Positions 1-64,000 of a DNA stretch of 64,000 nucleotides are shown here, in pieces. This DNA is from Rhodanobacter sp. DHG33. Lineage in GTDB: Bacteria; Pseudomonadota; Gammaproteobacteria; Xanthomonadales; Rhodanobacteraceae. The stretch is from assembly GCF_014843005.1 (NCBI RefSeq), contig NZ_JACYXM010000002.1:558001-622000 (forward strand), read 5' to 3'. Each line of letters opens with the position of its first letter. Position 1 is the stretch's first letter. The notes under the pieces are model-generated. The model ran no database searches, was not told the DNA's origin, and worked only from the letters and a program-made list of their open reading frames with translations. The position numbers were made by a program, and so were the translations under genes.

Positions 1-509
1 TGCGCGCCAACAAGGCGATGATGGCCTGGGGCGTGGAGGCGCGCGTGCCTTTCCTCGACCTCGAATTCATCGATGTGGCGATGGGCATGGACGCCGCGCA
101 CAAGATGGCCGGCCACGGCAAGATCGAGAAGCACGTGCTGCGCGCAGCCTTCGACGGTGCCTTGCCGAAGGAAATCCTGTGGCGCCAGAAAGAGCAGTTC
201 AGCGACGGCGTCGGCTACGGCTGGATCGACGGGCTGAAGGCGCATGCCGAACAGATGGTGAGCGACCGCGAATTCGCCGCGGCCGCCGCACGCTTTCCGT
301 TCAACACGCCGGCCACCAAGGAAGCGTATTTCTATCGCCGCATCTTCGAGCAGCACTACCCGGGCGAAGCCAGTGCGGCCACCGTGCCGGGCGGCAAGTC
401 CATCGCCTGTTCCTCGCCTGCGGCGCTGGCCTGGGACCCGGCCTTCGCGGCGATGGCCGACCCGTCGGGCCGTGCCGTGCGCGGAGTGCACGAGAAGGCG
501 TTGGCGTGA
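1..509 (+). CDS. asnB: Asparagine synthetase B, C-terminal fragment (cut by left edge)
   Basis: Carboxy-terminal part of a glutamine-hydrolysing asparagine synthetase (ATP-dependent conversion of aspartate to asparagine in the cytosol). The reading frame enters from the left edge in phase with base 3, so the amidotransferase domain and ATP P-loop lie outside the window. The remaining 168 residues include the conserved synthetase stretch EARVPFLDLEF near the start, followed by KEILWRQKEQFSDGVGY, both characteristic of AsnB. The frame stops with TGA at 507-509. The next gene is convergent. Assignment to the AsnB family is firm. Whether it is a housekeeping AsnB or a cluster-specific paralogue cannot be told from this fragment. 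Confidence 0.9.
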   Translation, partial: RANKAMMAWGVEARVPFLDLEFIDVAMGMDAAHKMAGHGKIEKHVLRAAFDGALPKEILWRQKEQFSDGVGYGWIDGLKAHAEQMVSDREFAAAAARFPFNTPATKEAYFYRRIFEQHYPGEASAATVPGGKSIACSSPAALAWDPAFAAMADPSGRAVRGVHEKALA

Positions 510-516
510 GGCTCGT

Positions 517-541
517 GCTTCCGGTCGCGCGGGCCGGAAGC
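517..541. terminator. Possible stem-loop between convergent asnB and protease genes
   Basis: An 8-bp perfect stem, gcttccgg (517-524) with ccggaagc (534-541), closes a 9-base loop in the 36-bp gap between two convergent stop codons. There is no clear T-run on either side, so a role in termination is only suggested by position. Confidence 0.35.
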
Positions 542-545
542 GGCT

Positions 546-1856
546 TCAGTGCAGGTCGGGATGCAGCATGAAGCACTGCGTGCCGTGGCGGAAATCGAGC
601 AGGAAATCCATGTCGCGCAGGGCGCCTGCACCCAGCGTGATGCCGTGCGCGAGCCCTTGCGCCACGGAGGAATCGGGGAGCACCGCGAAATACATTTCGA
701 TGGGCTGGCCGCCGATGGTGAGCTTCACCTTGGCGAGCTCGGCATTGGCGAAGGGATGCGATCCGCCGATGTCGTTCACGGCGGTCTTGCCGCGATGCAG
801 CGGGGTGACTTCCTCCAGTGCCTGCTTCGTGCCGGACAGGTATTGGTAGTCGCCCGTGTCGAGCAGCACCGCCTGCGGCTTGTCGTTGACCAGCAGGGAA
901 GGCAAGAGCCTGAGGCTGGTGCCCCACACATTGGTGGCCGCCACCATCGGCGTGCCGCAGGCCGGCGCGCGGGCGGTTCCGCCGTAGACGGTCAGCGCCG
1001 CATCCTTGTGGCTGATGCGCAGCGTGCCGAGCGGCGCTAGGAGGTTGCCGCCGATCAGCGCGATCGAACGCGGTACTACCATCACAGGCACGTGATGCAA
1101 GGTGACGCCGCCGATCTTCAGCTCATCGAGCAGGCCGTGCTCCGCATGGACATTGGTGCTCAGCCAGCCGCCGACGCGCACTTTCCGGTCCAGCGGCCGG
1201 ACGCCGAAGGTCTGCGCCTGCGCGGCGCCCAGCACGAGATCGTTGGCACCGGTATCCAGCATTAGGTCGAAGTCGTGGCCGTTCGCCGCCGCCTTGAAGG
1301 TCGGGATCCATGCGTCGTCCTTGAGCGGAATGGAAACGCCATCGGCAGGGGCGTCGTAGGTCAAAGGCGGGGAGGCGGCCTCGTCGCCGGCCAGGTAGGA
1401 CTCTACGTTGGCCAGGGCCTTGTCCACGCCACGCCCCTGGAAACGCTTGACGAGTTCGCGCTCCACCGCGTCGGCGTCGCCGCGCTTGCCCGCCAGGCGC
1501 AAGTCGCCGCTGCGGAATTGCCCGCAGAGCAATGCGACGCCCGGCTTGCTGTCGATCAGGTCGTTCTCGCAGAGCTGGGCGTCCGCGCTTGCCGCGTCCA
1601 GGTGGAAGTGGATGCGTTCGAGCACCATGGCCGCCCAGACATGCGCCACGGGATCGGTGGCGGAGCCGTAGATGCGCGTGGCAGTGGCCTCGTCGCCCTG
1701 CTGCATGGCCGCGACCAGGGTGCGGATGGTGGCGGCGGGTTCTGCGGTATCGGCAGGGGCCTGTGCGGCGTCCTGCGCCAGGCCGGCGATCGGCGCGGCA
1801 AGCAGGGCGATGCAGGCGAGTTTCGCGGCTGGCCTGAGGAAAGAGCGGTTGCGCAT
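546..1856 (-). CDS. Secreted retropepsin-like aspartic protease family protein with two DTG motifs
   Basis: A 436-residue protein with a cleavable-looking signal peptide (basic MRNR start, hydrophobic stretch to about residue 27, AxA-like end), so probably periplasmic. Residues 30-165 form an alpha-helical, Ala-rich region without recognisable motif. The rest looks like two aspartyl-protease half-domains: DTGAND at 201-206 and DTGDYQ at 333-338. The first is followed by the hydrophobic GGNLLAPLG segment that resembles the flap-distal motif of retropepsin-like proteins. Single-domain retropepsins dimerise; two DTGs in one chain suggest an intramolecular pair, as in pepsins. No substrate can be inferred. 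It has no operon partner: asnB is convergent and prfB divergent. Confidence 0.72.
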   Translation of the reverse strand: MRNRSFLRPAAKLACIALLAAPIAGLAQDAAQAPADTAEPAATIRTLVAAMQQGDEATATRIYGSATDPVAHVWAAMVLERIHFHLDAASADAQLCENDLIDSKPGVALLCGQFRSGDLRLAGKRGDADAVERELVKRFQGRGVDKALANVESYLAGDEAASPPLTYDAPADGVSIPLKDDAWIPTFKAAANGHDFDLMLDTGANDLVLGAAQAQTFGVRPLDRKVRVGGWLSTNVHAEHGLLDELKIGGVTLHHVPVMVVPRSIALIGGNLLAPLGTLRISHKDAALTVYGGTARAPACGTPMVAATNVWGTSLRLLPSLLVNDKPQAVLLDTGDYQYLSGTKQALEEVTPLHRGKTAVNDIGGSHPFANAELAKVKLTIGGQPIEMYFAVLPDSSVAQGLAHGITLGAGALRDMDFLLDFRHGTQCFMLHPDLH

Positions 1857-1999
1857 GGATACGTCCTTACCCGGTTCGATCGTCGCCTTGGCCAGCGGTG
1901 CGCAGCATCGGGCAAAGCCGGTGCTCGTACAAGCCCGTGGCCGTCCATTTCGGCCGGCATGCTAAGCTTGCGGGCCGCAAAACCCTTACGAACACATCC

Positions 2000-3125
2000 A
2001 TGATCGAGACCAATCCGATCCTCGCGCAGATCGCGGACCTCACGGCCCGCGTCGAGTCGCTTAGGGGGTATCTTTGACTACGCCACCAAGCGTGAGCGCC
2101 TCGAAGAAGTAAGCCGCGAGCTGGAAAGCCCCAACGTCTGGGACGATCCGCCGCGCGCGCAGGAACTGGGCCGCGAACGCGCGCGCCTCGACACCGTGGT
2201 CACCGGCATCGACGAACTCACCGCCGGGCTGTCCGATGCGAAAGAGCTGCTGGAAATGGCCGCCGCCGACGGCGACGAGGAAACCGTCGCCTCGGTCGCC
2301 GACGACGTGGACAAGCTCGAGGCCCGCGTCGGCAAGCTGGAATTCCAGCGCATGTTCTCCGGCAAGATGGATTCGGCGAACGCCTTCGTCGACATCCAGG
2401 CCGGCGCCGGCGGTACCGAGGCGCAGGACTGGGCCGAAATGCTGCTGCGCATGTACCTGCGCTGGGCCGAGTCGCGCGGCTGGAAGACCGAACTGCTGGA
2501 AGCCTCCGGCGGCGAAGTGGCGGGCATCAAGTCGGCCACCTTCCGCGTGGAAGGCGACTACGCCTACGGCTGGCTGAAGACCGAGATCGGCGTGCACCGC
2601 CTGGTGCGCAAGAGCCCGTTCGACTCGGACAACCGCCGCCACACCAGCTTCACCAGCGTGTTCGTGTCGCCCGAAGTCGACGACAACATCGACATCGAGA
2701 TCAACCCGGCCGACCTCAAGACCGACGTGTACCGCTCGTCCGGCGCCGGCGGCCAGCACGTGAACAAGACCGAGTCCGCGGTGCGCATCACCCACGTCCC
2801 CAGCGGCGTGGTGGTGGCCTGCCAGACCGAGCGCAGCCAGCACGCCAACCGCGACCGCGCGATGAAGATGCTGGCCGCGAAGCTGTACGAACTCGAGGTG
2901 CAGAAGCGCAATGCCGAGAAGGATGCGCTGGAAGCGACCAAGTCCGACATCGGCTGGGGCAGCCAGATCCGCAACTACGTGCTCGACCAGAGCCGCATCA
3001 AGGATCTGCGCACCGGCGTGGAGCGTTCCGATACGCAGAAGGTGCTGGACGGCGACCTCGACGAATTCATCGAGGCCAGCCTGAAATCCGGCCTGGACGC
3101 GGGCGCCAAGCGCGTCGATGCCTGA
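2000..3125 (+). CDS. prfB: Peptide chain release factor 2, expressed by programmed +1 frameshift
   Basis: RF2 reads UGA and UAA stop codons and triggers peptide release on the ribosome. The gene begins at ATG 2000, reads 25 codons to an in-frame TGA at 2075-2077, and continues in the +1 frame from GAC at 2076 to TGA at 3123-3125 (join 2000..2074, 2076..3125), giving about 374 residues, the usual length. In the main frame the SPF anticodon-like tripeptide (KSPFDSD) marks it as RF2 rather than RF1, and GAGGQHVNK carries the universal GGQ peptidyl-hydrolysis loop. The arrangement prfB followed by lysS is common in gammaproteobacteria. A naive gene call starting at 2196 would miss about 65 N-terminal residues. 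Confidence 0.97.
2061..2078 (+). promoter_or_regulatory. prfB programmed +1 frameshift site
   Basis: The heptamer-like slippery element CTTTGAC is preceded by an internal Shine-Dalgarno-like AGGGGG and the spacer TAT, matching the classical RF2 autoregulatory site (AGGGGGTATCTTTGAC). When RF2 is scarce, the ribosome pauses at the poorly decoded TGA at 2075 and slips from CTT to TTT, restoring the long frame. The element is seen directly. The mechanism is established for RF2 genes. Confidence 0.97.
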
Positions 3126-3211
3126 GGTACCCATGTCGCGGCTTCAGCCGCGATATGGAAATGCGCCTGTATAGACCTTTCCGGTTCCCAACACAGACTG
3201 AGGTAGCCAGC

Positions 3212-3559
3212 ATGAATGCCAAGAAGATCTGCAGCATCCTGTTTGCCTGTGCCGCCGTGGCGGCGTTCGGCGCGAGCGCGCAGAGCGCCGGCCAGGACAT
3301 CAAGCAGGGCGCGAAGGACGTGGGCCACGGCGTCGCCACCGGCGCACGCGCGGTAGGCCATACCACCAAGCACGTCGCCACCAAGGTCGGCCACGGCGCC
3401 AGGGATGCCGGCACCGGCATTGGCCACGGCGCCAAGAAGGCCGGTGTCGCGGTCGGTCACGGTGCCAAGAACGTCGGCACCGCCATCGGCCACGGCGCGA
3501 AGGAAGGCTGGGACGCCACCAAGGACGCGACCAAGAAAGTGTTCGGCAAGGGCAATTGA
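3212..3559 (+). CDS. Small secreted protein made of 11-residue VGHGAK repeats
   Basis: I do not recognise a named family. ATG 3212 is chosen over the upstream ATG at 3155 because it opens a textbook signal peptide (MNAKKICSILFACAAVAAF, cleavage near ASAQS-A) with GAGGTAG upstream. The mature part, about 90 residues, is almost entirely a run of 11-residue units with no insertion between them: AGQDIKQGAKD, VGHGVATGARA, VGHTTKHVATK, VGHGARDAGTG, IGHGAKKAGVA, VGHGAKNVGTA, IGHGAKEGWDA, then a divergent tail. An 11-residue period suits a long amphipathic helix, as in LEA group 3 and apolipoprotein-like proteins. It is rich in Gly, Ala, His and Lys and has no cysteine after the signal region. It is probably periplasmic. 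Function unknown. Confidence 0.75.
   Translation: MNAKKICSILFACAAVAAFGASAQSAGQDIKQGAKDVGHGVATGARAVGHTTKHVATKVGHGARDAGTGIGHGAKKAGVAVGHGAKNVGTAIGHGAKEGWDATKDATKKVFGKGN
3287..3550 (+). repeat. 33-bp in-frame tandem repeat encoding hendecapeptides
   Basis: Units begin at 3287, 3320, 3353, 3386, 3419, 3452, 3485 and 3518, exactly 33 bases apart. Most start GTSGGCCACGGC, encoding V/I-G-H-G. The first and last units are the most diverged. DNA identity is moderate while the protein register is perfect, so the period appears to be under selection rather than freshly duplicated. Confidence 0.8.
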
Positions 3560-3724
3560 TCGCCTTCGGGTCCGTTCGCATCGAGCGTGCCGGTGCAAGC
3601 CGGCGAGGCCGAAGCGCATTGCGATGCTTCTTCGGCGCTGGCTTAGCGAGTCCGCGCCCGAGGCGAACGGTTCTACTTTAGACATGCAGCCGCCGGTGCC
3701 AGCACCGGCCACCACGGAAGCCCC

Positions 3725-5245
<1,521 letters not shown>

Positions 5246-5285
5246 GCCGGCCAGTCCGTTTCCCCCGCCCACAAGGAGTGATTGC

Positions 5286-5894
5286 ATGAAGCTTTACTAC
5301 TCACCTGGCGCTTGTTCGCTTGCTCCGCACATCGTTGCGCTGGAAGCCGGCATTCCGCTGCAGCTGGAAAAAGTCGATGGCAAGGCCAAGCGCACCGAGA
5401 GCGGCGCGGATTTCTGGCAGATCAACCCCAAGGGCTATGTGCCGACGCTGGAGCTGGACAGCGGCGAGATACTGACCGAAGGCCCGGTGATCTCGCAGTA
5501 CCTCGCCGACCAGATGCCCGCCAGCGGGCTCGCGCCGGCCAACGGCACGCTGCCGCGCTACCACCTGCAGGAATTCCTGGGCTACATCAACTCCGAGCTG
5601 CACAAGACCTACAGCCCGTTGTTCAAGCCGGACACGCCCGAGGCGACCCGCACCGAGCGCAAGGAGTATCTGAAGCGCCGCTACCAGCTCCTCGAAAACG
5701 TGCTGGCGAAGCAGCCGTTCCTGCTCGGCGAGCAGTTCACCGTGGCCGATGCCTATCTGTTCACCGTGACCAATTGGGCCCGCCATGTGGAGCTGGACCT
5801 GTCAGGCTTCCCGGCATTGCAGGCTTTCCAGAAGCGCGTGGGCGAGCGCCCGGCGGTACACGCTGCGATGAAGTCGGAAGGGTTGGTGAAGTAA
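5286..5894 (+). CDS. gstA: Glutathione S-transferase, GstA (beta) type
   Basis: A 202-residue cytosolic glutathione transferase. The N-terminal thioredoxin fold begins MKLYYSPGACSLAPHI, containing the Tyr/Cys pair (Y5, C10) seen in bacterial beta-class GSTs, and continues to the cis-proline segment NPKGYVPTL and the glutathione-binding TEGPVISQYL. The C-terminal helical domain contains FTVADAYLFTV, the conserved N-capping box. ATG 5286 is preceded by AAGGAG. It lies 40 bp after lysS and ends in a strong bidirectional terminator. Substrate is unknown: conjugation of electrophiles with glutathione is the family function. Confidence 0.92.
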   Translation: MKLYYSPGACSLAPHIVALEAGIPLQLEKVDGKAKRTESGADFWQINPKGYVPTLELDSGEILTEGPVISQYLADQMPASGLAPANGTLPRYHLQEFLGYINSELHKTYSPLFKPDTPEATRTERKEYLKRRYQLLENVLAKQPFLLGEQFTVADAYLFTVTNWARHVELDLSGFPALQAFQKRVGERPAVHAAMKSEGLVK

Positions 5895-5910
5895 AACCCG
5901 TGCCGCAAAC

Positions 5911-5945
5911 GCAAAGGGCCGCGCCCGTATGGCGCGGCCCTTTGC
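5911..5945. terminator. Bidirectional intrinsic terminator between gst and purB
   Basis: A perfect 15-bp stem, gcaaagggccgcgcc (5911-5925) and its complement (5931-5945), encloses the loop CGTAT. It sits between convergent stop codons with A-rich sequence on the left arm and T-rich on the right, so it can serve both strands. Confidence 0.85.
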
Positions 5946-5963
5946 ATGTCTGGCGTAGACGGG

Positions 5964-8817
<2,854 letters not shown>

Positions 8818-8837
8818 TGCCGCCACCGGGCCATGCG

Positions 8838-9377
8838 TCAATCCTTGCGCTCGGTCTTGTTGTCGTCCCTGCAACTGCTCACTGAGGTCGCATCCATCAG
8901 CGCCGCATAAGGCTGGAATGCCGGCAGGCTGGTGGCGAGCTGGTCCTGGGCGTTCTTGATACCGGCCAAGTCGTCGCAGATCTTCATTGCCTGGTCAGTG
9001 ATCTTCTGGGTCTGCGCTTCGACGCGCTTGTCCACCGCGTCCTCGTCACCGTTGGCGGTTTCGGCCACGCCCTTGATCACTTCGGCCGCCATCCCCGCGC
9101 CGGCCCTTCCGGTCGCGATGCCGTGCTGGCGGATCGCGGTGGCATTGGCGTAGTAGCTGAGCAGCAGTTCGCGCTGATGCTCGTCGACGGCGACCTCCTT
9201 GCCGTCGACGCTCAAGCTGCCGCTCTTGTCAATGGTGGCCTCGGGGCCGCTATTGGCGCTTAGCACGACCAGATCGCCGCGCATGGTGATGTGGTCGTGG
9301 CTGGTGTTGCTGTCGCCATTGCAGCCGGCGAGCAGGGCGCACAGGGTGAGCAGCGGGAAAAGGTGTCGCTTGAACAT
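8838..9377 (-). CDS. YggN/DUF2884-like lipoprotein, paralogue 2
   Basis: A 179-residue predicted lipoprotein: MFKRHLFPLLTLCALLAGC gives a signal peptide with lipobox LLAGC (Cys at residue 19). The body has the DUF2884 (E. coli YggN) pattern: a negatively charged strand ITMRGDLVVL, then SGSLSVDGKEVAV followed by the helix start REQ/ELLLSYYANA, a helical region, and the C-terminal LPAFQPYAALMDA motif. It clearly resembles the lipoprotein at 10743-11453. It is the last gene of the leftward unit beginning at 14037, 37 bp after the hydrolase. Function of the family is unknown. Assignment from pattern recognition is moderately sure. Confidence 0.65.
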   Translation of the reverse strand: MFKRHLFPLLTLCALLAGCNGDSNTSHDHITMRGDLVVLSANSGPEATIDKSGSLSVDGKEVAVDEHQRELLLSYYANATAIRQHGIATGRAGAGMAAEVIKGVAETANGDEDAVDKRVEAQTQKITDQAMKICDDLAGIKNAQDQLATSLPAFQPYAALMDATSVSSCRDDNKTERKD

Positions 9378-9414
9378 GCGGATTTCCTTGCTTGTGGAGC
9401 TTGGGTGAAGGGGT

Positions 9415-10674
9415 TTACGCCGCGTGCTGCACGGGCGCGCACGGTGGGTGCGGCTGCTTGCGCGCATCCGGCGAGCGCCATTCCGGATGGTCGTAGGGAA
9501 TATCGTTTTCCCAGAACCACGGATAGCAGGTCGGTCCCAGCGTGGCATCGAGCAGATAGCGATACAGGCCTTCGGCATTGGAGCTGTTGCTCATGATCAG
9601 CACGCAGTTGCGCGACTCCTGCAGGCACAGCGCCAGATTGTTGGTGCCGTCGTCGTGGCCGGTCTTGAACCAGGCTGGCCCTTGCGCGGACTGGAACACC
9701 GTCACGCCCAGCGCAGTCGAGAGACGGATGCCGTCATTGTCGTGAGTGGTGTCGCTGTCCAGCGTGGGGAACTGCTGCACCGAATCGATGCGCTGCACCG
9801 GCTTCAGCCACTCGGCGCGCGCTTTCGCGCCGAGCCCATCGCCGCGCACCATGCCGGCCAGCAGCTGCGCATAGTCGCGCGGGGTCGTGTCCATCGAGCC
9901 GGCCGCACGCACGCTGCCGCGCCGCTTGTGGCCCAGCGGCTTGCCGTTCTCGTCGTAGCCAATGGCCAGGTTGTCGGCGAAATCGTCGCGCCAGGTCATC
10001 GAGGTGCGGCGCATGCCGAAGCGGTCGAACAGTTGCTTCTGCATCAAGGCCGCAACGTCGATGTGCTGGCCGTTTTCCAGCACGAACTGCATCAGGTTGA
10101 TGCCTTCGCCGGAATAGGCGTAGCGGCTGCCGGGTTCGACGTAGATCTTCAGCTTGCCGTTCGGGTCGTAGGCGGTGGCGCCCGGCGGGAAGTAGCGGAA
10201 ATTGGGAAAGCCGGCGCGATGGGTCAGCAGCATGCGCGGGGTGATCGCGCGCCAGCGCGGGTCATCGGCGAGGTCGGCGTACTTGTCGTAGTCGGGCAGG
10301 GGCTTGGGCAGCAGCTTGGCGATCGAGACATCGAGATCGAGCCTGTCCTGATCGAGCAGGCGCAGCGTGGCGTAGGTGAAGGCGGCCTTGGTGATCGAAG
10401 CCGCGTACATCACGGTGTCGACGGTGAGCGGCAGCTGCTTTTCGACATCGCGCTGCCCGTAGGCTTGCAGGTGCACGATCTTGCCGTTCTCGATCACCGC
10501 AAGGGCCACGCCGGGCACGTGCGCGGCCTGCATCAGGCGGGTGACTTCCTTGTCCAGCGCAGCCCCACGCAATCGGGCAGGGGCGGTGTTCTCGGCATGG
10601 ATTGTGGTGGCGAAGAGCAGGCAGCCACCCAGGAACGCTTTTGAAGCGAACGAAAACCCGCCGGCCGTACTCAT
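9415..10674 (-). CDS. Periplasmic serine hydrolase, beta-lactamase/class C fold
   Basis: A 419-residue protein with signal peptide (about residues 1-27, ending IHA-E). The serine beta-lactamase/penicillin-binding-protein fold is shown by the SxxK motif SITK at 93-96, the YSG triad YAYSGEG as the YxN equivalent, and KTGHDDG near the C-terminus as the third motif. Such class C-like proteins include esterases, D-aminopeptidases and transacylases as well as true AmpC enzymes; the YSG in place of YSN and the wide divergence argue against calling resistance. It lies between two YggN-like lipoproteins and behind an ABC transporter in one leftward unit, suggesting envelope maintenance. ATG 10674 starts the signal peptide directly. 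Confidence 0.82.
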   Translation of the reverse strand: MSTAGGFSFASKAFLGGCLLFATTIHAENTAPARLRGAALDKEVTRLMQAAHVPGVALAVIENGKIVHLQAYGQRDVEKQLPLTVDTVMYAASITKAAFTYATLRLLDQDRLDLDVSIAKLLPKPLPDYDKYADLADDPRWRAITPRMLLTHRAGFPNFRYFPPGATAYDPNGKLKIYVEPGSRYAYSGEGINLMQFVLENGQHIDVAALMQKQLFDRFGMRRTSMTWRDDFADNLAIGYDENGKPLGHKRRGSVRAAGSMDTTPRDYAQLLAGMVRGDGLGAKARAEWLKPVQRIDSVQQFPTLDSDTTHDNDGIRLSTALGVTVFQSAQGPAWFKTGHDDGTNNLALCLQESRNCVLIMSNSSNAEGLYRYLLDATLGPTCYPWFWENDIPYDHPEWRSPDARKQPHPPCAPVQHAA

Positions 10675-10742
10675 GATGCCTCCGTGGTGCATGGTGGGCG
10701 GTCCGCAGGGCGGAGATGCCCCGCGGCTGGCGGGTGGCGTAG

Positions 10743-11453
10743 TCAGTCGGAGAACACGACGGTGCCCTTCTTGCCGTTCTGATCCATGTCCTTGCCGCAG
10801 TCGTCGACGTCTTTCTGCGTCATCGTGGCGTAGGGTTGGAAGGCGGGCATCGCGGCGGCCAGCTTCTGCTGCGAGACCAGCATGTCGGGCAGCCGCTTGC
10901 ACAGGCGCAGCGCGGCGGCCTGGATCTGGTCGGTCTGCGGCTTGATGCTGGCCTCGATGTCCTTGTCGCTCTTGCCGAGGAACGCCCCCAGGATCGCCTG
11001 CTTGGCCGCAGCTACGCCGATGTCTGCCCCGCTAGCACCGATGTCCATGCCGGCATCGGCGATGCCGATGATCTGCTGGCGGTATTCCAGCAGCATGGCG
11101 TGCTGCTCGGGCGTGGCGTCGATCGGCTTGCCGGCGATTACCAGGGTGCCCTGCGGGGTGATGACCGCTTTGGGCAGCTTGCTGTCGTCGTCGCCATCGT
11201 CGTGCTGCTGCCCCTTGTCACGGAAGTGCACGCTGCCGACGCTGATGTCCTGGGTCAACAGCTCCTGCTTGGCCTGGTCGATGCCCTTCTGGACTTCCGT
11301 GTGGATGGCCGATGAGGAAATCTGCTGCTGCGCGTCCTTCACGGCTTGCGCCGCATTGTCGTTGGCGCCGTTGCTGGATGACTGGCTGCATGCCGTCAGC
11401 GGCAGCAGCAGGGCCAGTGCAAGGAAGCTGCCGGTGATCGTGTTGCTTTTCAT
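10743..11453 (-). CDS. YggN/DUF2884-like lipoprotein, paralogue 1
   Basis: A 236-residue predicted lipoprotein with signal peptide and lipobox LTAC (Cys at residue 22). After a low-complexity Ser/Asn/Gln linker and an acidic HDDGDDD patch it shows the DUF2884 layout: ITPQGTLVIAGKPIDATPEQHAMLL, a Gly/Ala-rich helical section, and MPAFQPYATM, shared with the smaller lipoprotein at 8838-9377. It follows the ABC permease by 33 bp and precedes the hydrolase by 68 bp in the same direction. Function is unknown; family members are outer-envelope proteins of Proteobacteria. The extended N-terminal part is absent from paralogue 2. Confidence 0.66.
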   Translation of the reverse strand: MKSNTITGSFLALALLLPLTACSQSSSNGANDNAAQAVKDAQQQISSSAIHTEVQKGIDQAKQELLTQDISVGSVHFRDKGQQHDDGDDDSKLPKAVITPQGTLVIAGKPIDATPEQHAMLLEYRQQIIGIADAGMDIGASGADIGVAAAKQAILGAFLGKSDKDIEASIKPQTDQIQAAALRLCKRLPDMLVSQQKLAAAMPAFQPYATMTQKDVDDCGKDMDQNGKKGTVVFSD

Positions 11454-11486
11454 GAGTAGGTTTCCCCGTATGGATTCGATGGGATA

Positions 11487-12446
11487 TCAGGTGTCATCGC
11501 GCCAGCGGCGCAACCAGATCGCAGCAGCCAGCAGGGCGAGGCCCGCGACGGCGCCGATCCAGAAGCTGGGCGTGGCCATCACGCTGTAGGCATTGCCCAG
11601 GTTGAGGAAGTCCAGCGTGTGCTCGGGACCGCCGCCCGCTTCCACGAAGTTCCGCTGACCCAGCCAGGTCCCCGGGAACACGCTGAGCAGGGCACGGGCA
11701 AATACATCGTGCCAGTACCAGCCGCCGTCGAAGATGCGTCCGCTCATCAGCTTGAACCAGGCCAGCACCATGCCGACTGCCACCGGCAGCACGGCTGCCC
11801 ACAGGAACGGCTTGCTGCGGGCCCAGGCGGAACAGAGCAGCAGCCAGCCGGCGCTGGGCAGCGCCCACAGTGCGTACAGCGGGATGGCGCCGATCAGGTT
11901 GGCGGTAACCCGGAACGGGTGCGCATAGGTCAGCAGGTGCCACAGGCTGACGCCATGGAACGACAGGGTGATGGCGAACAGCAGCAGCATGCCGATGCCG
12001 GTGAGCACGCCACAGACCACCGCGATCGCCGGTGCCAGCACGGTGCCGGCGACGACCTTGGACAGCACGGTGGCCGTGTCGGACAGCGGCAGCGATTTCC
12101 AGAACAGCAGGCTGCGGTCGCGTCGGTCATCGTAGAGCGCGCCGAGGAAATAGAAGAACACCACGAAGCCCAGCACGATGCTCGTGAACATGCTGGTGGA
12201 CAGCATCACGAAATCCAGCCCGACACCGATCCTGGTCGCGTCGTTGTCGCTCAGCGCGCGGTTGAGCAGGCCCATGTTGTTGCCGATGAAATCGCTGTGG
12301 GCATTGAAGTTGCCCAGGACTTCGCCGGCGACGATGCCCATCAGGTTCAGCAGCAGGAACACGCCGCCGGTGATCACCGGCGCCCACAGGAAGCCGCCGC
12401 GGTGTTCCCAGAACTCGCGTTTCACCAACCAGTAGAAGGTTTTCAT
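11487..12446 (-). CDS. ABC transporter permease (YtrA-linked type)
   Basis: A 319-residue integral membrane protein with about six hydrophobic segments (for example FLWAPVITGGVFLLLNLMG, SIVLGFVVFFYFLGAL, AIAVVCGVLTGIGMLLLF, FWIGAVAGLALLAAAIW). The cytoplasmic segment YDDRRDRSLLFWKSLPLSD is typical of ABC-2/YtrC-like permeases that sense or export envelope-active compounds. Start ATG 12446 overlaps the ATPase stop by 4 bases (ATGA), so the two are translationally coupled. Together they should form a 2+2 transporter. Substrate is unknown; YtrA-regulated transporters of other bacteria respond to cell-wall antibiotics, which is analogy only. Confidence 0.85.
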   Translation of the reverse strand: MKTFYWLVKREFWEHRGGFLWAPVITGGVFLLLNLMGIVAGEVLGNFNAHSDFIGNNMGLLNRALSDNDATRIGVGLDFVMLSTSMFTSIVLGFVVFFYFLGALYDDRRDRSLLFWKSLPLSDTATVLSKVVAGTVLAPAIAVVCGVLTGIGMLLLFAITLSFHGVSLWHLLTYAHPFRVTANLIGAIPLYALWALPSAGWLLLCSAWARSKPFLWAAVLPVAVGMVLAWFKLMSGRIFDGGWYWHDVFARALLSVFPGTWLGQRNFVEAGGGPEHTLDFLNLGNAYSVMATPSFWIGAVAGLALLAAAIWLRRWRDDT

Positions 12447-13300
12447 GCGTAGGTTCCTTTCATGGTGGCGACGAACAGGTCGCTGACGGAGGGCCGGCGC
12501 ACTTCGCCCAGCGCCTCCAGCTGCGCGCGTGCCGCGCCGTCGAACAGGAAGATGCTCTTGCCGAACACCTGGCGCTCGTCCATAGGCTTCAGTGCGCGGA
12601 CCTCGGCGGCGCGCTCGGCGCTCACCATCACCTCGGTGAAGCGTTCGCCCACGGCGTCCATGTCGGCATCCAGCACGATCTTGCCGTCGCGGATGAACAT
12701 CAGGTCGGTGAGGATGTGCTCGACTTCCTCCACCTGGTGCGTGGTGACGATGATGGTCTTGTTCTCGTCGAAGTAGTCTTCCAGCAGGCTCTGGTAGAAC
12801 TGCTTGCGATAGAGGATGTCCAGGCCCAGCGTGGGCTCGTCCAGCACCAGCAGGCGTGCGTCGATGGCCATCACCAGCGCCAGGTGCAGCTGCACGATCA
12901 TGCCCTTGGACATCTGCTTCACGCGCAGGTTGGGCGTGAGCTTGGTGCGGGCGAGAAAGGCTTCGCACTTCTTGCGGTCGAAGCGCGGATGCGTGTTGGC
13001 GACGAAGTCGACCGCCTCGCTCACGCGGATCCAACGCGGCAGCACGGCGACGTCGGCGATGAAGCAGACCTGCTCCATCAGCTTGCCGCGCTGCTTGCGC
13101 GGGTCGAGGCCGAGCACGTTCAACTCGCCCTGGAAATCGGTGAGGCCCAGAATGGCCTTCAGTGCAGTGGTCTTGCCGGCGCCGTTCGGGCCGATCAGGC
13201 CCACGATGCGGCCGGGCTGGATCTCGAAACTCGCACTATCCAGCGCGGCGGCGTTCTTGTAGCGCTTGCTCAAGCCACGGGCGGAGACGACGGCGTTCAT
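12443..13300 (-). CDS. ABC transporter ATP-binding protein
   Basis: A 285-residue nucleotide-binding subunit. Walker A is GPNGAGKTT (about residues 38-46), Walker B with catalytic Glu is LLVLDEPTLGLD, and the H-loop is TTHQVEEVEH. The signature motif is degenerate, MSKGMIVQL in place of LSGGQ, as commonly seen in YtrB-like ATPases. It overlaps the GntR regulator upstream (ATGA, 13297-13300) and the permease downstream by 4 bases each, so expression is tightly coupled. The C-terminal 70 residues are typical regulatory tail without motif. Confidence 0.92.
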   Translation of the reverse strand: MNAVVSARGLSKRYKNAAALDSASFEIQPGRIVGLIGPNGAGKTTALKAILGLTDFQGELNVLGLDPRKQRGKLMEQVCFIADVAVLPRWIRVSEAVDFVANTHPRFDRKKCEAFLARTKLTPNLRVKQMSKGMIVQLHLALVMAIDARLLVLDEPTLGLDILYRKQFYQSLLEDYFDENKTIIVTTHQVEEVEHILTDLMFIRDGKIVLDADMDAVGERFTEVMVSAERAAEVRALKPMDERQVFGKSIFLFDGAARAQLEALGEVRRPSVSDLFVATMKGTYA

Positions 13301-13671
13301 GCGTGCTTCTCCGGTTCGGACGGCGCTTCACGCAGCAGGGTCTTCAGGTCCAGGCCCAGCCGCTGCAGGCGGGCGTAAAGCGCAGGCCATTCCTCGCGCA
13401 GGAAACGCTCGCGTTCGGACTTCAAGAGTTCTTCACGTGCACCCTCGATGACAAACATGCCCAACCCCCTCCTTTTTTCAACCAATCGTTCATCGACCAG
13501 CTCCTGGTACGCCTTCGACACGGTCAGCGGATTGATCTGGAAATCCGCGGCCACCTGGCGCACCGACGGCAGCGGGTCGCCCTCGTTCAAGGCGCCATCC
13601 AGGATCATCGCCACCACGCGTTGGTGGAGTTGGCGATAGATCGGGATGCTGTCGTTCCAGGTGATGGTCAT
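13297..13671 (-). CDS. GntR-family transcriptional regulator, YtrA subfamily
   Basis: A 124-residue DNA-binding protein. Residues 8-75 form the GntR winged helix (PIYRQLHQRVVAMILDGAL, then LPSVRQVAADFQINPLTVSK as recognition helix region, then the wing RRGLGMFVIEG). The short C-terminal helical dimerisation part, rather than a ligand-binding domain, marks the YtrA subfamily, whose members usually repress the ABC operon they lie in. It is embedded between the small secreted protein (3-bp gap) and the ATPase (4-bp overlap). The palindrome at 14069-14090 is the obvious candidate operator. Confidence 0.93.
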   Translation of the reverse strand: MTITWNDSIPIYRQLHQRVVAMILDGALNEGDPLPSVRQVAADFQINPLTVSKAYQELVDERLVEKRRGLGMFVIEGAREELLKSERERFLREEWPALYARLQRLGLDLKTLLREAPSEPEKHA

Positions 13672-13674
13672 GGA

Positions 13675-14037
13675 TTATTCCTTGCTGCTGGTGCTCGTGG
13701 TGGTGCCAAAGGAATAGTAGGGCATGGCCAGTTGCGCCCCGATCTGCGCGCCGGCGCCGTTGGCGATACCCACCGCGGCGTTTTCCAGCATGGAGGCGGC
13801 CTTCATGTCGGCGCTCGAGGGGGTGACTTCGACGGGAGCCAGGTTGGTCACGTGGATGCCGTTGATCCAGGCAACCGGGGCGGCGTGGGTCGTCGGCAGG
13901 GTGACTGCGGCCAGGGTCAGGCTGGTCATGACCACGGCGGCGGCGGAGGCGATCCAGCGGCGGGCGGGGACCAGGGTGGTGGCGAATACGTCGCTGGTAG
14001 CGGCGGCCGGGTTATGGGTGCTGAGCTTCGCGTTCAT
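13675..14037 (-). CDS. Small secreted protein leading the YtrA-ABC operon
   Basis: Unrecognised 120-residue protein. ATG 14037 is preceded by AGAGGAGC at good spacing. A long n-region (about 27 residues) leads into the hydrophobic segment WIASAAAVVMTSLTLAAV ending THA-A near residue 52, so it is exported or membrane-anchored. The mature 68 residues contain INGIHVTNLAPVEVTPSSAD, a short extended motif of a kind seen in small Xanthomonadales envelope proteins, then an Ala/Gly-rich helix and a Ser/Thr tail. As first gene after the regulated promoter it is likely the most highly expressed member and may be a sensor or partner of the transporter. That role is inference only. Confidence 0.68.
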   Translation of the reverse strand: MNAKLSTHNPAAATSDVFATTLVPARRWIASAAAVVMTSLTLAAVTLPTTHAAPVAWINGIHVTNLAPVEVTPSSADMKAASMLENAAVGIANGAGAQIGAQLAMPYYSFGTTTSTSSKE

Positions 14038-14068
14038 GGCATTGCTCCTCTGGTGAACTCGTTGTGTG

Positions 14069-14108
14069 GTGTTGTAGTGAACTATAACACCGACTTTTGA
14101 CCCGTCAA
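14069..14108 (-). promoter_or_regulatory. Promoter of the YtrA operon with overlapping 22-bp operator palindrome
   Basis: Reading leftward, TTGACG (14108-14103) and TATAGT (14086-14081) are separated by 16 bases, a good sigma-70 promoter about 45 bases before the first start codon. A 22-bp dyad at 14069-14090, GTGTTGTAGT-GA-ACTATAACAC (one mismatched pair per arm), covers the -10 element. A repressor bound here would block the promoter. YtrA-type autorepression is known for the subfamily; that this regulator binds here is inferred. Confidence 0.7.
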
Positions 14109-14251
14109 GCGAAATCTGCAGCTTTGGCAACATGACTGATGGCAGGGGTGCCCAGATCGGCACCGGACCCGTACCGGAACGGGGATGAATCCGAAACAAT
14201 CCGGCAATAAGCTGGCTGGATCGAATCTGTTGTTCGGAACAGGAAACGACC

Positions 14252-15208
14252 ATGACGCAATTGGTAGGCGCGCTGCAGGACCTCAACGATCTCTATTTCT
14301 TCGCTGCAGTAGTCGAGCACGGCGGTTTTTCCGCAGCGGGACGGGCGCTGGGCATGCCCAAGTCGCGGCTCAGCAAGCGGGTGGCCCAGTTGGAGGACCG
14401 GCTTGGCGTGCGCCTGCTGCAGCGGACCACGCGCCGCTTCGTGGTGACCGAGGTCGGCGAACGCTTCTATGCGCATTGCCGCGCGGTGCTCGAGGAAGCG
14501 CGCGCAGCCCAGGCGGCGGTGGACGAATTGCGCGCCGAGCCGCGCGGCGTGGTGCGGCTGAGCTGTCCGGTGTCGCTCACCCAGACCGTGCTTGCCCATG
14601 TGCTGCCGGACTTCATGGCGCAGTACCCGCGCCTGCAGGTGCGTGTGCTGTCCAGCAACCGCCGCGTGGATCTGCTCGGCGAGGGATACGACCTCGCCAT
14701 CCGCGTGCGCAGCAAGCTCGATACCGACGCCAACATGGTGGTGCGCAGCTTCGGCCAGTCGCGCGTGCTGCCGGTGGCCAGTCCCAAATTGCTCGACACG
14801 CTGGGGCGCCCTGAGCATCCCGGTGAGCTGGCGAAATTTCCCGCGCTGTCGATGCAGGAGCACGAGGGGCCGCAGACCTGGGAGCTGATCGACGCGGCGG
14901 GCGAGCGCGTGAACGTGGAAGTGAATGCGCGCCTGATCTGCGGCGATTTCGCCGTGTTGCTGGAAGCGGCGCGACGCGGCCTCGGCGTGACCCTGCTGCC
15001 GGAATTCGTCTGCGCCCCGGCCGTGACCAGCGGCGACCTGGAAGTGCTGCTGCCCGAGTGGAGCGCTCCGGAAGGCACCATGCACTTCATCTACCCCAGC
15101 CGCCGCGGCATGCTGCCTGGCGTGCGCGCGCTGGTGGATTTCCTAGCCGAGCGTTTGCCCGCCACCACCTTGAGCAAGCACGAAGAGTGCAGGAAGCGGC
15201 CGGTGTGA
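14252..15208 (+). CDS. LysR-family transcriptional regulator
   Basis: A 318-residue LysR regulator with N-terminal winged helix (LNDLYFFAAVVEHGGFSAAGRAL, then RLSKRVAQLEDRLGVRLLQRT, about residues 10-65) and a periplasmic-binding-protein-like effector domain. The wording of the effector domain, with GEGYDLAIRV and ARRGLGVTLLPEFV, is that of the AaeR/DsdC-like or CrgA group that controls divergent or neighbouring redox and aromatic-compound genes. No such target lies next to it: the divergent operon is the YtrA-ABC unit and downstream is ybdL. ATG follows AGGAAA. Target unknown. Confidence 0.9.
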   Translation: MTQLVGALQDLNDLYFFAAVVEHGGFSAAGRALGMPKSRLSKRVAQLEDRLGVRLLQRTTRRFVVTEVGERFYAHCRAVLEEARAAQAAVDELRAEPRGVVRLSCPVSLTQTVLAHVLPDFMAQYPRLQVRVLSSNRRVDLLGEGYDLAIRVRSKLDTDANMVVRSFGQSRVLPVASPKLLDTLGRPEHPGELAKFPALSMQEHEGPQTWELIDAAGERVNVEVNARLICGDFAVLLEAARRGLGVTLLPEFVCAPAVTSGDLEVLLPEWSAPEGTMHFIYPSRRGMLPGVRALVDFLAERLPATTLSKHEECRKRPV

Positions 15209-15248
15209 CCATGCTACGCTTTCGTTTGGACTTCCATACGGTAATGCG

Positions 15249-16394
15249 ATGAAGATCGACACCAAGCTCCCCAAGGTCGGCACCACCATTTTCAGCGTCA
15301 TGAGCCAGCTCGCGCTGGAGCACAAGGCGGTGAACCTGGGGCAGGGCTTTCCCGATTTCGAACCGCCGCAGGGCCTGCGCGACGCGCTGGCGCGTGCGAT
15401 GAACGAAGGCCGGAACCAGTACGCGCCGATGCACGGCACCGCGCCGCTGCGCGAGCAGATCGCGCTGAAGACCGAGCGCATGTACGGCCATCGTCCCGAC
15501 GTGGACGCCGAGATCACCGTCACTTCCGGCGCCACCGAGGCGCTGTTTGCCGCGATCGCCGCCGTCGTGCGCGCGGGCGAGGAAGTGATCGTGTTCGATC
15601 CCGCCTACGACAGCTACGAGCCGGCGATCGAACTGCAGGGCGCGAATGCGGTGCACATCCCGCTGATCGCGCCGAGCTTCGCGGTGGACTGGCAGCGTGT
15701 GCGCGATGCGGTGACGCCCCGGACCCGCATGATCCTCGTCAACAGCCCGCACAATCCGTCCGGCGCGGTGCTGTCGGCAGCGGATCTCGACGAACTGGCG
15801 GCGATCGTGCGCGACACCGACATCGTGGTGCTGTCCGACGAGGTGTACGAGCACATCGTCTACGACGGCCGCGAACACCAGAGCGTGCTGCGCCATGCCG
15901 AACTGGCGGCGCGCAGCATCGTGGTTTCCTCCTTCGGCAAGACCTACCACTGCACCGGCTGGAAGCTGGGCTACGCGGTGGCGCCGCGTGCGCTCACGGC
16001 GGAGTTCCGCAAGGTGCACCAGTACCTCACGTTCTGCAGCTTCCATCCCGCGCAGCAGGCCTTCGCCGAATTCCTCGCCAGCGATCCGCAGCACTACCTG
16101 GAACTGCCTGCGTTCTACCAGGCCAAGCGTGACCGATTCCGCGCGCTGCTGGCGCCGTCGCGCTTCAAGCTGCTGGACGTGCCGGGCGGCTACTTCCAGT
16201 TGGTGGACTACTCGGCGATCCGCGACGAAGACGATCTCGCCTTCAGCCGCTGGCTGGTGGAGCAGGGCGGGGTGGCGGCGATTCCGTTGACGCCGTTCTG
16301 CGAAACCGCGCCGGGCACGCGCCTGCTGCGCCTGTGTTTCGCCAAGAGCGACGCCACGATGGAGGCGGCTGCCGAACGGCTGTGCAAGCTGTGA
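15249..16394 (+). CDS. ybdL: Methionine/glutamine-type aminotransferase (YbdL family)
   Basis: A 381-residue fold-type I PLP aminotransferase. It matches E. coli YbdL throughout: KLPKVGTTIFSVMSQLA at the start, QGFPDFEPP, NQYAPMHGT, the NSPHNPSGAVL asparagine loop, SDEVYEHIVYDG, and SSFGKTYHCTGWKLGY with the PLP lysine. YbdL prefers methionine, phenylalanine and histidine and also resembles kynurenine/glutamine transaminase. Its stop overlaps the GTG of the omega-amidase gene (GTGA), so the pair is coupled, consistent with a transamination and omega-amide hydrolysis route that drives methionine salvage. Confidence 0.92.
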   Translation: MKIDTKLPKVGTTIFSVMSQLALEHKAVNLGQGFPDFEPPQGLRDALARAMNEGRNQYAPMHGTAPLREQIALKTERMYGHRPDVDAEITVTSGATEALFAAIAAVVRAGEEVIVFDPAYDSYEPAIELQGANAVHIPLIAPSFAVDWQRVRDAVTPRTRMILVNSPHNPSGAVLSAADLDELAAIVRDTDIVVLSDEVYEHIVYDGREHQSVLRHAELAARSIVVSSFGKTYHCTGWKLGYAVAPRALTAEFRKVHQYLTFCSFHPAQQAFAEFLASDPQHYLELPAFYQAKRDRFRALLAPSRFKLLDVPGGYFQLVDYSAIRDEDDLAFSRWLVEQGGVAAIPLTPFCETAPGTRLLRLCFAKSDATMEAAAERLCKL

Positions 16395-17197
16395 GTCTGC
16401 AACCCTTCACCGTTTCGCTGGTGCAGGGCGCCACGCGCTGGCACGACGCGCCGGCCAACCGCGACTATTACGGCGCCCTGGTGCGCCGTGCGCGCGGCAG
16501 CGATCTGATCGTGCTGCCGGAAACCTTCCTCTCGGGTTTCAGCAACGACACTCGCGCCAGCGCGGGGACGATGGATGGCGAAGGCGTGGCATGGCTGCGC
16601 GCGCTGGCCGCCGAGGTCGGTGCGGTGATCTGCGGCAGCCTGGCGATCCGCGAAGGCGATACCGTCTACAACCGCCTGCTGTGGATGCGTCCCGACGGCA
16701 GCCACGAGCAATACGACAAGCGCCATCTGTTCCGCATGGCCGGCGAACACACGCGCTATGGCGGCGGCAGCGAACGGCTGATCGTGGAGCTGAAAGGTTG
16801 GCGCATCCTGCCGCAGGTCTGCTACGACTTGCGCTTCCCGGTATGGCTGCGCAACCGCCGGCTGGAAAGCGCCGCGGGCGGCATGGATTACGATCTTGCC
16901 CTTTTTGTGGCCAATTGGCCTGCACCGCGCCGCCAGCCGTGGCGCACCCTGCTGCGTGCCCGCGCCATCGAAAACCTTGCCTGCGTGATCGGCGTGAACC
17001 GCGTGGGCGTGGACGGCAACGAGCTGCCTTACGCCGGCGACAGTGCCGTGATCGATCCGGTGGGTGAGACGCTGGTGGAATGCGGCGCACTGGAACAGGT
17101 CGCCACGCTTACCCTCGACCCTGCGCCGCTGCTGGCGCACCGCGAGCGCTTTCCGGTGTGGATGGACGCCGACGAGTTCACGCTCGACATCCGCTGA
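16391..17197 (+). CDS. yafV: Nitrilase-fold omega-amidase (YafV family)
   Basis: A 268-residue carbon-nitrogen hydrolase. The Glu-Lys-Cys triad is visible: LPETFLSGF (Glu), YDKRHLF (Lys) and PQVCYDLRFPVW (Cys). YafV/Nit2-like enzymes hydrolyse alpha-ketoglutaramate and related omega-amides formed by glutamine or methionine transaminases. GTG 16391 is preferred over the upstream ATG at 16334 because it overlaps the ybdL stop as GTGA and homology begins at SLQPFTVSLVQG. The adjacent YbdL aminotransferase supplies the expected partner. Both act in the cytosol. Confidence 0.92.
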   Translation: MSLQPFTVSLVQGATRWHDAPANRDYYGALVRRARGSDLIVLPETFLSGFSNDTRASAGTMDGEGVAWLRALAAEVGAVICGSLAIREGDTVYNRLLWMRPDGSHEQYDKRHLFRMAGEHTRYGGGSERLIVELKGWRILPQVCYDLRFPVWLRNRRLESAAGGMDYDLALFVANWPAPRRQPWRTLLRARAIENLACVIGVNRVGVDGNELPYAGDSAVIDPVGETLVECGALEQVATLTLDPAPLLAHRERFPVWMDADEFTLDIR

Positions 17198-17203
17198 AAC
17201 TTT

Positions 17204-17244
17204 CGTCGCAGAAGCACGCGCTGCACGCGAGTGCTTCTGCGACG
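17204..17244. terminator. Inverted repeat between convergent yafV and arsC
   Basis: A 14-bp perfect stem, cgtcgcagaagcac (17204-17217) paired with 17231-17244, has a 13-base loop that itself contains gcg/cgc. It is followed by a second small dyad, gcgcat and atgcgc, at about 17256-17278. The position between convergent stops supports a terminator or a REP-like unit. No long T-run is present. Confidence 0.5.
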
Positions 17245-17281
17245 GACCGGGTCAGGCGCATTCGTGTATGCGATGCGCTTC

Positions 17282-17620
17282 CTACAGGATGGCGAGGACG
17301 CTTTCCGGCGGCCGGCCAACCACGGCCTTGCCGTTGGCGACCACGATGGGACGCTCGATCAGGATGGGGTGGGCGGCCATCGCGGCGATCAGCGCCTCAT
17401 CGTCCAGCCTGGCCTCGGCGAGGCCGAGTTCCTTGTAGATGGCCTCGCCGCTGCGCAGCAGCTGGCGCGCAGAGATGCCCAGCAGCTTGAGCAGCCGCCG
17501 CAACTCGGCGGCGTCGGGCGGCGTGTCGAGGTAGTTCACCACCTCGACGTCGTGGCCTTCCAGCAGCGCCAGCGTGGCGCGCGACTTGCTGCAGCGGCTG
17601 TTGTGGTAGATGCGTACCAT
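17282..17620 (-). CDS. arsC: ArsC-like arsenate reductase (glutaredoxin-dependent family)
   Basis: A 112-residue thioredoxin-fold protein. MVRIYHNSRCSKSRATL matches the active-site start of E. coli ArsC (Cys at residue 10, with the CxxxR context). The downstream LLRSGEAIYKELGL, ERPIVVANGKAVVGRP segments hold the arginines that bind arsenate in ArsC. Family alternatives are YffB/Spx-like proteins, but HNSRCSKSR and GRPPE favour ArsC. ATG 17620 is used; the codon before is TTG. It follows rluB by 9 bp in the scpA-scpB-rluB unit, and no other ars gene is nearby, so a role in general redox rather than arsenic resistance is possible. Confidence 0.85.
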   Translation of the reverse strand: MVRIYHNSRCSKSRATLALLEGHDVEVVNYLDTPPDAAELRRLLKLLGISARQLLRSGEAIYKELGLAEARLDDEALIAAMAAHPILIERPIVVANGKAVVGRPPESVLAIL

Positions 17621-17629
17621 CAATCGGGA

Positions 17630-19102
17630 TCAGCGGTTGCCGGAACGGCCACCGCCGTTGCCGCCACGTCCATGCGGACGATTGCCGCCGGGACGGCCGC
17701 CGCCGTGCGGCGGACGATTGCCGCCCTGGCCCTGCGGACGGCCACGGCCGCCCGGACGGTTGCCGGCGGAGCGGCCTTCGCCACCCTGGCTGTTGCCGAA
17801 GCCGCCGTGTCCGGCATGGCCACCACCGTGACCGCCACCGGAGCCGCCATAGGGATTGGCGTTGCCGAAACCGCCCTGACCGGCGCCGCCGCGCGCACCG
17901 CCGGCAGCGCCGCCGGGCTTGCCACCCCGGCGCCTGTTGCCTTGGCCGCCGCTGGCTGGACGGGCGCCGCCATCGCGGCTGTCGCCGGCGAACCAGGTGC
18001 GCACCGAAGGCAGCTCCTGGCCGGGCGCGATGCCACGCTTGTTCTTGCGCTGGAAACCGTTGCTCGCTGGGCGTTCCGGGCGGGCGACGTTGCCGTTCAC
18101 TTCCTTGCCCGGACGGCGGCGCTGCTGCCGGCCGCGCGCGGGTTCTTCGCGGATACGGTCGTAGGCGCGCAACTCGCGTGCCTCGTCCTGGTGGCCGCTG
18201 CTCCAGCCGCTGCTGGAACCGCTCTCGGGACGGTATTCGGTGACGTTGCGGTTGGCGCGGCGCTGGTGCAGCACCGGGCTTAGGGTGAGCACGGGTTGCG
18301 GCGAGCCGAGGCCGGCAGTCTGGCGCAGCTGCTTTACGGCTTCTTCGTCCAGCGTGGCGCTGTCGTCGCGGCGCAGGGTGCGCGGCAGTTCGATGGTGCC
18401 GTAGCGGATGCGCTTGAGGCGGCTGACCAGGAAACCCTGCGAGTCCCACAGGCGGCGAACCTCGCGGTTGCGGCCTTCGCGGATCACCACGCGGAACCAG
18501 CTGTGGCTACCGCCGCGGCTGATGACGGCGATTTCGTCGAAGCGGGCGGGGCCGTCTTCCAGCTCCACGCCGGCCTTGAGCTTCTCGATCACCTCGTCGG
18601 GCACTTCGCCGTGCACGCGGCAGAGGTATTCGCGCTCGATGCCGCTACGGGGATGCATCAATGCGTTGGCGAGCTCGCCGTCGGTGGTGAGCAGCAGCAG
18701 GCCGGTGGTGTTGATGTCGAGGCGGCCCACGGCGACCCAGCGCGCGCCCTTGAGGCGCGGCAGCTGCTCGAACACGGTGGGGCGGCCCTCGGGGTCTTCG
18801 CGCGTGGTGAGCACGCCTTCGGGCTTGTGGTAGATCAGCACTTCGGTGTCGCCGCGATTGTCGGTGGCGACCACGAACTGCTTGCCGTCGATCACCACGC
18901 GGTCGCCCGCGTGCACGCTGGTGCCGATGGTGGCGGCCTGGCCATTGAGTTCGATTTCGCCGGCCTGGATGCGCTGTTCCAGCATGCGGCGCGAGCCGAG
19001 GCCGGCGTTGGCGAGCACCTTGTGCAGGCGCTCTTCCAGCGGCGCGCTCTCGGTGAGCGGCGCGCGCTTGAGGGATAGGGTGGATTTTTTCGGCGCAGTC
19101 AT
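17630..19102 (-). CDS. rluB: 23S rRNA pseudouridine synthase RluB with long Gly-rich tail
   Basis: Modifies U2605 of 23S rRNA. Residues 22-70 form the S4 RNA-binding domain (LEERLHKVLANAGLGSRRM), and the RsuA/RluB catalytic domain follows with VGRLDINTTGLLLLT, where D129 is the nucleophile. The conserved REGRNREVRRLWDSQG and LKRIRYG segments are intact. After about residue 280 comes an unusual tail of 200 residues: first a basic Arg/Gln-rich part, then almost pure Gly, Arg, Asn, His and Pro repeats such as GGHGGGHAGHGG and RGRPQGQGGNRPP. E. coli RluB is 291 residues. The tail is probably a disordered RNA-binding extension. The gene is 12 bp after scpB. Confidence 0.93.
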   Translation of the reverse strand: MTAPKKSTLSLKRAPLTESAPLEERLHKVLANAGLGSRRMLEQRIQAGEIELNGQAATIGTSVHAGDRVVIDGKQFVVATDNRGDTEVLIYHKPEGVLTTREDPEGRPTVFEQLPRLKGARWVAVGRLDINTTGLLLLTTDGELANALMHPRSGIEREYLCRVHGEVPDEVIEKLKAGVELEDGPARFDEIAVISRGGSHSWFRVVIREGRNREVRRLWDSQGFLVSRLKRIRYGTIELPRTLRRDDSATLDEEAVKQLRQTAGLGSPQPVLTLSPVLHQRRANRNVTEYRPESGSSSGWSSGHQDEARELRAYDRIREEPARGRQQRRRPGKEVNGNVARPERPASNGFQRKNKRGIAPGQELPSVRTWFAGDSRDGGARPASGGQGNRRRGGKPGGAAGGARGGAGQGGFGNANPYGGSGGGHGGGHAGHGGFGNSQGGEGRSAGNRPGGRGRPQGQGGNRPPHGGGRPGGNRPHGRGGNGGGRSGNR

Positions 19103-19114
19103 GCGCGTTGCTCC

Positions 19115-19906
19115 TCAGGAATTCTGTGCGGTTTCGCCGTCTTCGGCGTCCGCGGGGGCCGCTGCCTCGTCGGCAGTGGAGGGTTCGGTTTCGCCGGATT
19201 CGGCGGTGTGTTCGGTGGTTTCCGCGGCGGATTCGGCAGGCGCCTCGTCCGTTTCGGCATGGATGTTTTCGTGTTCGTCGGCTTCCGCTTCCGCGTCTTC
19301 CACTTCATCCGGATCGATCGGCAGGTCCTTGATGACGCGGGCGGGCAGCGGGGTCTGCTCGAAGCCCATCTGCGGATCTTCCATGTCGCGGATTTCGGAC
19401 AGCGGCGGCAACTGGTCCAGCGATTTCAGGTTGAAGTAGTCGAGGAAGGCGCGGGTGGTGCCGAACAGCGCCGGCCTGCCGGGCACGTCGCGGTAGCCCA
19501 CCACGCGGATCCATTCGCGTTCTTCCAGTGTCTTGACGATGTTGCTGGAGACCACCACGCCACGGATTTGTTCGATCTCCGGGCGGGTGATCGGCTGGCG
19601 GTAGGCGATCAGCGCCAGCGTCTCCAGCAGAGCGCGCGAGTAGCGGCTGGGCTTCTCGGTCCACATGCGCGAGATCCATGGGTGCACGTCCTGACGCACC
19701 TGGTAGCGGAAGCCGGAGGCGACCTCCTTCAGCTCCACGCCGCGGCCTTCGCAGTCGGCGGCCAGTGCTTCCAGCGCGCGGGCGATCTGCTCGTGGCCGA
19801 CTTCGTCGGTTTCGCTGAACAGGTCGCCCAGCTGGGCGACCGTCATCGGCTGGCTGGCGGCGAGCAGGGCCGCCTCGACGATGGGTTTGAGTTGCTCGAT
19901 CTGCAT
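19115..19906 (-). CDS. scpB: Segregation and condensation protein B
   Basis: Partner of ScpA and SMC in bacterial condensin. Residues 1-185 give the two winged helices typical of ScpB: IEQLKPIVEAALLAASQPM, then YSRALLETLALIAYRQPITRPEIEQIRG and FGTTRAFLDYFNLKSLDQLP. The last 60 or so residues are a strongly acidic tail of Glu, Asp, Ala and Thr, likely disordered. ATG 19906 begins the homology. The gene follows scpA by 16 bp. No smc gene is in the window. Confidence 0.93.
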   Translation of the reverse strand: MQIEQLKPIVEAALLAASQPMTVAQLGDLFSETDEVGHEQIARALEALAADCEGRGVELKEVASGFRYQVRQDVHPWISRMWTEKPSRYSRALLETLALIAYRQPITRPEIEQIRGVVVSSNIVKTLEEREWIRVVGYRDVPGRPALFGTTRAFLDYFNLKSLDQLPPLSEIRDMEDPQMGFEQTPLPARVIKDLPIDPDEVEDAEAEADEHENIHAETDEAPAESAAETTEHTAESGETEPSTADEAAAPADAEDGETAQNS

Positions 19907-19922
19907 GGTTCCCGATGCCGAT

Positions 19923-20879
19923 TCAGTGCGTGCCGTTGCCGGCGGTATCCGGTGCCTCGAACGCCGATTCCGCGGCGTCCGTATCGTTCGCGTCGTCCAG
20001 CTCCATCGCGTCGGCGAGGGCCGACTCGGCATCCACGCGCGCCTTCACATAGATCGGCGCCAGTGGCGCCTCTTGCACAATCTCGATCAGCATTTCCTTG
20101 GCCAGCTCCAACATGGCAAGGAAGGTGACCACCACGCCGAGGCGGCCTTCGCTGACGTCGAACAGCGTCTCGAAGCGATGGAAGACCGCGCCTTCCAACC
20201 TGCCCAGCAGCTCGCCCATGCGCTGGCGGACGCTGAGCGCCTCGCGCTTGATCGCGTGGTGGCCGAACAGCTCGGCGCGGTGCAGCACGTCCTTGAGCGC
20301 CAGCAGCATTTCCTTGAGGTCCAGCGGCGGCGGCAGCTTGATCACGTTGCGTTCGCCGGTGTCGGCCTGCGCGATGGCCGTATCGCGCTCCATGCGGGGC
20401 AGGGACTCGATGTCCTCGGCCGCCTTCTTGAAGCGTTCGTACTCCTGCAGGCGGCGCACCAGTTCGGCGCGCGGGTCGTCCTCCAGGCCTTCCTCGGCGG
20501 GCGGCCGCGGCAGCAGCAGCCGCGACTTGATCTCGCCCAGGATCGCCGCCATCAGCAGGTACTCCGCGGCCAGCTCCAGCCGCATCGTTTCCCGCATCAT
20601 GTCGATGTATTCCATGTATTGCCGGGTGATCTCGGCAATCGGGATGTCCAGGATGTCCAGGTTCTGCCGGCGGATCAGGTACAGCAGCAGGTCCAGCGGA
20701 CCCTCGAACGCCTCGAGGAAAACCTCCAATGCATCCGGCGGGATGTACAGATCCTGCGGCATCTGCAGCACCGGCTCGCCGCGAACGATCGCCAGCGGCA
20801 TTTCCTGCTGCTGGGGATGGGCCGCGGAATTGTCCTGCGATGCGACCGGGCTCTGCGGCCCGACTGGCTCGGTGCTCAT
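19923..20879 (-). CDS. scpA: Segregation and condensation protein A (kleisin)
   Basis: A 318-residue kleisin that bridges SMC heads and recruits ScpB. The ScpA core starts at about residue 45 with ALEVFLEAFEGPLDLLLYLI, continues with LDILDIPIAEITRQYMEYI and EYLLMAAILGEIKSRLLLP, and ends in a winged-helix segment LGVVVTFLAMLELAKEML. The first 40 residues are Pro/Gln/Ser-rich and the last 45 acidic, both beyond the usual core. It is the first gene of the leftward scpA-scpB-rluB-arsC unit. A 542-bp gap lies upstream. Confidence 0.94.
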   Translation of the reverse strand: MSTEPVGPQSPVASQDNSAAHPQQQEMPLAIVRGEPVLQMPQDLYIPPDALEVFLEAFEGPLDLLLYLIRRQNLDILDIPIAEITRQYMEYIDMMRETMRLELAAEYLLMAAILGEIKSRLLLPRPPAEEGLEDDPRAELVRRLQEYERFKKAAEDIESLPRMERDTAIAQADTGERNVIKLPPPLDLKEMLLALKDVLHRAELFGHHAIKREALSVRQRMGELLGRLEGAVFHRFETLFDVSEGRLGVVVTFLAMLELAKEMLIEIVQEAPLAPIYVKARVDAESALADAMELDDANDTDAAESAFEAPDTAGNGTH

Positions 20880-21421
20880 CGATGCGTGTCGTTGGGCCGC
20901 CAGGCGGCCGGCAATGCGTCTTGGATTAGGTCGCCCTGTTTTCGGATGACGGCGATGCGGAGCGCGTCAGGCAGGAACAAGGCAATGCGACGACGTCGGA
21001 AAACGTCGCCAACGAGTCGGACAGTCTGTCTGGGGCATCAGGTGGGCGCCATGCTGCCGGAACAACCGGTCGGCGTCTGGCCGTGGCGCCACGCGTGGCC
21101 TACAGAGTAACGAGTGGTTGGCGGCAAGTCCAGCACAGGAATATCCGTGGCCAAGAGGACGTTGGAGGACGTACAGCGACGGGTCGGGATAGTGATTCGT
21201 CCATGACGCTACGATCACAGGCGTCAAGTTGCACTGGTGACGTCGAGGGTCCCGCGTGGCCGGAAAGCGTTGGCCGTCGCGGGTGAAAGCCTTGCCGGTC
21301 GCGCCGTGCGGCCCTTTGGACGGTGGCACAAGGTTTGCTTGAATGTCGAGGCGGTCACAAACTTGAGTCGATCCGCAGAGAGCCTGCAGTGGCGGCCGGG
21401 TGCAACAGTCGAGGAGTCGGC
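20880..21421. other. 542-bp intergenic region without recognisable gene
   Basis: Lies between the divergent scpA and PilZ genes. No frame here has convincing coding character or homology that I can see. The base composition is less GC-biased than the genes around it in places (for example around 21110-21240). A short dyad cgacgt/acgtcg occurs near 20984-21000. It presumably holds the scpA and PilZ promoters and perhaps a decayed gene; I cannot identify either with confidence. Confidence 0.4.
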
Positions 21422-21787
21422 ATGGTGAAGGATGGCAACGAAGGATCCAGCAGCCGAGCGGCGCATCTGCGCCCGGCGCGCATGCAGATCGAGACGACCG
21501 TGCTGATGAGCCGGGGCCTCGAATCGCATCCCACCGAGCTGGTGGACATTTCCGCGACCGGTGCCCTGTTGCGTCGCCCGCTGGGCTGGACCGGCGAAGT
21601 AGGGCAGAGCTGGCTGCTGGACATGATCTTCGGCAACGACCTGCATATCCACCTCGAGGCGCAGGTGGCGCGCATCGCCGATGGCCACGTGGGCTTTTCC
21701 TACGTATGCATTCCCGAGGACAAGCAGGTACCGCTGTGGAACCTGCTGGGCGGCTACGCCGACATCCTGGAATCTTGGAAGGACTGA
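21422..21787 (+). CDS. PilZ-domain protein (probable c-di-GMP receptor)
   Basis: A 121-residue single-domain protein. The PilZ features are a basic N-terminal segment RAAHLRPARMQIE, the beta-barrel motif DISATGALL (D/NxSxxG box) and a following hydrophobic barrel to LHIHLEAQVARIADGHVGFSY. The canonical RxxxR is not exact; the arginines are spaced RAAHLRPAR. ATG 21422 is preceded by GAGGAG. Such small PilZ proteins transmit cyclic-di-GMP signals to motility or exopolysaccharide systems. There is no diguanylate cyclase or pilus gene nearby, so the target is unknown. Confidence 0.82.
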   Translation: MVKDGNEGSSSRAAHLRPARMQIETTVLMSRGLESHPTELVDISATGALLRRPLGWTGEVGQSWLLDMIFGNDLHIHLEAQVARIADGHVGFSYVCIPEDKQVPLWNLLGGYADILESWKD

Positions 21788-21814
21788 AGGTTCCCGCCAC
21801 GCCGAGCCGATCGA

Positions 21815-21845
21815 AGGCCCCGCCCAAAGCGGGGCCTCGGTTTTT
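21815..21845. terminator. Intrinsic terminator between PilZ gene and fadD
   Basis: Stem aggccccgc (21815-21823) with gcggggcct (21829-21837), loop ccaaa, followed on the plus strand by cgg and TTTTT at 21841-21845. The T-run reaches the stop codon of convergent fadD at 21845-21847. Confidence 0.82.
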
Positions 21846-23527
21846 CAGGCGCTCTTCTTGACTTCGTCGCGCAGCTCGCGGCGGAGGATCTTGCCCACGT
21901 TGGTCTTGGGCAACGCGTCGCGGAACTCGATGTATTTGGGCCGCTTGTAGCCGGTGAGGTTGTCGCGGCAGAACTGCTTGAGCGCCTCTTCGGTGAGGCT
22001 CGGGTCCCTGCGCACCACGAACAGCTTCACCACTTCGCCCGAGTGCTCGTCCGGCACGCCCACCGCGGCCACCTCGGCCACGCCGGGGTGCTGCATCACC
22101 GCGTCTTCCACTTCGTTCGGGTACACGTTGAAGCCGGACACCAGGATCATGTCCTTCTTGCGGTCGACGATGTAGAAGTAGCCGCTCTCGTCCATCTTCG
22201 CGATGTCGCCGGTGTGCAGCCAGCCGTCGGCACCCAGCACCTTGGCGGTCTCGTCGGGGCGGTTCCAGTAGCCCTGCATCACCTGCGGTCCCTTCACCAT
22301 CAGCTCCCCCACCCCGCCGACCGGCAGCGGCTGGTTGTCTTCGGACCAGATGGCCACGTCGGTGGAGGGGACCGGCAGGCCGATCGAGCCGTTGTAATCC
22401 TTCAGGTCGAGCGGGTTGATGCAGGCTGCCGGCGAAGTCTCGGTGAGGCCGTAGGCTTCCACCAGCGGACAGCCGGTGACCTTCTTCCAGCGTTCGGCCA
22501 CGGCGCGCTGCACGGCCATGCCGCCGCCCAGCGTCAGATGCAGACGCGAAAAGTCCAGCTCGGCAAAGCCCGGCGTGTTGAGCAGGCCGTTGAACAGCGT
22601 GTTGACGCCGGTGAGCGCGGTGAAGCCCGAGGCCTTCAGTTCCTTGACGAAACCCGGCATGTCGCGCGGGTTGGTGATCAGCCAATTGAGGCCGCCCAGA
22701 CGCATGAACACCAGTCCGTTCGCGGTGAGCGAGAAGATGTGATACAGCGGCAGTGCCGTGATGATGGTTTCCTGGCCGTCGCGCATGTTGGTGCCGATCC
22801 ATGCACCGGCCTGCAGCATGTTGGCGACCATGTTGCCGTGGCTGAGCATGGCGCCCTTGGCCACGCCGGTGGTGCCGCCGGTGTATTGCAGGAAGGCGAT
22901 GTCGCCATGGCCCAATGCCACCTGCGGCAGCGGGTGGGCGGCGCCCTGCGCCAAGGCATCCTTGAAGCGCACCGCGTTCGGCAGCCGGTAGTCGGGCACC
23001 ATCTTCTTGACGTGCTTGAGCACGAAGTTGACCAGCGCACCTTTGGGGAAGCCGAGCAGGTCGCCGATGCCGGTGGTGACGATGTGCTGCACCGGCGTGT
23101 CGGCCACCACCTGCTGCAGCGTGGCGGCGAAATTGTCCAGCACCACGATGGCCTTGGCGCCGGCGTCCGCGAGCTGGTGCTTCAGTTCGCGCGCGGTGTA
23201 CATCGGGTTGGTGTTGACCACCACGAGTCCCGCGCGCAGCGCGCCGAACAGCGCGATGGGGTACTGCAGCACGTTGGGCATCATGATCGCGATGCGATCG
23301 CCCTTGACCAGTCCGAGCACGCCGGTCAGGTAGCCCGCGAACTGGCGGCTGAGTTCATCGATCTGGCCGTAGCTGAGCCGCTTGCCGAAATTGGCGAAGG
23401 CCGGGCGGTCGTGGAAGCGCTTGAAGGCCTCTTCGAGTACGGCGGCCACCGAAGCGTAGGCGGTGAGGTCGATCTCGGCAGGCACGCCTTGCGGATAATG
23501 ATCCAGCCACGGACGCTCGTTGCTCAT
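21845..23527 (-). CDS. fadD: Long-chain fatty acid-CoA ligase
   Basis: Activates long-chain fatty acids to acyl-CoA (acyl-AMP intermediate) for beta-oxidation, at the inner membrane. At 560 residues it equals E. coli FadD (561). The AMP-binding motif [18 protein letters not shown] is near residue 212, [14 protein letters not shown] gives the second adenylation motif, and [17 protein letters not shown] plus the C-terminal lysine-bearing [14 protein letters not shown] complete the fold. ATG 23527 starts [16 protein letters not shown], the usual FadD N-terminus. It is monocistronic with its own 203-bp upstream region; no operator is identified. Confidence 0.95.
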
Positions 23528-23730
23528 GTGCTTGCTCGACTCCTGATCGCGATCGCCCGAGATGGCGACACCCCTCGCCGCATTGGAGCATGCGCGCGCG
23601 TACGGGGGCAAGGCGCGCGGCATGTTCTCTCTGCGATCGTCCGTGTTCGCGAGGATCGGACGTGCGGCCATCCATGGCCGCAGTGCTCAGCAAGTACGCC
23701 TGCCGTGATTCAAGGGTGCCGCGGCTGCAC

Positions 23731-26478
<2,748 letters not shown>

Positions 26479-26736
26479 GGCTTGACTCCGTAGGGCGAAA
26501 TCTGGCGGTTGGCGATCCTCACGAATGCTACGCCACCGAACGTGAGCGGTATCGCAAGGCGGCCTTGCACGATTTCGAACGCAGCCGGAAACAGGTTTCC
26601 GTTGCTGGGGGTACAGGCCGGCTGGCAAAATTGGCGGCTGAAAGAAGCGGTTGATCGCGCCGGCACCGGCGATCCTCGCCACCCTTCGCTCCCCTGCGTG
26701 CAGGAGAGCAGCCATCCCCGCCACAGGACGAGCCAC

Positions 26737-29340
26737 ATGCTTACCGCCTATCGCCAACATGCTGCCGAGCGCGCCGCGCTGGGCATTCCGCCGCTGCCGC
26801 TGTCCGCTCAGCAGACCGCCGAGCTGGTCGAACTGCTGAAGAACCCGCCGGCTGGCGAAGAGGCTTTCCTCGTCGATCTGATCTCCAACCGCGTGCCGGC
26901 CGGCGTGGACGATGCGGCCAAGGTCAAGGCTTCCTATCTGGCGGCGGTGGCGTTCGGCACCGAGAAGTGCGCGCTGATCTCGCGCGAGAAGGCCACCGAA
27001 CTGCTCGGCACCATGCTGGGCGGCTACAACATCCACCCGCTGATCGAGCTGCTCGACGACGCGCAGATCGGCACCGTCGCCGCCAACGCGCTCAAGCACA
27101 CCCTGCTGATGTTCGACGCCTTCCACGACGTCAAGGAAAAGGCCCAATCAAACAGCGCGCCGGGCAACGCCAACGCCAAGGCCGTGCTGCAGAGCTGGGC
27201 CGACGCCGAGTGGTTCACCAGCAAGCCGGAAGTGCCGCAGAGTCTGACCGTCACCGTGTTCAAGGTGCCGGGCGAAACCAACACCGACGACCTGTCGCCG
27301 GCCCCGGATGCCACCACGCGCCCGGACATCCCGCTGCACGCGCTGGCCATGCTGAAGAACAAGCGCGACGGCGCGCCGTTCCAGCCGGAAGAAGACGGCA
27401 AGCGCGGCCCGATCCAGCTGATCCAGGACCTGACCAAGCAGGGTCATCTGGTGGCCTACGTGGGTGACGTGGTCGGCACCGGCTCCAGCCGCAAGTCCGC
27501 CACTAACTCGGTGCTGTGGTTCACCGGCGAAGACATCCCCTTCATCCCGAACAAGCGCTTCGGCGGCGTGTGCCTGGGCAGCAAGATCGCCCCGATCTTC
27601 TACAACACGATGGAAGACGCCGGCGCGCTGCCGATCGAACTCGACGTCTCCAAGATGGAAATGGGCGACGTCGTCGAGCTGCGTCCGTACGAGGGCAAGG
27701 CCCTGAAGAACGGCGAAGTGATTGCCGAGTTCCAGGTGAAGTCCGACGTGCTGTTCGACGAAGTGCGCGCCGGCGGCCGCATTCCGCTGATCATCGGCCG
27801 CGGCCTCACCGGCAAGGCGCGCGAAGCGCTGGGCCTGCCGGTGTCCACCCTGTTCCGCCTGCCACAGCAGCCGGCCGATACCGGCAAGGGCTACACGCTG
27901 GCGCAGAAGATGGTCGGTCGCGCCGTCGGCCTGCCGGAAGGTCAGGGCGTGCGCCCGGGCACCTACTGCGAGCCGAAGATGACCTCGGTGGGTTCGCAGG
28001 ACACCACCGGCCCGATGACCCGCGACGAGCTGAAGGACCTGGCCTGCCTGGGCTTCTCGGCCGACCTCGTCATGCAGTCGTTCTGCCACACCGCTGCCTA
28101 CCCGAAGCCGGTGGACGTGAAGACCCACCACACGCTGCCGGAATTCATCAGCACACGCGGCGGTATCTCGCTGCGTCCGGGCGACGGCGTGATCCATTCC
28201 TGGCTCAACCGCATGCTGCTGCCCGACACCGTCGGCACCGGCGGCGACAGCCACACGCGCTTCCCGATCGGCATTTCGTTCCCGGCCGGCTCCGGCCTGG
28301 TGGCCTTCGCCGCCGCCACGGGCGTGATGCCGCTGGACATGCCCGAATCCGTGCTGGTGCGCTTCAAGGGCGAGCTGCAGCCGGGCGTCACCCTGCGTGA
28401 CCTGGTCAACGCCATCCCGCTGTACGCCATCAAGCAGGGCCTGCTGACCGTGGCCAAGCAGGGCAAGAAGAACATCTTCTCCGGCCGCATCCTGGAAATC
28501 GAAGGTCTGCCGAACCTGAAGGTGGAGCAGGCGTTCGAGCTGTCCGACGCCTCGGCCGAGCGTTCGGCCGCCGGCTGCACGGTGCACCTCGACAAGGCAC
28601 CGATCATCGAATACATCAACAGCAACATCACCCTGCTGAAGGTGATGATCGCCCAGGGCTACAAGGACCCGCGCAGCCTGGAGCGCCGCATCAAGGCGAT
28701 GGAAGCGTGGCTGGCCAACCCGCAGCTGCTGGAGCGCGATGCGGACGCCGAATACGCCGCCGTGATCGAGATCGACCTGGCCGACGTGCATGAGCCCATC
28801 GTGGCCTGCCCGAACGATCCGGACGACGTGAAGACGCTGAGCGACGTGGCCGGCGCCACCATCGACGAAGTGTTCATCGGTTCGTGCATGACGAATATTG
28901 GTCACTTCCGGGCAGCCGCCAAGCTGCTGGAAGGCAAGCGCGACATCCCGACCAAGCTGTGGGTGGCCCCGCCGACCAAGATGGACGCCACCGAGCTGAC
29001 CAACGAGGGCGTCTACGGCACCTTCGGCACCGCCGGCGCGCGCATGGAAATGCCAGGCTGCTCGCTGTGCATGGGCAACCAGGCGCAGGTGCGCGAGGGC
29101 GCCACGGTGTTCTCCACCTCCACCCGCAACTTCCCGAACCGCCTGGGCAAGAACTCCAACGTGTATCTGGGATCAGCCGAACTCGCCGCGATCTGCTCGC
29201 GCCTCGGCCGCATCCCGACCAAGGACGAGTACATGGCCGATATCGGCGTCATCAACGCCAACGGCGAGAAGATCTACCGCTACATGAACTTCGACAAGAT
29301 CCAGGACTACAAGGAAGTCGCGGATACCGTCGCGGCGTGA
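26737..29340 (+). CDS. acnB: Aconitate hydratase B (2-methylcitrate dehydratase activity possible)
   Basis: Main TCA-cycle aconitase, 867 residues against 865 in E. coli. Domain order is that of AcnB: N-terminal HEAT-like domain ([19 protein letters not shown]), swivel domain with [17 protein letters not shown], then the catalytic core with [17 protein letters not shown] and cluster cysteines in [13 protein letters not shown] (near 714) and [11 protein letters not shown] (near 774). ATG 26737 starts the homology. AcnB homologues in Xanthomonas (rpfA) affect virulence-factor production, and AcnB apo-enzyme binds mRNA in E. coli. A strong terminator follows. Confidence 0.97.
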
Positions 29341-29380
29341 ACCATACCTCTTCCGGCGAACGGGAGAGGTTGCAGCAAGC

Positions 29381-29413
29381 GAAGCCCGGCCGCGCGCCGG
29401 GCTTCGTCGTTTA
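29381..29413 (+). terminator. Intrinsic terminator after acnB
   Basis: Perfect 10-bp stem gaagcccggc (29381-29390) with gccgggcttc (29396-29405), loop CGCGC, followed by gtcgttt. It lies 40 bp beyond the acnB stop and just before the LysR start. Confidence 0.8.
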
Positions 29414-29423
29414 TGCTTCGCCC

Positions 29424-30341
29424 ATGGCGGCAACCACGGGCGCACGGATGATCTCTTCGCACATTTCGGCAGTCTCGCTGCGCGACCTGATGATGGTGCA
29501 GGCGGTGCATCGCCACGGCAGCTTCAACAGCGCGGCGCGGGCCATGCACATCAGCCCGTCCGGGCTGTCGCACCAGGTGCAGAAGGTGGAGCAGGCGCTG
29601 GGCGCGCCGCTGTTCGAACGCGGCGGCCGCAAGGTGGTGCCGACTGCCGGCGGCTGGCGCCTGCTGGAACGCATCGATGCCCTGATCGCCGCGGCGGAAT
29701 TGCTGCAGCAGACCGCCCGCGCCGGCGCCGTGGCCTTCGGCGGCGAACTGCGGCTGGGCGTGCCGGCTTCGCTGGGGCCCTATCTGTTGCCGCACCTGAT
29801 CGCGCCGTTCCCGCAGCATTTCCCGGGCGTGCGTCTGGGCATTTCCGAAGGCAAGCCGCGCGGCCTGCTGCGCCGCCTGCACGAGGCCGAACTCGACGCC
29901 GTGCTGGCTCCGCTAGCGCCGCTGGCCAGCGGCATCGCGATGCAGCCGCTGTTCTTCGAACCGTGGGAAGCGATGCTGCGCGCCGACCATCCACTGGCCG
30001 GCCGCCGCAGCGTGGCACTGGAGCAGCTGGAAAAGGCGGATGCGATCCTGATGGCCGAGAGCCATGCCGATGGCGACGGCCACGTGCAGGACGTGAGCCT
30101 TGAAAGCCTGGCCGCCCTGGTCAGCCTGCGCGGCGGCCATGCGCTGGTGCCTGCGCTGGCGCACGAACGGCTGGCCTCCAAGCCCGACATCGTGCTGGCG
30201 AAGATCAAGGGTCAGGCGCAGGGGCGCGAAATCGCGCTGTACTGGCGCGAGGCCACGCCATGGGGTGCCGACCTTGCCGCCTTCGCCAAGCTGCTGCGCG
30301 CCCTGGCGAAACAGCTGCCGGGGCTGAAGCTGGCCGGTTAG
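29424..30341 (+). CDS. OxyR-like LysR regulator lacking the redox cysteines
   Basis: A 305-residue LysR regulator. The N-terminal winged helix spans about residues 15-75 (LRDLMMVQAVHRHGSFNSAARAM, SGLSHQVQKVEQALGAPLFER). The effector domain follows OxyR closely in layout: SLGPYLLPHLIAPFPQHFPGV, LHEAELDAVLAPL, EPWEAMLRADHPLAGR, VSLESLAALVSLRGGHALVPALA. The protein contains no cysteine at all, and the loop that bears the two peroxide-sensing cysteines of OxyR is shortened to AESHADGDGHVQD. It therefore cannot sense peroxide by disulfide formation. ATG 29424 is used; ATG 29448 is also possible. Its stop overlaps that of convergent hflD (TTAG). Confidence 0.85.
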   Translation: MAATTGARMISSHISAVSLRDLMMVQAVHRHGSFNSAARAMHISPSGLSHQVQKVEQALGAPLFERGGRKVVPTAGGWRLLERIDALIAAAELLQQTARAGAVAFGGELRLGVPASLGPYLLPHLIAPFPQHFPGVRLGISEGKPRGLLRRLHEAELDAVLAPLAPLASGIAMQPLFFEPWEAMLRADHPLAGRRSVALEQLEKADAILMAESHADGDGHVQDVSLESLAALVSLRGGHALVPALAHERLASKPDIVLAKIKGQAQGREIALYWREATPWGADLAAFAKLLRALAKQLPGLKLAG

Positions 30342-30961
30342 CGGCCGTCCAGCGTGGCGCCGGTGAGCAGGCCGCGCGCCAGCATGCTGCACTGCTTGCG
30401 GAACAGCAGCAGCTGCCACTGGCGGCCACCGAGCTGGCGCCACAGCACCGCGGAGCGCACCGCCGCGAGCAGGTTGCTGCGCACCTTCTCGACGGTGGCG
30501 GGCTGCTGCAGGTGTTGCGGATTGCCGTTGACCATCACCCGCGGACGCAGGGTAGACAGCGTGGACGCGTAGAGCTCGGCCAGCCGCGCCGTGACCTGGT
30601 TGGAGCCCTGGCCGAAGTGCTCGGCCTGACGCTGCGCGGCGCGGATGCCCTGTTGCAGGCGGGCCAGCAGTTCCGGCCGGCCGGACAGGCCGCGCTCCAG
30701 TCGCATCACGGTCATCGCCATGCGCGTCACCGCCATGTCGTCGCTGGTTTCGTCGAGCTGGGACACCAGGGTGCGCAGACCCAGCCGCACGCTGGCGATG
30801 TTGCCGTACACGCCCACCACCGATGGCGCGTCGATGCGGAACACGCTGGCGATGCCGGCGTCCATCGCGGTCTCGTCGCAGCGGCCCTGGTTGGCGAGCT
30901 GCTGTACCAGCGCGCAGGCCTGGTAGAGACCGGCCAGCGCCAGTACGCGTTCCTCGTTCAT
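30338..30961 (-). CDS. hflD: HflD family protein (high frequency lysogenization protein homologue)
   Basis: A 207-residue peripheral membrane protein family. E. coli HflD binds phage lambda CII and is encoded after mnmA. The E. coli pattern is followed all along: RVLALAGLYQACALVQQLANQG, GVYGNIASVRLGLRTLVSQL, RMAMTVMRLERGLSGRP, TLRPRVMVNGNPQHLQQP, VRSNLLAAVRSAVLWRQLGG. ATG 30961 matches the E. coli start best. A TTG at 30985 overlapping the mnmA stop is possible and would add 8 residues. It is the last gene of the nudJ-mnmA-hflD unit. Its normal cellular job is not well defined. Confidence 0.9.
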   Translation of the reverse strand: MNEERVLALAGLYQACALVQQLANQGRCDETAMDAGIASVFRIDAPSVVGVYGNIASVRLGLRTLVSQLDETSDDMAVTRMAMTVMRLERGLSGRPELLARLQQGIRAAQRQAEHFGQGSNQVTARLAELYASTLSTLRPRVMVNGNPQHLQQPATVEKVRSNLLAAVRSAVLWRQLGGRQWQLLLFRKQCSMLARGLLTGATLDGR

Positions 30962-30981
30962 CGCAAAAGCGTCAAGCACCG

Positions 30982-32094
30982 TCAATTCTCGTTCTGTAGG
31001 TGGGGTAGGCCGCCGAAGGGCGCGTCGGTGGCGGCGATCACCGCGCCGCCGAGGCAGGCCTCGCCGTCGTAGAGCACCACGGACTGGCCGGGCGTTACCG
31101 CACGTTGCGGGGTGTCGAAGCGGACTTCAAGGCCATCGTCCCGCACGCGGACCTCGCAGGCCTGGTCGACCTGGCGGTAACGGGTCTTGGCGGTGCAGCG
31201 GAAGTGCGCGGCCGGTGCGCGGCCAGCCACCCAGGTCGGCGCCTCGCTGCGCAGGGTGTGCGAATCCAGCCAGCGGTTCGCGTTGCCCTGCGCCACGTAG
31301 AGCACGTTGGCCGCCACGTCCTTGCCCACCACGTACCACGGCTCGCCGCTGGCGCCGTGGCGGCCGCCGATACCCAAGCCGTTGCGCTGGCCCAGCGTGT
31401 AGTACATCGCGCCCTGATGCTCGCCGACCAGCTCGCCTTCGGGCGTGCGCATCTCGCCGGAGCGGGCAGGGATGTATTGCGCGAGGAAGCTGCGGAAGTC
31501 GCGTTCGCCGATGAAGCAGATGCCGGTGGAATCCTTCTTCGCGTGGGTGGGCAGTTCGGCGGCGAGCGCCAGTCCGCGCACGCGCGATTTCTCGATCTCG
31601 CCGACCGGGAACAGCGTGGCGGCGAGCTGCGCCTGGCCCAGCGCGTGCAGGAAATAGGTCTGGTCCTTGGCTGCGTCCACCGCGCGCAGCAGGCGGTATT
31701 CGCCGTCCGCCTGACCCACGCGGGCATAGTGGCCGGTGGCGATCTTCTCCGCGCCCAGCGCGTGTGCTTCGTCCAGGAAGGTCTTGAACTTGATCTCGCG
31801 GTTGCACAGCACGTCGGGGTTGGGCGTGCGGCCCGCGCGGTATTCGGCGAGGAAGTGCTCGAACACGCCGTCCCAGTACTCGGCGGCGAAATTGCGCGCG
31901 TGGAACGGGATGCCCAGCCGGCCGCACACGGCCACGGCGTCCTTGCGGTCGGCGTCGGCGGTGCAGGGGCCGTTGCGTTCGTCCTCTTCCCAGTTCTGCA
32001 TGAACAGGCCTTCGACCTCGTGGCCGGCCTGTTGCAGCAGCAGCGCCGCCACCGAGGAATCGACGCCGCCGGAAATGCCCAGCATCACCTTCAT
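30982..32094 (-). CDS. mnmA: tRNA-specific 2-thiouridylase
   Basis: Introduces sulfur at position 2 of the wobble uridine (U34) of tRNA-Lys, -Glu and -Gln, using ATP and persulfide sulfur. At 370 residues it matches E. coli MnmA (368). The PP-loop is [12 protein letters not shown] near the start. The catalytic cysteines are in [13 protein letters not shown] and [13 protein letters not shown], and the substrate motif GHYARV is present. ATG 32094 overlaps the nudJ stop by 4 bases (ATGA). The operon order nudJ-mnmA-hflD equals that of E. coli. Confidence 0.96.
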
Positions 32095-32576
32095 GGCGCT
32101 GCGCCGTGCGGCCACGCGTGCAGCATGTCCAGCGGGAAGCGGGCGCCGGCCAGCCATGCGTCGATGCTCTCCAGCACCAGCGGGCTGCGCAGGCGTTCGC
32201 CCAGCGCGGCGATTTCGGTGCGGTCCAGCCACAGGGCGCGGCGGATGCCGGTGTCCAGCGGCTGCGTCGGGTCGTGGCGGATGGGGCGCGCGGCGAAACT
32301 GAAGCGGATCACGCCTTCGCCATGCTCGGTGCTGCGCCACTGGTGCACGCCGATTAGGTGGGTGGGTTCCACTGTCCAGCCGGTTTCTTCCAGGGTCTCG
32401 CGGACGGCCGCGTCGACGAGGCGCTCGCGGTCCTCGAGGTGGCCGGCGGGCTGGTTGTACGCCAGCCTGCCGTTCACTGCTTCCTCGACCATCAGATAAC
32501 GCGCGCCGTCGCTCACCACGCAGGCCACGGTGACGTGCGGGCGCCAGACGGCGTCGGTGGCGGAAGCGGAAGGCAT
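32091..32576 (-). CDS. nudJ: NUDIX hydrolase, NudJ family
   Basis: A 161-residue NUDIX phosphohydrolase. The box [20 protein letters not shown] followed by TG fits Gx5Ex7REUxEExGU. Flanking stretches [25 protein letters not shown] and [16 protein letters not shown] match E. coli NudJ (YmfB), an HMP-PP and nucleoside-phosphate phosphatase encoded beside mnmA. ATG 32576 is chosen over the GTG at 32612 since homology begins at WRPHVTV. The stop overlaps mnmA by 4 bases, implying coupling. The true substrate in this organism is unknown. Confidence 0.92.
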
Positions 32577-32690
32577 GGCGAACGGGGACTGGAAAAGACG
32601 CCATTGTGCCACTACATCCTGCTGCGGTCGTCGCGAGGCTGGCAGTTGGCGCGGCGTATACTCGCAACCGTTCCACGAACACAGTCATCC

Positions 32691-33017
32691 ATGGCCCACG
32701 AACCCGACAACGATCACGAAAACAACCACGGCCTGGCGCTCAAGACCGCGAAGCCCGAGGTGGCACGGCCGCCGTTGTTCCAGGTGGTGCTGCTCAACGA
32801 CGACTTCACGCCGATGGATTTCGTGGTCGAGGTGCTGCGCAGCTTCTTCGCGCTGGACCAGGAACGCGCCGTGCAGGTGATGCTGCACGTACATACCCGG
32901 GGCAAGGGCGTGTGCGGCGTGTTCACCCGCGAGGTGGCCGAGACCAAGGTCACCCAGGTCAACGAATATTCACGCTCCCACCAGCACCCTCTGCTCTGCA
33001 CTATGGAAAAACTGTAG
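32691..33017 (+). CDS. clpS: ClpS adaptor (N-end rule recognin)
   Basis: A 108-residue adaptor that binds N-end-rule substrates bearing N-terminal Leu, Phe, Tyr or Trp and delivers them to Clp[22 protein letters not shown] carries the N-degron-binding Asn-Asp pair, followed by [21 protein letters not shown] and the C-terminal [10 protein letters not shown]. The first 25 residues are the usual hydrophilic, disordered extension. ATG 32691 is set by homology. A TATACT box stands at 32657-32662 with no good -35. clpA follows after 63 bp. Confidence 0.96.
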
Positions 33018-33080
33018 GCAGGCCCCATTTCGTAGCCATCGCGGCTTTGCCGCCCCGCCATTGCAACGGAGACGGTCCGG

Positions 33081-35354
<2,274 letters not shown>

Positions 35355-35373
35355 TCGCTGGCCTCAGGCACAC

Positions 35374-35404
35374 AAAAGGCCGCGCATGACGCGGCCTTTT
35401 GCTT
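35374..35404. terminator. Intrinsic terminator after clpA
   Basis: Perfect 11-bp stem, aaaaggccgcg (35374-35384) and cgcggcctttt (35390-35400), with loop CATGA. The right arm ends in TTTT, the left begins with AAAA, so it may work in both directions. It stands 20 bp after the clpA stop. Confidence 0.85.
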
Positions 35405-35506
35405 TTCGCACCATTCGCGCCCGAAGTCGGAGGACTGTCACGGCAACGGGGGTGCTTCGGCTCCGCCTGCCGCGTGAACTGAGTTCAGCGCGGGAGCGTC
35501 CCAGGT

Positions 35507-35725
35507 TTATTTCATGCGGTAGGTGATCCGCCCCTTGCTCAGGTCGTACGGGGTCATTTCGATCTTGACCTTGTCGCCCGTGAGGATGCGGATGTAATGC
35601 TTGCGCATGCGGCCGGAGATATGGGCGATGACAACGTGCCCGTTCTCCAGTTGCACACGGAACATGGTATTGGGCAGGGTTTCGAGAACCGTGCCTTCCA
35701 TTTCGATGACGTCGTCTTTGGCCAT
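35507..35725 (-). CDS. infA: Translation initiation factor IF-1
   Basis: A 72-residue OB-fold protein that binds the ribosomal A site during initiation. [19 protein letters not shown] through [20 protein letters not shown] and [11 protein letters not shown] is the standard IF-1 sequence. ATG 35725 gives exactly the E. coli length. It stands on the opposite strand from clpA, whereas in E. coli infA also lies just beyond clpA and before aat. A good promoter lies at 35770-35797. Confidence 0.98.
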
Positions 35726-35769
35726 GTGGTCCGGGTCGCGAGCGGCCGTGATGGCCGCACAAGCCGGCA

Positions 35770-35797
35770 ATTATGCCATGGTCAGGCGTTTGGTCAA
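35770..35797 (-). promoter_or_regulatory. infA promoter
   Basis: Reading leftward: TTGACC (35797-35792), a 16-base spacer, CATAAT (35775-35770), about 45 bases before the infA start. Both hexamers are near consensus, which fits a highly expressed gene. Inferred from sequence only. Confidence 0.65.
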
Positions 35798-35822
35798 AAT
35801 ACCGTTGCGGGGATCCCCGCCC

Positions 35823-36098
35823 TCAGGCGAAGTATTCGTCCAGTTTCCGCCGGATTTCCTGCTCGACCATACCCTTGAGCGGGGACAGCAGCATGCCCAG
35901 TTCGGCGTGCACGCGGATCGTGTCGCCGCCAACCGCGATCCGGCCGTTCACGCCCGGGCGGGAGAAATGCAGGGTGTCGCCTTCCCAGCGACCGGCCATG
36001 TCGAATTTCTCGTGCATGCGTGCGGCCACCTTCTCGACCACGGCGCGGGCTTCCGGCAGCGGCAGGTGGTGGGGGCGTTGGATGTCGATGCTGGGCAT
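35823..36098 (-). CDS. Polyhydroxyalkanoic acid system family protein (PHA_gran_rgn)
   Basis: A 91-residue protein. MPSIDIQRPHHLPLPEARAV, a central GRWEGDTLHFSRPGVNGRI strand region, and the C-terminal LSPLKGMVEQEIRRKLDEYF fit the small family named after a gene found beside PHA synthesis genes in Pseudomonas-like bacteria. The hydrophobic/charged pattern suggests a membrane- or granule-facing domain like the START-like coat proteins. No phaC or phaZ is nearby, so a PHA link here rests only on the family name. ATG 36098 is set by homology. A 14-bp perfect palindrome, gcggggatccccgc (35807-35820), follows the stop. Confidence 0.72.
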   Translation of the reverse strand: MPSIDIQRPHHLPLPEARAVVEKVAARMHEKFDMAGRWEGDTLHFSRPGVNGRIAVGGDTIRVHAELGMLLSPLKGMVEQEIRRKLDEYFA

Positions 36099-36213
36099 GC
36101 GTGATTTCCGTGGGCGGCCCGGCATCATAAGCCGCCTGCGCAGGCATGGAAAACGTGAGCTGCTGCTCAGGAATCGCATGCTAGAGTGCCGTGGTCAATG
36201 GATTGGTACGGCG

Positions 36214-36981
36214 ATGCGCATCGAGTTTCTCCATTCCGCCCGCGAGGATTTCCCGTGGACGGCACCTCAATTGCGGATAGGCAGCGCGGCGGACAACGAC
36301 CTGGTGTTGTCGGCGGGGCAGGCTGCGCCGCGACATCTGCGCATCGAACAGGATCAGCGCGGCTGGGTGCTGGCGGTGCTGCCTTCGGCCACGCGCGTGT
36401 ACGTGAACGCGCGGCCGGTGCGCGAGCGTGCCTTGCTGCGCCCGGGAGACATGCTGAGCGTGGGCGATTGCCGCATGCTGCTGTGCGACGACGTACCGCC
36501 GCAACAGCGCGAAGCGATGGTCGCCCCGGTGCAGGCGCGCGATACGGCGGCGTTGCGTGCACTGGCCGGCGCCCTGTCGGGGCGCGTGCTTTCCGTCGGC
36601 GACGGGCTTGAACTCGGGGCCTACGGCCGCTACCCGCTGGAGCTGCCGCAAGGTGAAACCGCCAGCCTCAAGCTGCACTGGCTGGATGGGCGCCTGCTGC
36701 TCGAAGTGGTACAGGCTTCGGCGGCTTACCCGCTGCGCGTGAACGGCGCGGTGGTGCAGCGCCTGGAGCTGCAGCCCGGAGACCAGATCAGTCTGGGCCC
36801 ACACCGCTTCGTGCTCGACGCCCCTGGCATGGAAGCCGAACCCGTGGCTGCGCCGCCCGAAGCGCCTGCGCCGGCCTTGCCCGAAGACAGCGCCGGTCCG
36901 CGCGGCGAAGTGTGGTGGCTGCTCGTCACCGCCGCGGTGCTGGCACTGGGCATCGCGCTAATGCTGTGGCTGCGCTTCTGA
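36214..36981 (+). CDS. FHA-domain protein with C-terminal membrane anchor
   Basis: A 255-residue protein. Residues 8-90 form a recognisable FHA phosphothreonine-binding domain (LRIGSAADNDLVLS, APRHLRIEQDQRGW, VNARPV, LRPGDMLSVG). Residues 110-205 look like a second, more divergent FHA-like barrel (RVLSVGDGLELG, LRVNGAVVQRLELQPGDQISLG). After a Pro/Ala-rich linker comes one membrane helix, VWWLLVTAAVLALGIALMLWL, at the very C-terminus, so the protein is tail-anchored with FHA domains in the cytosol. No kinase or type VI secretion gene lies nearby. Partner unknown. Confidence 0.78.
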   Translation: MRIEFLHSAREDFPWTAPQLRIGSAADNDLVLSAGQAAPRHLRIEQDQRGWVLAVLPSATRVYVNARPVRERALLRPGDMLSVGDCRMLLCDDVPPQQREAMVAPVQARDTAALRALAGALSGRVLSVGDGLELGAYGRYPLELPQGETASLKLHWLDGRLLLEVVQASAAYPLRVNGAVVQRLELQPGDQISLGPHRFVLDAPGMEAEPVAAPPEAPAPALPEDSAGPRGEVWWLLVTAAVLALGIALMLWLRF

Positions 36982-37024
36982 ATTCTTGCAGCCAGCACCG
37001 GCCACACCGCTTCATAGAATCCCA

Positions 37025-37055
37025 TTGACGCTTCCATGCTGCGCCGCGCCATAAT
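37025..37055 (+). promoter_or_regulatory. Possible promoter of serC-pheA-aroA
   Basis: TTGACG (37025-37030) and CATAAT (37050-37055) precede the serC start. The 19-base spacer is longer than ideal, so this is a modest candidate. Confidence 0.35.
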
Positions 37056-37084
37056 GCGGTGGACACAGCTACGTGGAGCAATCG

Positions 37085-38170
37085 GTGAGCCAGGTGTGGA
37101 ACTTCAGCGCGGGTCCGGCGGCGCTGCCGCGCGAGGTGCTCGAGCGCGCGCAACGCGAACTGCTGGACTGGAACGGCAGCGGCATGTCGGTGATGGAGCA
37201 GTCGCACCGCGGCAAGCGCTTCATCGCGATGGCGGCACAGGCGGAAGCCGATCTGCGCGAACTGGCCGCGATCCCGGACGACTACGCCGTGCTGTTCCTG
37301 CAGGGCGGCGCCACCCAGCACTTCGCGCAGATCCCGATGAACCTGGCGGCCGAGGGCGCCGGCGCCGACTACATCGTCAACGGCCACTGGGGCGAGAAGG
37401 CCGCGAACGAAGCCGCGCCCTACGTGCGCGTGAACGTGGCCGCCAGCAGCAAGGGCGACGGCTACCGCCACCTGCCGCCACGCGCGGAATGGCGGCTGGA
37501 TCCCCGCGCCGCCTATGTGCACTACACGCCGAACGAAACCATCCACGGCGTGCAGTTCCATGACGTTCCCGATACCGGCGACGTGCCGCTGGTGGCGGAC
37601 ATGTCGTCCGACATCCTCTCCGCGCCGCTGGACGTGCGCCGCTTCGGCCTGATCTACGCCGGCGCGCAGAAGAACATCGGTCCTTCCGGCCTGGTGCTGA
37701 TGATCGTGCGCCGCGACCTGCTGGCGCGCGCGACGCTGCCGATGGCGAAGATCTTCCGCTATGCCGAGCATGCGGCGAACGATTCCATGCTCAACACACC
37801 GAACACCTGGGGCTGGTATCTCGCCGGGCTCACCTTCGAGTGGCTGAAGAAGCGGGGCGGCCTTGCCGCGATGGGCGAGCGCAACAGCGGCAAGGCCGAA
37901 CGCCTGTATGCCGCCATCGACGGCTCCGGCGGCTACTACCGCAACGCCATCGATCCGGCCGCGCGCTCGCGCATGAACGTGCCGTTCACCCTGCACGACG
38001 GCGCGCTCGATGCCGTGTTCCTTGCCGAATCCGAGGCGGCCGGCCTGTTCGCGCTGAAAGGGCACAAGGCGTTGGGCGGCATGCGCGCCTCGCTCTACAA
38101 CGCGGTGCCGCCGGAGGCGGTGGACGCGCTGGTCGCGTTCATGCGCGACTTCGCTGCGCGACACGGTTGA
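37085..38170 (+). CDS. serC: Phosphoserine aminotransferase
   Basis: PLP enzyme of serine synthesis (3-phosphohydroxypyruvate to phosphoserine) and of pyridoxal phosphate synthesis. From GTG 37085 it is 361 residues (E. coli 362), beginning SQVWNFSAGPAALP. GGAG stands 7 bases before that GTG, which is preferred to the GTG at 37073. The PLP-binding lysine is in YAGAQKNIGPSGL (near residue 196); GATQHFAQIPMNL and HYTPNETIHGVQF are conserved. It leads the serC-pheA-aroA cluster, an arrangement typical of Xanthomonadales and pseudomonads. Confidence 0.96.
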   Translation: MSQVWNFSAGPAALPREVLERAQRELLDWNGSGMSVMEQSHRGKRFIAMAAQAEADLRELAAIPDDYAVLFLQGGATQHFAQIPMNLAAEGAGADYIVNGHWGEKAANEAAPYVRVNVAASSKGDGYRHLPPRAEWRLDPRAAYVHYTPNETIHGVQFHDVPDTGDVPLVADMSSDILSAPLDVRRFGLIYAGAQKNIGPSGLVLMIVRRDLLARATLPMAKIFRYAEHAANDSMLNTPNTWGWYLAGLTFEWLKKRGGLAAMGERNSGKAERLYAAIDGSGGYYRNAIDPAARSRMNVPFTLHDGALDAVFLAESEAAGLFALKGHKALGGMRASLYNAVPPEAVDALVAFMRDFAARHG

Positions 38171-38200
38171 GCCTTTCAGGCATCATGCATTTGGCCTTCT

Positions 38201-38231
38201 ATCCATCCAGACATCCGTCCAGATATCCATC
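38201..38231 (+). repeat. 12-bp tandem repeat directly before pheA
   Basis: Units atccatccagac (38201-38212) and atccgtccagat (38213-38224), then atccatc (38225-38231), run straight into the ATG of pheA. The stretch occupies the place of the ribosome binding site, and no Shine-Dalgarno sequence is visible. Confidence 0.75.
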
Positions 38232-39320
38232 ATGACCGAAAGCAAAACCTCGCTGGCCAATGTGCGCGAGCGCATCGACAGCATCGACCGGCAGATCCAG
38301 GAGCTGATCTCCGAGCGCGCCAACTGGGCGCAGGAAGTGGCGCGGGTGAAGGGCGAAGGCCTTTCCGCCATCGACTATTACCGCCCCGAGCGCGAGGCGC
38401 ACGTGCTGCGCATGGTGGTGGACCGCAACAAGGGTCCGCTGTCGGACACAGAGATGGTGCGGCTGTTCCGCGAGATCATGTCCTCCTGCCTTGCGCAGGA
38501 AGATCCCCTGAAGATCGGCTACCTCGGCCCCGAGGGCACCTTCAGCGAGCAGGCCGTGCGCAAGCACTTCGGCCATGCCGCCTACGGTTTGCCGCTGGGC
38601 AGCATCGAGGAGGTGTTCCAGGAGGTCGCCGCCGGGCATGCCGACTTCGGCGTGGTGCCGGTGGAGAACTCGGGCCAGGGCATGATCCAGGTGACGCTGG
38701 ACATGTTCCTCACGTCCGATGCGCGCATCTGCGGCGAAGTGGAGCTGCGCGTGCACCAGTGCCTGCATTCGATGGCGGGCAGCCTGGAATCCATCAAGCG
38801 CGTCTACGCGCATGCGCAATCGCTGCAGCAGTGCAAGGCGTGGCTGCGCATGAACCTGCCGCACGTGACCTGCGAGGCGGTGAGCAGCAACGCCGAGGCC
38901 GCACGCCTGGCGCGCCATACCGACGACGCGGGCGCCATCGCCGGCGAGACGGCGGGCAAGGTGTACGGCCTGAAGACGCTGGCCACCGGCATCGAGGACC
39001 GCGCCGACAACACCACGCGCTTCCTCGTCATCGGCCGCTCGCTGTTCCCGCCGTCGGGCAACGACCGCACCTCGCTGCTGATCACGGTAAACGACCAGCC
39101 GGGCGCGCTGTACCACGTGCTCAGCCCGTTTGCGCAGCACGGCGTGAGCCTCAACCGCATCGAGTCGCGCCCCGCGCACAGCGGCAAGTGGCAGTACGCG
39201 TTCTTCATCGACGTCTCCGGCCACATCCAGGACGAAGCCTTGCAGGCGGCAGTGAAGGAGATCGAGCAGTCGGTCGCGCAGTTGCGCGTGCTCGGCTCCT
39301 ACCCGGTGGCCTTGCCATGA
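38232..39320 (+). CDS. pheA: Bifunctional chorismate mutase/prephenate dehydratase (P-protein)
   Basis: Makes phenylpyruvate from chorismate. Residues 1-90 are an AroQ chorismate mutase helix bundle (VRERIDSIDRQIQELISERA), 95-275 the prephenate dehydratase domain (GYLGPEGTFSEQAVRKHFG, NTTRFLVIG), and 285-360 the ACT domain. The ACT domain keeps PGALYHVL and NRIESRP, which bind phenylalanine, so feedback inhibition is expected. One dehydratase motif reads VPVENSGQGMIQ where the usual form is ENSTEG. At 362 residues it is normal length. Stop and aroA start overlap (ATGA). The leader carries a 12-bp tandem repeat and no clear ribosome binding site. Confidence 0.95.
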   Translation: MTESKTSLANVRERIDSIDRQIQELISERANWAQEVARVKGEGLSAIDYYRPEREAHVLRMVVDRNKGPLSDTEMVRLFREIMSSCLAQEDPLKIGYLGPEGTFSEQAVRKHFGHAAYGLPLGSIEEVFQEVAAGHADFGVVPVENSGQGMIQVTLDMFLTSDARICGEVELRVHQCLHSMAGSLESIKRVYAHAQSLQQCKAWLRMNLPHVTCEAVSSNAEAARLARHTDDAGAIAGETAGKVYGLKTLATGIEDRADNTTRFLVIGRSLFPPSGNDRTSLLITVNDQPGALYHVLSPFAQHGVSLNRIESRPAHSGKWQYAFFIDVSGHIQDEALQAAVKEIEQSVAQLRVLGSYPVALP

Positions 39321-40627
39321 GCGGAAAGCTGGATTGGAGCAGCCGCCCGGCGGGGCCGCTGCGCGGCGACGTGAGCGTGCCAGGCGACAAATCGGTTTCG
39401 CACCGCGCGCTGATGTTCGGCGCGCTGGCCGAAGGCACGTCGTGCATCCGCGGTTTCCTCGAAGGCGAGGACACCCGCGCCACGGCCGCCGTGCTGCAGC
39501 AACTCGGCGTACGCATCGAGACGCCGGCCGAAGGCGAGCGCGTGGTGCACGGCGTTGGCTTACACGGCCTGCGCACCAGCGCGAACCCACTGGATTGCGG
39601 CAACGCCGGCACCGGCATGCGCCTGCTCGCGGGCCTGCTCGCAGGGCAGGCGTTCGACAGCACCCTGATCGGCGACGCTTCGCTGTCGAAGCGGCCGATG
39701 CGGCGCGTGACCAACCCGCTGGCCGAGATGGGCGCACGCATCGACACACAGGACGGCCTGCCGCCGCTGCAGGTGCGTGGCGGCCAGCCTCTGCATGGCA
39801 TCCGCTACGAATTGCCGGTGGCCAGCGCGCAGGTGAAGTCGGCGCTGCTGCTGGCCGGCCTGTATGCCGAAGGCGAAACCGAAGTCATCGAGCCGCATCC
39901 CACGCGCGACTACACCGAGCGCATGCTGGCCGCGTTCGGCTGGCCGATCGCGTTCGAACCCGGCCGCGCGAAGCTGTCCGGCGGCCACGCGCTACGTGCC
40001 ACCGACGTGGACGTGCCGGCGGATTTCTCTTCCGCCGCGTTCTTCCTGGTTGCGGGGAGCATCGTGCCCGGGTCCGAACTGCGGCTACCGGCGGTGGGAC
40101 TCAATCCGCGCCGCACTGGCCTGCTTGAAGCGCTGCGCCTGATGGGCGCGGACATCCGCATCGAGAACCCGCGCGAAAGCGGCGGCGAGCCGGTGGGCGA
40201 CCTGGTGGTGCGCCACACGCCGCTGCACGGCGTCGAACTGCCCGAGGCGCTGGTGCCTGACATGATCGACGAATTCCCGGCGCTGTTCGTCGCGGCGGCG
40301 GTGGCCAAAGGCCGTACCGTCATCCGTGGGGCCGCCGAATTGCGCGTCAAGGAATCCGACCGCCTCGCCGCGATGGCGACGGGCCTGCGTGTCCTGGGTA
40401 TCACGGTGGACGAAACGCCGGACGGCGCGACCATCCACGGCGGCACGCTCGCCGGCGGCACGGTGGAAAGCCTCACCGACCATCGCATTGCGATGAGTTT
40501 CGCCGTGGCCGGATTGGTGGCGCAGGCGCCGGTGCGCATCGACGATTGCCGCCACGTGGCCACTTCGTTCCCAGGGTTCATGGCATTGGCGAACGGCTGC
40601 GGCTTTGCGCTGGAAGTCGCGGACTGA
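39317..40627 (+). CDS. aroA: 3-phosphoshikimate 1-carboxyvinyltransferase (EPSP synthase)
   Basis: Sixth step of the shikimate pathway: shikimate-3-phosphate plus PEP to EPSP. The protein is 436 residues with PGDKSVSHRALMFGAL near the start (catalytic Lys and Ser), GNAGTGMRLLAGLL as the PEP loop, DASLSKRPMRR, and RVKESDRLAAMATGL near the C-terminus. The GNAGTGMRL loop has the alanine that is common in class II, partly glyphosate-tolerant EPSP synthases; tolerance is not claimed. ATG 39317 overlaps the pheA stop, so translation is coupled. Confidence 0.96.
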   Translation: MSGKLDWSSRPAGPLRGDVSVPGDKSVSHRALMFGALAEGTSCIRGFLEGEDTRATAAVLQQLGVRIETPAEGERVVHGVGLHGLRTSANPLDCGNAGTGMRLLAGLLAGQAFDSTLIGDASLSKRPMRRVTNPLAEMGARIDTQDGLPPLQVRGGQPLHGIRYELPVASAQVKSALLLAGLYAEGETEVIEPHPTRDYTERMLAAFGWPIAFEPGRAKLSGGHALRATDVDVPADFSSAAFFLVAGSIVPGSELRLPAVGLNPRRTGLLEALRLMGADIRIENPRESGGEPVGDLVVRHTPLHGVELPEALVPDMIDEFPALFVAAAVAKGRTVIRGAAELRVKESDRLAAMATGLRVLGITVDETPDGATIHGGTLAGGTVESLTDHRIAMSFAVAGLVAQAPVRIDDCRHVATSFPGFMALANGCGFALEVAD

Positions 40628-40661
40628 CAGCGGGGCAATGGGTTTGGGGTGCCCGCTGCGG

Positions 40662-40807
40662 CCGAACCCTCACCCGCCTGCCGGCACCCTCTCCCGGTGG
40701 GAGAGGGATTTCACCATGCGATGCTTGGTGTCTCCCCCGATGTAGTAGAGGCGGCTTCATCATGCGAAGTTTGCCCCTCTCCCTACGGGAAAGGGGTGAG
40801 GGTTCGG
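40662..40807. repeat. REP-like doublet of two hairpins within a 14-bp inverted repeat
   Basis: Outer arms ccgaaccctcaccc (40662-40675) and its exact complement (40794-40807) enclose two hairpins: ccctctccc/gggagaggg with a 3-base loop (40687-40707), and cccctctccc/gggaaagggg with one mismatch (40774-40796). The inner spacer has two related 18-base stretches, ttcaccatgcgatgcttg and ttcatcatgcgaagtttg. The arrangement is that of a BIME or small MITE in the 257-bp gap between aroA and kdsB. Confidence 0.75.
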
Positions 40808-40884
40808 TCTTGCGCCGCCCTCGCATCTGCGGCCGCCAACGGCACTTCGGTTAAAGTCGCGGCCAACCTGATCGCGAGTCCGCC

Positions 40885-41658
40885 ATGTCCGTCGTCCCGC
40901 CCTTCATCGTCGCCATTCCCGCCCGTTACGGCTCCACCCGCCTGCCGGCCAAGCCGTTGCGCGAGATCGCCGGCGTGCCGATGGTGGTGCGCGTGGCGCA
41001 ACGGGCCTTGCAGGCAGGGGCCGCGGACGTGGTGGTGGCGACGGACGATGCGCGCATCGTCGACGCGCTGGCCGGGCAGGGCGTGAAGGTGTGCATGACA
41101 CGCGCCGACCATGCCTCCGGCAGCGATCGTCTGGCCGAATGCGCCGTGCTGTGCGGCTGGGCCGACGACGCCATCGTGGTGAACCTGCAGGGCGACGAGC
41201 CGTTCGCGCCGGCCGCGGGCATCCGCGAAGTCGCGCGCGCACTGGCCGAGGATGATGCGCCCATGGCCACGCTGGCGACGCTGCTCACCGATGCCCACGA
41301 ACTGTTCGACCCCAACGTGGTGAAGCTGGTGCATGGCGCGAACGGTCGCGCGCTGTACTTCAGCCGCGCGCCGCTGCCGTGGGCACGCGATGCCTTCGCT
41401 GCGAGCCGCGAAGCGGTGCCGCCGGGCGTGCCGTTCCTTCGCCATATCGGCATCTATGCCTACCGCGCCGGTTTCCTCGCGCAATACGCACGCCTGGCGC
41501 GCACGCCGCTGGAGCAGGCCGAGTCGCTGGAGCAGTTGCGCGTGCTGGAGCACGGTCACGCCATCGCGGTGCGGCTCACGCCCGAACCGTTCCCGCCCGG
41601 CATCGACACCGAGGCCGACCTTGCGCGCGCCGAGCAATGGCTGAAGACGCAAGGGTGA
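40885..41658 (+). CDS. kdsB: 3-deoxy-manno-octulosonate cytidylyltransferase (CMP-KDO synthetase)
   Basis: Activates KDO as CMP-KDO for lipopolysaccharide inner core. The 257-residue protein starts [21 protein letters not shown], the nucleotide-binding motif, with [11 protein letters not shown] after it; [11 protein letters not shown] holds the metal-binding Asp, and [12 protein letters not shown] and [13 protein letters not shown] are conserved. It directly precedes and overlaps (GTGA) a tyrosine phosphatase gene, an order found in Xanthomonadales. Confidence 0.95.
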
Positions 41659-42131
41659 GCGTGCGGCGCGTACTGCTCGTCTGCCTCGGCAACATCTGCC
41701 GCTCGCCCTTGGCGGAAGCCGTGGCGCGCAAGCGTCTGGCCGAGGCAGGACTGGACGTGGCTGTAGCCTCCTGCGGCACCGGCGGCTGGCATGCGAGCGA
41801 GGGCGCGGATACGCGCATGATCGCGGCGGCCCGCGCCGCTGGCTACGACTTGTCGATACATCGCGCGCGCCAGTTGCGCGAGCGCGATTTTGCGGACTAC
41901 GACTTGCTGCTGGCGATGGATAGCGACAACCTGCGCGGGCTGCGCAAGCTTGCCGCCACGCAGGAAGAAGCGGAGCGGGCCGCATTGTTCCTGGAATGGA
42001 CGGGCGCGGCGCCGCCGGTGGAATTTCCCGACCCGTGGTATGGCGACGCGGCCGGTTTCTCGGCGGCGGTGAAACTGGCCGAACGTGGCGTTGCCGGTCT
42101 GGTCGAGCGTCTGCGCGACACCAATCGCTGA
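41655..42131 (+). CDS. Low-molecular-weight protein tyrosine phosphatase
   Basis: A 158-residue cytosolic phosphatase. The P-loop [10 protein letters not shown] (CX5R) is at about residues 9-18 and the general-acid Asp is in FPDPWYGD near residue 125. GTG 41655 overlaps the kdsB stop; GTG 41661 would also work. Relatives such as Wzb and Etp act on tyrosine kinases of capsule export, but there is no kinase nearby. Coupling to kdsB suggests envelope polysaccharide control, which is inference. Confidence 0.9.
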
Positions 42132-42139
42132 AGCGCTGC

Positions 42140-42298
42140 TCAGCGCCGCTGCCGCAGCTTCGCGACGAAGATGCCGAACAGGATCAGGCCGAGCAGCAGA
42201 CCGACGCCCGCACCCCACAGCGCGCCCTGGTCGCCCCACAGCCAGTTGCCGATCAGCACGCCGAGCACGAACAGGATGGGAATCGGCAGGCAACCCAT
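42140..42298 (-). CDS. Small hydrophobic membrane protein
   Basis: A 52-residue protein between two rightward genes but on the opposite strand. It reads MGCLPIPILFVLGVLIGNWL, a loop, then a second Gly-rich helix ending KLRQRR. Two close membrane segments with a positive C-terminal end suggest a hairpin with cytoplasmic termini. ATG 42298 has GAGGG at good distance; an upstream ATG at 42334 would add 12 residues. The MGCLPIPILF start recalls small conserved proteins of Xanthomonadales. Function unknown. Confidence 0.5.
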   Translation of the reverse strand: MGCLPIPILFVLGVLIGNWLWGDQGALWGAGVGLLLGLILFGIFVAKLRQRR

Positions 42299-42374
42299 GG
42301 ACGCCCTCGCCAGGCAATCGACCAGAGTCTCCATGATACCGGCCGTGGGTAGCCGAACCGGCTAGAATCCGCAC

Positions 42375-44201
42375 ATGCAGCCCACATCGCCGCAGGCCTT
42401 CGACGGCAAGGCCTTCGTCCGCACCTTGACCACCTCGCCCGGCGTCTACCGCTACTTCGACGCGGATGGCGAGCTGCTGTATGTGGGCAAGGCCAGCAAC
42501 CTGAAGAAGCGCGTAGGCAGCTATTTCCTCAAGCCGCGCCTGGAGCCGCGCATCGCTGCGATGATCTCGCAGATCGCGCGCTGCGAAACCACCGTCACGC
42601 GCACGGAAGGCGAGGCGCTGCTGCTGGAATCGCAGCTGATCAAGTCGCTGAAGCCGCGCTACAACATCATGTTGCGCGACGACAAGAGCTATCCCTACAT
42701 CTACCTTTCCGGTGGCGAGGATTATCCGCGGCTGGCCTTCCACCGCGGCGCGAAGAATTTGCCGGGGCGCTACTTCGGCCCGTATCCCAGCACCTTCGCG
42801 GTGCGCGAGAGCCTGGGGCTGATGCAGAAGCTGTTCAAGGTGCGCCAGTGCGAGGACAGCTACTTCCGCAACCGCTCGCGCCCTTGCCTGCAGTACCAGA
42901 TCGGCCGTTGCACTGCGCCGTGCGTGGGGCTGGTCTCGAAAGAGGACTATGCCGGCGATGTACGCCATGCCGAGATGTTCCTCGGGGGCCGCAGCAGCGC
43001 CGTGATCGACGAGCTCGCGGTGGCGATGGAACAGTCCAGCGCGAAATTGGACTTCGAACGGGCTGCCGGGTTGCGCGACCAGGTGGCGGCGCTGCGACAG
43101 CTGCAGGCGCAGCATCATGTGCAGGGCGCCAGCGCCGACATGGATGTGATCGCCTGCCGCATCGAGTCGGGCCTGGCCTGCGTAAGCGTGCTGTTCTTCC
43201 GCGACGGCATCAGCCTGGGCACGCGCGACTTCTTTCCGCGCCTGCCGCTGGATGCCGAACCGGCCGACGTGCTGGCGCAATTCGTGGCGCAGTACTACCT
43301 GGACCGTCCTGTGCCGCGCGAATTGATCCTGGGCGATGAGCTCGCCGAACAGGCCTTGCTCGCCGAAGTGCTGACGGAACAGAGCGGGCATGCGGTGGAG
43401 CTGAAGAGCAGCGTGCGCGGCGAACGCGCGCGCTTCCTGCAGATGGCCGAGCGCAACGCGCAGGCCTCGCTCACCCAGCGTCTCGCCAGCCGTCAAACAT
43501 TGGGCGCGCGCTTCGAGGACCTGCAGAAGCTGCTGGAGCTGCCCGAGCCGCCGCTGCGCCTCGAGTGCTTCGACATCAGCCATACGCGCGGCGAACTCAC
43601 CGTGGCGTCCTGTGTGGTGTTCGGGCCGGAAGGGCCGGAGAAGTCGCACTACCGCCGCTTCAACATCGCAGGCATTACGCCCGGCGACGACTACGCCGCC
43701 ATGCACCAGGCGCTGACCCGGCGCTTCCGCAAGGTGGCCGAAGGCGAGGGCGTCAGGCCCGATGTGCTGCTGATCGACGGCGGTGGTGGCCAGGTGGCGC
43801 AGGCGCTGGACGTGCTGAAGGAACTCGGCGTCATCGGCATCCACGTGGTCGGCGTGGCCAAGGGCCCGGCGCGCCGCGCGGGCGAGGAGACCCTGATCCT
43901 GGTCGATCAAGGGCGCGAGATCCATCCTGGCCCGACTTCACCGGCACTCCATCTCGTGGCGGCGGTACGCGACGAATCGCACCGCTTCGCGATCAGCGGT
44001 CACCGCAAGCGTCGCGAGAAGGCACGCGAGCGCAGCGTGCTGGAAGACGTGCCCGGCGTGGGGGCGCGACGTCGTACCGCATTGCTCAAGACCTTCGGCG
44101 GCCTGGCCGGCGTGGAAGCCGCCGGTGTGGAGGAATTGATGCGCGTGAAAGGCATCGACCGCGGCCTGGCCGAACGCATCTACGACGCGCTGCATGGCTG
44201 A
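42375..44201 (+). CDS. uvrC: Excinuclease ABC subunit C
   Basis: Makes both incisions in nucleotide excision repair with UvrA and UvrB. The 608-residue protein has the GIY-YIG nuclease (GVYRYFDADGELLYVGKASN, residues 21-40), a Cys-rich RPCLQYQIGRCTAPC segment, the UvrB-binding UVR motif (LDFERAAGLRDQVAALRQL), the RNase H-like nuclease (LECFDISHTRGE, DVLLIDGGGGQ) and a C-terminal helix-hairpin-helix pair (LEDVPGVGARRRTALLKTFGG). Followed by pgsA, as in E. coli. Confidence 0.97.
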   Translation: MQPTSPQAFDGKAFVRTLTTSPGVYRYFDADGELLYVGKASNLKKRVGSYFLKPRLEPRIAAMISQIARCETTVTRTEGEALLLESQLIKSLKPRYNIMLRDDKSYPYIYLSGGEDYPRLAFHRGAKNLPGRYFGPYPSTFAVRESLGLMQKLFKVRQCEDSYFRNRSRPCLQYQIGRCTAPCVGLVSKEDYAGDVRHAEMFLGGRSSAVIDELAVAMEQSSAKLDFERAAGLRDQVAALRQLQAQHHVQGASADMDVIACRIESGLACVSVLFFRDGISLGTRDFFPRLPLDAEPADVLAQFVAQYYLDRPVPRELILGDELAEQALLAEVLTEQSGHAVELKSSVRGERARFLQMAERNAQASLTQRLASRQTLGARFEDLQKLLELPEPPLRLECFDISHTRGELTVASCVVFGPEGPEKSHYRRFNIAGITPGDDYAAMHQALTRRFRKVAEGEGVRPDVLLIDGGGGQVAQALDVLKELGVIGIHVVGVAKGPARRAGEETLILVDQGREIHPGPTSPALHLVAAVRDESHRFAISGHRKRREKARERSVLEDVPGVGARRRTALLKTFGGLAGVEAAGVEELMRVKGIDRGLAERIYDALHG

Positions 44202-44282
44202 ACTGTTCCGCATCGCATAGTGCTGTCGCGCTGCGCGTGACGTGGCGGCATGCGACACTGTGGCAAATCCGCAGGCGACCCC

Positions 44283-44891
44283 ATGCACATCAACCTTCCC
44301 ACCTGGCTGACCCTGTTCCGCGTGCTGTTGCTGCCGGTGATGGTGGTGGTGTTCTACCTGCCGTTCCACGGCCACAACATCACGGCGGCGATCGTGTTCC
44401 TGCTTGCGGCCGTCACCGACTGGCTGGACGGTTTCCTCGCGCGGCGGATGAACCTCACTTCGGCCTTCGGCGCCTTCCTCGACCCGGTGGCCGACAAACT
44501 GATGGTGGCGGTGACTCTGTTCCTGCTGGTGGAGTCGCACCCGGAAGGCTGGTCCAGCATCGTGATGGCGGTGACGGCGGCGGTGATCGTGGGGCGCGAG
44601 ATCAGCATTTCCGCACTGCGCGAATGGATGGCCGAAGTCGGGCTGAGTGCTACGGTGAAAGTGGCCTTCATCGGCAAGCTGAAGACGGTGATGCAGATCG
44701 TGGCGCTGGTGGTGCTGATCGTGCAGCACGAGAAGGAAGCCACCGCGCTGCGCCTGTACCACATCGGCGAGGCGCTGCTGGTGCTTGCCGGCGTGCTCAC
44801 CATCTGGTCGGGCCTGTATTACCTGCGTGCGGCATGGCCCAGCCTGCGTGGCGATGCGCCGCCGCAGCATGGCGCGCGCAACGGCGATTGA
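44283..44891 (+). CDS. pgsA: CDP-diacylglycerol-glycerol-3-phosphate 3-phosphatidyltransferase
   Basis: Inner-membrane enzyme for phosphatidylglycerol synthesis. The CDP-alcohol phosphatidyltransferase motif DGFLARRMNLTSAFGAFLDP followed by VADK gives D-G-x2-A-R-x8-G-x3-D-x3-D. About five membrane helices are visible. ATG 44283 starts MHINLPTWLTLFRVLLLPV, typical of PgsA. At 202 residues it is slightly longer than E. coli (182), with a polar C-terminal tail. It sits between uvrC and the tRNA-Gly genes, as in E. coli. Confidence 0.95.
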   Translation: MHINLPTWLTLFRVLLLPVMVVVFYLPFHGHNITAAIVFLLAAVTDWLDGFLARRMNLTSAFGAFLDPVADKLMVAVTLFLLVESHPEGWSSIVMAVTAAVIVGREISISALREWMAEVGLSATVKVAFIGKLKTVMQIVALVVLIVQHEKEATALRLYHIGEALLVLAGVLTIWSGLYYLRAAWPSLRGDAPPQHGARNGD

Positions 44892-44894
44892 GAC

Positions 44895-44922
44895 TTGACG
44901 TAGCAGGTTCGCGTATTAGAAT
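44895..44922 (+). promoter_or_regulatory. Promoter of the first tRNA-Gly gene
   Basis: TTGACG (44895-44900), 16-base spacer, TAGAAT (44917-44922), then the GC-rich stretch gcgccctccc before the tRNA. The GC-rich discriminator resembles stringently controlled stable-RNA promoters. Confidence 0.68.
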
Positions 44923-44934
44923 GCGCCCTCCCAA

Positions 44935-45010
<76 letters not shown>

Positions 45011-45020
45011 GTTTCAAGCA

Positions 45021-45053
45021 CGAAGCCCCGGTTCGCCGGGGCTTCGTCGTTTC
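45021..45053 (+). terminator. Intrinsic terminator between the two tRNA-Gly genes
   Basis: Perfect 11-bp stem cgaagccccgg (45021-45031)/ccggggcttcg (45036-45046) with the stable tetraloop TTCG, then tcgttt. It separates copy 1 from copy 2, so copy 2 likely has its own promoter. Confidence 0.8.
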
Positions 45054-45126
45054 GGGGCCGGGCGTCGGCTTGGCTGGCTGGGGCTTCCCATGCGGCGTTC
45101 TTCTGCTATCATTGACGGCTCACCAA

Positions 45127-45202
<76 letters not shown>

Positions 45203-45217
45203 GTTTCATCGCAGTTT

Positions 45218-45291
45218 GGCCTGGTGGCAGAGTGGTCATGCAGCGGACTGCAAATCCGCGTACGCCGGTTCGATTCCGACCTAGGCCTCCA
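45218..45291 (+). tRNA. tRNA-Cys (GCA)
   Basis: A 74-nt tRNA with encoded CCA: acceptor ggcctgg/ctaggcc with one G-U/mismatch pair, anticodon stem gcgga/tccgc and anticodon GCA at 45250-45252. It lies 15 bp after the second tRNA-Gly, so both are probably co-transcribed. Confidence 0.95.
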
Positions 45292-45307
45292 AACCAGCGT
45301 ATCGAAG

Positions 45308-45328
45308 CCCGCCTCCCGGCGGGTTTTT
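45308..45328 (+). terminator. Intrinsic terminator after tRNA-Cys
   Basis: Short GC stem cccgcc (45308-45313)/ggcggg (45318-45323), loop TCCC, followed by TTTTT at 45324-45328. Confidence 0.8.
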
Positions 45329-45371
45329 CGTTTACGATCCGTGCCGCCTGCGCACAGGCGCTTCATTCGCT

Positions 45372-45458
45372 GCCCGAGTGGCGAAACTGGTATACGCAAG
45401 GGACTTAAAATCCCTCGGCCGCAAGGCTATGCGGGTTCGACCCCCGCCTCGGGCACCA
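45372..45458 (+). tRNA. tRNA-Leu (UAA)
   Basis: An 87-nt class II tRNA with a long variable arm and encoded CCA. Acceptor gcccgag/ctcgggc pairs; the anticodon stem aggga/tccct encloses CTTAAAA, so the anticodon is TAA (45406-45408). The order Gly-Cys-Leu after pgsA equals glyW-cysT-leuZ of E. coli. Confidence 0.96.
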
Positions 45459-45540
45459 CCCATCCGTTGTGCCGCGCCCTGCGCACGAATGCCTCGCGAA
45501 GCGCGGCCGCGCAAAGCGTGCGCCCTCGCGTGGCATGGCT

Positions 45541-47307
<1,767 letters not shown>

Positions 47308-47372
47308 GGGATTTCGCGCTGGGCGGCTGGTGTGCCGCAACCCGAATCAGATGGGGGAGGTTGCCTGGCGAT

Positions 47373-48485
47373 TCAACCATCCAGCGCCGGGACCGCGAGC
47401 TGCGCGTCGGCGGTGTTGCGGCGGCCGGTGATGCCTAGCCGGTTGCGCAGCCGTAGGAAGGGCCGTTCGATGGCGTAATGCAGCAGTGCGCCGGTGGCCA
47501 GGATGGCTGCCGCGTATGCAGCGAAGACGGCGATTCCATGTATTGCAGGCCAGTGCGCCAGCGCTTCGTGCACCGCGTGCATGGGCAGTTTGTGGCTGAG
47601 ATAGAGGCTGTACGAGATACCGGCGATCCAGCCTGCGCCTGGCACGCGCCAGCGCCCCAGCCAGCTGCGGGTATCGGCTGCAGCGGCCACCAGCAAGGCC
47701 AGCGCAAGCGAGAGCAGAGGGAAGCCGAACACACTGGCGGCGAAACCGGACTTGTCGCGGAACAGCCAGATCGCGGCGGCGGCCAGCAGTAGGCCCGCTA
47801 TGGCAAGCGCGTTGGCGCGCTGCTGCATGCCGGCCCACCAGCGCGGGCGATACGCCTGGATGGTCGCCAGCATCACGCCGTCCAGCAGACCGTCCAACCG
47901 CGTCCAGGTCGGGTAGTAGACGCTTTCCAGCCAGTTCTTCCCCTGCAGCACGGCATCGGCGCGCAACAGCATGCCGACCGCCACGATCAGCACGCCGCCG
48001 GCGACGACCAGCGCCCGCGACGAACGCCGCGCCAGCCACCACGCCAACAATGGGAACAGCAGGTAGAAATGTTCCTCCACGCAAAGCGACCAGGCATGCG
48101 AGAACGCCTGGTTATGCTCGTAATCGATCAACAGATTCACCGTGAACGTGATGAACTGCCATGCCGGCTGCAGGCCCGGCGCTTCGCGCCAGCCGGGAAA
48201 CAACAGGTACACCGCCAGCACCGCAAAGAAGGCCGGCAGGATGCGGAAGGCGCGCCGCAGGTAGAACGCGCCGAATTGCAGCGGCTCGCCACGACTCAAG
48301 GGTTCCAGCAGCTGTTGGCCGATCAGGTAGCCGCTGAGCACGAAGAACAGATCCACGCCCATCCAGCCGTAGTCGGCGACAGGTTGGAGCGGGCCGCCGA
48401 TGCCGCCGATCATCCACGAATGGAACAGCATCACCCAGACGATGGCGATGGCGCGCAGCAGATCGAGGCCTGGCAGGCGTGGCAT
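47373..48485 (-). CDS. Acyltransferase family 3 membrane protein (OafA/YrhL type)
   Basis: A 370-residue integral membrane acyltransferase with about ten helices. The N-terminal LPGLDLLRAIAIVWVMLFH gives the family's LDxLRAxAIxxVxxFH catalytic-His motif; GVDLFFVLSGYLIGQQL, FYLRRAFRILPAFF and HAWSLCVEEHFYLLFP follow. Such enzymes O-acetylate or succinylate LPS, exopolysaccharides or antibiotics. No polysaccharide cluster adjoins it, so the acceptor is unknown. ATG 48485 begins the motif. Confidence 0.9.
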   Translation of the reverse strand: MPRLPGLDLLRAIAIVWVMLFHSWMIGGIGGPLQPVADYGWMGVDLFFVLSGYLIGQQLLEPLSRGEPLQFGAFYLRRAFRILPAFFAVLAVYLLFPGWREAPGLQPAWQFITFTVNLLIDYEHNQAFSHAWSLCVEEHFYLLFPLLAWWLARRSSRALVVAGGVLIVAVGMLLRADAVLQGKNWLESVYYPTWTRLDGLLDGVMLATIQAYRPRWWAGMQQRANALAIAGLLLAAAAIWLFRDKSGFAASVFGFPLLSLALALLVAAAADTRSWLGRWRVPGAGWIAGISYSLYLSHKLPMHAVHEALAHWPAIHGIAVFAAYAAAILATGALLHYAIERPFLRLRNRLGITGRRNTADAQLAVPALDG

Positions 48486-48616
48486 GGGTTCCCTTTTCGA
48501 GATGGGCGGTGCTCGCCGTCGAGCCGGCGTAGGGTGTGGCCGCGCAGTGTGAACAGCCCATGGGTCATCCACAAGCCGAAATTGTGGCGATTCGACGAGG
48601 CGTGCGGAAATCGCGC

Positions 48617-49213
48617 TCAGTCGAGCCGGCGCGCCGCGATCCGGCCGCGGCTGAGATCGCTGATGCGTGCCTGGACATCGGCAATGCGCTGCGCAGGCAA
48701 CTCGCATTCCAGCGTCACGCCATCGGCACCGAATTCCTCGCGCACGGTTTCGGCTTCCAGTTCGCGCAGGCGTGCCTTGAACAGCGCCAGCTCCGCGAAG
48801 TCGCAGCGGAAGCCCAGCCGCGCCATCGCCACGATGGCCACGCGTTCGGCGGTGCGCAGGCATTCCGCCGCGGTGCCCCCGTAGGCGCGGGCAAGGCCGC
48901 CGGCGCCGAGCTTGATGCCGCCGTACCAGCGTGTCACCACCACCGCCACGCGATCGCAGCCTTGGCCTTCGATGGCCTGCAGGATGGGGCGCCCCGCGGT
49001 GCCGCCGGGCTCGCCGTCGTCGTTGAAGCGATAGTCCTGGCCGATGCGGTAGGCCCAGCAGTTGTGCGTGGCATCGACAGCTGACACGGTGCGAACGAAG
49101 GCCAATGCCTGCTCCGGCGTACCCACTGGCGCAGCCTGCGCAAGAAATCGGCTCTTCTTGATTTCCTCCGCATGATGGCATGCGGCAGCGAGGGTGCACA
49201 GCGGCTCATTCAT
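48617..49213 (-). CDS. yigZ: YigZ/IMPACT family protein
   Basis: A 198-residue cytosolic protein. The family core reads ATHNCWAYRIG, NDDGEPGGTAGRPILQAIEG and VVVTRWYGGIKLGAGGLARAYG, followed by a C-terminal DUF1949 ferredoxin-like domain. Bacterial YigZ proteins have an uncertain role, possibly linked to translation control as in eukaryotic IMPACT, and are often called in peptide or ribosome-related metabolism. It is divergent from the DUF218 gene with a 71-bp gap. Confidence 0.92.
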   Translation of the reverse strand: MNEPLCTLAAACHHAEEIKKSRFLAQAAPVGTPEQALAFVRTVSAVDATHNCWAYRIGQDYRFNDDGEPGGTAGRPILQAIEGQGCDRVAVVVTRWYGGIKLGAGGLARAYGGTAAECLRTAERVAIVAMARLGFRCDFAELALFKARLRELEAETVREEFGADGVTLECELPAQRIADVQARISDLSRGRIAARRLD

Positions 49214-49284
49214 GCACGCAGGGTAGGGCAAGGCGTCATGCCTTTGCATTACCCTGCGGGCTTCGCCTCGGATGGGATGGTGCA

Positions 49285-50043
49285 ATGTCGCTGGGTGTGC
49301 TGATCGTTCTCGTGCTGCTGGGGTTAGTGTTGCATGCGCTGAAGCGGCGGCGCATGGCGGGCGTCTCCTGGGGCCTGGCCGTGCTGTTGTTCCTCGCCAC
49401 GGGTTGCGGCCCGCTGCCGGCGTGGCTGCTGCACAATCTGCAGGGGCCGTACGTGCAGCAGCCGTCGGTGGCATGGGCGCCGCGCAATGCCATCGTGTTG
49501 TTGGGTGCAGGTACGGTGCGCACGCCGGCCGGCGTGGTGGAGCCTGCGTTGTTCGCGCATGGGCGCATCAACGAAGCGCTGGCGCTGTACCGCGAGTGCA
49601 AGGCCAGCGGCAACGACTGCAAGCTGGAAGTGAGCGGCGGCGATGCCCTGCACATCGGTCGGCCGGAGGCTACGGTATACGGCGCATTGCTGCAGCGCTT
49701 GGGCGTTCCGGCCGGCGATCTGCTGCTGGAGCCGCGCAGCATGAACACCTGGCAGAACGCCCAGTTCAGCGCGCCACTGCTGCGTGGCTACGGTGCGCAG
49801 CGCGTGGTGTTGGTGTCTTCCGCCGTGCACCTGAATCGCGCCAGCCTGTATTTCGCGCATTTCGGCATCGTGGCCACGCCGGTACGCGGCGACTGGGTGG
49901 AGCCGCTTATGAGCTGGTGGCCACTGTCGTGGAACTTTGCGGTAGCGGACGCCGCACTGCACGAATACGTCGGCGTGTGGCGCTACAAGGTCTACAACAT
50001 GATGGGCTGGAATGCGCCTGCGACCAAGCCGGGTGCCGCATGA
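49285..50043 (+). CDS. YdcF/ElyC-like DUF218 membrane protein
   Basis: A 252-residue protein with two N-terminal membrane helices (MSLGVLIVLVLLGLVLHAL and VSWGLAVLLFLATGCGPL) and a periplasmic or cytosolic DUF218 Rossmann-like domain: NAIVLLGAGTVR, LEVSGGDALHIG, EPRSMNTWQNAQFSAPLL, VVLVSSAVHLNRASLYF. E. coli ElyC and SanA of this family affect peptidoglycan or lipid-carrier metabolism under stress. The SxNTxxNA motif is intact. Exact function unknown. Confidence 0.85.
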   Translation: MSLGVLIVLVLLGLVLHALKRRRMAGVSWGLAVLLFLATGCGPLPAWLLHNLQGPYVQQPSVAWAPRNAIVLLGAGTVRTPAGVVEPALFAHGRINEALALYRECKASGNDCKLEVSGGDALHIGRPEATVYGALLQRLGVPAGDLLLEPRSMNTWQNAQFSAPLLRGYGAQRVVLVSSAVHLNRASLYFAHFGIVATPVRGDWVEPLMSWWPLSWNFAVADAALHEYVGVWRYKVYNMMGWNAPATKPGAA

Positions 50044-50170
50044 GCCGGCTTGGCCGCCTGAGAGGCGATGAAGCCATTCGGTATCTGATGCCGTCGTAGC
50101 GGAGCATCTCCGAATCAGGCGCCCCCAACCTGGCACAAACTGCACCTAGAGGACATATCTATTGCCCTCT

Positions 50171-50605
50171 TCAGTTGATGATTTCGCCCATCCCTATCTC
50201 GATGCGGCTTCTCAATTGCCGGATGAACTCCGAATCGTAGGGCTCCCAGCTTTCGAGTTCGCCAACGATTTTCAACGGATGCCTGCTTCGGTATGACTGC
50301 GTTGGATTGCCCGGGAACTTTTTGTTTGTGACGTTGGGGTCGTCTTCGAATTTCCCCGTCGGCACCACGACGTAGACTCGTGGACTGCCGTCGCCTTTGG
50401 CTATTTCTGCGGCAAGCCCGGCTCCTTTTGGCAGGGCGGTGAAATAGATGTGGTTCATTACAACGCTGTCGTTGTAATTGGATCTGAAGCCCGCAGTCAG
50501 CAGGTCGCCGACCGATAGCTCTGCCCTTGTTCCGTGGTAGAACGGGCCGGCCACCGAATCGCAATTCTCAGGAGAAACCGGAATCCACTCATGATCAGGG
50601 TGCAT
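50171..50605 (-). CDS. arr: Rifampin ADP-ribosyltransferase (Arr family)
   Basis: A 144-residue enzyme that transfers ADP-ribose from NAD to the C23 hydroxyl of rifamycins, inactivating them. It matches Arr proteins over its length: GPFYHGTRAELSVGDLLTAGF, NHIYFTALPKG, FEDDPNVTNKKFPGNPTQSY. The catalytic trio of Arr-ms (H19, Y49, D84) maps at identical spacing to H24, Y54 and D89. Start ATG 50605 has only a weak ribosome binding site. The gene and its flanks are clearly poorer in GC than the rest of the window, suggesting acquisition. Environmental Arr homologues are chromosomal in many bacteria, so resistance is predicted, not shown. Confidence 0.9.
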   Translation of the reverse strand: MHPDHEWIPVSPENCDSVAGPFYHGTRAELSVGDLLTAGFRSNYNDSVVMNHIYFTALPKGAGLAAEIAKGDGSPRVYVVVPTGKFEDDPNVTNKKFPGNPTQSYRSRHPLKIVGELESWEPYDSEFIRQLRSRIEIGMGEIIN

Positions 50606-51019
50606 CGGCCTGGTTACCTTGCGTGTCCTGTCCTATCGACAGGGCCGCGATTCTATTTCTGGCCTTGCGCATTGCCGCAAGTCCCCGTGGGTGATATAAA
50701 TTGATAGTGGGAGGCGCAGTGCGCCTCCCTTTTTATTTTTGACGCCGCGATATCTCTCGTAATGGATGCCGCTTTGCCCCTGTCGTCCAATAGCTAGATA
50801 CAGGTTCCGTATCAGGGAACCGCACAGTACCGAGCATCTGCATCGTTTGTGCGCCTGCCGCTCTGCGCGATATTTGCCGTGCCGAGCCTCGCATTCGAAG
50901 GCGGTCTGGATATGGAATGGAAGCCGAAGGCGTAACGGACGGTACCGGCCACGGCTGCGCCCCATGCCTGATGGGCAGCCATGGTTCTCTACCTGCTTGG
51001 CTATATGGCTTTGTCGGTC
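50606..51019. other. 414-bp AT-richer intergenic region upstream of arr
   Basis: No frame here is convincing as a gene. Reading leftward toward arr, TAGAAT at 50655-50650 is the best -10 candidate, with TTGCGG 19 bases upstream, a poor -35 spacing. A small stem cctgtc/gacagg lies at 50626-50642. The plus strand carries a strong terminator at 50709-50740. The rest (50741-51019) shows nothing I recognise; it may be decayed sequence brought in with arr. Confidence 0.4.
50709..50740 (+). terminator. Strong plus-strand intrinsic terminator with no gene before it
   Basis: Perfect 9-bp stem gggaggcgc (50709-50717)/gcgcctccc (50721-50729), loop AGT, followed by TTTTTATTTTT. Only the plus-strand orientation gives the T-run, yet no plus-strand gene ends near it; the arr gene reads the other way. 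Confidence 0.85.
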
Positions 51020-52369
51020 TTACTTGTCGACTCGCAACGTCAACTCGCCGTCCGCCAGCCGCGCACGCAAGACATCGCCGGATTCGGCGCCTTGCGCGGA
51101 TCGCAGTACCTTGCCATCCGCATCGAACAGGATGGCGTAGCCGCGCTCGAGCGTGGCCAGTGGGCTGACGGCATGCAGGGTGCGAGCGGCCTGCTGTAGA
51201 GCGTGGCGATCGCGTTCCAGCTGGCGGGCGATGGCCTGGCGCAGGCGCTGAGACTGTTCGGCCAGCTGCCGTTGCAGCAGCGGCAGTCGCTGCTGCGGAT
51301 GGCGTGCCAGCAGACGGGCATGCAGGCGATCCAGCCGGGTGCGATCGCGCTGCCGGCGTTCGCGCAGCACGGTGAGCAGGCGGTGCTGCAGATGCGCGAG
51401 GCGTTCGCGGTCGCGCGACAGCCGTGCCTGCGGGCGCTGCGCCTGCAGGCGGGCAAGCAGATGGTCGACGCGCTGGGTCAACGACTGCAGGCGGCGTTGC
51501 TCGAGCAGCGCAAGGCGTTGCCGCAGCTGGCGCAGATGACGCAGAGTGGTCTGTGCGTCGGGCACCAGCAGCTCGGCGGCAGCAGACGGCGTAGGCGCGC
51601 GCAGGTCGGCCACGAAATCGGCGATGCTGAAATCCACCTCGTGCCCCACCGCGCTCACCACGGGCACTGCGCTTGCATGGATGGTGCGTGCCACGGTTTC
51701 GTCGTTGAAGGCCCACAGGTCTTCCAGCGAGCCGCCGCCGCGGGTGACCAGCAGCACATCGTAGCGCGCGCTGGCCGAAGCCTTCTTCAACATGGCGACG
51801 ATGGCAGGCGGCGCCTCGCGGCCCTGCACCGGCACCGGCAGCACGTCCACTTCGGCCAGTGGCCAGCGCCGCGCGAGCACGCTGAGCACGTCGCGGACCG
51901 CTGCACCGGTGGCGGAGGTGATGACGCCGATGCGCCGCGCGTAGCGGGGCAACGGTCGCTTGCGCGCGGAGTCGAACAGGCCTTCGGCATCCAGTTGCGC
52001 CTTCAGCCGCTCGAACTCGCGCTGCAGCGCGCCTTCGCCGGCCGGCTCCATGTGCTCGGCCACCAGCTGGAATTCGCCGCGGGGTTCGTACAGGCCCACC
52101 CGGGCGCGCAGCAGCACCTGCATGCCGTCAGCGGGCTTGAAGCGCAGCGCGGCGCTTTTCGGGCGGAACATCGCGCAGCGCACCTGGGCGCCGCTGTCCT
52201 TGAGCGTGAAATAGAGATGCCCCGAAGCGGGACGCGCCACATTGGACAGTTCGCCCTCGATCCACACCAGCGGCAACGCATCTTCCAGCAGGCCGCGCAC
52301 CAGCCGGTTCAGCGTGGTGGGCGTGAGGATGTGGCGGGGTGGAGCGGCGTGGTCGTCAGGCGCGTGCAT
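51020..52369 (-). CDS. xseA: Exodeoxyribonuclease VII large subunit
   Basis: Degrades single-stranded DNA with the small XseB subunit, acting in mismatch repair and damage processing. The 449-residue protein has the N-terminal OB-fold (LTPTTLNRLVRGLLEDALP, VWIEGELSNVARPASGHLYF), the catalytic core with GVITSATGAAVRDVL, DVLLVTRGGGSLEDLWAFND and SAVGHEVDFSIADFVADLRA, and a long C-terminal coiled coil rich in Leu, Arg and Gln (about residues 270-390). xseB is not adjacent. The gene is divergent from ispG. Confidence 0.96.
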   Translation of the reverse strand: MHAPDDHAAPPRHILTPTTLNRLVRGLLEDALPLVWIEGELSNVARPASGHLYFTLKDSGAQVRCAMFRPKSAALRFKPADGMQVLLRARVGLYEPRGEFQLVAEHMEPAGEGALQREFERLKAQLDAEGLFDSARKRPLPRYARRIGVITSATGAAVRDVLSVLARRWPLAEVDVLPVPVQGREAPPAIVAMLKKASASARYDVLLVTRGGGSLEDLWAFNDETVARTIHASAVPVVSAVGHEVDFSIADFVADLRAPTPSAAAELLVPDAQTTLRHLRQLRQRLALLEQRRLQSLTQRVDHLLARLQAQRPQARLSRDRERLAHLQHRLLTVLRERRQRDRTRLDRLHARLLARHPQQRLPLLQRQLAEQSQRLRQAIARQLERDRHALQQAARTLHAVSPLATLERGYAILFDADGKVLRSAQGAESGDVLRARLADGELTLRVDK

Positions 52370-52540
52370 GAGCAGACGAGACTAGCATGTCCTGGCACTC
52401 TCAGCGCTTGCGCAACAGTAGGTTGGCGGCAGTTGTGCAGGTAATGCCTGATGTATGGAGCGATCGACTGTCACGAGGGTTCCGCTAGACTTTCGCACTC
52501 GGGCCGCCTCCCTTGCGGCCACAGATCCATGGTTGCCTGC

Positions 52541-53800
<1,260 letters not shown>

Positions 53801-53804
53801 TCAG

Positions 53805-54497
53805 GTGGCTGCCGGCGCGGAGGAAGCACGGATCCTCGACGCCTGGCACGCGAACGCGCAGGCATGGGAGCGCGCCGTGCGCGAGGGGCGCATCGAAAGC
53901 CGCAGGCTGGCGACCGATCAGGCCATCCTCGACGCCGTGCTTGCGCATTCCCCGCGCACGGCGATCGACGTGGGCTGCGGCGAAGGCTGGCTTGCGCGGG
54001 CGCTGGCCGAAAAGGGCGTGCAGGTGCTCGGCGTGGATGCGGTGCCGGCACTGGTCGAGACAGCCCGCGCCAAGGGCGGCGACTTTCGCATCTTGTCCTA
54101 TGAAGCCATTGCCTCGGGTGCGCTGGATCAACGGGCCGACGTGGTGGTCTGCAATTTCTCGCTGCTCGGCGGGGCATCGGTCGATGCACTGCTCGTTGCG
54201 GCGCCGCGCCTGCTGGAGCCGGGCGGTGCGCTGATCGTGCAGACCCTGCATCCCGCAATGGCCGGCGAGCCCTATGCGGATGGCTGGCGCGAAGGATCGT
54301 GGGTGGGGTGCGGCGAGGGCTTCGGCCAGGCGGCGCCCTGGTATTTCCGGACGCTGGGCAGCTGGGTGGCTGCTTTCGGAGCGGCGGGGATGGATCTCGT
54401 GCAACTGGTCGAGCCGCTACATCCAGATACGGGACGTCCGGCTTCCGTAATCTTCGTCGCCGTCGCGCGTCAGGCGCAGCCGCGGTCGCCGGGTTGA
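53805..54497 (+). CDS. Class I SAM-dependent methyltransferase
   Basis: A 230-residue Rossmann-fold methyltransferase. Motif I is AIDVGCGEGWLARALAEKG (residues 50-70), acidic motif II VLGVDAVPALVETA, motif IV ADVVVCNFSLLG and post-motif LLEPGGALIVQTLHP. The N-terminal WHANAQAWERAVREGRIESR is seen in UbiG/ubiE-like and small-molecule enzymes. Start GTG 53805 follows ispG by 4 bp. Its last 28 bp overlap the convergent aat gene. Substrate unknown. Confidence 0.85.
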   Translation: MAAGAEEARILDAWHANAQAWERAVREGRIESRRLATDQAILDAVLAHSPRTAIDVGCGEGWLARALAEKGVQVLGVDAVPALVETARAKGGDFRILSYEAIASGALDQRADVVVCNFSLLGGASVDALLVAAPRLLEPGGALIVQTLHPAMAGEPYADGWREGSWVGCGEGFGQAAPWYFRTLGSWVAAFGAAGMDLVQLVEPLHPDTGRPASVIFVAVARQAQPRSPG

Positions 54498-55201
54498 ATC
54501 GGTGATGAGTGGGATGCCCAGCTGCCCATGCGGCCGGGCAGGATGATGAGCCGTGCCGCTTCGCGCAGGTAATCTTCCCGCGGCATTTCCTCGGCGCCCA
54601 GGCCCAGTGTGTGCGCATTCGCCACCTGCGCGTCGATCAGCGGCCAGCCCCATTGCCGCAGCAGCCCCGCCAGCGCCATTAGGGCGAGTTTGGAGCCGCC
54701 GCTTTCAGCGCTGAACATCGATTCGCCGCAGAACAGCCGGCCGACGGCCACGCCGTAAATGCCACCCACCAGTCGCGCATCGTCCCACACCTCCACGCTG
54801 TGCGCGTGGCCCAACCGGTGCAGTGCGGAGTAGGCGGCCATCATCTCCGGCACGATCCAGGTGCCGCCGCCCTCTTCACGCGGTGCGGCGCACGCATGGA
54901 TCACGGCGTCGAATGCCTGGTCCACGCTTATCCGCCATGGCTTGCCACGCAGTTGCCGGCGCAGGCTGCGGTTGACGCGCAGAGCGTCGGTGCGGAACAC
55001 GCAGCGCGGGTCGGGCGACCACCACAGGATAGGTTCGCCCTCGCCGTACCACGGGAAGATGCCCTGGCCGTAGGCGGCCAACAGCCGCGCAGGCGAAAGA
55101 TCGCCGCCGAAGGCGAGCAGTCCGTTCGGGTCGCGCAACGCACTGCGCGGATCGGGGAAACGATCCGGAGCCGAGGATTCGAGCAGGGGAAGCCGGATCA
55201 T
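54470..55201 (-). CDS. aat: Leucyl/phenylalanyl-tRNA-protein transferase
   Basis: Adds Leu or Phe from aminoacyl-tRNA to proteins with N-terminal Lys, Arg (or Met), making N-degrons that ClpS hands to ClpAP. The 243-residue protein has LLAFGGDLSPARLLAAYGQG, the GIFPWYGEGEPILWWSPDPR signature, VGGIYGVAVGRLFCGESMFS and LIDAQVANAHTLGLGA. ATG 55201 overlaps the stop of the FemAB-like gene by 4 bases. ClpS and ClpA are encoded 20 kb away in this window. The 3' end overlaps the methyltransferase gene by 28 bp. Confidence 0.96.
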   Translation of the reverse strand: MIRLPLLESSAPDRFPDPRSALRDPNGLLAFGGDLSPARLLAAYGQGIFPWYGEGEPILWWSPDPRCVFRTDALRVNRSLRRQLRGKPWRISVDQAFDAVIHACAAPREEGGGTWIVPEMMAAYSALHRLGHAHSVEVWDDARLVGGIYGVAVGRLFCGESMFSAESGGSKLALMALAGLLRQWGWPLIDAQVANAHTLGLGAEEMPREDYLREAARLIILPGRMGSWASHSSPIQPGDRGCA

Positions 55202-56319
55202 CGCGGCGCGCCCTGTGCATACGGGCTGTGTTCCATGCACTCGTCCGCATAGCGATCCATGGCCTGTGCTTCGTCGCGCAAGGCCGCGCGCACCGCGGCG
55301 CGGAAGCCTTCGTGCACCAGCAGGTGCCGCGAGTGCGTGCGCACGGGAAGAAAGCCGCGCGCCAACTTGTGCTCGCCCTGAGCGCCGGGTTCGAAGCAGC
55401 GCAGGCCTCGCGCTATCGCGTATTCGATGCCGCGGTAGTAGCACAGTTCGAAGTGCAGCCCCGGCACGTCGACGCGGCTGCCCCAGTAACGTCCGTACAG
55501 CACACCGTCACCCTCGAGGAACAACGCCATCGCGGCGATGCCGTCCTCGTCGTGCGCCAGCGCCAGCTGCGCCATGCCGCCCAACTGGCGGAAGAACGCA
55601 GGCGTCAGCGCGGCATGGTTGCCCTTGGCGTCGAAGGTGGCGAGGTAGAGCGCGTGCACCGCGTCCCACTCGGTGGCCGTCAGCGTGCCGCCGTCGCGCC
55701 AGGCGATGCGCAGGCCGGCGGCGGCGACGTGTTTCCGTTCGTGGCGGATGTTCGCGCGCTTCTTGTGGTTCAGCGCGGCGAGGAAGCCGTCGAAATCGCG
55801 CCAGCCGCGGTTGCGCCAGTGGAACTGCACATCCGAGCGGACCAGCCAGTCCGCGCCGAAGATGTCTGCTTCATCGGCCGGCAGGAAGTTGGCATGCATC
55901 GACGACAACTCTAGGCGTTCTGCCTCGCGGCGCATGGCATCGACCAGCGCGCTCTGCAGTTCGGCATCGCCGCTGGTCAGCAGACGCGGGCCGGTGATGG
56001 GCGAATAGGGCACGCCGCAGAGCAGCTTGGGGTAGTAGTCGCCGCCGGCGCGTTCCCAGGCCGCGGCCCAGCTCCAGTCGAACACGAATTCGCCATGCGA
56101 GTTGCTCTTGAGGTACAGCGGCGCAGCGGCGAGCAGTCGCCCGCGTTCGTACAGGCCGAGGTGATGCGCCTGCCAGCCCCAGTCGGGACGGATGCAGCCG
56201 CCGTCCTCCAGCGCGTGCAGGAAGGCATGCGAGACGAAGGGATTGCCGTCGGGGCGCAGCGCATCCCAGTCAGGGGCCGGGATGTCGGCGATGCGCGGAT
56301 GGAAGCGTGTTTCGATCAC
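55198..56319 (-). CDS. FemAB-like GNAT-fold protein (DUF482)
   Basis: A 373-residue protein of the FemAB-like/DUF482 family. NPFVSHAFLHALEDGGCI, HKKRANIRHERKHVAAAGL, the central FDAKGNHAALTPAFFRQLG and the C-terminal CYYRGIEYAIARGLRCFEPGAQGEHKLARGF are diagnostic. Relatives of FemAB transfer amino acids from aminoacyl-tRNA; this family's own substrate is unknown. Its coupling (ATGA) to aat, also an aminoacyl-tRNA transferase of the same overall fold, is suggestive and frequent in Proteobacteria. No signal peptide. Confidence 0.88.
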   Translation of the reverse strand: MIETRFHPRIADIPAPDWDALRPDGNPFVSHAFLHALEDGGCIRPDWGWQAHHLGLYERGRLLAAAPLYLKSNSHGEFVFDWSWAAAWERAGGDYYPKLLCGVPYSPITGPRLLTSGDAELQSALVDAMRREAERLELSSMHANFLPADEADIFGADWLVRSDVQFHWRNRGWRDFDGFLAALNHKKRANIRHERKHVAAAGLRIAWRDGGTLTATEWDAVHALYLATFDAKGNHAALTPAFFRQLGGMAQLALAHDEDGIAAMALFLEGDGVLYGRYWGSRVDVPGLHFELCYYRGIEYAIARGLRCFEPGAQGEHKLARGFLPVRTHSRHLLVHEGFRAAVRAALRDEAQAMDRYADECMEHSPYAQGAPR

Positions 56320-56416
56320 ACGGAAAGCTTAGAGCCTGCCCGATGTCTGCGCATGCACTGGCTGGGATGTTCGGTGGTCGGCGTCGAGTCTTGCGCGGCT
56401 TCGGTCGAAGCGAAGT

Positions 56417-56494
56417 CGCGCAGGGCGCATTCCTGCGTCGAAGAACCGGAAGCCGCGAGGACACTGTCCAACGCAGGAGCGCACCCTGTGCGCG
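56417..56494. repeat. REP-like imperfect inverted repeat
   Basis: cgcgcagggcgcattcctgcg (56417-56437) and gcaggagcgcaccctgtgcgcg (56473-56494) are near-complements with two small bulges. GGAGCGCACCCTGTGCGCGA-type sequences are familiar as dispersed intergenic repeats in Xanthomonadales. The unit fills most of the gap between the FemAB-like and DsbA-like genes. Confidence 0.55.
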
Positions 56495-56503
56495 AATGGA
56501 ACG

Positions 56504-58152
<1,649 letters not shown>

Positions 58153-58251
58153 CTATTCGCCGTGCGGGCCGCAAAGGTTGCATCCTGCAAGGATGCCGAT
58201 TCGCAAGGATGGGGAAGGCAGGCCGCCGATTCAAGGGCAGAGGCGGCGGCT

Positions 58252-60639
58252 ATGGAAGCTTTCGCGGCCACTGTAGACTTGCCGGGACTGTCGAAAAGGA
58301 AGCACGTCCCGGTGGCGCCAAGCGCAAACGTCAAACAGAAGAAGGAACCGGTCGGCCTGAGCGACGAGGCCAAGCGCCGCCTGCGCGAGGCGGGAGCCCT
58401 GGTGCTGCTGCCGCTGGCCCTGTACCTGCTGGTGTGCCTGTTCAGCTATGACGCGCAGGACCCGAGCTGGTCGCACGTCGGTACGTTCGAGCATGTGCAC
58501 AACCTCGGCGGCACGGTGGGGGCCTATGTGGCCGATGTGCTGCGTTACCTGTTTGGCGGCATCGCTTATTTCTTCCCGCTGCTGCTGCTGCTGTTGGGCG
58601 TAAGAGTGCTGCGCCAGCGCGGCGTCATGCCGGTGCATCCCTGGGAGTCCTCGCTGCGGCTCGTGGGGGCGGTGTTCTTCTTCATCACCGCGCCTGGGCT
58701 CTGCTGGCTCAATTTCCCGGACAGCGCGATGGCGCCGGAAGGTGCCGGTGGCGTGATCGGCCGCGCGGTGGGACGTGGCCTGCTGGCCGCGTTCGGCAAC
58801 AAGGGCGCGCCGCTGCTGTTGCTGGCGCTGTTCCTCGTCGCGGTGACGCTGGCTACCGGGCTGTCCTGGTTCAAGGTGATGGACTGGACCGGGCAGGCTA
58901 CGCTGCGCGCAGTCGAATGGCTGCGCGGCAAGCTGCGCGAAGCGCCCGAGGTGATCAAGGCGCAGCAGGCGCGCGCCGAGCGCGACGTGGTGAAGAAGGC
59001 CGAGGCCGTCAAGCAGGCCAAGCGCGAGCCGGTGCGCATCGAAACGCCGCCGGCGCCGGTGGCCAAGAGCGAGCGCGCCAAGCTGGAAACGCAGATTCCG
59101 CTGTTCACCGGCGCCTCGCAGCCGGGCGAGCTGCCGCCGCTGTCGCTGCTGGACGAGGCGCCGGAGCAGGGGCCGGGATATTCCGAAGAAACGCTGGAAG
59201 TGCTGTCGCGGCAGGTCGAGCTGAAGCTCAAGGATTTCCGCATCGAGGCCAAGGTGGTGGGCGTGTACCCCGGGCCGGTGATCACCCGTTTCGAGCTGGA
59301 GCCGGCGCCCGGCATCCGCGGCTCGCAGGTGTCCAGCCTGGACAAGGACATCGCGCGCGGCCTGTCGGTGGTGAGCGTGCGCGTGGTGGATGTGATCCCC
59401 GGCAAGAACGTGATCGGCCTGGAGATCCCCAACACCAAGAAGCAGATCGTCTACCTCTCGGAGATCCTGCGCTCGGACAAGTACGACCAGACCAAGTCGC
59501 CGCTGGCGCTGGCGCTGGGCAAGGACATCGGTGGACGCGCGGTGGTGGCTGACCTCGCCAAGATGCCGCACCTGCTGGTGGCTGGCACCACCGGTTCGGG
59601 CAAGTCGGTGGCGGTGAACGCGATGGTGCTGAGCCTGCTGTACAAGGCCAGCGCCAAAGACGTCCGCATGATCATGATCGACCCGAAGATGCTGGAGCTC
59701 TCGGTGTACGAGGGCATCCCGCACCTGCTGGCGCCGGTCGTGACGGACATGAAGGAGGCCGCCAACGCGCTGCGCTGGTGCGTGGCCGAGATGGAGCGTC
59801 GCTACAAGCTGATGGCCGCGGTGGGCGTGCGCAACCTCAGCGGCTTCAACAAGAAGGTGAAGGACGCCGAGAACGCGGGTCAGCCACTGCTGGACCCGCT
59901 GTTCCGTCCGAATCCCGAAATGCCGAACCTGGCCGCCGAGCCGCTGGAGCCGTTGCCCTACATCGTCATCATCATCGACGAATTCGCCGACATGATGATG
60001 ATCGTCGGCAAGAAGGTGGAAGAACTGATCGCACGCCTGGCACAGAAGGCGCGCGCCGCCGGCGTGCACCTGGTGCTGGCCACGCAGCGCCCGTCGGTGG
60101 ACGTGATCACCGGCCTGATCAAGGCCAACATCCCCACCCGCATCGCGTTCCAGGTGTCGAGCAAGATCGACTCGCGCACGATTCTTGATCAGTCCGGGGC
60201 AGAAGCGCTGCTCGGCCACGGCGACATGCTCTACCTGCCGCCTGGCACCGCCATGCCCGAACGCGTGCACGGCGCCTTCGTGGACGACCACGAGGTGCAC
60301 AACGTGGTGAACTGGCTGCGGGCGCAGGGTGCGCCGCAGTACATCGAGGGCGTGCTGGAAGAGGTGCAGGCTACTTCCGACGGCAAGTTCATCAACGACT
60401 CCGGCCTGCCGCAGGAAGGCGAAGAGGGCGGCGATGCCGACGCCCAGCTCTACGACAAGGCCGTGGCCATCGTCACCCAGACCCGCCGCGCCTCGATCTC
60501 CGGCGTGCAGCGTCACCTGCGCATCGGCTACAACCGCGCCGCGCGCCTGATCGAGCAGATGGAGCAGGACGGCGTGGTGAGTGCGCCGCAGCACAACGGC
60601 AATCGCGAAGTGCTGGCACCGCCGCCACCGAAGGGGTGA
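58252..60639 (+). CDS. ftsK: DNA translocase FtsK
   Basis: Divisome-anchored DNA pump that resolves chromosome dimers through XerCD/dif. The N-terminal membrane domain has four or five helices ([74 protein letters not shown]). A short charged linker follows (about residues 210-320). The motor has Walker [16 protein letters not shown], Walker [15 protein letters not shown], and the C-terminal gamma winged helix binds KOPS ([22 protein letters not shown] begins it). At 795 residues it is shorter than E. coli FtsK (1329) because the linker is short. Start ATG 58252 (GAGG upstream) competes with GTG 58312 (AAGGAAG upstream, 775 residues). Confidence 0.95.
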
Positions 60640-60743
60640 TCGACATGCCTCTTCCTGGGCGCGGGAGGCGCCTGGGGGAGCGGTCTGATCCCTAGGAACA
60701 CGCGATCCACAACGCCGGGTTATGCCATGTGCCGCTCTTTTCA

Positions 60744-60772
60744 TTGGTGACGGATCGCAGCCAACGCATACT
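60744..60772 (+). promoter_or_regulatory. Possible promoter of the amidohydrolase gene
   Basis: TTGGTG (60744-60749), a 17-base spacer and CATACT (60767-60772) stand 33 bases before the start codon. This suggests the gene is transcribed separately from ftsK. Confidence 0.5.
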
Positions 60773-60804
60773 CTCAACGTTTGCACGCATTGAAGGGGAG
60801 TTCG

Positions 60805-62616
60805 ATGAAGTCGTCTCGTGTGCTGATCCCGGGTCTTCTCGCCCTTGCCGTATCGGTTGCTGTGCATGCCGACAGTGCGCAGATCAAAGGCTTCCCTCCG
60901 CAGGTTCAAGCGGCTGACCTCGTGCTGCTCGATGCGAACATCGCGACGCTCGATCCGCTGGTACCCAAGGCACAGGCGCTCGCCATCCGCGACAAGAAGA
61001 TCCTGGCGCTCGGCAGCGACGGGGCGATCAGGCACTACGTCGGCAAGCAGACGAAGGTGCTCGACCTGCACGGCGCGTTCGTGACGCCCGGTTTCATCGA
61101 GGACCACGGCCACCTGATGGATACCGGTGAATCCCTGATGCAGGTCGACGTGGGCAAGGCCGCGAACTGGGACGAGGTCGTCGCGGTGGTGAAGGCGGCG
61201 GTCGCCAAGGCCAAGCCCGGCGAGTGGATCGTCGGCCAGGGCTGGCAGCAGGCGAAGTGGAACAAGGTGCCGCAGCCGAACGTGGACGGCCTGCCGCTGC
61301 CGGCGGCGCTGGATGCCGTTTCGCCGAACAACCCGGTGCTGCTCAACCACGCCAGCGGGCACGGCATCATCGCCAATGCGCTGGCGCTCAAGCTCGCCGG
61401 CATCGGCGACAAGACGCCCGATCCTGCCGGCGGCCTCATCCTGCGCGATGCGCAGGGCCATGCCACCGGCATGCTGCGCGACAATGCGGCCAATGCGGTG
61501 TTCGCGGCCTACGATCGCTACCTGAAGACGCTGCCGCCCGCCGAGCAGGCGGCACACCGCGAGCGCGCGCTGCAGTTGTCGGTGCAGAACGAGATCAGCA
61601 AGGGCATCACCACCATCGTCGACCAGGGCGAGAGCTTCGCGATGGTCGACTGGCTGAAGCAGCAGGCCGGCAAGGGGCTGCCGCTGCGCCTGTACGTCTA
61701 CATCGACGAAACCTCGCCGGCCGAACTCGACCAGCATCTCGCCGAACACCGCACCATCGGCTATGCCGACGACCATTTCACCGTGCGCGGCATCGGCGAA
61801 GACGTTTCCGACGGCGCGCTGGGCACGCACAGCGCGTGGTTCCTCGAGCCGTACAGCGACGCCCCCACGCTCACCGGCCTCAATGTCACCAAGATGAGCG
61901 ACCTGAACCAGATCGCGAGGATCGCGGCGCGCGACGGTTTCCAGGTGGCGATCCATGCGATCGGCGACCGTGCCAACCGCGAGCTGCTGGACATGTACCA
62001 GCAGATCTTCACCGAGGATCCGGCGGCCCGTGCGCTGCGCTGGCGCATCGAACACGCCCAGCATCTGGCGCCTTCCGACATTCCCCGTTTCGCCGAGCTC
62101 GGCGTCATCGCGTCGATGCAGTCCATCCACATGTGCTCGGACGCGCCGATGGTGGTGTCGCGCATCGGTGAGAAGCGGGCGGAAGAGGGCGCCTACGTTT
62201 GGAAGAAGCTCATCGACAGCGGCGCCATCGTGCTCGACGGCACCGACACGCCGGTCGAGGACACCAACCCGATCCCGAATTTCTATTGCGGCGTCACCCG
62301 CGCCTACGATCACGGCCGCAAGACATTGTTTCCCGGCCAGGCCAAGACGCGCCTACAGGAATTGCAGTCGTACACCTGGAACAACGCCTACGCCATCTAC
62401 CAGGAAAACCAGCTCGGTTCGCTCTCACCCGGGAAGCTGGCCGACATCACCGTGTTCTCGGGCGACCTGCTGACTGTTCCCGCGGCGGACATCCTGCGCA
62501 CGCGCGTGCTGTACACGATCATCGGCGGCAAGGTCGTGTACCAGCGGCCCGGCGCCGACAAGTGGCAGGGCGGCCAGTCGTTCGAGGCGATGCCGGAGTT
62601 CGACCACGCGGAGTGA
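60805..62616 (+). CDS. Secreted amidohydrolase (YtcJ-like, amidohydrolase family 3)
   Basis: A 603-residue metal-dependent hydrolase with signal peptide (MKSSRVLIPGLLALAVSVAV ending HADS). The first metal-binding HxH is in FIEDHGHLMD, and FQVAIHAIGDRANRELLDM and RIEHAQHLAPSDI give the other His ligands; FSGDLLTVPAADI closes the split beta-sandwich. AGGGGAG precedes ATG 60805. Family members act on amides, N-acyl amino acids or cyclic compounds; the substrate here is unknown. It is placed between ftsK and lolA, which are neighbours in E. coli. Confidence 0.88.
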   Translation: MKSSRVLIPGLLALAVSVAVHADSAQIKGFPPQVQAADLVLLDANIATLDPLVPKAQALAIRDKKILALGSDGAIRHYVGKQTKVLDLHGAFVTPGFIEDHGHLMDTGESLMQVDVGKAANWDEVVAVVKAAVAKAKPGEWIVGQGWQQAKWNKVPQPNVDGLPLPAALDAVSPNNPVLLNHASGHGIIANALALKLAGIGDKTPDPAGGLILRDAQGHATGMLRDNAANAVFAAYDRYLKTLPPAEQAAHRERALQLSVQNEISKGITTIVDQGESFAMVDWLKQQAGKGLPLRLYVYIDETSPAELDQHLAEHRTIGYADDHFTVRGIGEDVSDGALGTHSAWFLEPYSDAPTLTGLNVTKMSDLNQIARIAARDGFQVAIHAIGDRANRELLDMYQQIFTEDPAARALRWRIEHAQHLAPSDIPRFAELGVIASMQSIHMCSDAPMVVSRIGEKRAEEGAYVWKKLIDSGAIVLDGTDTPVEDTNPIPNFYCGVTRAYDHGRKTLFPGQAKTRLQELQSYTWNNAYAIYQENQLGSLSPGKLADITVFSGDLLTVPAADILRTRVLYTIIGGKVVYQRPGADKWQGGQSFEAMPEFDHAE

Positions 62617-62731
62617 GGCGGCCCCTTTCGGCTTGCACCGGAACGGCGACGGAAGAGGGCGCCCCCGTGTGGCGTCCGCGGTTAAGCCTTGCCGCTTACA
62701 ATGCGCCATCGCCCCGCGCATGGATCACCAC

Positions 62732-63391
62732 ATGAAACGTCTCACCCTCGCCGCCATCGCGCTGCTGTCGCTGCTGGTCGGTACGGCCCAGGCCGCCACC
62801 GGCGCGGCCCGCGCGCGGCTGGACGCGTTCGCCACCGGCCTGCATTCGCTCACCGGCAGCTTCACGCAGACCCTGGACGACCCCAACGGCAACGCCGGCA
62901 AGGCCAGCAGCGGCACGCTGGCGCTGGAGGCGCCGCGGCAGTTCCGCTGGGAAACCACCGCGCCCTACAAGCAGACCATCGTGGCGGACGGCAGCCGCGT
63001 GTGGATGTACGACCCCGAGCTGGAGCAGGTGACCGTGCGCATCCAGTCCAGCGAGGAGGCGCACAGCCCGCTCACCGTGCTCACCGACCTCAAGCAGATG
63101 GACAAGGAGTTCAAGGTCGCCGAGCAGGGCGAGCACGACGGCCTGGCCTGGCTGCGCCTCACCTCCACCGCCAAGGACCCGCAGTTCGCCTACGCCGACC
63201 TCGGTTTCGACGCGAACGGCCTGGCGCGGATGACCTTCAAGGACCAGCTCGGCTCCACCACCGACATCCGCTTCTCGGACTGGAAGCGCAACGCGGACAT
63301 CCCGGCTTCGGTGTTCACCTTTGTGCCGCCCAAGGGTGCCGACGTGATCGGCGACGCCCCCGTGTTGCAGGTGCAGCCGCTGCAGAATTAG
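62732..63391 (+). CDS. lolA: Outer-membrane lipoprotein carrier protein LolA
   Basis: Periplasmic chaperone that takes lipoproteins from LolCDE and passes them to LolB. The 219-residue precursor has signal peptide MKRLTLAAIALLSLLVGTA ending AQA-A. The mature part follows LolA: LHSLTGSFTQTLDD, SGTLALEAPRQFRWETTAPY, IVADGSRVWMYDPELEQV and LGSTTDIRFSDWKRN. An ATG 12 bases upstream (62720) is possible but would weaken the signal peptide. The many lipoproteins in this window would be its cargo. Confidence 0.95.
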   Translation: MKRLTLAAIALLSLLVGTAQAATGAARARLDAFATGLHSLTGSFTQTLDDPNGNAGKASSGTLALEAPRQFRWETTAPYKQTIVADGSRVWMYDPELEQVTVRIQSSEEAHSPLTVLTDLKQMDKEFKVAEQGEHDGLAWLRLTSTAKDPQFAYADLGFDANGLARMTFKDQLGSTTDIRFSDWKRNADIPASVFTFVPPKGADVIGDAPVLQVQPLQN

Positions 63392-63400
63392 GAGGCTCCG

Positions 63401-64000
63401 ATGCCGGTGCTGCGCCAATTGCCGCGCTGGGCCTGGTTTGGGGCGGGCGTGCTGGCGCTGATCGCAGGGCTGGTCAATGCGGCCGGCTACCTGGGCTTTC
63501 GCCACCAGTCGATCAGCAATATGACTGGCAACACCAGTCTGCTGGGTATCGCGCTCGGCAGGGGCGACGCCGGCGAGGCGCTGCATTGGGCGCTGACCAT
63601 CGCGGCCTTTGTGCTGGGTGCGATGTTGAGCGGCATGATCGTGCAGCAGAGCACGTTGCAGCTGGGACGCCGTTACGGCATCGCCCTGCTGCTGGAGTCC
63701 GCACTGCTGTTTGCTGCGGTGCCGCTGCTCGATGCAGCCGATTCGCTGGGACTCTATCTCGCCTCGGCAGCCGTGGGTTTGCAGAACGGTATGGTGAGCG
63801 CGTACAGCGGCATGCTGATCCGTACCACGCATGTCACTGGCATCTTCACCGATCTGGGCATCTATCTCGGCCACCTGCTGCGCGGATTGCCGGTGGACAT
63901 GCTGCGCCTGCGCGTCTGTGTGCTGGTGGCCGCATGCTTCATGCTGGGAAGCGCCATCGGCGCGGTACTGTTCGGGCGCATGCAGGACCACAGCCTGCTG
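63401..64000 (+). CDS. DUF1275 (YoaK-like) membrane protein, cut by right edge
   Basis: Open from ATG 63401, preceded by GGAGG at 63391-63395, to the last base of the window: 200 codons and no stop. Several membrane helices are visible (WFGAGVLALIAGLVNAAGYL, ALTIAAFVLGAMLSGMIV, YGIALLLESALLFAAVPLL, VCVLVAACFMLGSAIGAVLF). The motifs VNAAGYLGFRHQSISNMTGN near the start and AVGLQNGMVSAYSGMLIRTT with THVTGIFTDLGIYLG are those of DUF1275, a transporter-like family of unknown function. It begins 9 bp after lolA and may be co-transcribed. Confidence 0.85.
   Translation, partial: MPVLRQLPRWAWFGAGVLALIAGLVNAAGYLGFRHQSISNMTGNTSLLGIALGRGDAGEALHWALTIAAFVLGAMLSGMIVQQSTLQLGRRYGIALLLESALLFAAVPLLDAADSLGLYLASAAVGLQNGMVSAYSGMLIRTTHVTGIFTDLGIYLGHLLRGLPVDMLRLRVCVLVAACFMLGSAIGAVLFGRMQDHSLL

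Follow-up and report, generated by a model that had tools for sequence, protein, structure and literature searches.

The seven genes between positions 8838 and 14037 of the window (the 64,000-nt stretch of Rhodanobacter sp. DHG33 DNA that was analyzed) are probably best explained as an envelope-response operon of the YtrA type. A core of a leader protein and an ABC transporter would be repressed by a GntR-family regulator and combined with interchangeable cargo genes, and the unit may sense and counter envelope damage. We prefer this explanation because core and operator are conserved and the operator matches the YtrA motif of X. citri, because the operon resembles ytr of B. subtilis, because the operator recurs at secondary sites in relatives, and because yggN belongs to the sigma-E regulon of E. 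coli.

Anatomy of the operon and its putative operator

The features of the operon are as follows:

14081-14108, minus strand: sigma-70-type promoter, TTGACG-16-TATAGT (promoter scan)
14068-14091, minus strand: putative operator, 24-bp palindrome GGTG-N16-CACC over the -10 element (conservation; X. citri YtrA motif)
13675-14037, minus strand: leader, small membrane or exported protein of 120 aa, with VTNLAPVEVTPSSAD from residue 63 and MPYYSFG from residue 105
13297-13671, minus strand: GntR-family regulator of the YtrA type, 124 aa (PF00392)
12443-13300, minus strand: ABC ATPase (PF00005; Walker A GPNGAGKT, signature SKGM, Walker B LLVLDEP)
11487-12446, minus strand: ABC-2-type permease, about six membrane segments by hydropathy (ABC2_membrane_5 below cut-off)
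10743-11453, minus strand: first DUF2884 (YggN-like) lipoprotein (Pfam; lipobox LTAC22)
9415-10674, minus strand: serine hydrolase of the beta-lactamase fold (PF00144; SITK93, YSG187, KTG337)
8838-9377, minus strand: second DUF2884 lipoprotein (Pfam; lipobox LAGC19; nearest to copies of genus g20)

The original prediction had described seven genes reading in one direction, with gaps or overlaps from -4 to 68 bp, behind one promoter with an overlapping palindrome. The reading frames, their order and their common strand proved to be real, and the junctions (+3, -4, -4, +33, +68 and +37 bp from the leader onward) stay within this range. The promoter was confirmed at 14108-14081. Its -10 element is covered by GGTGTTATAGTTCACTACAACACC, a palindrome that is nearly perfect and occupies 14091-14068. 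A scan of positions 8700-14400 gave one promoter-like site, compared to 0.8 expected in shuffled sequences. An internal promoter within the MPYYSF codons was also considered and was dropped since the scan returned the upstream promoter alone. No terminator-like site was seen in any intergenic gap of the seven genes in the same scan, including 11453-11487, where a terminator would have split the unit. From the spacing, the cargo genes are presumably co-transcribed with the core.

The regulator matched GntR (PF00392) with 54.6 bits over residues 12-74 of its 124 aa. The C-terminal region of only 50 residues after this domain fits the YtrA subfamily, and so would the long palindromic operator (about 24 bp) at the regulator's own operon. 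Among solved structures, 3tqn (113 aa) was its best relative, with a match spanning residues 3-113 and an E value of 3.6e-38. The ATPase scored 72.9 bits with ABC_tran (PF00005), and the permease reached 21.4 bits with ABC2_membrane_5, which is under the Pfam cut-off of 25.

A palindrome with at least 10 of 12 matching arm positions was present in 113 of 114 Rhodanobacteraceae regions versus 1 of 116 control windows; two of the 116 family regions (L146 and L149) have too little upstream sequence and were left out. In the sole miss (L041), the operator falls outside the scanned stretch. TTGAC occurred at one identical spacing in 109 of the 113 family operators. Outside the family, 98 genomes had a GntR match, and all 40 of the regions taken from these, representing ten families, contained the operator. 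Among the loci listed, from at least 120 operator stretches, it lay upstream of a GntR homologue in 69 of 80. The palindrome of the window fits GGTG-N16-CACC, the motif of X. citri YtrA (Zhou et al. 2017, as quoted in PMC6746942). The assignment to the YtrA type is supported, and the operator is deeply conserved. A genome scan revealed no second operator copy in this strain.

Fixed core and variable cargo

The GntR gene and the ATPase gene adjoined the permease gene in 115 of 116 Rhodanobacteraceae regions, and in the only exception (L146) the region is truncated where its contig ends. Of 121 genomes from the order, 117 had a GntR match. The genes downstream varied: DUF2884 was found in 66 of the 116 regions, the hydrolase in 16, and neither of them in 42 (37 if five regions that end early are left out). 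The order lipoprotein-hydrolase-lipoprotein occurred in 5 of 116 regions, including the window, and hydrolase homologues with 74% (G002) and 67% (G115) identity are located away from the locus. Judged by gene content, leader-GntR-ATPase-permease is the fixed unit and the cargo is lineage-specific. The original prediction had treated the seven genes as one co-occurring unit and had named the separate occurrence of the trio and the YtrA-ABC genes in relatives as evidence against it. Because of the cargo-free cores, the rarity of the trio and the off-locus hydrolases, this is largely the situation we found, and one conserved seven-gene module was ruled out by the cargo counts. The YtrA-type regulator, the envelope setting and a tie of lipoproteins to the same switch were supported.

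For these last two points, the genomes of relatives were informative. The family genomes contain 26 further operator sites, 19 of which precede HlyD-type efflux-adaptor lipoproteins. An AcrB-type pump follows 7 of the 19 adaptors, and none was present behind the other 12 within the flanking DNA examined. The remaining seven sites precede an exported protein some 290 aa long (five sites), an ABC ATPase (one) and a DUF2884 gene (one). This lone DUF2884 gene with its own operator copy, found in one relative, links the lipoproteins to the same switch. The envelope setting is further supported by the presence of E. coli yggN in the sigma-E regulon, as listed in PMC2731931. Since only one operator was found in the genome of strain DHG33, the link to efflux is seen in relatives only.

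The two lipoproteins of the window scored 37.9 (first) and 56.4 bits (second) with DUF2884 (Pfam cut-off 30.6) and share 33% identity over 132 aligned positions (E 2e-16). Lipoprotein signals were recognized by motif in both, and a hydropathy segment was seen in the first only. We know of no function assigned to DUF2884/YggN. Modelled with a pLDDT of 81, the first lipoprotein consists mainly of long helices, one of 45 residues. Its best Foldseek match had an E value of 1.1. Its best VIA match had a Z of 9.1 at an rmsd of 5.9 over 150 residues, which helical bundles can reach by chance. A search by sequence for solved DUF2884 relatives gave none that was convincing (best E 0.16). An extracellular solute-binding role, for which a two-lobed periplasmic-binding fold would be expected, was suggested for DUF2884 in PMC11237479.

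Could the cargo be a unit of its own, an unrelated lipoprotein-hydrolase island before fumC with its own expression next to the YtrA-ABC core? The variability of the cargo is in line with this. In a tree of 106 DUF2884 sequences (107 copies were counted; stretches under about 90 residues were left out), the second lipoprotein grouped only with three copies from genus g20 (100/100), apart from the second copies of its congeners. Identity to four g20 copies amounts to 81-88% for the hydrolase and only 54-55% for the permease, so the block seems to have been exchanged. However, the ATPase of the same four g20 copies is also 86-88% identical, and slow evolution together with loss elsewhere could therefore account for the hydrolase. 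Two units are also difficult to reconcile with the common strand, the tight spacing, the gaps free of promoter-like or terminator-like sites, the DUF2884 genes that follow the core in more than half of the regions and also in X. arboricola, and the same operator at a lone DUF2884 gene elsewhere. We consider this arrangement improbable.

It is even harder to believe that the operon exists for the sake of the hydrolase, as an enzyme of beta-lactam resistance or cell-wall editing, with the other genes in its service. Class C beta-lactamases carry the motifs SxxK, YxN and KTG. The hydrolase scored 147.3 bits with Beta-lactamase (PF00144), its SITK93 and KTG337 agree with two of these motifs, and by eye its N-terminus resembles a signal peptide, which would all suit such a role; no segment exceeded the threshold of the hydropathy scan. 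But YSG187 replaces YxN, the NCBIfam model for class C was far from reached (55.4 versus a cut-off of 415 bits), and the gene is absent at the locus in most regions and in all seven other congeners.

The leader protein

By the rule applied to reading frames, a leader was present in 111 of 116 regions, and an MPYYSF-type motif in 114 of 115. In L130, a wrong reading frame of 60 aa was picked as the leader, and the motif is nonetheless present. The leader is fast-evolving, while the tail motif is near-invariant. An N-terminal membrane-type segment in 110 of 111 leaders makes it doubtful that this protein, predicted as small and secreted, is indeed secreted; it is small. The structure model is of low confidence (pLDDT 65) and shows helices at residues 26-45 and 75-95. 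A conserved KE/KD end (83 of 111 leaders) was discarded as a protein feature since it mostly reflects the Shine-Dalgarno sequence of the next gene (AAGGAATAA-like).

The leader of the window matched no Pfam or NCBIfam family, and no model of either collection was above cut-off in 41 leaders. Below cut-off, Pfam matched 1 of the 41 weakly (E 0.0074) and the NCBIfam model XAC0231_fam matched 6 (best E 5e-9). Two of these six were traced when 25 of the 41 were scanned singly, and both were weak (E 0.0016 and 0.0079). In the genomes, XAC0231_fam gave two weak matches at the leader itself (G008 and G023), and all others lay elsewhere. Because of these two matches, the families may be distant kin, possibly through a VRPSA-type stretch. 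By eye, operators were seen before XAC0231 genes at 6 of 13 loci, the six with a readable upstream stretch. No paper printing MPYYSF, MPYFSF or MPFFSF was found in the literature searched.

One tentative idea, which we regard as possible though doubtful, is that the MPYYSF leaders belong together as a family of small membrane proteins that spans the order and is so far undescribed, and that they serve the YtrA-ABC system as its dedicated sensor or control subunit. They would signal envelope or transporter trouble to YtrA in place of a small ligand, and in Xanthomonadales the same switch would couple the ABC transporter with efflux adaptors and pumps as well as with DUF2884 lipoproteins.

The leader could instead be the substrate, exported by the transporter as a processed peptide with an MPYYSF tail. 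Pmt transporters export phenol-soluble modulins and are under control of the GntR regulator PmtR. PmtA was the best NCBIfam model for our ATPase (135.3 bits, cut-off 350) and PmtR (51.8 bits, cut-off 200) was second after PdxR (59.1) for the regulator, all far below the cut-offs, so that the Pmt models were not reached; the fast evolution around a near-invariant tail would suit a peptide. Against this, a membrane or signal segment is already present at the N-terminus of the leader itself. Moreover, in 8 of the 9 Oxalobacteraceae-titled loci among those listed, the operator lies 46-103 bp before the GntR gene, with no room for a leader (430 bp in the ninth, L260). All eight keep the ABC pair, so the transporter can do without a leader, and we give export of the leader little credence.

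Least credible is a function of the leader as a regulatory nascent chain, whose translation or stalling near MPYYSF would tune translation of the GntR gene. In 92 of 110 regions, 2-5 nt separate the leader stop from the GntR start, and in 100 of 110 a Shine-Dalgarno-like stretch is found between this start and the last leader codons. Codon choice within the motif is unusually uniform (the second Tyr is TAT in 97 of 110 regions and Pro is CCC in 102 of 110), whereas conserved GntR and ATPase columns mostly use CCG for Pro, and TAT leads in one of six Tyr columns (54%). Between families, though, the motif is retained in the forms PYF, PFF or PYY, which looks like selection on the protein. A regulatory RNA fold at the leader-GntR junction was also sought, and nothing unusual was found around the GntR start (mean z 0.12, 19 sequences).

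Known systems and proposed function

According to PMC12772383, the ytrGABCDEF operon of B. subtilis encodes YtrA and ABC proteins together with a small membrane protein, and inhibitors of the lipid II cycle induce it; the inducer of YtrA is given there as unknown. The operon of the window likewise joins ABC genes to those for a YtrA-type regulator and a small membrane protein, and the leader would take the place of YtrG, to which it is likened by position and type only. B. subtilis YtrA also controls ywoBCD (membrane protein, hydrolase and transporter), just as the operator described here marks efflux genes in relatives. Unlike ytr, the operon of the window is limited to a single ATPase and a single permease, lacks a second module (YtrEF), and contains a serine hydrolase and DUF2884 lipoproteins in addition; two ATPases and an FtsX-family YtrF were not among its seven genes.

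The original prediction did not recognize the gene combination as described. In fact, operons that unite a GntR regulator with an ABC ATPase, a permease, a Toastrack protein and a DUF2884 lipoprotein have been published (PMC11237479), and the operon of the window is a variant of them, sharing all but Toastrack (DUF4097), which Pfam found in none of its seven proteins. It differs in having two DUF2884 copies and the hydrolase; 'beta-lactamase' is absent from the main text of that paper, and its relevant parts mention neither leader nor operator. The published layout, with DUF4097, is seen at locus L164. The X. citri YtrA regulon, as quoted in PMC6746942, shares the operator with the window, and GntR homologues with 67-68% identity lie under an operator at Xanthomonas loci L252 and L279; unlike for this regulon, only a single copy was found in the genome of strain DHG33. 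In ClnRAB of C. difficile, a GntR repressor with its own ABC genes responds to the membrane-active peptide LL-37 without conferring resistance, and no leader, lipoprotein or hydrolase is described for it in the parts concerned (PMC6117091).

Some of these comparisons count against our preferred explanation. B. subtilis ytr gave no consistent protection from antibiotics, and its authors prefer cell-wall homeostasis over defense (PMC12772383); ClnRAB illustrates that GntR-ABC operons can serve other ends; and the efflux link was seen in relatives only. A further counterpoint is HpaR1 of X. campestris, a member of the YtrA subfamily, which reportedly works as a global regulator and activates genes.

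For the YtrA-type envelope-response operon, we infer repression, signal, substrate, membrane topology and hydrolase activity within the following scheme. A GntR dimer on the operator over the -10 element would keep the operon, including its own gene, switched off. Release would follow a signal, most likely a disturbance of cell-wall precursors or the membrane, or a toxic amphiphile. The leader would be anchored in the inner membrane with its C-terminal MPYYSF outside and, by analogy, may be a YtrG-like accessory subunit or a sensor of the transporter. One ATPase and one permease would build the ABC-2 transporter, which is assumed to act as a dimer, and the DUF2884 lipoproteins and, in this strain, a periplasmic serine hydrolase would be interchangeable cargo.

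The locus bears on the question of how YtrA-type repressors, with their very small effector domain, sense trouble at the cell wall or membrane. The order-wide operator could be used directly as a reporter and points to a candidate regulon that comprises the ABC transporter, DUF2884 proteins and efflux adaptors, with DUF2884 linked to the same switch outside the operon in one relative. It also exposes a near-invariant small membrane protein that is cleanly deletable. YtrA sensing and the function of DUF2884 thereby become directly testable in soil bacteria of the Rhodanobacteraceae.

The seven-gene unit and its conserved core

The original prediction of a promoter with a palindrome, followed by seven closely spaced genes, was borne out: all elements lie on the minus strand (14108–8838). 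The main features are:

14068–14091, 24-bp palindromic operator, overlapping the promoter −10
8838–14108, minus strand, core genes for a leader protein, a GntR regulator (YtrA type), an ATPase and a permease, then cargo genes for a DUF2884 lipoprotein, a hydrolase and a second DUF2884 lipoprotein
13708–13725, codons of the MPYYSF motif near the leader C-terminus

The unit is flanked by a divergent LysR-type gene and the convergent fumC, both named by inspection. The regulator has 124 residues and aligned across almost its full length with its best solved relative, 3tqn. Walker motifs are intact in the ATPase, and the permease shows about six membrane segments. Both lipoproteins passed the DUF2884 cut-off and carry a lipobox. 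The hydrolase has a beta-lactamase fold with SITK, YSG and KTG motifs and scored far under the NCBIfam cut-off for class C beta-lactamases.

A search with the permease against 117 Rhodanobacteraceae genomes gave a match in 116, and the best-match regions of the 115 others were compared with the window. The permease was adjoined by the GntR and ATPase genes in 115/116 regions, the exception (L146) being truncated by a contig end. Identity to the window in the seven other congeners was 87–100% for GntR, 88–96% for the ATPase and 66–85% for the permease. Within the order Xanthomonadales, the GntR gene was found at E 1e-20 or better in 117/121 genomes and 53/56 genera. Since a fumC-like gene was present in 92/116 regions and a purB-like ORF cluster in 78/116, the site of the locus is an old one, probably inherited for the most part. 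Locus L262, on a contig titled Candidatus Eremiobacteraeota, contains the unit with a GntR 88% identical to that of the window and a Dyella-like leader; this contig is probably misbinned.

The operator and the leader protein

At least 10 of the 12 arm positions of the palindrome GGTGTTATAGTTCACTACAACACC were matched in 113/114 scanned family regions and in 1/116 control windows. The sole miss, L041, has a tandem pair of permease genes inside one copy of the unit, and its operator lies at G009:C35:14179, beyond the scanned stretch. TTGAC stands at an identical distance from the operator in 109/113 family regions, and the promoter spacer in the window is 16 bp. The window palindrome exactly fits GGTG-N16-CACC, the motif that PMC6746942 quotes for a YtrA-like regulator of X. 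citri.

The operator was also present in 40/40 regions from ten other families, drawn from 98 genomes with a GntR match. A collection-wide scan gave at least 120 stretches; among the 80 listed, 69 were upstream of a GntR homologue, 5 were cut and 6 were other. These six comprise L270, L272 (the same place as L373) and L274 before adaptor lipoproteins, L245 with the GntR gene on the opposite side, and L218 and L271, which stayed unassigned. Carriers include Xanthomonas arboricola, X. phaseoli, Stenotrophomonas, Rhodanobacter, Dyella, Luteibacter, Duganella and Massilia. At six loci of Duganella, Massilia and Aliikangiella (L208, L215, L233, L240, L276, L281), the operator lies 46–91 bp before GntR, a gap too short for a leader gene, and an ABC pair follows.

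The leader, encoded by the first gene, is a fast-evolving protein of about 83–164 residues. A membrane-type segment is found at the N-terminus of 110/111 leaders and a MPYYSF-type motif in 114/115 regions; a stricter motif pattern matched 109/116 upstream windows and 0/649 control windows. Among 12 Xanthomonadaceae leaders, the form is mostly (M/V)PYFSF. In some other families it is PFFSF or PYYDF, the remainder having small membrane proteins without the motif. A Pfam search of the leaders gave no convincing match, XAC0231_fam was the only NCBIfam hit (6/41, under the cut-off), and the motif was not found in the literature searched. In B. subtilis, too, a small membrane protein, YtrG, is encoded together with YtrA and ABC genes in one operon, according to PMC12772383. 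Synonymous codons within MPYYSF are unusually fixed (TAC TAT, CCC, many TTT) in the window and 110 family regions, a pattern that would fit an overlapping DNA or RNA element.

Variable cargo behind the permease

One to three DUF2884 genes follow the permease in 66/116 regions and the hydrolase in 16/116; the cargo order of the window occurs in five (window, L068, L069, L074, L075). Neither gene type was found in 42/116 regions; less than 2.5 kb of sequence was available past the permease in seven regions, five of them among these 42. Among the other cargo of relatives are DUF4386 and DUF6326 proteins and a PDZ protein.

The hydrolase is absent from the locus in all seven other congeners, and homologues are found off-locus in genomes G002 (74% identity) and G115 (67%). 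In the DUF2884 tree, the first lipoprotein of the window clusters within its own genus. The second groups with three sequences of genus g20 only (support 100/100), separate from the second copies of the congeners. Compared to four g20 copies, the hydrolase is 81–88% and the permease 54–55% identical. Since their ATPase is likewise 86–88% identical, block exchange is a likely origin of the second lipoprotein but no more than a possible one of the hydrolase.

GntR-ABC-Toastrack-DUF2884 operons are described in PMC11237479, where a solute-binding role alongside the transporter is proposed for DUF2884. This layout is seen at the Xanthomonas-type locus L164. The predicted DUF2884 structure (pLDDT 81) consists mostly of long helices, a model that does not favour a binding-protein fold, without settling the matter. 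The following are new as far as our searches go: an operator conserved across the order, the family of leader proteins, exchangeable cargo that includes the hydrolase, and the connection with efflux adaptors. The X. citri YtrA study (Zhou et al. 2017) may hold part of this.

Operator sites elsewhere and the proposed function

The pattern RGTGTNNTAN6TANNACACY matched 106/117 family genomes, 19 of them more than once, and the reversed control pattern matched one genome. Outside the compared regions 28 sites were found. Two belong to the main operon itself on a separate contig: G025:C8, assigned by the permease start position, and G056:C138 (L380).

Genes behind the remaining 26 putative operator sites
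HlyD-type adaptor lipoproteins, directly behind the operator (19): L370–L378, L384, L385, L387, L392, L393, L397, L399, L400, L402, L405
Exported ~290-residue proteins, genus g15, alike by eye, one incomplete (5): L395, L398, L401, L403, L404
Lone DUF2884 gene (1): L379
ABC ATPase (1): L394

Adaptor identity was assigned by Pfam for 5/19 and by tblastn (51–77% identity) for the other 14. An AcrB-type pump follows immediately in 7/19 (Pfam on two of the pumps). No pump was found behind the other 12 in the available sequence, which is short for eight; a different gene is next in L370 and L372–L374. The exported protein of L395, the one scanned, had no Pfam match. The genome of the window has one operator site; a looser half-site pattern gave two extra sites, as did a control pattern. 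Small exported proteins of the XAC0231 family, with repeats like TLATVQVRPSADQ, are encoded elsewhere in Xanthomonadaceae genomes, and GGTG-N16-CACC lies just upstream of their genes in 6/6 readable loci (L325, L326, L327, L329, L334, L336; ~1446–1470).

Putative operators thus precede the ABC core, DUF2884 and adaptor genes, and this one type of switch would tie all three together in relatives, not in the genome of the window. An envelope setting is suggested by the induction data from B. subtilis, by the listing of E. coli yggN in the sigma-E regulon (PMC2731931) and by the adaptor and pump genes that relatives carry next to this operator. For Salmonella, sigma-E is reported to bind at yggN, at a site that lacks a recognisable consensus (PMC4577112), and the B. 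subtilis authors favour cell-wall homeostasis over antibiotic defence (PMC12772383). GntR probably covers the −10 and would repress the operon, its own gene included, until a signal of envelope disturbance relieves repression. The transporter, with help of the leader, would then probably move or flip a harmful or lipid-linked compound, and the lipoproteins and the hydrolase would probably work in the periplasm.
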